From IMG/VR virus record IMGVR_UViG_3300023109_003756, positions 1-31,529 of that record: a stretch of DNA of 31,529 nucleotides, one strand, 5' to 3'. Source of the stretch: a virus. Both the position numbers and the translations under genes were made by a program. Below are positions 1-31,529 of the stretch, one piece after another; the stretch's first letter is position 1, and every line of letters starts with the position of its first letter. Under the pieces are notes generated by a model that ran no database searches, had not been told where the DNA came from, and saw only the letters and a program-made list of their open reading frames with translations.

Positions 1-1173
1 GGGGTAAAAAGATCTCCTCTACCAGAGAATACTCCCTCTGGAACAGGTTTGAAAATAAATCCTTTTTATTATATTGATTTAACTGATGAACAAAAGAGAG
101 AAATTGAGTTAGCTATATCAAAAGTTGAATCTATTGTTTCGGATGATATCACTATGAATTTTTACATATCAGAAGATCCTACTACCAGATTGGGTTCTTC
201 TTTTGATCAGAATGTTACTGCAACTCTTTATACAGATAGGAATAAGGATTATATTGTTGGGGGAATGAAGTCTGTTGATGGCTCAAATTATTCAAGGAGA
301 ATAGGGGGTATATATACGATCAACCCAGCTAGATTATTTAATTTTGATTTTAATAAAGATGTAGACGAAACTTACGAGCCCGAAAAACTATCTCCTTTGT
401 ATTATACCACTTTGCACGAACTGATTCATTTACTTGGAGTAGGAAATCTTTGGTCTTGGGTTGCTATCCTGGATTATACTAGGGGAATACCCTTTTCCGC
501 GAAATTTATACAAAATACAACCCCTCAAGCTTCATACTCTAATGAAAATGATTTTTGGTTTAATCCTGATGATTTAAAAATATACAAATATATCAGCGGG
601 TCGTGGCAGGAACAGTCAAGCTCAGAGGCCGTATATTTCTTCATTCAATCTGTTAAGCACAGCGGCTTGGCCGATGCAGAGGTAGATTATTGGATTGGGA
701 TGGATGATATTTATCTTGCAAAATACGGATTAGTGAGATCTGAGATAATTGGAGGCGTGAAGTATATAGGAGAGCATGCAGCTTCAGAATTTGAATCATT
801 ATGTTCTTTTAATAATATAATTCATGATCAGTCATTTAATGTTAGTTTTCAGGGCATGATATCCGGTAGTACTATTGGTAAATATAATACAAAATCTATT
901 CCTTTAGGTCCAGTAAGTAAATTTGTAAAGGCGGATCATATAAGCGAAGGACCTTTTCAGTATAAGAATAGAGATGATGTTATTGATTATTCCCCAAGTT
1001 TTGCAAATGAAATTATGACTACAATATATGGAATAAAAGAATCTAATCCTGCTATTTTATCTAGAGTGACCATAGGGTTGATTGAAGACCTTGGTTATAG
1101 CGTTGATTATAATCAAGCGAAACCTAATAATGATCCATACTTGCAAATTTCCCTACCAGAGTATCTGTTATAA
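1..1173 (+). CDS. Leishmanolysin-like zinc metalloprotease, 5' partial
   Basis: Probable zinc-dependent endopeptidase associated with the virion tail. The reading frame is open to base 1, so the gene starts outside the window. The first start-like codon inside is TTG at 49, and residue numbers below count from it. HELIH lies at residues 123-127, followed by LLG. A Met-turn-like EIMT sits near 321-324, followed by LSRVTIGLIEDLGYSVDY, the usual end of leishmanolysin-related (M8) bacterial and phage proteases. The third zinc ligand is probably H297 (context DHISEGPF), far from HELIH as in M8 enzymes. Between them is an inserted segment with WFNPDDLKIYKY..GSW (about 170-187), a pattern seen in phage structural proteins. 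It overlaps the L gene by one base (TAATG). The role, in adsorption, peptidoglycan/surface protein cleavage or tail maturation, is inferred from position only. Confidence 0.75.
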   Translation, partial: GVKRSPLPENTPSGTGLKINPFYYIDLTDEQKREIELAISKVESIVSDDITMNFYISEDPTTRLGSSFDQNVTATLYTDRNKDYIVGGMKSVDGSNYSRRIGGIYTINPARLFNFDFNKDVDETYEPEKLSPLYYTTLHELIHLLGVGNLWSWVAILDYTRGIPFSAKFIQNTTPQASYSNENDFWFNPDDLKIYKYISGSWQEQSSSEAVYFFIQSVKHSGLADAEVDYWIGMDDIYLAKYGLVRSEIIGGVKYIGEHAASEFESLCSFNNIIHDQSFNVSFQGMISGSTIGKYNTKSIPLGPVSKFVKADHISEGPFQYKNRDDVIDYSPSFANEIMTTIYGIKESNPAILSRVTIGLIEDLGYSVDYNQAKPNNDPYLQISLPEYLL

Positions 1174-2282
1174 TGAAGTCGTCCGCAGATTTAAATAAGC
1201 AATTAATTTCCATTAATCCTGATGCGATTATTGAATTATACGAAATAGATTTTAGTTCTCTGCAATCAAGTTTTCAAGATTTTTTTCATGAATATGGAGT
1301 GCAGCTTAATGTAGATCCTATCTACAGGTTTACTCCAATGATAAATGGTAATAATCCTGTGGTCTGGCAGGGTAAATCATATCAGGCCATGCCTGTAAAA
1401 ATGCAGGGTTTCGAGCATAAAACAGAAGGAAGCTTGCCTAGGCCAACTTTATCTTTAGCTAATCCAGAGGGATTGTTTTCAAAGATAGTATATTCTAATC
1501 AGGATTTCTTGAACTGTAAAGTTGTAAGAAAGCGCACGTTTGCGAGATTTTTAGATGATGAAAATTTTCAAAATAAAAATTTAAACAACGAATATAGAAA
1601 CCCTTTTGGTGAATCAGATATTAAGGCTTATTTTCCAGATGATGTATATTATATACATAGAAAAACTTTAGAAAATAAAGAAGAAATTCAATTCGAATTA
1701 GTTTCTCCTCTTGAGTTAGAAAACGCATGGATTCCCGCAAGAACAGTCATGTCTAACTATTGTAACTGGACATATAGATGCGATGTAGGCTGCGGCTATA
1801 AAGGTTTAGCTATAGAAACATTAGAGGGTCAAGATTTAACTAAGGGATTTGCTTATAACGCTAAAGAATTAAGTGGTGGATCTAAAGATTATGGAGTAGT
1901 TGATCCAGAGCTATATACTAGGGCAGAAAAGGATATTCCTCTGTGGAGTGCTGTATATCCTGATTCGGGAAACCCTACGATATACAGGCTGGGAGAATTA
2001 GTTAAAATAATTCCAGGTCATTCAAAAAACCCATACGCTCAAACCCCTCAAGTTTTTGTGTGTATTCAAGATCATACCAATGACGTAAAAAAACATCCGT
2101 ACTTTAATCGAGAATATTGGTTAAAGGATGAGTGCAATAAAACTATTGATGCATGCAAAAAAAGATTCTCTTCTGAATTTCCTGAGTTTTCTCAATATAA
2201 TAAAGTACAAAGAACAAGTACAGATGATCAGGGTATAAAATTTGGAGGTTTTCCTGGAACGGAAGCATACCCAATTGAATAA
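1173..2282 (+). CDS. L: Phage minor tail protein L (Fe-S tail-tip protein)
   Basis: Lambda gpL-like tail-tip protein that joins the tail tube end to the gpJ hub. The family hallmarks are visible: an N-terminal beta domain (residues 1-190) and a C-terminal domain with C197, C207, C321 and C328, spaced NYC..W.YR..CGY and DEC....C.KRF and ending in FGGFPG. In lambda L four cysteines bind a 4Fe-4S cluster, and these four match that pattern; C203 is an extra one. Between the cysteine pairs is an insert of about 110 residues (210-318) with Y.LGELVKI...QVFVCIQD....W, which resembles sugar-binding-like modules repeated in the fibre gene downstream. It starts with ATG overlapping the protease stop (TAATG), so translation is probably coupled. 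Length (369 aa) is greater than lambda L (232 aa) because of the insert. Confidence 0.85.
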   Translation: MKSSADLNKQLISINPDAIIELYEIDFSSLQSSFQDFFHEYGVQLNVDPIYRFTPMINGNNPVVWQGKSYQAMPVKMQGFEHKTEGSLPRPTLSLANPEGLFSKIVYSNQDFLNCKVVRKRTFARFLDDENFQNKNLNNEYRNPFGESDIKAYFPDDVYYIHRKTLENKEEIQFELVSPLELENAWIPARTVMSNYCNWTYRCDVGCGYKGLAIETLEGQDLTKGFAYNAKELSGGSKDYGVVDPELYTRAEKDIPLWSAVYPDSGNPTIYRLGELVKIIPGHSKNPYAQTPQVFVCIQDHTNDVKKHPYFNREYWLKDECNKTIDACKKRFSSEFPEFSQYNKVQRTSTDDQGIKFGGFPGTEAYPIE

Positions 2283-2604
2283 TGATATTCCAGGGTATTT
2301 GCTGGACGAGATAGAGGCATATGCTCAATCAAAACCTTTGGAGGAGTCGTGCGGCCTCATATGCTCAAATGAAGAGTCTATGTTTTTTTTGCCTTGTGAA
2401 AATTTAAGTAAAAATAAAACTGGACATTTTGTTATAAATCCTTTGATTTTAATTGAGAATAATGTTAATTATATTTATCATTCTCATGTGAGTCAATCTT
2501 CTAAACCTTCTATACTTGATATTAAGTCTTCCAATGCTTTATGTATTTCATATTTAATATATAGTCTTAGGGATAAGGATTTTTACTTGTATAAATGTGT
2601 ATAA
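2275..2604 (+). CDS. K: JAMM/MPN-domain tail peptidase (gpK-like, single domain)
   Basis: Probable tail-assembly metallopeptidase corresponding to the N-terminal half of lambda gpK. It carries the complete JAMM zinc motif HSH-x7-S-x2-D, with HSH at bases 2479-2487, and the upstream EESCGLI glutamate typical of the fold. Lambda gpK also has a C-terminal NlpC/P60 domain; it is absent here and the protein stops right after the JAMM core. There is no in-frame ATG. I chose TTG at 2275 because it follows GGAAG by 9 nt and starts just before the first conserved helix. TTG 2242 is an alternative with a larger overlap of the L gene. The ATG at 2282 is out of frame and closes quickly. Its position between L and I/J matches lambda order. 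Confidence 0.75.
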   Translation: MNNDIPGYLLDEIEAYAQSKPLEESCGLICSNEESMFFLPCENLSKNKTGHFVINPLILIENNVNYIYHSHVSQSSKPSILDIKSSNALCISYLIYSLRDKDFYLYKCV

Positions 2605-2639
2605 AGTATAAGGATATTTAGGAAAAGGTAAAAGGTTTT

Positions 2640-5600
2640 ATGAAAAAGGTATATTTACATGGAGAGTTAGGTAAAAAATTCGGAACCGAATGGGTTCTGA
2701 ATGCCGACTCTTTGACTGATATACTGAGAGCTATAGATGCAAATAAAGATGGATTTTTTAATCATTTAGTAAAAGAGATTGATTCTGGCGCAGAATATAT
2801 TTTTATAAAAAAAGATCTTAATAAAATAAAATCCAAAGAGGAATTTGAGCAAAATGCATTCTACGAAAGTAAATATGAAAATGCAAACATAGATTCAGAG
2901 GAAATACATATTACTAGATGCCCAGAGGGGGGCGTCGAGTGGGCTATCTCGTCGTTTATAGGGTGGGTAAAATCAGGAGGCTTATTTAAAGCTATATTAT
3001 TTGCAGGAATTTCTTATGGAATTCAAATGTTAATGAAACCTCCAGAACCCCCAAAGGTTGATAGTAAAAGGGTAAGTACAAAGTCATATATTTTAAACGG
3101 AGCAACAAATAGAACTGCGCAAGGAATTCCTGTACCTGTTGCTTACGGACGACTTAAAATAGGGTCTATCAATATTGGGGTGGAAAAAGAATTGAGATTA
3201 TTAAATTATTCTGGAGCCAACGGTAAAGGTATGAATACCTTAGAGTCATATTCTATATTTAAGTATTTAGAGCTTTTATGTGAAGGTCCCATAGAAGGCT
3301 TTGTTGATCAATTTGGTAATTTAGTCGACGAAGAAAATTTAGAAAAAGCTGTATTTTTAAATGATGTTCCAATAAAAAACGTAAATAATCAATTGAATTT
3401 TATTCTAACAGAAGATGATGTAAAACCTATAGAATACGCAAAAGGTGCAGATGATGAAATAAAATTTTTAACAAAAGATTCTTTAGGTAACCCTATTGGA
3501 GCTCCTTACATTAGAAATTATGAAACATTATTATATGGACCACCTCCGTATGTAACTTTTGGTAATGAAGCTAATAAATCATATACTTCAGATGAAGTGC
3601 AGAATCAAATTGCTGATGTAGGGGAAATAGATTTCGCTGTAAACAGTGGTGCTAAAATATTTTCTCATGCAGTGAATAACCCTAATGTAAATAAAATATC
3701 TATAGCATTTAAAGTAGAATTGTCTTATAGAACACTAAAAGGTGACACGCTAGATAATAGATGCAGTTTTGCTATTATTGTAGAGAGAGACGGAAGAGAA
3801 TATAATGTATTAAATGATGATTCTGGATGTCAGGTTGAAATCCCTGGTCATTTTAAAATAGAGGGGTTGACAGATAGTGGCTCTTTGAAATTAGCAGGAA
3901 TTAGAAAAGTACCCACAAGCGAGAGTTTACAGGATGGATTTGAGTCTAAAGCGAACTTTGGGAAAAGAAAATGGGAAGAATTGACAGAATTAGAACAAAA
4001 TGCTAGGAAATTCAAACCAATAACTAGCGAAGAATGGATTGATGATTATGAAGATAATACTAATTTTGGAGAACAGTCAGAAAAAGTTAAGCAATCATAT
4101 GAAATATTTGTTGACAATAATTCAGATCTAAAAAAAGAATATAATTTAATATCAAAAAATCAAAGACATTTTCAGGTAATTGGATTGGCTACATCTCCAT
4201 TTGAGTTTAATATAGACATCTCTGTGGATTGGGATTATTTTGGTAAAGACAATGTTGATAAAAGTAGAGGTATAATTTTTAAGGTAATAAAACTTAGTCA
4301 CGAGTATGATCCAACTTTAGATGAAGAAGGTAAAAATAAATCCGGAATCTATAATACGAGAAATTTGCAATTATCATATATTCAAGAAAGAATTAATGCC
4401 GTTCTTAGATATCCTCATAGCGCGGTTACGTCTGTAGTTTTCGATTCTAGAAATTTTAGTAATGTACCAAATAGATCTTACCACGCAAAACTTAAAAAAA
4501 TATTAATTCCTTCTAATTATAATAGTTATACGAGAAAATACTCTGGCCCTTGGAATGGTTTATTTAAAGGGCAGAGAGATAGTCTTCAACAGTTATATTC
4601 TATAGTTGATAGCGAGAAGAGATGGTCTGATAATCCTGCTTGGGTATTTTTTGATTTGATGATAAATCCTCGATTCGGTATTGCTAAATATGGAGTTGAG
4701 GAAGCTGATATAGATAAGTGGCAATTATATAAAATAGCAAAATATTGTGACGAATTGGTTGAAACTGAATATGCAGTTGAAACTAAAACCGGCTTACCTA
4801 GGGCTTTTTCTACAGATAATCAATTAAAAACAGATCTTAATGGAGAAGATGGATATTTCGAGGTGATAATTGAAAAATATTTTTGGTATGAAGTGAAAGA
4901 AGTAAATGGAGAAGTGGTTCCTTTGTATCAAGAAACAAATCTAGGGGATGACGTTAGTTATAAATCTAAATATATGGGGGAATATTTCTCTGACGCCTCT
5001 TATGTTCCTGAAGGTATAAGTAGTCGCGAGGACGAAGTGTCTGCATTTAACATAAATTTAATTTTTCAAGATATGCTTGAGAGAGATGCTACAGTAGAGG
5101 AGACCGACTTGTATGTAAACGAGAATATTACTGTGCAAAACTTGATATCAATTATATTAAATAACGAAGAATTTTTGAAACCAATCTTTTCTGAAGAAGA
5201 TTTCAGAAAGGAATTTGGGGATGCTGATAGTTATAAAGGTAAGAAGGTCGCATTTTTCTTAAACAAGCATAGCTTTTTCGGATTTTCCGAAGAAAATAAA
5301 AACAAAATACAGAGAGAGTCTTCTTTGAAAAGCGGGTCTTATGAAATCGAAGAAAGAGTTATTATATCTAGTGACCCTTCAAAAAGATCTATTCTTGTTA
5401 GTGGTCCAACTTTTGAGGAAAATTCTACAGCCTTAGAAGGTAGAACTTATGGAGCTTGCGCGACTCAAATAAATCATCCAATAGTTGAACCAAGGTTTAC
5501 TTGTAATGTTTATATCTCTGATAAATCAAAAGCTTTAGATGTGCTTAATGCAATGTCATCTATCTTTAGGGGAATTATAGCTTACTACGGGGGGAGAATA

Positions 5601-7799
5601 AGTCCCATGCAGGACGGACCAAAAAAACCAATTAAAATATTTAATAATTCAAATGTTTCTAAAGATGGATTTTCTTATGCTGGAGGCCCAAAAAATAAAA
5701 AATTTACAAGTTCAATAGTTAAGTTTAATAATAAAGAAAAAAACTTTAAACCTGATGTAGTTTTTGAGGAAGATATTCAAGGCATTCAAAGATTGGGGTT
5801 TTTAGAGAATGAAACTATAGGGTTCGGCGTTACATCTCCTTCTCAAGCAAGAAGGTTGGCTAGGTGGAATCTTATAACACCTAACTTGGAAAATGATGTT
5901 ATTAAGTTTACAACTTTCCTTGAGGCTAATGTGCTTGCACCAGGTTTAGTATTTGAAGTTTGCGACGAAATGAGGATGGGGAGCAATAGGAGTGGTAGGA
6001 TTTTAGGAGTCGAAATGTATAAGGAATTTGATGGAAATAAAATTTTGGATCCAGTTATTGTTATTGATAGAAATATATCGGATTTACCTGTTTTTTCTAG
6101 AATTGAAATATCTGTTTCTGCGGGTAGGCCATCGCAAAGTTATGAGGTGATAAATAATAGAGCTAAGGATGAAAAATCTTACAAGGACCAAGATGTCGAG
6201 ATTGATAATTTATTCTCAGAGCAAGTTCTGAGATTTGAGGCCTCTATAGTTCCGTCTGATATGGGTACAAAAAAACACGAATTGAAATTTAAGGTTTCAG
6301 ATCTTTTAATAAAGATACCTTTTAATGTTTCTGTATCAGATAATACTATTGAGAGTATTTATCATGGATTCGCAAATGGGGATAAGGTGAGATTTGTGTC
6401 AGAGGGAGTTCTTCCTGCAGGCATTAAGAAGTCAATGATAGGGGATAAGGCGTATACGGTCAAAAATGTCACTGATCATACTTTTCAGATTTCAGAATAT
6501 AATTCACAGAATATAGTTGTAATTAGGGATGAAGGTAGAGATTCACTCTTGAATAAAGGGGGGTATCATTATGTTTGCCCGGAATCAGATCTTGGAGTAA
6601 CATCAAATAAAACTTTACAGGCACTCGATCAAATATCTGAAGGTTCTACATATATAATAAAAGGGCTAACATCTTTACAAGAAGATAGCGTTAATCCTAT
6701 AGTATTTAATGAATCACAATTAAATAATCTATATGTTGATGTTGGATTTGAGCCGAGAAAAGGAGATTGGGTTTTTTCTGAATTATTTGGAGATATTAAT
6801 ATACAGACGGAAGGTTATATTTACTCTCCTTCATTGGGTTGGGTAGCAGTTGATGCGTTAGTTAATACAGATCCAAGCTCTGATGTATTATGGTTTTATA
6901 TTAATGGTTTTGAATGGGTATCCGTTTTAAGAGGCGATTTGGATTTTTGGTGGTTTAACTCTTTTGAGGGTCACGCTTCAATAAGTCCATGGCTTGCGCC
7001 TCGCAGAAATGCAAGTAAAGATGAGATAACTGGTTTTTTTGTAACAGATTCAGATTATGCATCAAAAAGTGTGGGGGATTTTGTTTTTATAGGAAGCTCA
7101 TTGCAAAGAAAAATGCAGATAAAGTCTATGCATGCTGCTTATAATGGATACATCTTGTCTTTTGAAAACGCTGGCTCCTCTACTTTTATCGCTCCGTCAC
7201 CTACCCCTCCCACATTATCTCAAAATAATCAAAAACTTAATCCGGCATTTGTGGAATTTGAAATAGAAGACATATATACTGTTGATGCAATTGATTCGAT
7301 ACAGAATAAGAAATGTATAAGGATTCAATTGTTTCCTTTTAATGATGCCAAGTTAATTAAAAACTTAGATATTAATATAAATGGAGTAATTCATAATGTA
7401 CAGCCATCAAACTTTGATCAGATAGTAAATGATGAATGGAGTAGTATATATGTATCGGGAACGGTAATTGAAATTCTAAACTCAGAACAATTATATGATG
7501 AGTTAGTTTCTGAGGGAAGCGATTTTAGTCAAAAAGGTTTTATTAGTTATTTGGATAATGAAACTATTATAAAACAAAGAATTCAAGGAAGTAAGTTATA
7601 TAGGGTAGTTTCGTGTAAAGAAATTAAATCAAATGAATTCGAAGTGGTAGGAAGTGAGTATAATTTAGAGAAATTTCAAGCTATAGATAAAAACTATATG
7701 ACTAGAAAGCCGGATGTTCCAATACCTCCTCAAGCGGATATGACTATTCCAGATGCACCCGTATCTTTGTATCTCTCAGATTTAACATTTAGGCCATGA
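2640..7799 (+). CDS. J: Tail tip protein: gpI domain fused to gpJ hub (N-terminal part)
   Basis: Central tail-tip hub protein. Residues 1-95 match tail assembly protein I (opening LHGELGKKFG, later EEIHITRCPEGG). A hydrophobic stretch at 112-131 follows, then the gpJ/TipJ start near 145 (STKSYILNG..N.TAQGIPVPVAYGRLKIGS). Lambda encodes I and J separately, so this is a fusion. The middle holds the J hub domains, for example the segment around WSDNPAWVFFDLMINPRFGIAKYG. Near residues 800-850 lies a segment (L.RDATVEE...Y....TV..LI..IL..EEF) resembling DUF4214. Near 1240 a HGFANGDKVRF..EG.LP.G fold-type repeat begins, and at about 1390-1455 a Trp/Tyr-rich stretch. The chain ends at PDAPVSLYLSDL, where gpJ normally continues into fibronectin-like domains. 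Those are in the next gene, which overlaps by 4 nt (ATGA). The AAAAGG element at about 2631 gives a reasonable ribosome site. Confidence 0.85.
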   Translation: MKKVYLHGELGKKFGTEWVLNADSLTDILRAIDANKDGFFNHLVKEIDSGAEYIFIKKDLNKIKSKEEFEQNAFYESKYENANIDSEEIHITRCPEGGVEWAISSFIGWVKSGGLFKAILFAGISYGIQMLMKPPEPPKVDSKRVSTKSYILNGATNRTAQGIPVPVAYGRLKIGSINIGVEKELRLLNYSGANGKGMNTLESYSIFKYLELLCEGPIEGFVDQFGNLVDEENLEKAVFLNDVPIKNVNNQLNFILTEDDVKPIEYAKGADDEIKFLTKDSLGNPIGAPYIRNYETLLYGPPPYVTFGNEANKSYTSDEVQNQIADVGEIDFAVNSGAKIFSHAVNNPNVNKISIAFKVELSYRTLKGDTLDNRCSFAIIVERDGREYNVLNDDSGCQVEIPGHFKIEGLTDSGSLKLAGIRKVPTSESLQDGFESKANFGKRKWEELTELEQNARKFKPITSEEWIDDYEDNTNFGEQSEKVKQSYEIFVDNNSDLKKEYNLISKNQRHFQVIGLATSPFEFNIDISVDWDYFGKDNVDKSRGIIFKVIKLSHEYDPTLDEEGKNKSGIYNTRNLQLSYIQERINAVLRYPHSAVTSVVFDSRNFSNVPNRSYHAKLKKILIPSNYNSYTRKYSGPWNGLFKGQRDSLQQLYSIVDSEKRWSDNPAWVFFDLMINPRFGIAKYGVEEADIDKWQLYKIAKYCDELVETEYAVETKTGLPRAFSTDNQLKTDLNGEDGYFEVIIEKYFWYEVKEVNGEVVPLYQETNLGDDVSYKSKYMGEYFSDASYVPEGISSREDEVSAFNINLIFQDMLERDATVEETDLYVNENITVQNLISIILNNEEFLKPIFSEEDFRKEFGDADSYKGKKVAFFLNKHSFFGFSEENKNKIQRESSLKSGSYEIEERVIISSDPSKRSILVSGPTFEENSTALEGRTYGACATQINHPIVEPRFTCNVYISDKSKALDVLNAMSSIFRGIIAYYGGRISPMQDGPKKPIKIFNNSNVSKDGFSYAGGPKNKKFTSSIVKFNNKEKNFKPDVVFEEDIQGIQRLGFLENETIGFGVTSPSQARRLARWNLITPNLENDVIKFTTFLEANVLAPGLVFEVCDEMRMGSNRSGRILGVEMYKEFDGNKILDPVIVIDRNISDLPVFSRIEISVSAGRPSQSYEVINNRAKDEKSYKDQDVEIDNLFSEQVLRFEASIVPSDMGTKKHELKFKVSDLLIKIPFNVSVSDNTIESIYHGFANGDKVRFVSEGVLPAGIKKSMIGDKAYTVKNVTDHTFQISEYNSQNIVVIRDEGRDSLLNKGGYHYVCPESDLGVTSNKTLQALDQISEGSTYIIKGLTSLQEDSVNPIVFNESQLNNLYVDVGFEPRKGDWVFSELFGDINIQTEGYIYSPSLGWVAVDALVNTDPSSDVLWFYINGFEWVSVLRGDLDFWWFNSFEGHASISPWLAPRRNASKDEITGFFVTDSDYASKSVGDFVFIGSSLQRKMQIKSMHAAYNGYILSFENAGSSTFIAPSPTPPTLSQNNQKLNPAFVEFEIEDIYTVDAIDSIQNKKCIRIQLFPFNDAKLIKNLDININGVIHNVQPSNFDQIVNDEWSSIYVSGTVIEILNSEQLYDELVSEGSDFSQKGFISYLDNETIIKQRIQGSKLYRVVSCKEIKSNEFEVVGSEYNLEKFQAIDKNYMTRKPDVPIPPQADMTIPDAPVSLYLSDLTFRP

Positions 7800-10700
7800 A
7801 GACGACATTATTAGGAGTAAAGTTTGATATTACCGATATTGACGCTAATTATGAGATTATAGGTAATTCTGATAATTATTCATTTCAATATAATCTCGGG
7901 AAAGGTTCTGATTTAATAGATTATGACTATGAGGGGATAGAGTCTGAGGATGAACAATTTAATGGTTCCACTTTTCCTTATAGCACCTCTATAGATCTAT
8001 ACGGAAATTACGGAACTTTTGAGGTTAGGGTTTTTGCTGTTAGCGATATTGGGGTGCGATCAAGTTTTATTCAAGGGAGTATTGATATAAATCCCCCAGA
8101 GTTTAATGGAACGTTTAGCTTTTCAGAAATAAAATTAGTAAATGAAGGAAACATTACTGCGGGTTTAATATCTAAGACTCCGACTCCAACCGATAATCAA
8201 CTTATTACGTATGCAGAGTTTGCGAATAAAGAAGTGAATTTGCAATGGAGCTTAAACCCTCCTCCAGGTCATTCCAGAGAAGGCGAATCTTTAGGGAAGG
8301 AGCTTTTAAATGATTCTTTATTTGATAAATTTGAAGTAAAAATTAAAAACGGAGAAGATTATATCTTAATTCCTGATTCTGAGTTAAATCAGTCGGAGTC
8401 CTTGCAGCAATATTTATCTTCTGCAAATGTATCTGGATCTTTGAATAATTATAGGAATTTTTCCCTTAAAATATCTAGCGAAATATTTAATGAATTAAGT
8501 TTAGATAGGTCATTATCTGTTGAAATAAAATGTTTTGACTCAAAAGGTAATACTTCAATTGGGGAAATCTTTCTAAAAAACCCAAAGCCTACGCTTGTTA
8601 ATTTCCAAAGTGGAGATAAAGGTTTAAATAGTTTATTTAGTTGGGGTTCTTCAGATATAGATTTTAGAGGAGTTGTCGTTAAATATCTTGCTTTGCCTGG
8701 GGGCGTAGAATTAATATCAGAAACAGATCTTGAAGCAAATGGAGAATATTTTTTAGGTTTACTTAAAGCTCAAGAATATCAAGATATAAAGGGTAAGGTA
8801 TATGAGCAAGGAGAAAAAGTTAGATATAGGGGGGTTATATATGAGGCCGCAGTTCAGCACCAAACTAAAGAAAGCGGAAATGATACCTCTCCGGAAAATC
8901 AAAGCTACTGGACTGAGATAATTCCCGTTTCTGGTTTTATATATAGAGAAATATTTTCTCGAAATAACTTTTTTGAGATTACTCAATTATTTGGCTACAA
9001 TTACTTTTTCGCCTTTCAACCTGAGGATGGATACGGTAAGGGAGATATTTATAATTTGACCAAAGACGGTTTAAAAGAAAAAGGTAGCGATTCTGTATTA
9101 AGAGGCAGGGGCTCTAATTTACATATTGCGGGATTAAGTTTTTACGAGAGAAAAGATGATTTAGTTTTTAATTGGGATATAGTTAATGAAAGGGGAGAAA
9201 GAATTGATTTAAATCAATATAAAGTTGTAAATGATCAATATGATGCCCCATTGGTTTTGGGAGTTAGTGGATGCTTATTTGATACAAATACCAGACAAAA
9301 AGTTCTTCAAATAAATCAAGCACAGGATTCAGTTGTTTCTATAAAAAGTTCTCAGGGGACGGCTATAATACCAGGAATGCCTGATTATGAAATATTCAAT
9401 AAATATGAATATACTCGCTATATTAATAATTCTATATATGGTGCAGATGGTTTTCCTGAAGATGCACAAGAGTTTGATGAAGAGAAAATTTATACCCCAG
9501 ATTACTCTCCTTATTATGTAACTAGAGATGATAGATTATTGTTTAATGTAAAAAGTGCTACATCTATAGACGCAGGATCTCCTTATATTAAGCCTTCTTA
9601 TGTAACATGGGATAGTAATTTTAGTTATGAATATAATTCAAATGTTTTAAATACAAGTATTGTATCTTTCGAAGGAGATTTATATAAAGTAATTCAAGAT
9701 TTTGGTCCGGAATCTAATTCCGTAGAAGGAGTTTTAAATGAAACTCTAAGTTATAATGTTGGCGACTTAGTGGTCGCCCCTATAGGTTTGAATTCTATAT
9801 TTAATAGCTCAAGTGAATACGACGCGGGTGAAATAGTTTTATATCAAGGTAAGATTTATATATGCGCTAAATCTCAGAGCAAAGGTAATGCTATTGTTCC
9901 GGGTTTAGAAAGTAAATTTTGGTTTGAAAGAGGCTTACAATCAGATTTAAAATTTGCAGTATTTGAATGTTTAAATAATTTAACTTCCAGTTTAACGAAA
10001 ACTCCAACACAAGATCCGGTTAATTGGCAGCTAAAAAACCCTGCTAATTCTGCGCTGTATTTTGAAAAATATATAGAAAAATATCCTTTAAATATAGACG
10101 AGTGGAGAGAAGATTTAGATTTTCCTCAGGGAAGTTATGCGGTTTATAATAATGATATTTTCTTAGCTAACAAAACAAGCGGGCCATCATTGGAGGGCGG
10201 TTTTAGGCAGCCAGATTTACATCAAGATTATTGGTCTACAGAAATTGAACAAGAAAGTTCTATTGCAGATATTTATACAAATCACCAGTCTGGCGATTTA
10301 ACATATTACTATGGGGCCGTGTTCAAATGTTTGGCTGATAATCCAACTGGAGCTCCAATTATTCCTGTTAAGTCCGCTAGAGAAGAATTGCAGTCAAGTT
10401 ATGAAAATTGTCAGTGGAGACCTTTTTGGGAAATAGATGATTCGTATGAAAGTTTTATTTTCGGTCATAAAGCTATTCCAGAAAGTGGAAAAAGAGATAT
10501 TGGTTTCGAGGTTGGAATCGTTGGCTTTAATGGGGATATTATTTCATCTCAACAAATAACTGGAAATAATCCTCCACCAGAAATATTAAGGCAAGGTTTT
10601 AATGTTAATAGCACTAGTAAAGCTTCTAGGGTTAGATTTAATTTTAATTATAAAGAAGGATTTGCAGAAAAAACAACAAAAGTAAATTTATATCGATCAC

Positions 10701-13700
10701 CAGAAGACAACTTTAATATAACCGGATCTAATAAGTTCCCTTATAATTCAACCGAAGAAGCTATATTAGAAGGAAGCGATGTATTTGTTAAAACTATAGT
10801 CGGGGAAGGAGAGTCTGCGGACTTTGGAGATAATATAACTGAATTATTTGATGACCCGCCTTTATTTATTGATTCGGAGGGTATAGAGCATCCTACGGGG
10901 TATTACTATAAGATATTACCGTTTGATGATTTTGGGTCTGGTCATTTGTATGGCGTAGATGATAATATGCATGGTTTAGAAAGGGTCATTGTTTATCCCA
11001 AAAGTTATCATGACCCAAATCCTGTAGCACCCATTGGAGAAATAACTAAGGCTATACAACCAAGCTTAGGAGGAGGCCAGGGTAACGATCAAGTAATCCT
11101 AAATGAATCTATTCCTGGTCCAGTAGTTAATTTAACTGGATCTACAGCTTTCGAGAATTACTTTTTAAATTGGGATATTCCGAATTCAGAAAGAAATAGT
11201 AATAATAACTTGGTTAAAGTAATTCCTAATGATATTGATCATTATGAAGTATGGTCTTCCGAGTTTGATCATTTAGAGGTAAATGGGCAAGATTTAACAT
11301 TGCAGCAAAATGCAAGTGGTTATAGAAGAATTTTGGGAGATCTAAATAGTCTTGGTGATATACCTAAAGAGAAACTAGATATAGGTTATGATATAACTAA
11401 TGCTTTTGAGATATTAGAAGTTGATGGTAATTCAATGTCTTTAGAGGCTATACATAAAGGCTTAACAAATGAAAGAAAATATTTTTGGATAAGAGCTGTA
11501 GATAAAGCGGGAAATAAAAGTCCATTCACGGGTGCCGCAGAATTGCCGGATGATCAATTGCTCGGTTTAGAGTTAACTCTTGGCCAGGCAAAAACTACTG
11601 ATATAGAACATTTTGAAGAAAATCTAACCGAAATATTTCCTAATACATTAGCTCTTGTTCCAAATGATCCATTTTCTGATAACACTTCCCAGGTAGGAAG
11701 TATTGCTTGGGATAGGCATTTTGTCTATTACAATGGAACAGGCTATGTTATAGGGGCCGGTGAAACTGCAGATTCTTTTTTATATTGGAGCGCAACAGGG
11801 AGAACGCCTACCCATATTAAAGATATTGTTCCTTTGACTGCGGATCAATCTGGAGAGCTTGGGTTAATTGGTCCTGGAGGTGGGGCACTAGATAGTAGTA
11901 TTAATAATCCGTTAAGAAATGTTGTATATAGCGGTGGTTATGATACTTCCAATTATCACCCAGCTGGAGAAGGGACTAGTATAGGTGTTGATGAAGCTAA
12001 GCCTAGTTTACTAGGAGAAGAACATGATTTTATTATAGCTAGAAATGCTGGAGGAATTGCAACTCCAATGTGGCATGCTTTCGCTAACGCTTTAATAGGT
12101 AGCGCTCACATACAAGACGCAGCGATTACAAATGCGAAAATTCACAACTTGACTGCTGATAAAATAAGATCTGCAGAAATCTATGGACAGGATATACAGG
12201 TTGGTGGAGATGATGTTAGCGGGCAAATAAGAAGCGCAGGATTTTCAGGTTTAAATAGCACTGACATTAATGGGGATTTAGCTCAAGGTTTTGCTATAAG
12301 CGGAAATGGTAAATTTGTTTTTCAAACTAAAAATGGAAAAATATATTTTGAAGATGATGAACTGACCGTAGAAGGTAATATAAAGCAAAAAGATGGTTCT
12401 AATTTTACTTTATTAAATGTATCGGCTTCGCCTAATTATTTTGATTACATTGAAACAGAGGTTAATGATATAGTTCCAGAGTATGATTCGGATTATGTAA
12501 AAATTGCAGCTTATTATAAAAACATAGATATTGATCCTACCGAAGTTAGATTTAAAGCTTTAGGTACAGATGGATATGTTTATTTTGATTACGATGATAA
12601 TGTTAATGGATTATATGATGTAAGTGGATTTAAATATAATCCTGCATTAACTGCATCTAGTGCAGAGTTTAATATTAGTGGTGGATTTGACTTAGGTTCT
12701 AATAGAGCAACTGCCGTTTTTGATGTTTCTGGATTTGATGCTATGATTCGCAATCTGAATCCGGCAATGAATGGTTCAGTTGTTGTTTTTGCTTCAGGAA
12801 TTGATGTTGGAGTGGAAGCTGCGACTTCAATTGGTATATTATCCGATGGAGCTCCTGGACCAACAGGAAGATCTCCTATATATAGGGGAGTTTGGAGCGA
12901 TCAAAAAGATTACATAGGAGTTTTAGAAGGAACAAATGGATTTGATAATTTACGCGGGGACTTGGTGTTTCTTAGTGGTGATTATTATATTTCAACAAAT
13001 AATAGCGGACCAGGACTGGTTGGTATAGGGGCTAAAAATCCAGGTTTACCTGAAGGAGAGAATTTCTGGAAAACATTTGGCGCTCAATTTGAAAGCGTTG
13101 CAACTAAATTATTATTAGCAGAAGATGCTGTAATTACGCATAGTTTGATTATGGGAGAAGAAGATCCTGATAATCCTGGAGCTGGAATCGGCGGAGTAAT
13201 TAAAACTGTAGGAAAGGAATTTGCTAATGGTATCACTGGCTTTTTCTTAGCTAATACAGGATCTGCGTTATCAGGGCCAAATCCTCAGTTTGATATTGGT
13301 AGCGATAATTCTTACATTAGGTTTGACGGACTTAGTGACAAAATAGAAATTAAAGGAACTTTTATTAATAACTCCGTACAGGATCCAACTATAATGTTTG
13401 GATCTAATGATGCAAGTGATAATTTAGCAAGCTTTATTGGTGGTGGATATAATAATAACATTAATTTTGAAACAGGATTTGCTTCTGCAGTTGTAGGGGG
13501 TGGTTATAATTCAATAACAGGTAGATTCTCTTTTATTGGCGGAGGCTTTAATAATGTTGTAAATGATAATTTTTCTGCTATAGTCGGAGGTTATAATAAT
13601 TTAATGCCTCTATTAGATAGTGGTAATGAAGGTGCGAATTTTATCGGCGCCGGAGTTCAAAATACAATCAGCGGTGGAACGACGCAGTCTATAGTAAATG

Positions 13701-14299
13701 GTTTTGATAATTTAATATCTGATCAATCTTCTAGCTTTTTATATGATCCAGATAATTCTATTTTTTCTGATAAGTTTCTAGGGAAAGGGGTAGGCGAAAC
13801 AATTTTAACTACAGATGGATATGCTGATAATACAAGATTCCCAACAGATGGATCTATAGATTATTGGGAGAATGGATTCTTTTTCTCTTACCATGATGAT
13901 GATCAAATATATTCTACTAAAGGACTGAACAGTGAGAATTGGTTTTATTCTATAGATTTTGGATGGTTTTTTATAAGTGAATTGACTGAAGATATATACA
14001 GCTTCGATCAACAAGATAAATTTCCTAACTGGATATATATTAGTGGGGACTCTACGTTATCTCCAGCTAAGACAGGTTTAGGTTGGACTTATTTTCAATC
14101 TGATCATACTGAAGCTGCAATAGATAATACTCCTAATGGAGTAACTGATGGAGAGGGTATAGTATTTTACCAACCAAGTAAAACATTAAACCCTTTAGGG
14201 TCTACCGCTGGGTGGGTGTATATGTGTAAAGATAATACTAACACGATTTATTACTCAGGAGCAAACTCTAATATAAATTGGCAACCATTAAATACTTGA
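7796..14299 (+). CDS. Giant tail fibre/tip protein (C-terminal half of gpJ type)
   Basis: Large receptor-binding fibre, 2167 residues. The N-terminus is fibronectin/Ig-like (YGTFEVRVFAVSDIGVRS) and continues where gpJ stops in the previous gene. Further FN3-like stretches occur around 945-1000 and 1110-1250 (YFWIRAVDKAGNKSPF). At least five short modules of the pattern Y..GE.V.Y.G..Y........P.....W lie near residues 330, 670, 770, 828 and 1720; these resemble carbohydrate-binding modules. Residues about 1439-1465 (IQDAAITNAKIHNLTADKI) match the DUF1983-type segment of gpJ tails. GAPGPTG near 1687 is a short collagen-like linker. Residues about 1875-1980 form GG.NN repeats of a YadA-head-like beta-solenoid, followed by an aromatic-rich C-terminus. 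It overlaps the upstream stop by ATGA. Trimerisation and surface-sugar binding are inferred from these modules. Confidence 0.8.
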   Translation: MKTTLLGVKFDITDIDANYEIIGNSDNYSFQYNLGKGSDLIDYDYEGIESEDEQFNGSTFPYSTSIDLYGNYGTFEVRVFAVSDIGVRSSFIQGSIDINPPEFNGTFSFSEIKLVNEGNITAGLISKTPTPTDNQLITYAEFANKEVNLQWSLNPPPGHSREGESLGKELLNDSLFDKFEVKIKNGEDYILIPDSELNQSESLQQYLSSANVSGSLNNYRNFSLKISSEIFNELSLDRSLSVEIKCFDSKGNTSIGEIFLKNPKPTLVNFQSGDKGLNSLFSWGSSDIDFRGVVVKYLALPGGVELISETDLEANGEYFLGLLKAQEYQDIKGKVYEQGEKVRYRGVIYEAAVQHQTKESGNDTSPENQSYWTEIIPVSGFIYREIFSRNNFFEITQLFGYNYFFAFQPEDGYGKGDIYNLTKDGLKEKGSDSVLRGRGSNLHIAGLSFYERKDDLVFNWDIVNERGERIDLNQYKVVNDQYDAPLVLGVSGCLFDTNTRQKVLQINQAQDSVVSIKSSQGTAIIPGMPDYEIFNKYEYTRYINNSIYGADGFPEDAQEFDEEKIYTPDYSPYYVTRDDRLLFNVKSATSIDAGSPYIKPSYVTWDSNFSYEYNSNVLNTSIVSFEGDLYKVIQDFGPESNSVEGVLNETLSYNVGDLVVAPIGLNSIFNSSSEYDAGEIVLYQGKIYICAKSQSKGNAIVPGLESKFWFERGLQSDLKFAVFECLNNLTSSLTKTPTQDPVNWQLKNPANSALYFEKYIEKYPLNIDEWREDLDFPQGSYAVYNNDIFLANKTSGPSLEGGFRQPDLHQDYWSTEIEQESSIADIYTNHQSGDLTYYYGAVFKCLADNPTGAPIIPVKSAREELQSSYENCQWRPFWEIDDSYESFIFGHKAIPESGKRDIGFEVGIVGFNGDIISSQQITGNNPPPEILRQGFNVNSTSKASRVRFNFNYKEGFAEKTTKVNLYRSPEDNFNITGSNKFPYNSTEEAILEGSDVFVKTIVGEGESADFGDNITELFDDPPLFIDSEGIEHPTGYYYKILPFDDFGSGHLYGVDDNMHGLERVIVYPKSYHDPNPVAPIGEITKAIQPSLGGGQGNDQVILNESIPGPVVNLTGSTAFENYFLNWDIPNSERNSNNNLVKVIPNDIDHYEVWSSEFDHLEVNGQDLTLQQNASGYRRILGDLNSLGDIPKEKLDIGYDITNAFEILEVDGNSMSLEAIHKGLTNERKYFWIRAVDKAGNKSPFTGAAELPDDQLLGLELTLGQAKTTDIEHFEENLTEIFPNTLALVPNDPFSDNTSQVGSIAWDRHFVYYNGTGYVIGAGETADSFLYWSATGRTPTHIKDIVPLTADQSGELGLIGPGGGALDSSINNPLRNVVYSGGYDTSNYHPAGEGTSIGVDEAKPSLLGEEHDFIIARNAGGIATPMWHAFANALIGSAHIQDAAITNAKIHNLTADKIRSAEIYGQDIQVGGDDVSGQIRSAGFSGLNSTDINGDLAQGFAISGNGKFVFQTKNGKIYFEDDELTVEGNIKQKDGSNFTLLNVSASPNYFDYIETEVNDIVPEYDSDYVKIAAYYKNIDIDPTEVRFKALGTDGYVYFDYDDNVNGLYDVSGFKYNPALTASSAEFNISGGFDLGSNRATAVFDVSGFDAMIRNLNPAMNGSVVVFASGIDVGVEAATSIGILSDGAPGPTGRSPIYRGVWSDQKDYIGVLEGTNGFDNLRGDLVFLSGDYYISTNNSGPGLVGIGAKNPGLPEGENFWKTFGAQFESVATKLLLAEDAVITHSLIMGEEDPDNPGAGIGGVIKTVGKEFANGITGFFLANTGSALSGPNPQFDIGSDNSYIRFDGLSDKIEIKGTFINNSVQDPTIMFGSNDASDNLASFIGGGYNNNINFETGFASAVVGGGYNSITGRFSFIGGGFNNVVNDNFSAIVGGYNNLMPLLDSGNEGANFIGAGVQNTISGGTTQSIVNGFDNLISDQSSSFLYDPDNSIFSDKFLGKGVGETILTTDGYADNTRFPTDGSIDYWENGFFFSYHDDDQIYSTKGLNSENWFYSIDFGWFFISELTEDIYSFDQQDKFPNWIYISGDSTLSPAKTGLGWTYFQSDHTEAAIDNTPNGVTDGEGIVFYQPSKTLNPLGSTAGWVYMCKDNTNTIYYSGANSNINWQPLNT

Positions 14300-14300
14300 T

Positions 14301-14942
14301 ATGTCTTTAAATACTCCAACAAGTAATCCCCCGCAATCTCCAGATCAAAACCCGATTCTTGCTCCTTCGGATTCTGAGAAGGTTACTAATTACTATTCTG
14401 CAAATAATGTAGTTTTGGCAGGAACGAATAATGATATTGTCGATAGTCAAAGATGTTCTATTTTAAATGGAGCGAATAATTATATTAGCGGTAAATATAA
14501 TACTCATATTATAGGCGATTATATTGGTTTAATAACTGGAAATAATTCTTCACAATTTCCTGTCCAAAATAATTCTTTTCATATTGGTTGCTATAATGGA
14601 CTTCATGTTTATGGAGATGTAGTTGCTTTTGCGTCATCAGACGAAAGATTAAAAGATAATATCGTAGAATTAGACAATTGCTTAGATAAAGTACTATCTT
14701 TGGATGCTATAGAATTTAATTGGAATGATAATCAAGAAACATATAGAGGTCACGATATAGGTTTAATAGCTCAACAGGTTGAAAGAATTGCTCCTGAGAT
14801 TGTTACCACTCGCGAAAATGGTTATAAGGCAGTCAAGTATGATAAGGTAAATACTTTATTGGTTGGAGCTATAAAGGAACAGCAAAAAATAATAGAATCT
14901 CTAGAAGATAGGATATCTAAACTAGAAAATCAAACGCAATGA
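14301..14942 (+). CDS. Fibre tip protein with peptidase S74 intramolecular chaperone
   Basis: Short structural protein with a self-cleaving chaperone at its C-terminus. Residues 1-28 are Pro/Ser-rich and probably flexible. Residues 32-80 carry N-N/G repeats (LAGTNNDI, LNGANNYI) like the solenoid at the end of the upstream fibre. Residues 108-213 are peptidase S74: SDERLKDNI holds the catalytic Ser-Lys pair (S113, K118), followed by DIGLIAQQVE..APE.V, Y.KVNTLLVGAIKEQQ and a C-terminal heptad helix (SLEDRISKLE). In the S74 family the chaperone trimerises the fibre and then cuts itself off at the serine. It begins one base after the upstream stop in another frame, so it is a separate polypeptide. 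Most phages fuse S74 to the long fibre. No Shine-Dalgarno site is seen, so expression probably depends on coupling. Confidence 0.88.
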   Translation: MSLNTPTSNPPQSPDQNPILAPSDSEKVTNYYSANNVVLAGTNNDIVDSQRCSILNGANNYISGKYNTHIIGDYIGLITGNNSSQFPVQNNSFHIGCYNGLHVYGDVVAFASSDERLKDNIVELDNCLDKVLSLDAIEFNWNDNQETYRGHDIGLIAQQVERIAPEIVTTRENGYKAVKYDKVNTLLVGAIKEQQKIIESLEDRISKLENQTQ

Positions 14943-14995
14943 TACACTGAATTAAGAATAAACTTAATGATACTATGAACTACGTTTGATTTCTA
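14923..14995. terminator. Nested inverted repeat at the convergent junction
   Basis: Arms AAATCAAACG (14927-14936) and CGTTTGATTT (14983-14992) pair perfectly over 10 bp. With one bulged A at 14926 three more pairs follow (14923-14925 with 14993-14995). Inside the 46-nt loop is a smaller hairpin, ATTAAG (14951-14956) with CTTAAT (14963-14968). The left arm lies in the last codons of the S74 gene. The element sits between convergent operons, so a two-way terminator or RNA end-protecting structure is plausible. There is no clean T-run, so classic intrinsic termination is uncertain. Confidence 0.4.
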
Positions 14996-15075
14996 AATAT
15001 TAAACACTAATGTAATGAAGACCTAAACTGTAAATGAATATAATAACTCTTTAAACTACAAAAGTGTTTTAAATT
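14943..15075. other. Convergent intergenic spacer
   Basis: AT-rich gap of 133 bases between the + strand tail genes and the - strand glycan operon. Apart from the inverted repeat described at 14923-14995 I see no ORF of useful length, no tRNA and no clear promoter. Confidence 0.6.
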
Positions 15076-15906
15076 TTATTCATTCATAACTTTCATTAAT
15101 ATTCTCGCTTGACTCGCGGGAATATCTGAGAAGTCACTCCATTCTTTAACTGAATCGTTTTTATATTTTCCATCTTTCCACCAATCCCTAAGGATAACTC
15201 TAAATTCTTCAAAACTAGAGCAATTAAGTTTTTCTTTAGCAAGGTTTTCAATCATTGAGTGAGGAGTTAGTGATGGAGATATGTTTGAGTTTTTATTTAA
15301 TGAAGCCGGATTATTAGATTTATCTATTTCATCATCTCCGACGATATGTACATTTAAAAAGTTTCTGACGCAGCGAACAAATGCTCGATTGCAAGCTATA
15401 GTTTCTAGGAATTTAGTGGCAAAACTACTTGTGTTATCAAGAGTGGCATTAGCCATATCTTGAAACTCTACAGATTGACCACCTGTTTCATAATTTGGAA
15501 GAAATTTAATCCTGCAAATTACTGCTACATGATCAGGTTGACATTTAACTACCTCGTAAGATACATCTCTAAAACCTCTTAGTTTAGCTAATTCTTTAAT
15601 TCCGCTTAATTTTATAAGAAGTTGGTGGTCTCCTAGGCCGTCAATTGTTCTCGGCATATCTTTTTTCCTTAAATCAAACCATGATCTATTTGGAAATAAA
15701 TGCTCGTCTTTAATCATTGATCTCCAGTTTACCGAGCCATCTACATCAAAAGCGTAATCTACTTCTTTAAGTAAACCGAATTCATCCCTATTAAATTTTC
15801 CGGGACCATTTTTATATTTGTCCGGAATATTTTTAGATACTTTGGCTGAGCTTGAGTTTGAGTTGTATGTTACTGAATTTTCTGAAGTTGATGATGATAT
15901 TGACAT
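15076..15906 (-). CDS. Putative ssDNA-annealing/recombination-type phage protein
   Basis: A 276-residue protein that I do not recognise with certainty. The N-terminus (1-40) is Ser/Asn-rich and looks disordered. A compact domain spans about 45-200, containing GDHQLLIKLSGIKELAKLRGF and CNRAFVRCVRNFLNVHIVGDDEI. The second motif, with regularly spaced Arg and Ala in a helix followed by a short loop and acidic residues, resembles the A..RA..RA.R..L pattern of single-strand annealing and Rad52-like phage proteins. A second small domain (about 220-276: CSSFEEFRVILRDWW, ..DIPASQARILMKVMNE) follows a linker. It is the last gene of the - strand operon, 5 nt after the split GT9 gene, with no Shine-Dalgarno site. 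A DNA-repair role is a guess from motif shape. Confidence 0.35.
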   Translation of the reverse strand: MSISSSTSENSVTYNSNSSSAKVSKNIPDKYKNGPGKFNRDEFGLLKEVDYAFDVDGSVNWRSMIKDEHLFPNRSWFDLRKKDMPRTIDGLGDHQLLIKLSGIKELAKLRGFRDVSYEVVKCQPDHVAVICRIKFLPNYETGGQSVEFQDMANATLDNTSSFATKFLETIACNRAFVRCVRNFLNVHIVGDDEIDKSNNPASLNKNSNISPSLTPHSMIENLAKEKLNCSSFEEFRVILRDWWKDGKYKNDSVKEWSDFSDIPASQARILMKVMNE

Positions 15907-15911
15907 GATAA

Positions 15912-17066
15912 TTATTCGTTATAAATTCTTAATATGCTCAAGTCTTCCCAGAATTCAGGGCAATCTATAACTTCATTATGGTTTCCGCTTTTATCGTGTT
16001 TCCACGCAGCTTTGCTATTATAGATTTTGCTTCCTGATACGATCTTCATTGAACATTTATATCGAGTATTATCGCATAAATCTGATTGATTGTCAAGGTC
16101 TTTTTTTGTTTTTGGTGTTATTAAATTAATATCCCAATCAAAAAATTTCATTCTTAATTCTGTTATATTTTCTTTATCTTTTGAAAGTAAATTAAATTTT
16201 ATTCCTAATCTCTCTAATAATCTAAAATAATTAGGCTTATCTGATTCTGAAACATAGTAATTGATTGCATTAATATTTGATTTAATTAATTTTAAGTACT
16301 TTGACCCCATTGGTTTATTTAGAAAGATATTACATTTTCTGTCATATGCCCATCTTGTGATGTTAGATTCATCAAAGCATTCGTGCCCCCAGATATTCAC
16401 TGGCTCGCCAGGAGCGAACGATTTAGGCATAATATGATTTGGTACAACAGAAATCGAAGGGGTGTGATAATCCTTTCCAGTGTGAAGTGTTTTTATTTTA
16501 TGTAAATCATGATCTATATTTAATAAATCTAATACTGCGCAAGCAATAGTTTCAGGCTTTATGAGATTAACCATTTTAGGAGACTCTTTATTAGAGAAAG
16601 AAGGCTTCAATCCGTTTCTATCGGATTCAATTAAGATTTGATTATCTTTATTGCCCCAATAAGGACCGCAACATTCTTTGTACAAAACGCTATATAGGCA
16701 AACTATTTTCTTGTCAAATCCAGAGGCGACATGAGTACTAAAGGAGTCATTCCCAAAATGAAGTAGGGAGTTTTGTATTAAATAAGCAGTCTGTCTAATT
16801 GAGGTTGTTCCATGATAATGAATGCATCCAGAAAGACTTGGGTCTTCTTTTCCGCCAATCTGCATGATTTTAATGTTATGTTTTTCTAAATATGGAGATA
16901 TTAAACTAACTACATCAGGAAAGTAATCATAGTTTTTTGCCGCCATTCCACTGCTCGCATGAAGTGTAATATATTTATCATCAGAAACAGGAAAGAATAG
17001 TGGTTCGATATGGGGCTTATCTATTTTTACCCCACAAGAAAGTGCGTATTGTTCTATTAGGTGCAT
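15912..17066 (-). CDS. GT9-type glycosyltransferase, C-terminal half plus unknown domain
   Basis: Holds the second Rossmann domain of a heptosyltransferase-like (GT9) enzyme: ITLHASSGMAAKNYDYFP (about 33-50), IMQIGG (about 67-72), and LLHFGNDSFSTHVASGFDKKIVCLYS (about 101-126), where GT9 normally has the conserved D..GLMH.A..LG.P sugar-nucleotide site. The first Rossmann domain is missing from this chain. It lies at the end of the upstream gene (17057-18961), which overlaps by 10 nt in the -1 frame. MHLIEQYALSCGV is the connecting helix usually found between the two GT9 domains. Residues about 195-384 are an extra domain I cannot assign. Translation probably restarts at ATG within ATGCACCTAA. 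The two polypeptides presumably assemble into one enzyme; otherwise this is a broken gene. Confidence 0.7.
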   Translation of the reverse strand: MHLIEQYALSCGVKIDKPHIEPLFFPVSDDKYITLHASSGMAAKNYDYFPDVVSLISPYLEKHNIKIMQIGGKEDPSLSGCIHYHGTTSIRQTAYLIQNSLLHFGNDSFSTHVASGFDKKIVCLYSVLYKECCGPYWGNKDNQILIESDRNGLKPSFSNKESPKMVNLIKPETIACAVLDLLNIDHDLHKIKTLHTGKDYHTPSISVVPNHIMPKSFAPGEPVNIWGHECFDESNITRWAYDRKCNIFLNKPMGSKYLKLIKSNINAINYYVSESDKPNYFRLLERLGIKFNLLSKDKENITELRMKFFDWDINLITPKTKKDLDNQSDLCDNTRYKCSMKIVSGSKIYNSKAAWKHDKSGNHNEVIDCPEFWEDLSILRIYNE

Positions 17067-18961
17067 ATATCAAATTGTATTTTATCTTTTCCGTTGTGCA
17101 TATAATTTAACATTCTTTGGGTTCCTATGAAAGGAAGAAATGCTACTTCAAAAAAACCTTTATGGTTTCCGTAGCCTTCCATTGTGGTTAAATTATCTAA
17201 ATTTTTATTATACTGAATCACTCTATGAATATAAGGGTTTCCTTCTAAAATTTCAAAATATTCTGGTTTTGTTGCGAAATATATATTATAGTTGGGATAA
17301 GTCTCTTTTATATTTTTTAATAATGAAGTGCATAGATATATGTCCCCTATGCTTTGAGGCATTGAAATTAATAACCTTTTTCCTTCATCATCTTTATCTA
17401 GAAGATCTGCGAAGTCTACTTTTTTATTTTTTTCGTTTTCTTGAGTAGCTACTTGCTTAAAGTATTTTAAAACATCTTCTCTAGTCATGTCCTCAGAAAG
17501 TCTTTTGGTCCAATGCTTATGACCTTCATCGGATTCATGAATATTCATATCTAATATATTCTTGTATATATTTTTTAGCCACTCTGATTGATCTTCAATG
17601 CGGGGAGGATTATATTCGGGGTTCTTGGGCTTGACTTTAAAATCAAAGTCCCAATTAGTGAACTCCATATTATCTAGTATTTTTTCTAATTTTTTTCCTA
17701 CAGATTCTATGCTATAGTTTTCAATAGCGAAATCCCTGGCTTTTTTTCCCCACTCTTTTCTTTTGTTTGCGCTCATCTTGAACACTTTTTTGAGTTGGTA
17801 TGCAATACTGTCTGGACTGGTGCTAGCTTTAATAAATTGAGTTCCAGGTTCCCTATATTCGGTCCAATTGAGCGGAAGGCCTGCAGATTCTTTTGTGCAG
17901 CAATCTTCTCCGCAGCTGTAATTTGTAACTAATGTAATAAGTTCTGTTAGCTTAGCTTCTTGAATTGGAATTTCTTGACCCCCGCTAGTAAATGGATGGC
18001 AATAAACATCCATTGCGTTGTAAATTTGATTTAATTGAGTTTCATTAACTCCTAATTTTGTACTTGTAGTTTTTAGCGTTTTCTTTGAGCCGCAAAAAGG
18101 GCAATCCTCTTCATTGCTAGAAAAATTTGTTATATGAAAATTTTTGCAACTAGAGCAAACATATGTTGTTAGCACTCTTTTCGGGTCAATACCTTTCTCC
18201 TTTATGAGCCTGGGTATATCCCAACCTTCACTCCAGTTTGTATGAAGTAAGAGTTTTGCTGAACATTCAGGGTTTTGTTGGCAAAATATTTTAAATCCCT
18301 CCAAGAGATTCGGAACACTTTTTCTTAATTGATTCCTGAATACAAAACCAATAACAAAATCATTTTCCAAGCCAAAGAAATGTCTTAATTTTTCTCTATC
18401 TTTATCTTCTAGTTTGTAGAAATTTGAAGTATCTAAAGCCCCGTGTAAAGTGTCTACATGGCTATGGCCAAGTTTATTTAAAGCTTTTTGAGCGAAAGAA
18501 GACCAAGTATAGTAATTTTTTATTTTAGGAGCATACTTGACTGCGTCAGGAAGAATAGGCAGACTGTCTAAAGTTGTCCATACCATACAATTAATCTCAT
18601 TCCACCATTTCTTCTCTGTATAACCTGTAAAAGCCCAGATATCTTCTATGCCTATATAGATATCAGGTTTTTCCTCTTCAATAATTTTATCTATAGTATG
18701 CGCTCCGTAACCAGCACTTCTAGCTAGACTAGGATCTTGATTAAGCTTCTTTAGTAAAGCTGGGTTATTTGGTAGAGATCCTTGACATTTCCATGGAAGA
18801 TTCTCTATAGATGGATCCCCCCATCTTATTCCGTTTGAAAATTCTACTATATCATATTTACCTGTTTTTTGTAAATATAGTAATATATTCTTTGTATGTT
18901 TGCCAAATCCAGTATAAGCTTTGCAATGATTACTATGTATTAGAACTTTCTTTTTTTTCAT
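17057..18961 (-). CDS. GT4 glycosyltransferase with zinc ribbon, DUF4214-like segment and GT9 N-terminal half
   Basis: Multi-domain sugar transferase of 634 residues. Residues 1-440 are a GT-B/GT4 enzyme: HSNHCKAYTGFGKHTKN at the acceptor side and HPFTSGGQEIPIQEAKLTE near 322-340 as the nucleotide-sugar E..E region. A four-cysteine zinc ribbon is inserted in the C-terminal lobe (C269, C272, C287, C290). Residues about 460-505 (WLKNIYKNIL....GHKHWTKRL..DMTREDVLKYF) resemble DUF4214. Residues about 529-634 are the first Rossmann domain of a GT9 transferase (RLLISMPQSIGDIYLCTSLL, YFEILEGNPYIHRVI). The GT9 partner domain is the next gene. The start ATG overlaps the upstream stop by one base (TAATG). 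Donor and acceptor sugars cannot be told from sequence. Confidence 0.75.
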   Translation of the reverse strand: MKKKKVLIHSNHCKAYTGFGKHTKNILLYLQKTGKYDIVEFSNGIRWGDPSIENLPWKCQGSLPNNPALLKKLNQDPSLARSAGYGAHTIDKIIEEEKPDIYIGIEDIWAFTGYTEKKWWNEINCMVWTTLDSLPILPDAVKYAPKIKNYYTWSSFAQKALNKLGHSHVDTLHGALDTSNFYKLEDKDREKLRHFFGLENDFVIGFVFRNQLRKSVPNLLEGFKIFCQQNPECSAKLLLHTNWSEGWDIPRLIKEKGIDPKRVLTTYVCSSCKNFHITNFSSNEEDCPFCGSKKTLKTTSTKLGVNETQLNQIYNAMDVYCHPFTSGGQEIPIQEAKLTELITLVTNYSCGEDCCTKESAGLPLNWTEYREPGTQFIKASTSPDSIAYQLKKVFKMSANKRKEWGKKARDFAIENYSIESVGKKLEKILDNMEFTNWDFDFKVKPKNPEYNPPRIEDQSEWLKNIYKNILDMNIHESDEGHKHWTKRLSEDMTREDVLKYFKQVATQENEKNKKVDFADLLDKDDEGKRLLISMPQSIGDIYLCTSLLKNIKETYPNYNIYFATKPEYFEILEGNPYIHRVIQYNKNLDNLTTMEGYGNHKGFFEVAFLPFIGTQRMLNYMHNGKDKIQFDICT

Positions 18962-19521
18962 TAAAAAGGAGCTTCTTCACTAACTGTAGTATCTTCGCTT
19001 TTTGATTTGTATTCTTGAAGCCTCTTGGATTCTTCTAGGTGTCTATGTTCGTATAATGATTGAAGAAAATATTTAAAAAACTCTGTTAAGTTTTCCACCT
19101 CTCCAGGTTCCAATGGTATTCTAAATACTTGACTGCCGTTTCTTGTCAAGTTGATTCCAAATGCAGGCACAACAACCCACTCTTCTTTATCGCCATTTTT
19201 TACTTTTGTTTTCTTGTCCCACGGCGCGAACTTAATTGATGTTTTATTTTCTTCATACGAGTGAAAGGATGAAAATTCATTTCTATTCTTAAATGAACTG
19301 ATGATTCCACCGATTTCAAACTCTGTAAATTTTAAATTGATTTTTTTATCTGGATCATTTGCATTACCAGAAAAACTTGCAACCTTCTTTTTGTCATCCC
19401 AGCTAAATTGTTGAATTGCGTTAACATAAATAACTGGTTCTTTCTTCTTGTTTTTTCCGATTGAGAAATTAAAGGCACAACCTGTGTTTTTACTGTTTGG
19501 TTTATATAGAGATATTGACAT
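18961..19521 (-). CDS. Putative second ssDNA-binding protein with SSB-like C-terminal tip
   Basis: A 186-residue protein with a beta-rich core (residues 1-145: SLYKPNSKNTGCAFNFSIG, YVNAIQQFSWDD, INLKFTEFEIGGIISSF), a helix (LTEFFKYFLQSLYEHRHLEE) and an acidic tail ending EEAPF. The tail resembles the DDDIPF-type tip by which SSB proteins recruit partners, and the true SSB in this window ends DIPF. The core could be a Whirly/PC4-like or OB-type nucleic-acid-binding fold; I cannot decide which. It follows the largest gap in the operon (55 nt), which has a promoter-like palindrome, so it may have its own transcription start. No Shine-Dalgarno site is present. Confidence 0.4.
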   Translation of the reverse strand: MSISLYKPNSKNTGCAFNFSIGKNKKKEPVIYVNAIQQFSWDDKKKVASFSGNANDPDKKINLKFTEFEIGGIISSFKNRNEFSSFHSYEENKTSIKFAPWDKKTKVKNGDKEEWVVVPAFGINLTRNGSQVFRIPLEPGEVENLTEFFKYFLQSLYEHRHLEESKRLQEYKSKSEDTTVSEEAPF

Positions 19522-19531
19522 GTCGATTACT

Positions 19532-19551
19532 GTTTATTAATATTTATAAAC
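19532..19551. promoter_or_regulatory. Near-perfect 20-bp palindrome containing a T4-late-like -10 (TATAAATA, - strand)
   Basis: Read on the - strand this is GTTTATAAATATTAATAAAC, a palindrome with one mismatched pair. It contains TATAAATA (19548-19541), the T4 late promoter consensus. The predicted transcript would start some 12 bases before the ATG at 19521. It lies in the only sizeable gap of the - strand operon. Such octamers arise often in AT-rich DNA, so support comes mainly from placement and symmetry. Confidence 0.35.
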
Positions 19552-19576
19552 GATAATAACAATATTTTTTATTTTA

Positions 19577-20452
19577 TCAACTATCTATTAAATCTATGTG
19601 ATGACACCATCCTTCTTCATTATAAAGCGCGTCATATTTTCTATAACTAGATGTCCATATGTGTTTTGGTAAATCTTTTATTCTTATAATGTCAAAATGT
19701 TTTTTCATTAAATCTGCAGATTTAGAATTATCCATTATCTCTCGATTACCTTCTTGTTGATTAAAGAACGTTTCTATAACTGCTTTGCAAAATAATTGTT
19801 CTGGGAATTTAACTAAATTTTTCTTTGAACATAGATATAAAGCTTTTGAGAAAACACTTAACATGCGATCTCTCTGACCAGATATAATATGATCAGAGGG
19901 ATGAAACTTATTCTCTCTATCAAATCTAAAATAAATATTAGAAGTTATAATTTTGTGAGAATTGTATAATTTAGTTTTTTCATTATAAGTGTCTCTATTT
20001 CTTCTTAACATAAAAATTAATGGATCTAAGATAGGAAAGCTTTCATCTGATCTTAATTTTATACAAAAGTAACCTTTGCATTTTCTTAATCCACTGAGAG
20101 TTGTATAGTGTTGGTAAATCCATGGAGCTTGACTTCCAGATTTTTTATGAAATTGAGGTAGAGAATGATAATTGTTAATTACAATTTTTATTTTGTCTTT
20201 ATATTCATCAAGTAAAGAAAGATCGTCTGTATTCCAGCAGCTTACTACAACCTCTCCGTACTTTAAGTAGTAAGGGATCGTGTTGATTGACCTTTTATTT
20301 AGGGGGCCTTGAATTATGATGGATACTGAATTTTCGAGAGATTCAACTCTCGGTAATAATGAATTGTAAAATTTGTATAAAAACCTATTTTCTGAACTTA
20401 TATGAAGATCATGATTTAGGTAATTATGAAAAAGATTATCTATTTCATTCAT
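19577..20452 (-). CDS. WavE-like lipopolysaccharide synthesis glycosyltransferase
   Basis: Predicted glycosyltransferase of the WavE family, which acts in outer-core LPS synthesis in Vibrio. Visible features: SVSIIIQGPLNKRSINT near the N-terminus, VVVSCWNTDD (WavE iiStW-like), KIVINNYHSL, then GYFCIKLRSDESF, the family's K.R.D metal/nucleotide segment. I set the start at ATG 20452, which overlaps the stop of the GDPD gene as ATGA. The longer frame to 20482 begins with TTG and would overlap further. It sits after a nucleotidyltransferase and a phosphodiesterase, consistent with transfer of a phosphorylated or unusual sugar to a surface glycan. That substrate is unknown. Confidence 0.7.
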   Translation of the reverse strand: MNEIDNLFHNYLNHDLHISSENRFLYKFYNSLLPRVESLENSVSIIIQGPLNKRSINTIPYYLKYGEVVVSCWNTDDLSLLDEYKDKIKIVINNYHSLPQFHKKSGSQAPWIYQHYTTLSGLRKCKGYFCIKLRSDESFPILDPLIFMLRRNRDTYNEKTKLYNSHKIITSNIYFRFDRENKFHPSDHIISGQRDRMLSVFSKALYLCSKKNLVKFPEQLFCKAVIETFFNQQEGNREIMDNSKSADLMKKHFDIIRIKDLPKHIWTSSYRKYDALYNEEGWCHHIDLIDS

Positions 20453-20871
20453 TTCAAGAAATCTGAACAGACCCCGAAGCAAATTGGGCCCGCATAATTT
20501 CTTGCATCGTCTAAAACTACTACGCTTTTATTGGTAACGCGTTTACCTGGGTAGGTCCATATAAAATTTTTTGAAGTTAAAGTGAAGTCGTCGGATTCAT
20601 GCCAAAAATAATTTAAAACTTTAAACTCAGAAAGGACATCTAATGCTTCTAAATTTTTACAATGAATCCAAAGCTTCCTAAAATTATTCATTAGGAAACT
20701 AAAGTTTATTTCATATTGAGGTTCATCATGCCCTAAATATATTTTATTATCACACCAAACATCGATCTCAACATCATAACCTAAGTTTAAGGCTTCTTGT
20801 ACGTAATCGGGGTGATTCTCTTTGTCTTTTTGTGGACCAGTGATGTTACCTCTATGAGCTATGAATATCAT
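20449..20871 (-). CDS. Small GDPD-like (PI-PLC fold) phosphodiesterase
   Basis: A 140-residue glycerophosphodiester phosphodiesterase-like protein. Catalytic-type residues are in the expected order: H6-R7 (IAHRGN), E35 and D37 (DVEIDVW), H48-D49 (YLGHDEP). The rest (LWIHCKNLEAL, YFWHESDDFTLTSKNFIWTYPGK) matches a compact subfamily known to me from polysaccharide loci and viruses. It is much shorter than housekeeping GDPDs (about 240-350 aa), so part of the barrel is reduced. It may hydrolyse a glycerophospho- or sugar-phosphodiester bond on a glycan. It overlaps the HAD::NTase gene by 20 nt and the WavE gene by 4 nt, implying coordinated translation. Confidence 0.7.
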   Translation of the reverse strand: MIFIAHRGNITGPQKDKENHPDYVQEALNLGYDVEIDVWCDNKIYLGHDEPQYEINFSFLMNNFRKLWIHCKNLEALDVLSEFKVLNYFWHESDDFTLTSKNFIWTYPGKRVTNKSVVVLDDARNYAGPICFGVCSDFLK

Positions 20872-22228
20872 GTTTTAAAAAAGTTTCTAGATCTTCTGGA
20901 GTTCCTAGTCCCCACATTTTTTCGATATGGAATGTTTTCACTCGCGCACCATCCAGAATAGCTTCATTGTAAACGGGGCATACATAGAATTCATTATTAA
21001 CTCTAATGTTTTTTTCAATCATTCTTTCTGCGCAATTTACATAATCAGAACCCTTTTTCCAGAAATAAATTCCAACAGTTGCATGTTCGCTTATAGGTTT
21101 TTTCTCTGCAACCTCTATGACAAACCCATCATCGTTCAGTTTTGCATAACTCCATTTGGGGTGAGTAGAATGAAAAGTCAAAATTGATGCATCTATATCA
21201 TCTGCCATAGATGAATACATAAATTGATTGCTATCCCATTGAACATATTGGTCAGAGTTCGCTAAAACTAAAGGTTCATTGTTGTTTATAAATTCTTTCG
21301 CCAAGAGAGTTGTGCATGCTGCACCTTCAGTAATTCCTTCTACTTGAACTATCTCACAGTTTGGAGAAATTAAATTTAAGGTATGCTTTAGAGAATACTT
21401 TTCATAATGCTCTTTTTGGACAATAAAAATATGTCTTGCGTCTATGTTTAAATTTTCAACAACTCTTTGTATCATAGGTTTTCCGTCAACATCAATTAAG
21501 GGTTTTGGGAAAGTATAACCTGCCTGCTCGAATCTGGAGCCTGCTCCAGCCATGGGAATTAGTACGTTCATTTTACCTCCTTGCCATTTGGGTGAAATTG
21601 ATGATGTTTTTTCTGCATTTAGTATAGTATTATTAATCTTGGAAAATGTCAAGTCATTAGAATCTATAACGGCACATAAATGAGCCCCACTTCTTGTAGC
21701 TCCTTTTCTCCCGATGTGAGAATCTTCAATAATAACAGTTTCATCGGGGTTAACTTGGGCCTTGATCATGCACTGCATGTAAATTTCTGCATTAGGTTTT
21801 GGTAAACTAACATCTTCGTTTGAGTATAAAAAATCTATATATTCAAAGAAACCTTTTCTTATTAACATTAATTTTGATGTCTCCCTAATTGAGTTTGTCG
21901 CACAAGCAATGGTATATCCTTGGTTTTTTAATTTTTTAATAATATCCCTTATGCGGTGGTCTATTTTATATGCATCTATTACCTCTAATGTTTTCTGTTG
22001 TTTTAGTTGCCAAATTTTATTGTGATATTCTTTGGGTAAATCTTTTTCCTCTGTTAGTTTTTTTAATTTTTGCGTAGTGGTTAAAGCATCATATTTACAA
22101 AGATGTTCTTCTTTGCTAATTACATATTGTTCGCCGATTTCTGCTAACGCTTTATTTAAAGCTATATAATGAAGATCGCGAGATTCAACTAGCACTCCAT
22201 CTAAATCAAATATAATTAATTTAATCAT
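20852..22228 (-). CDS. HAD phosphatase fused to sugar-1-phosphate nucleotidyltransferase
   Basis: Bifunctional sugar-nucleotide enzyme. Residues 1-205 are a HAD hydrolase: FDLDGVLVES (nucleophile D8, D10), ACATNS (motif II), SLPKPNAEIY (motif III Lys) and VIIEDSHIGRKGA (motif IV), close to the beta-phosphoglucomutase/phosphoglycolate phosphatase branch. Residues 220-458 are a nucleotidyltransferase: NVLIPMAGAGSRF...GYTFPKPLIDVDGKPMI (NTP loop and Lys) and VLANSDQYV (metal-binding Asp). Phosphatase plus guanylyl- or uridylyl-transferase resembles the late steps of activated-heptose pathways, but the sugar is unknown. Met220 has a perfect Shine-Dalgarno site inside the gene (21575-21582), so a free nucleotidyltransferase of 239 residues may also be made. 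It overlaps the upstream gene by 8 nt. Confidence 0.82.
   Translation of the reverse strand: MIKLIIFDLDGVLVESRDLHYIALNKALAEIGEQYVISKEEHLCKYDALTTTQKLKKLTEEKDLPKEYHNKIWQLKQQKTLEVIDAYKIDHRIRDIIKKLKNQGYTIACATNSIRETSKLMLIRKGFFEYIDFLYSNEDVSLPKPNAEIYMQCMIKAQVNPDETVIIEDSHIGRKGATRSGAHLCAVIDSNDLTFSKINNTILNAEKTSSISPKWQGGKMNVLIPMAGAGSRFEQAGYTFPKPLIDVDGKPMIQRVVENLNIDARHIFIVQKEHYEKYSLKHTLNLISPNCEIVQVEGITEGAACTTLLAKEFINNNEPLVLANSDQYVQWDSNQFMYSSMADDIDASILTFHSTHPKWSYAKLNDDGFVIEVAEKKPISEHATVGIYFWKKGSDYVNCAERMIEKNIRVNNEFYVCPVYNEAILDGARVKTFHIEKMWGLGTPEDLETFLKHDIHSS
21575..21582 (-). promoter_or_regulatory. Internal Shine-Dalgarno AAGGAGGT for a nested nucleotidyltransferase start
   Basis: On the - strand AAGGAGGT is followed by AAA and then ATG at 21571-21569, which is Met220 of the HAD::NTase gene and the exact first residue of the nucleotidyltransferase domain (MNVLIPMAGAGSRF). 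The spacing is rather short (3-4 nt). It is the only full-length SD match I found at a start codon in this window, where most starts have none. Confidence 0.6.
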
Positions 22229-22916
22229 TTATATAAGTTAAGTATTTTCTCCAATCATCATGTATTCTAATATCATATTTTCCTTGATGATCCATAAATA
22301 AATGACTTTCTACTTTATTATAAAGCGCCCAATATAAAAGTAAACTATTAAAGCCTATAAATTTTTTGCTTTGACTAATAACTTCAAGTGTTTCTTTAAG
22401 CGAAGATTTACCACTAAAACTTTTACCAAATGGGGGATTGGTTTCTTCTATTCCAACCCAACAAACTTTACTTTTGTCAAAATTAAAATTGTTTAGATAT
22501 TGTAGTATTGGTCGTTTATTGATATGGCGTTTCTTGCCTTCGTTTTTTATTCCTCCATTTACTTGTATGCATAAGTCATATTTTTTCTCGACTGTATTGT
22601 TTATATAAGAGTTTTTAAAACCTTCATCAATGCACGGCTGCCAGTGGAAATCTCTAGGCGGGCATTTGATTTGACCATGGGCGCACACATTAAAACATTT
22701 ATCGAATTTACTATGATTTGATTGCCACCAATATCTTAAATTGGGGGTATGTATTAATTGATGATTTATATTAAATATATTTAGTAATTCGCCGCACATC
22801 AATAATTTTTCTTTAGTTGATTCTATGTGAAAATATTTATAATTATATTTTTGTTCTAATAATTTTAATATTATAATTAAGCAGTCACCAACTCCTCCAT
22901 AACCTAGGAAATTCAT
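22221..22916 (-). CDS. GT9-like glycosyltransferase
   Basis: A 231-residue GT-B protein related to ADP-heptose:LPS heptosyltransferases. The N-terminus MNFLGYGGVGDCLIIILKLLEQ gives the G.GD helix start of GT9 enzymes. The second lobe shows CIQVNGGIKNEGKKR, VCWVGIEE and SKKFIGFNSLLLYWALYNKVESHLF, the position of the conserved D/N.....HLA segment. It is shorter than typical GT9 members (about 320-350 aa), so the lobes are reduced. It starts 3 nt after the methyltransferase gene stop and overlaps the HAD::NTase start by 8 nt. The substrate is not identifiable. Confidence 0.6.
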   Translation of the reverse strand: MNFLGYGGVGDCLIIILKLLEQKYNYKYFHIESTKEKLLMCGELLNIFNINHQLIHTPNLRYWWQSNHSKFDKCFNVCAHGQIKCPPRDFHWQPCIDEGFKNSYINNTVEKKYDLCIQVNGGIKNEGKKRHINKRPILQYLNNFNFDKSKVCWVGIEETNPPFGKSFSGKSSLKETLEVISQSKKFIGFNSLLLYWALYNKVESHLFMDHQGKYDIRIHDDWRKYLTYIND

Positions 22917-22919
22917 TAT

Positions 22920-23537
22920 TTATGGAATGTCGTCTACTCTTATTAAACCTAAGAATTTTTTTTCATATCCTTGCGTGCTTTTGTAACCAAAAAAACGTTT
23001 TTCAAATTTTAGATTATATGGAGATAGGCTAAGGTTGTGCTGGCAGGCATTAGCCTTTTTTGATTTATAGTCTTGTGTTGAGTGATTAAAGCTTGTGACT
23101 ATAAGCCATTTGGTTTTGCTGGAAATTAGTTTTTCGAGAAATGAAAATATGTCTTCGCTTGAAAGATGAAAAAGTACATCTCTACAAATAAATAAATCGC
23201 AATAAGGGATGTTATCGTGACATGCATCTAATTGTTTGAATTTTATATTATTTTTAGTGTTAGTCGTATTTATCTTGTCTAGGCAGGATTCTGATATATC
23301 TATACCCAAGTAATCTCCCGTATAATTTTTTAGAAATTTATGTTGCCATGCGAAATCTCCGCAGATATCAATTATTGATTGTATGTTTTTTGTTGAAATT
23401 ACATCTGAAATAAACTTGGAGTCATGATTTGTGAAAGAATCGCTAGAACCTCTTCCTGATAAAGTGTTTCCATGCTTGCCCCAGAGTTGTTTTTTGTAGA
23501 TTTCTTCAAAATGATTTTTTCTTTCTGTTGTGTCCAT
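22920..23537 (-). CDS. SAM-dependent methyltransferase (class I)
   Basis: A 205-residue methyltransferase. Motif I appears as SIIDICGDFAWQHKFL, an unusual form in which CGDFAW replaces the usual GxGxG, followed by GDYLGIDISESCLDKI (motif II acidic residue) and CDLFICRDVLFHLSSEDI (motif IV region). In glycan loci such enzymes methylate sugar hydroxyls or lipid-linked chain ends; here that is inferred from context. It lies 1 nt after the upstream gene stop. The AGGA at a spacing of 7 nt before ATG is one of the better ribosome sites in the operon. Confidence 0.65.
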   Translation of the reverse strand: MDTTERKNHFEEIYKKQLWGKHGNTLSGRGSSDSFTNHDSKFISDVISTKNIQSIIDICGDFAWQHKFLKNYTGDYLGIDISESCLDKINTTNTKNNIKFKQLDACHDNIPYCDLFICRDVLFHLSSEDIFSFLEKLISSKTKWLIVTSFNHSTQDYKSKKANACQHNLSLSPYNLKFEKRFFGYKSTQGYEKKFLGLIRVDDIP

Positions 23538-23538
23538 T

Positions 23539-24219
23539 TTATATTCCTACCCAATCTTTTTTTAAATATACATATTGTTCTTTGTTTGGAAATAATTCCA
23601 CATATTCTTTGGTTTTGCCTCTTGGTATGTTTTTTGGGTTTGGTTCGATGTGCATTAATATTTTTTTTTCATATTGTAGTGTTATAGGAACCAAGTGTTC
23701 TGTTAAGAAATATTCGTCTGCGCCAAATTCTGACAGGGGGTCTTTATATTGATTGATTAAGTCTTTAATTTTAAAAGGTAGATTGCGACCACCGAAACAA
23801 CCTGCCATATAGTACCTTCTATTTTTTCTGTTCCAGGCGGAGAGTCTATCATGGGCAAGCCATACAAAATGTAATAGATGATCTGTTTTTAACCACTCAT
23901 TGATGGATATAATATCATTCTGTTGTATCTGAAAATCTAAATCTCTGCATACTGCTACATCGCAATCATCTAACGCCAAAAATCTCCAAAAGCAACCCTC
24001 TCTACCTTTACCTTTTGGCATTTTTATACATTCAGTATTATTAATTGACTCGACAGATTTAATTATATTTAAAGGAGCTGTGTCATCAAAATACAATCTG
24101 AATTTCCAATCAGGCATATTCTCTGATACAAATTTGGCGTTTCTTGGTGCGCCTAATGCATATTTGTGATAAGCCGCTAGCCTATTGCCAAATAAACATG
24201 TTGATATTACTTTTTTCAT
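23539..24219 (-). CDS. Probable GT-A glycosyltransferase
   Basis: A 226-residue protein with the pattern of small GT-A-type transferases found in viral and polysaccharide loci. It opens with VISTCLFGNRLAAYHKYALGA and later MPDWKFRLYFDD. CRDLDFQI supplies a D.D metal/nucleotide-sugar motif, and GADEYFLTEHLVP is a plausible catalytic acidic segment. There is no signal peptide or membrane segment, so a cytoplasmic enzyme is likely. Its ATG overlaps the upstream methyltransferase-like gene stop (ATGA-type), and it lies 1 nt before the next gene. Donor and acceptor are unknown. Confidence 0.55.
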   Translation of the reverse strand: MKKVISTCLFGNRLAAYHKYALGAPRNAKFVSENMPDWKFRLYFDDTAPLNIIKSVESINNTECIKMPKGKGREGCFWRFLALDDCDVAVCRDLDFQIQQNDIISINEWLKTDHLLHFVWLAHDRLSAWNRKNRRYYMAGCFGGRNLPFKIKDLINQYKDPLSEFGADEYFLTEHLVPITLQYEKKILMHIEPNPKNIPRGKTKEYVELFPNKEQYVYLKKDWVGI

Positions 24220-24752
24220 TTTTTAGATAAAGCTACCAAACACTGACCTGAATTTATTTCATTTATTATTTTATACTTCTCTAAGACTGACCTGTAATGG
24301 GTTCTACATGGGTGCCAGTCATGAATAAAGACAATACAGTCATTATCTATAAAATCGTACATATACCTAGCGCACTGAGGTCTAGCCCTGCCGTCTATGA
24401 GAATACTTGAGAATGGTTTCCCTATCTTGGATCCTGTTTCGATATATTCTTTATAAGCATAGTACATTTTAGTTGTATATAATTGATCCCATTTTATTGC
24501 GTGTTTTTGATCTGGATCATTAGGTCTAACAACAGGTATGCAATGCATGGTTACGTTTTTAGGCATAATCTTTTGCACGGAATTAGCCCAAGATTCATCT
24601 GATTCAATGCTGTAATACTCTTTTACATAATTAGCGAAGAACATTGTACTTCCTCCGCAGCCATATTCAAGCATTATGTCATCTTTGTTAAGGAAGCTTA
24701 ATATTAAATCAATCTCCTGCCTTGACATCCATGGTTGATTCGGCACATTCAT
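24216..24752 (-). CDS. SAM-methyltransferase-like protein
   Basis: A 178-residue Rossmann protein. IMLEYGCGGSTMFFANYV corresponds to motif I (E-x-G-x-G-x-S-T form), YYSIESDESWANSVQ to motif II and SSILIDGRARPQCARYMYDFI to motif IV. This E.G.GGST subgroup is common in glycan and phage loci and is often annotated as class I SAM methyltransferase or related to FkbM-like proteins. It overlaps both neighbours by 4 nt (ATGA), so translation is tightly coupled. A sugar or phospholipid acceptor is inferred only. Confidence 0.6.
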   Translation of the reverse strand: MNVPNQPWMSRQEIDLILSFLNKDDIMLEYGCGGSTMFFANYVKEYYSIESDESWANSVQKIMPKNVTMHCIPVVRPNDPDQKHAIKWDQLYTTKMYYAYKEYIETGSKIGKPFSSILIDGRARPQCARYMYDFIDNDCIVFIHDWHPCRTHYRSVLEKYKIINEINSGQCLVALSKK

Positions 24753-25651
24753 TTTAAATATTTATTTTTCATATGGGTTTTTATTTCATTGAAAACATCA
24801 TCGTTCCATAGAAATTCTGGTTGAAATTTATTAAATACATCTTGATCAGACCAGCCGGCGCTTTTGAAATTATCTGGGCGACTATGCTCTCCGATTTCGC
24901 CTATATATTCAAAGTTGTTTGTGAAAGTAGATATTTTGATCATACCTCTTGCTGCAAAAGCTGCAGATGTACAAGAATCCTGGCTTGATACTATTTTATT
25001 AGGGTCAGCTCCGATTGATGACATTAAGTTTAAGATTTCTCCATGCGGTCTAAATCTATATTCTTGAGGAAGTAAATTCCAGTAAGCTTCAAGTACGTCA
25101 TATATCCTTTCATAAGAAGATTTTCTCATGGCATATGCCCATAGATGATCCATTAATATTATCTTATCTTTGTTGTTTTCTTGTTCTTGCAATGAAACTT
25201 TATTATCTTGCTCTCCTGTATAATCGATATATGAATATCTGTGAGTTTTTTTTGATCTATGATGCTCTCCAAAACAATTAATCATTGCAATTCTTTCATC
25301 ATCTCTAAATTTATCTATTAAAAAATCAAGTTGTTGTATATAGTGAGGTTGAAGAATGGAGTCATCCTCTATTAAAATTAGGAAATCATTATCTTGAAAA
25401 ACTAATTCCCTTGCATATTTCATAATTTTTGCAACTCCTTGATTGGATTTTGCTATAACCGTTTGGCTATGAGGTATTTTTTCTTTGCATAGATTAAATG
25501 ATTTCTGTACTAATTCTACATCCTCTTGAAACCTTGGCCCATCAATTACGCAGTAGACTTTTCTATCCCAACATTGGGTGGAGATGGAGTCTAATACTCT
25601 CTCGAGATAATGAGGTCTATTGTATGCTGTTAGTACTACTGGTGTTTTCAT
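24749..25651 (-). CDS. GT-A glycosyltransferase (GT2/GT13-like)
   Basis: A 300-residue transferase. The N-terminus TPVVLTAYNRPHYLERVLDSI is the classic GT-A nucleotide-binding start. LILIEDDSILQPHY contains the E-D-D metal motif typical of GT13/GNT-I-like and some GT2 enzymes, and MDHLWAYAMRKSSYERI is the region that follows in that group. The C-terminus (FQPEFLWNDDVFNEIK) is helical. It overlaps the upstream gene by 35 nt and the downstream gene by 4 nt. GT13 enzymes add GlcNAc to mannose in eukaryotes; I do not claim that specificity here. Confidence 0.68.
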   Translation of the reverse strand: MKTPVVLTAYNRPHYLERVLDSISTQCWDRKVYCVIDGPRFQEDVELVQKSFNLCKEKIPHSQTVIAKSNQGVAKIMKYARELVFQDNDFLILIEDDSILQPHYIQQLDFLIDKFRDDERIAMINCFGEHHRSKKTHRYSYIDYTGEQDNKVSLQEQENNKDKIILMDHLWAYAMRKSSYERIYDVLEAYWNLLPQEYRFRPHGEILNLMSSIGADPNKIVSSQDSCTSAAFAARGMIKISTFTNNFEYIGEIGEHSRPDNFKSAGWSDQDVFNKFQPEFLWNDDVFNEIKTHMKNKYLK

Positions 25652-26438
25652 TATAGATAATAGAGGTATGTCCTTGGTTTCTCCACTTTTTTCCGTCTTT
25701 GCATAAAATTGTATTTATGTTTCCGAAAGAATTTGTTCCTGTTAATTGCTTGTATTTGCAGTTTTGTAAGTTAAGACAAATCGTCATAACTGATTCTGGA
25801 ACCTTGATCATGTATTCAGGGTATCCATTTTCCCACATCATATTAATCGCTTGTCTTATAAAAGAAAGGCAGTCAAAATATTTATTCATTTGATCAGGAT
25901 GTCCGATTGCAAACTGATCGTTGATTTGATTTGGTAAAGATTGTTTTTCGTATACAAAGCTAAAACTAAATTCTTTTTTTAATTCTTCTTCATGGTTATA
26001 AATATTATCACTTTCAAATAAAGGTAATCTTATTATTTTATTTTTTATACAATCTTTAATTTCATGTATTTTAATTTGCTCTAATACTTGTATGTCAGGT
26101 CTTAATCTAATGATTAAATCATAATTAAGTTTTTTGTAAGTGATATAGTTGTAATGCATTGTATGGCAAGCTTTTAATCCTGCAAGCATAGGAATTAATC
26201 CTGAATTTGGCTGGCAATCCAATTCCTTTGTTGATCCCATTAGTTTCATTACTTGATTAAAATTTAAAATATGTTGCTTAATTGGCCTGTAGTATTGAGA
26301 GAAATTCTCAAAGTCTTGATCATCCCACGTTGTTGAGAAGATATCTGGCTTAAGCGGGTATATGATATTTTTTGTTATGGACTCTGCGCAATGCTCCCAG
26401 TCACCTAATTTTCCGCAAAAAAGTAATGCCGTTTTCAT
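25617..26438 (-). CDS. Probable glycosyltransferase of polysaccharide-locus type
   Basis: A 273-residue protein. It begins KTALLFCGKLGDWEHCAESI and PDIFSTTWDD, and has LNYDLIIRLRPDIQV in the middle. The last segment (Y/D..IR.RPD) occupies the place of the donor-binding R.D motif in WavE-like and related surface-sugar transferases. NQINDQFAIGHPDQMNKYFDC is also typical of that group. No membrane segment is visible. It starts at an ATG overlapping the stop of the GT9-like gene by 4 nt (ATGA). The assignment is by pattern only. Confidence 0.5.
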   Translation of the reverse strand: MKTALLFCGKLGDWEHCAESITKNIIYPLKPDIFSTTWDDQDFENFSQYYRPIKQHILNFNQVMKLMGSTKELDCQPNSGLIPMLAGLKACHTMHYNYITYKKLNYDLIIRLRPDIQVLEQIKIHEIKDCIKNKIIRLPLFESDNIYNHEEELKKEFSFSFVYEKQSLPNQINDQFAIGHPDQMNKYFDCLSFIRQAINMMWENGYPEYMIKVPESVMTICLNLQNCKYKQLTGTNSFGNINTILCKDGKKWRNQGHTSIIYNENTSSTNSIQ

Positions 26439-27376
26439 TCTGTGATATATTCGGTAATATCTCTCTGTGCTACAAGTTTTTCAATATTGTCTAATAAGTG
26501 TGGGTACAATCTATAGGCAGGATTCCTTAAGCAGTTCTTGAGCATTGTTCCTGCGCTACTGACATCATAATGTAATGGTAGTACGAATCTATCATTTAAT
26601 AGCCACCTGATTAAATATGAATACTGAACAACTCCATATTGACTGCAATATTTAGAGAAAGTGAAAACAGGTTTTCCGTAATGATATGGAATGTATCTAA
26701 TCCCTGAATCTATAGCTAACATGGCCGTGCATTTAGATGCTATATCAAAAATGTCCGCAATTGACTCATTTACAAAATGAAGTTTATCGTTTCCTTCCTT
26801 CATTAATTTATGGTACTTATGTTCAGACTCATTGTTGTACAGGACTATAACCTCAAACTCTTGGGTTATGTTTTTTAACAATTTCGAGATATACCAATCT
26901 TCCATATTTGAATCTGAATTATCCCTTGCATAAAGATGTGCCAAAATGAATTTTTCAGGTAGAACGGAGGAGGAACGGAATTTTTCTCCTTTCGTTTCTG
27001 GTGTTGGGAATATCTGAAAATGCTTAAACCAGTCAAAATCATAATTCATCCAGTCTAGTGAGTCGATATGAAGATCATAAAATTTATCATATGCGCCCTG
27101 CATTAACTTTAGGTCTCCATTTGGCACATTTTTAATTGAACCTCTATAATCTTCTTCTGGGAAATTTGAAGATTTGATTCTAAATTTTTTATGCTTCTTT
27201 TTTTCTATAACGAAAATATCATTAAAATAAGATGGCCACATTAATTTGAGAGTGTCTGACTGAAATGTGTTACCTTCTGTATCTGACCATAGGTCTATTT
27301 TACAACCCGGCCACTGCTCCCTGATTGCAGGGATGAATCGATTAGCTAAAAGGTGATCTCCCAGCCCACCTTCCAT
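26435..27376 (-). CDS. GT9/heptosyltransferase-like glycosyltransferase
   Basis: A 313-residue GT-B protein. MEGGLGDHLLANRFIPAIREQWP carries the G.GD turn and first helix, FILAHLYARDNS opens the second lobe, and ASKCTAMLAIDSGIRYIPYHYGKPVFTF is the conserved D-S/T-G....yHyGkP region. It is a better GT9-family match than the 22221-22916 gene. The ATG at 27376 falls inside what should be the first strand: the eight in-frame codons before it (VIKISVRM) look like normal GT9 sequence and are bounded by TAG. The true start may therefore be a rare ATA or ATT codon coupled to the preceding stop, or the strand may be shortened. It is the first enzyme gene of the operon after the regulator. Confidence 0.68.
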   Translation of the reverse strand: MEGGLGDHLLANRFIPAIREQWPGCKIDLWSDTEGNTFQSDTLKLMWPSYFNDIFVIEKKKHKKFRIKSSNFPEEDYRGSIKNVPNGDLKLMQGAYDKFYDLHIDSLDWMNYDFDWFKHFQIFPTPETKGEKFRSSSVLPEKFILAHLYARDNSDSNMEDWYISKLLKNITQEFEVIVLYNNESEHKYHKLMKEGNDKLHFVNESIADIFDIASKCTAMLAIDSGIRYIPYHYGKPVFTFSKYCSQYGVVQYSYLIRWLLNDRFVLPLHYDVSSAGTMLKNCLRNPAYRLYPHLLDNIEKLVAQRDITEYITE

Positions 27377-27390
27377 TCTTACTGAAATTT

Positions 27391-27705
27391 TTATGACCTA
27401 ACCCCCCGTACTAACATGTTCTCTTGATCAACAACAAGCGTTGTTAATTGTGTCAGTGTTTTATTGGACGTCTTCTTTCTCTTGATATGCTTGGCTTGAG
27501 ACAACCTTCCTAGGCTCGCAGAGATTTTACCGTAAGACATTCCTCCTAAATCCTTTCCTATTCTGTTATTCGAAAAGAAAATAGGTTTTCCGTGAGAAGC
27601 TTTGGATACGAGATAGTTGTAAACTACAAGATCATTGCCAATTAATTTTCCGTTAATTATGTCTTGCTGGATTGCAAGAGGTATCTGTGTGAATTTTTTC
27701 ATCAT
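27391..27705 (-). CDS. Winged-helix DNA-binding protein, first gene of the glycan operon
   Basis: Small basic protein, 104 residues from Met at 27705. FTQIPLAI......LVVYNYLVSKASHGKPIFFSNNRIGKDLGGMSYGKISASLGRLSQAKHIKRKKTS has the alternating helices of a winged helix-turn-helix with a recognition helix around YGKISASLGRL and a basic wing. This shape occurs in phage regulators and replication initiators. The longer frame to ATG 27720 is unlikely because that codon lies inside the promoter spacer. The promoter places the transcript start at 27705, so the start codon would be at the mRNA 5' end. Being the first gene of the operon and next to two paired inverted repeats, it may autoregulate the operon; this is inference. 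Confidence 0.6.
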   Translation of the reverse strand: MMKKFTQIPLAIQQDIINGKLIGNDLVVYNYLVSKASHGKPIFFSNNRIGKDLGGMSYGKISASLGRLSQAKHIKRKKTSNKTLTQLTTLVVDQENMLVRGVRS

Positions 27706-27710
27706 TAACG

Positions 27711-27739
27711 ATAATATCATTAACTTTCAAAATAGTCAA
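27711..27739 (-). promoter_or_regulatory. Sigma-70-type promoter for the - strand glycan operon
   Basis: On the - strand, TTGACT (27739-27734), a 17-bp spacer and TATTAT (27716-27711). Each hexamer has one mismatch to consensus. The expected start is about 7 nt downstream, near 27704, and ATG occupies 27705-27703, so the mRNA is predicted to be leaderless. Confidence 0.65.
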
Positions 27740-27743
27740 GTAG

Positions 27744-27761
27744 AATTCAAAAAATTGAATT
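27744..27761. promoter_or_regulatory. Inverted repeat, candidate operator 1
   Basis: AATTCAA-AAAA-TTGAATT, a perfect 7-bp inverted repeat with a 4-bp spacer, lying five bases upstream of the - strand -35. Its core CAA-N4-TTG is shared with the repeat at 27769-27782. It is suited to a dimeric regulator. Confidence 0.45.
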
Positions 27762-27768
27762 AGCGACA

Positions 27769-27782
27769 TACAAATAATTGTA
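27769..27782. promoter_or_regulatory. Inverted repeat, candidate operator 2
   Basis: TACAA-ATAA-TTGTA, a perfect 5-bp inverted repeat with a 4-bp spacer. It has the same CAA-N4-TTG core and spacing as operator 1, and the centres are 23 bp apart, about two helical turns. Confidence 0.4.
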
Positions 27783-27828
27783 CGATGTTAATAATATAGG
27801 TATACATTGAATAATTAATTTTATTATA

Positions 27829-27836
27829 TATAAATA
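27829..27836 (+). promoter_or_regulatory. TATAAATA, T4-late-like -10 element
   Basis: Exact match to the T4 late promoter octamer in the divergent control region, upstream of the + strand operon that encodes a phage sigma factor. In AT-rich DNA this may be chance; position is the only support. Confidence 0.25.
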
Positions 27837-27842
27837 TAAGAA

Positions 27843-27871
27843 TTGACAAATTGATGAAATGATGGTATAGT
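27843..27871 (+). promoter_or_regulatory. Strong sigma-70-type promoter for the early + strand operon
   Basis: TTGACA (27843-27848), a 17-bp spacer and TATAGT (27866-27871): a perfect -35, optimal spacing and one -10 mismatch. The start codon ATG is at 27878, six bases after the -10, which is where transcription should begin, so a leaderless mRNA is predicted. Confidence 0.75.
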
Positions 27872-27877
27872 AGTTGA

Positions 27878-28174
27878 ATGAAATTTATAGATCTAAGTGA
27901 AATAAAGTGCTTTATAATAAAGTGTTCTGACTGGTCGGTAATCATAGAGGCTGAGAATGAGACCGAAGCGTGTACCGAGGCTCTAGGTAAAATGCTAGAG
28001 AAATACAATAAGAACCTGAAGTTATCTTCTGTAATGATATCTCAAGAATTAAGAGCAGATGTTATGGATGAAGACTATGACGAACTAGTATCATATCACT
28101 CCGTATCTAGGATGCTGGCAAACGCAGGTATGCATGACCTATCTGCAAATATCAAATATGTATTTGGATCCTAA
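27878..28174 (+). CDS. Conserved small phage protein of unknown function
   Basis: A 98-residue acidic soluble protein and the first gene of the early operon. The N-terminal half (KFIDLSEIKCFIIKCSDWSVIIEAENETEACTEAL.KMLEKY) reads as a beta strand, a short acidic turn and a helix, a pattern I associate with small conserved proteins of aquatic phages whose role is unknown. There are no zinc-binding, nucleotide or membrane motifs. Its start codon is predicted to be at the very 5' end of the transcript. The next gene begins one base after its stop (TAA-A-ATG). Confidence 0.65.
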   Translation: MKFIDLSEIKCFIIKCSDWSVIIEAENETEACTEALGKMLEKYNKNLKLSSVMISQELRADVMDEDYDELVSYHSVSRMLANAGMHDLSANIKYVFGS

Positions 28175-28175
28175 A

Positions 28176-28724
28176 ATGAAAGTAATAGGTATTAGTGGGT
28201 TAGCTAGATGCGGTAAAGATAGTTTCTATCAGATATCAAAATCTATTCTAGAAGAAAAAGGAATACAATCAACAAGGTTTGCGTTCGCAGATTGCCTTAA
28301 GGAAGAGTGCGATCAAATATTGAAAGAAAACATAGGTATTTCTGCGTTCACGGAAAACTCTGAAGAAAAAAAGATAATAAGACCATTACTTGTTACTTAC
28401 GGAACTCATATAAGACGCAAGTTAAACGAGAACTGCTGGATAGAGAAGATAGAAGAAAGCGTTTTAAGTAAAGTTTCAGAAGGAAATGTAACCTTTATTA
28501 CTGATGTCAGGTTCGAAAATGAGATAGATTGGGTTCATTCTTTAAACGGGAAATCAGTGCATATTACGAGAGAAGGAATAATCCCGCCGAATAAAGATGA
28601 AGCTAAGAATAACCCTATCTTGAAAAATAAATCAACACAATTAGTTGATTGGCCTAATTTTGATTCAATAAAAGAATCAGATGTATCGAATATCGTTAAT
28701 AAAGTATTACAATCAATTTTATGA
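28176..28724 (+). CDS. Deoxynucleoside monophosphate kinase (T4 gp1-like)
   Basis: Predicted dNMP kinase that phosphorylates dNMPs, including modified ones in some phages, toward dNTPs for replication. KVIGISGLARCGKDSFYQI holds the P-loop (G..RCGKDS). YGTHIRRKLNENCWIEKI is the LID/NMP-binding region, and FITDVRFENEIDWV is the D-R-F-x-N-E signature of the phage dNMP kinase family. I use ATG 28176 because the frame to 28134 overlaps the previous gene by 41 nt, while 28176 begins one base after its stop and just before the first strand. The next gene overlaps by ATGA. Length 182 aa is a little below T4 gp1 (241 aa). Confidence 0.82.
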   Translation: MKVIGISGLARCGKDSFYQISKSILEEKGIQSTRFAFADCLKEECDQILKENIGISAFTENSEEKKIIRPLLVTYGTHIRRKLNENCWIEKIEESVLSKVSEGNVTFITDVRFENEIDWVHSLNGKSVHITREGIIPPNKDEAKNNPILKNKSTQLVDWPNFDSIKESDVSNIVNKVLQSIL

Positions 28725-29317
28725 ACCAAGACACTACAGATTTAACGCTTGTAGAAAACCTACAAAAAGATCAAGACGTAGAGGATAGTTTAAAAGAACT
28801 AGTCGAAAGACATAGCGGAATTTACCTAGATATGGTAAACTCTTATGCTAGCCCAAATAATCCATATATCGACTACAATGAATTAATAAAAGACAAAGAA
28901 TATAAAATATACCACACAGCAATCAAGTTTGACAAAACAAAAGGCGCAAAATTTAGCACGTACTTAGGTAATGAAACTAAATGGATGTGCCTTAATATCT
29001 ACAATAGAAACAAGAGAAGACCTGTATGGCATAGTGAGTATATAGAAAATATGAGCAAGGATAATGAGCTAGAATGTGACACAATCGCAGAAAGCATCAA
29101 GCAAGATCTCTTCAATAAAATATTAAACGTAATAGAAGATCATCCCGACAAAAGAGTTGAAAAAATATTTAAAATGAGATACATTGAAGGAAATAAAAAT
29201 AAAGTTATGTCATGGAAAAAAATAGGAGATAAAATGAACTTAAGCATACAAGGATGCATAAACATCCATAACTCAGCAGTAGAATCATTCAAGGAAACTT
29301 TATCAGAAGAATTATGA
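28721..29317 (+). CDS. Phage sigma-70-family sigma factor (gp55-like)
   Basis: Predicted RNA polymerase sigma factor that redirects host polymerase to phage promoters. Residues about 65-95 (YHTAIKFDKTKGAKFSTYLGNETKWMCLNIYNRNKR) match region 2: F....G..FSTY and a helix with W and basic residues for -10 recognition. Residues about 140-195 (RVEKIFKMRYIEG..MSWKKIGDKMNLSIQGCINIHNSAVE) match region 4, a helix-turn-helix. Region 3 is missing and the protein is short (198 aa), as in T4 gp55, the late-transcription sigma that reads TATAAATA. Its start overlaps the kinase stop by ATGA. Which promoters it serves is inference. Confidence 0.75.
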   Translation: MNQDTTDLTLVENLQKDQDVEDSLKELVERHSGIYLDMVNSYASPNNPYIDYNELIKDKEYKIYHTAIKFDKTKGAKFSTYLGNETKWMCLNIYNRNKRRPVWHSEYIENMSKDNELECDTIAESIKQDLFNKILNVIEDHPDKRVEKIFKMRYIEGNKNKVMSWKKIGDKMNLSIQGCINIHNSAVESFKETLSEEL

Positions 29318-29697
29318 ACAAATATATAGGATTAGGGAATTTAACAAAAGACCCGCTTTTTAAGAAAATAAGCAATGATAAAAATGTATGCGAATTTTCG
29401 ATAGCCATTAATAACAAAGCAAATAATTCAGTATTCTATATTGATATTGAAACTTGGGGTAATGTAGCAGAAAACTGTAAAAGATTTCTTTCTAAAGGTA
29501 GAAAAGTATTAGTCGAAGGAAGATTAATGACTAATAGCTGGCAAAGCAAAACGGGTGAAAGTAGAAGTAAAATATTCTGTAGGGCGGACTTCGTAAGCTT
29601 TCTAGATAAAACAGAGCCATTATCTCAAGAAAAAGTTGCAGAACAGAAAGCTAGAGAGATAATAGAGGAAGACGAATTCGCAGATATTCCATTTTAA
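29314..29697 (+). CDS. ssb: Single-stranded DNA-binding protein
   Basis: Bacterial-type SSB with one OB fold. NKYIGLGNLTKDPLFKKI is the family opening, followed by FSIAINNK, YIDIETWGNVAENCKRFLSKGRKVLVEGRLMTNSWQSKTGE, the typical W and G..V.VEG.L...W segments. The tail is acidic and ends EEDEFADIPF, the tip that binds partner proteins. At 127 aa it is slightly shorter than host SSBs. It overlaps the sigma gene by ATGA and is probably used in phage replication and repair. Confidence 0.92.
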   Translation: MNKYIGLGNLTKDPLFKKISNDKNVCEFSIAINNKANNSVFYIDIETWGNVAENCKRFLSKGRKVLVEGRLMTNSWQSKTGESRSKIFCRADFVSFLDKTEPLSQEKVAEQKAREIIEEDEFADIPF

Positions 29698-29698
29698 T

Positions 29699-30754
29699 AT
29701 GAAAAATTTAATATACAAAGGCCCACTTAACTCACTTTCTTTCGGGAATGTTTCTATAAACCTACTCAAAGAAATGTTTCAAAAAAATATGAATGTCGCA
29801 ATTTTCCCTCAAGGAAAAGTAGACGTCAGTTCTTTCACCATCTCAAACAGAGACTTTAAGGAGTGGATTGAGGACGGAGTGAATGATCGATATGCTAAAA
29901 TCAAAAATACAGATACAACCCTTCAAATGTGGCATTTAAATGGCTCAGAAAATAGAATTTCATCTAAACAGATATTATATACATTTTATGAACTAGATTC
30001 TCCTACAAGTGCAGAAAAATCTTTAGCCGAATTTCAGGATAAAACAGTATTTAGTTCCTCCCAATCCCAGTCTCTTTTTGAAGGATCTTATTTTGCTCCT
30101 TTAGGTTTTGATGATTTTTTTCATAAGACGGGAAAAACTTACTTGCAAAATAAAATTCATTTTGGAATAATGGGGAAATTCGAAAAAAGAAAACATACCG
30201 AAAAAATAATAAAAGCATGGATAAAGAAGTATGGCAATAATTATGACTACCAACTTACTTGCTGTATAACAAATCCCTTTTTTAAAAAAGAACAAATGGA
30301 GTCTATGATTAAAAATATCCTAGGCGGAGAGAGATATGGGAATATTAATTTCCTTCCTTTTTTACCTAAAAACTCACAGGTAAATGATTATTTAAACTCA
30401 ATTGATATTGATCTGGGTGGCATGAGTGGAGCAGAAGGATGGAATTTACCCGCTTTCAATGCAACCTGCCTTGGTAAATGGAGTATAGTTCTAAACGGAA
30501 GTTCTCACAAGGATTGGGCTAACTCAGAAAATTCAATATTAGTTGAACCAAGCGGCAAAGAACCCGCTTACGATAATATCTTTTTCCATGAAGGTGGCGA
30601 TTTCAATCAAGGAAACATATATACTTTTGATGATGATGAATTTATATCTGCAATGGAATTAGCTGAAACAAAATGTAATATAAATAATATAAAAGGTGAA
30701 AAGCTTAAAGAAAAATTTACTTATAAAAATACTTTAGAAAAGATTTTAGAATAA
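29699..30754 (+). CDS. GT4-type glycosyltransferase in the early operon
   Basis: A 351-residue GT-B transferase. LSFGNVSINLLKEMF near the N-terminus is the acceptor-side helix start. KIHFGIMGKFEKRKHTEKIIKAW is the GT4 second-lobe opening, followed by LPFLPKNSQVNDYLNSIDIDLGGMSGAEGWNLPAFNATCLGK, the E-x7-E-like nucleotide-sugar region (G..EGWNLP). It is separated from the glycan operon and co-transcribed with sigma, SSB and dNMP kinase, so it might modify DNA, a host protein or an early-acting surface. No DNA-specific motif is visible to choose between these. It begins one base after the SSB stop (TAA-T-ATG), without a Shine-Dalgarno site, and its stop overlaps the next ATG by one base (TAATG). 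Confidence 0.68.
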   Translation: MKNLIYKGPLNSLSFGNVSINLLKEMFQKNMNVAIFPQGKVDVSSFTISNRDFKEWIEDGVNDRYAKIKNTDTTLQMWHLNGSENRISSKQILYTFYELDSPTSAEKSLAEFQDKTVFSSSQSQSLFEGSYFAPLGFDDFFHKTGKTYLQNKIHFGIMGKFEKRKHTEKIIKAWIKKYGNNYDYQLTCCITNPFFKKEQMESMIKNILGGERYGNINFLPFLPKNSQVNDYLNSIDIDLGGMSGAEGWNLPAFNATCLGKWSIVLNGSSHKDWANSENSILVEPSGKEPAYDNIFFHEGGDFNQGNIYTFDDDEFISAMELAETKCNINNIKGEKLKEKFTYKNTLEKILE

Positions 30755-31098
30755 TGCCTCTCTATACTTACGAACATCCAGAAACAGAAGAAACCATAGA
30801 CGTCATTCAAGGAATGAATGATGAACATATATACATTGATAAAGATGGAGTTCACTGGAAGAGAGTATTTTATATCCCTGAAGCTAATATAGATTCGCAA
30901 ATAGACCCTTTTAGTAATCAATCATTTAAGGAAAAAACCTCCAATCAAAAAGGAACCTACGGAGACATGATAGATCAAAGTAGGGAAATGAGCCAGAGAA
31001 GAAAAGATAAATTAGGTTACGATCCAGTTCAGCAAAAATATTTTAAAGAATATAGCGATAAAAGAAACGGCATAAAGCACCATTTGGATAGAGGTTAA
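30754..31098 (+). CDS. FmdB-like small phage protein lacking the zinc cysteines
   Basis: A 114-residue protein. MPLYTYEHPETEETIDVIQGMND has the opening of FmdB-type phage proteins (MP.Y.Y...ETGE...V..), but the Cys-x2-Cys knuckles are absent, as in several T4-like phage homologues. The middle, HIYIDKDGVHWKRVFYIPEANIDS, is the usual continuation. The C-terminal half (QSREMSQRRKDKLGYDPVQQKYFKEY) is a charged helix. Function is unknown. It is the last complete gene of the + operon, and its ATG overlaps the upstream stop by one base. Confidence 0.55.
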   Translation: MPLYTYEHPETEETIDVIQGMNDEHIYIDKDGVHWKRVFYIPEANIDSQIDPFSNQSFKEKTSNQKGTYGDMIDQSREMSQRRKDKLGYDPVQQKYFKEYSDKRNGIKHHLDRG

Positions 31099-31111
31099 AA
31101 AAAAGGTGTAA

Positions 31112-31138
31112 TATACTCCTGTATGGCTAATCCAGGAG
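31112..31138 (+). promoter_or_regulatory. Promoter-like -10 and hairpin around a start codon
   Basis: TATACT (31112-31117) resembles a -10 element and lies five bases before ATG 31123; no good -35 is visible. CTCCTG (31116-31121) and CAGGAG (31133-31138) form a 6-bp inverted repeat whose 11-nt loop contains the ATG. It may be a start-site hairpin or a leaderless promoter, or the pairing may be chance. Confidence 0.35.
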
Positions 31139-31529
31139 ACTTTAAAAATAATCCGTTATATACTGATATAACGAAACTAGACCACTTGTCACCCTCGCCG
31201 GTCTTCCAGTACTACTGGAATAAAGAATCAGGAAGGTGGGAACCTCAAGGTGCAATAGACATTAATGTCGACAATCTGAATATTAATTTGGATTCGACGA
31301 ATGAAATACTTTCTGGCATTTCTTCAGATATTTCAGATCTCACAGGTACTCTGTCAGATATCAACGTTAATGTAGAAATTGATAGTGATACGCAAACTCA
31401 CGCTTTGCTTTCAGGAATCTCTGGTGAACTATCAAACTCAAATGATGCAGAAACCCATAGAATACTTTCAGGAATCTCTGGTGAACTATCAAACTCAAAT
31501 GATGCAGAAACCCATAGAATACTTTCAGG
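31123..31529 (+). CDS. Repeat-containing structural-type protein, 3' partial
   Basis: A frame open from ATG 31123 to the window edge (about 135 residues seen). The N-terminus MANPGDFKNNPLYTDITKLD and FQYYWNKESGRWEPQG resemble the start of phage structural proteins with YYW..SG.W segments. From about residue 64 it becomes polar and repetitive, L-S-G-I-S-x-x-L/I-S, with two perfect 19-residue repeats (LSGISGELSNSNDAETHRI) and the start of a third at the edge. The heptad-like spacing of I/L suggests a trimeric coiled coil or fibre shaft. It is the first gene after the early operon and may open a structural module; this is inference. Confidence 0.65.
   Translation, partial: MANPGDFKNNPLYTDITKLDHLSPSPVFQYYWNKESGRWEPQGAIDINVDNLNINLDSTNEILSGISSDISDLTGTLSDINVNVEIDSDTQTHALLSGISGELSNSNDAETHRILSGISGELSNSNDAETHRILS
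31408..31529 (+). repeat. 57-bp perfect tandem repeat, at least two units
   Basis: Unit 1 is 31408-31464, unit 2 is 31465-31521, and unit 3 starts at 31522 and is cut by the window end. The two full units are identical at DNA level, which points to recent duplication. The unit is a multiple of three, so the protein stays in frame and only changes length. Weaker, older copies of the motif precede it (around 31306-31407). Confidence 0.85.

Follow-up and report, generated by a model that had tools for sequence, protein, structure and literature searches.

A divergent gene pair of an uncultured large phage in which both operons are predicted to begin as leaderless mRNAs

The DNA analyzed here (IMG/VR record IMGVR_UViG_3300023109_003756; 31,529 nucleotides, referred to as the window) comes from an uncultured aquatic phage, of which it is a 31.5-kb fragment, and carries two operons that diverge from a shared intergenic region. 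The rightward operon (+ strand) opens with a conserved 98-aa protein of unknown function (27878–28174), predicted to be leaderless, which matched no named family in profile searches. It is followed by a deoxynucleoside monophosphate kinase (28176–28724; phrog_139, 5e-28; Pfam DNMK), a sigma-70-family-like factor with region 2 and region 4 motifs (28721–29317), and a single-strand DNA-binding protein (29314–29697; Pfam SSB, 1.5e-22). The first gene of the leftward operon (- strand, 27391–27702) encodes a 103-aa winged-helix protein beginning MKKFTQIPL, and is predicted to be leaderless or to carry a leader of at most 3 nt. The AlphaFold2 model of this protein is a winged helix (pLDDT 80), which Foldseek aligns weakly with winged helices of the CodY/MarR type (no E-value better than about 3e-3). 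In profile comparisons, it falls in phrog_22534, which is weakly DnaD-like, matches phrog_186 and phrog_8102 weakly, and bears a very weak likeness to DnaD-like and replication-initiation families; a Pfam search returned no match. Autoregulation of its own promoter is the likeliest role for the 103-aa protein, with replication initiation as a live alternative. Between this regulator and an annealing-like protein (15076–15906) lies a long run of - strand genes (15912–27376), whose translations read like glycosyltransferases, nucleotidyltransferases, and methyltransferases; the run looks like glycan or surface-modification cargo.

Each operon is preceded by its own promoter, found both in the sequence and by a promoter scan. 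The rightward promoter consists of a -35 hexamer TTGACA (27843–27848) and a -10 hexamer TATAGT (27866–27871), the latter extended by a TG at 27863–27864. The leftward promoter consists of TTGACT (27739–27734) and TATTAT (27716–27711), also with an extended -10 (TG). An earlier note on this DNA had described near-consensus sigma-70 promoters with 17-bp spacers on both sides, and direct reading bears this out: both spacers are 17 nt, and the hexamers score 11/12 against the consensus for the rightward promoter and 10/12 for the leftward one. The same note placed the start codons 5–6 bases past the -10 and the transcription start at the A of the ATG, which stands in full for the + strand and in part for the - strand. 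On the + strand, the 6-nt gap AGTTGA (27872–27877) separates the -10 from ATG 27878, and, if -7 is assigned to the final T of the -10, the A of this ATG is exactly +1. The gap contains an in-frame TGA abutting the ATG, so that a protein start further upstream is impossible in the window. On the - strand, the -10 is followed by CGTTA and ATG 27705 at 5 nt, with a second in-frame ATG at 27702, 8 nt past the -10. The start common to the relatives is 27702, not 27705; the gap between the -10 and this conserved start (27703–27710) holds the first ATG (27705–27703) and is unconserved in sequence. The 7-nt rule puts the leftward +1 at 27704, and, because ATG 27702 is the conserved start, the predicted leader on this strand is 0–3 nt.

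The intergenic region also contains two operator-like palindromes. O1 (AATTCAAAAAATTGAATT, 27744–27761; 1.35 bits/column) lies 4 bp upstream of the leftward -35, and O2 (27767–27784; 1.49 bits/column) has a TACAA-ATAA-TTGTA core. Their centers are 23 bp apart and fall at about -49 and -72 relative to the leftward start; the rightward start is over 100 bp away. The strict O1–O2 tandem pattern has one match in the window and one in a 184-kb sister contig, both at the divergent-pair locus; in other contigs, divergent forms of the palindromes fall outside this strict pattern. Between O2 and the rightward -35 is a conserved GTTAAT element with an A/T-rich stretch (27785–27842), which may act as an UP-like or unwinding element.

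To place this arrangement in its lineage, IMG/VR was scanned with the leftward 103-aa protein, yielding 30 relatives with 65–85% identity and, together with the window, 31 loci. The divergent gene pair and both promoters are kept in all 30 relatives. TTGAC is present in the leftward -35 at 31/31 loci, TTGAC followed by A or T in the rightward -35 at 31/31, and the 17-bp spacer in both promoters at 31/31. The distance from promoter to start codon is likewise held. On the + side, the -10-to-start gap is 6 nt at 21 loci, 7 nt at eight, and 8 nt at one (6–8 nt at 30/31), the exception being locus L029 with 16 nt; on the - side, it is 6–10 nt at 31/31, although at locus L028 the start would be TTG. 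In an alignment of 21 of the 31 loci, representing 21 lineages, the -35 hexamers carry 1.7–1.9 bits/column (rightward 1.9) and the -10 hexamers about 1.4, and the + strand ATG is also highly conserved. The spacers carry about 0.65–0.67 bits/column and the gap between the -10 and the ATG just 0.36–0.38. Thus, the length of the gap is kept while its sequence is free, as predicted under selection on the position of the start. The earlier note had named conserved N-terminal extensions as an observation that would count against it; no extension upstream of either start is shared among the relatives, and stop codons break the frame at scattered short distances.

The same geometry recurs well beyond this locus. 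We scanned 708 kb, comprising the window and six large relatives (seven contigs), which are related and share homologous promoters, so that the counts are not independent; among 157 TTGACN-17-TANNNT sites, an ATG stands at a gap of 6–7 nt in 72, compared to 6.4 expected. The peak is sharp, with 48 ATGs at gap 6 and 24 at gap 7 versus about three per position elsewhere. GTG and TTG, with three occurrences each, are not enriched, as expected under leaderless translation. With ORF starts called mechanically by a simple ORF caller, an ORF of at least 40 aa begins at 66/72 of these ATGs, versus 58/165 of other downstream ATGs. A pyrimidine occupies -1 in 59/72 (82%), versus 65/165 for other downstream ATGs, which is expected if +1 is the A of the ATG. 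The leaderless type accounts for 71 of the 106 such promoters located outside ORFs. The 184-kb contig by itself shows the peak (18/45 17-bp-spacer sites at gap 6–7), and the promoter-to-ATG pattern is present in all 27 records inspected (the window and 26 relatives), with a maximum of 26 in one record. When k-mers were counted by position, in an unbiased way, around the 753 ORF starts of the seven contigs, TTGAC fell exactly at -35 from the ATG 56 times, versus a mean of 2.5 per position. Within the window, the leaderless layout is shown by the divergent pair alone. A third match (21652–21616, - strand) was rejected: it lies inside the coding frame 20852–22228, out of frame with the ORF, and recurs because the coding sequence itself is conserved. 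Some promoters of the group are clearly leadered, for example ahead of rIIA. The rIIA-type gene (G022:90264, G016:32246, G020:5669) has a conserved A-rich leader lacking a Shine–Dalgarno (SD) sequence, unlike its neighbors.

The k-mer count brought out a second motif, GTGTA, found 40 times at -14 and 17 times at -15, versus 2.35 per position (753 ORF starts). This class precedes many virion-type or structural genes, as well as others, and is common to homologous genes across contigs; it occurs 14–15 nt before the ATG in contigs G016, G022, G012, G020, G014, and G002 (loci L038–L072). Its spacing suggests a second, putative class of leaderless promoters. A candidate reader of the GTGTA promoters is the phage's own diverged sigma-like factor (28721–29317), encoded by the third gene of the rightward operon. 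Profile matches link this protein to SigA, FliA, and RpoD chains in the PDB (best 4e-4); the best of these span region 2, and the C-terminal part is matched weakly by FliA, giving homology to both region 2 and region 4, with further matches to phrog_36 and phrog_351. In the 20 representative relatives inspected, it lies at the equivalent position, and its motifs are conserved in 20 homologues.

In all seven contigs, SD cores are at or below the background of internal ATGs. The same scan finds SD cores in 26–49% of starts versus a 3–9% background in phages λ, T4, P-SSM2, and HTVC008M (λ, 37% versus 9%), and these four phages have almost none of the TTGAC or GTGTA register. The expectation that both operons could be translated without ribosome-binding sites holds for the two genes of the pair and, on average, for the phage group, where SD is not enriched.

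Close isolates are lacking for this lineage. Neither the regulator nor the 98-aa protein has a match in INPHARED, and the terminase and DnaB are about 22–26% identical to those of known phages. The single GTDB match (L073; RFXU01000199.1) is a 3.4-kb piece of a phage of this group, binned in a Flavobacteriaceae MAG; across the 2.4 Mb of this MAG, the motif is near background, except for one contig with three matches; thus, the binning of this fragment does not settle the host. Positions 1–90 of the fragment duplicate the sequence at about 560–650, suggesting a misassembly or a repeat. Two relatives encode phage tmRNA genes (Rfam RF00023; L041:6721–7082, 154 bits; L051:8119–8510, 140 bits) whose unusual tags, AKNINSVESFSQEGLALAA and GKNKNRVVAFSPKAEQLALAA, could help name the host.

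We consider it highly probable that both operons of this divergent pair begin as leaderless mRNAs and that the phage group is normally organized in this way, a reading that builds on the observed sequence, its conservation, the register, the specificity for ATG, and the absence of SD. On each side, RNA polymerase would begin the transcript with the A that opens the ATG of the first gene, or no more than about 3 nt away, and host ribosomes, for example as 70S particles, would load on the AUG at the 5' end. Binding of 70S to a 5'-terminal AUG is regarded as the main loading route of leaderless mRNAs (PMC9031893), and non-AUG codons are much weaker on leaderless mRNAs in E. coli (PMC9031893). The many sigma-70-type promoters of the group whose -10 lies six or seven bases ahead of an ATG would work alike, as might the GTGTA motif, which stands in a similar register before other, often structural, genes. 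Much of the protein synthesis of the phage group is hence probably initiated on mRNAs that lack a leader. The neighboring winged-helix protein probably binds O1 and O2, next to the leftward -35, and would thereby regulate its own promoter; the identity of the binding protein is a guess. Expression may fall early in infection, given that sigma-70-like promoters precede genes for a regulator, a dNMP kinase, a sigma-like factor, and an SSB. A broader proposal, which we regard as evenly balanced, is that a whole lineage of large aquatic phages has abandoned SD-led initiation in favor of two promoter classes, host sigma-70-type promoters and GTGTA promoters read by a phage sigma factor, both placed so as to yield mRNAs starting at the AUG; genes further downstream would then rely on coupling or another SD-independent route for their translation.

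Among the alternatives, the one that survives best, though we think it rather unlikely, sees in the region chiefly an origin of replication or a genetic switch, to which the promoter geometry would be secondary. The conserved, iteron-like tandem palindromes adjoining an A/T-rich stretch fit this idea, as does the weak similarity of the winged-helix protein to DnaD and replication initiators (phrog_186, phrog_8102). However, the cumulative GC skew has no turning point at the divergent-pair site in two large contigs, and such a function would in any case be compatible with leaderless transcription. It is improbable, to a greater degree, that the promoters are real but the translated RNAs either derive from promoters further upstream or start a few bases sooner and so carry short leaders lacking SD, with the closeness of the ATGs reflecting compact intergenic regions. 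RNA polymerase can start 6–9 nt past the -10, some promoters of the group have A-rich SD-less leaders, such as that of rIIA, and the 16-nt gap of L029 would suit a leader. Yet, compactness predicts neither the sharp peak at 6–7 nt (72 versus 6.4) nor the pyrimidine at -1, and no other conserved near-consensus promoter pair was found between the two promoters.

CAT is a normal sigma-70 initiator, and an ATG could thus follow the -10 as part of a favored transcription initiator rather than as a start codon. Across IMG/VR, the matches listed also include abundant cases of CATC at gap 6 behind a consensus extended -10, which indicates that part of the CATG signal outside the group is transcriptional. 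Since this CATC control is plentiful, and CATG and CATC cannot be ranked among the matches listed, we do not claim leaderlessness virome-wide. Within the group, on the other hand, ATG at gap 6–7 (72) far exceeds ATA (14), ATC (3), and ATT (3), nearly all of these ATGs open ORFs of at least 40 aa, and those of the pair begin conserved proteins. This specificity rules out initiator preference as the full cause, and we give the explanation very little credence. Lastly, chance placing of promoter-like AT-rich sequence by start codons is refuted: although promoter-like matches are no commoner than in shuffled DNA (51 in 11.5 kb versus 58.8 expected, the DNA being AT-rich), so that the case rests on comparison, the arrangement is conserved at 31/31 loci, and a reversed-pattern control gave five matches in total across the 27 records, compared to at least one true match per record and up to 26. 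The earlier note had judged two such cases facing away from each other unlikely by chance, and conservation in 30 relatives, together with the genome-wide recurrence of the register, places the pair beyond it.

Leaderless phage mRNAs are usually seen as oddities of a few regulators. If the preferred reading of leaderless operons is correct, a lineage with many promoters, of two motif classes, in register with the ATG would be a natural system for studying SD-free ribosome loading by a virus. It would also be a warning for gene callers that lean on SD motifs, and transcription starts would become predictable straight from start codons in uncultured phages.

The λ cI mRNA transcribed from PRM is a natural leaderless mRNA of a phage regulator. 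It is, however, the product of a single gene, the genome being otherwise SD-led, whereas the layout described here is group-wide. The present locus also differs from a λ-type CI/Cro immunity switch in its proteins, the leftward one being a winged helix and the rightward 98-aa one matching no named family. The nearest parallel is the divergent cI/cro pair of phage PY54, in which both transcripts begin at the AUG, as shown by RACE (PMC4488713); a divergent leaderless pair as such thus has precedent. Both systems have divergent phage regulatory promoters with operators between them and a UP-like A/T stretch (PMC4488713), but PY54 is a temperate λ-like phage with a CI/Cro switch, while neither protein of the present pair is related to CI/Cro and the layout is genome-wide. 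The AR9 transcriptome study remarks that transcripts of phages are often leaderless but gives AR9's own leaders as 26–491 nt (PMC5312081). A limited search of the open-access literature, which is not proof of absence, found no description of a phage that is leaderless genome-wide. The Cellulophaga phages phi14:2 and phi38:1, SD-less phages of Bacteroidota, likewise show no SD enrichment, yet, unlike this group, lack the register of TTGAC at -35 or GTGTA at -14. In bacteria, leaderless (TA-led) genes are recognized by a TANNNT box some 12 bp ahead of the start codon (Zheng et al. 2011, PMC3160421). The pair has this box, with its first T at -12 on the + strand and at -14 relative to 27702, or -11 relative to 27705, on the - strand, and the box is held in the relatives. 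As in TA-led genes, there is no SD at the pair and no SD enrichment group-wide. The strong preference for AUG expected of leaderless mRNAs is seen as well, ATG outnumbering GTG and TTG at gap 6–7, with the leftward start of L028 as an exception. TA-led genes were described in cellular genomes, whereas here the signature belongs to a phage group and is joined by strong -35 boxes and a second motif class.
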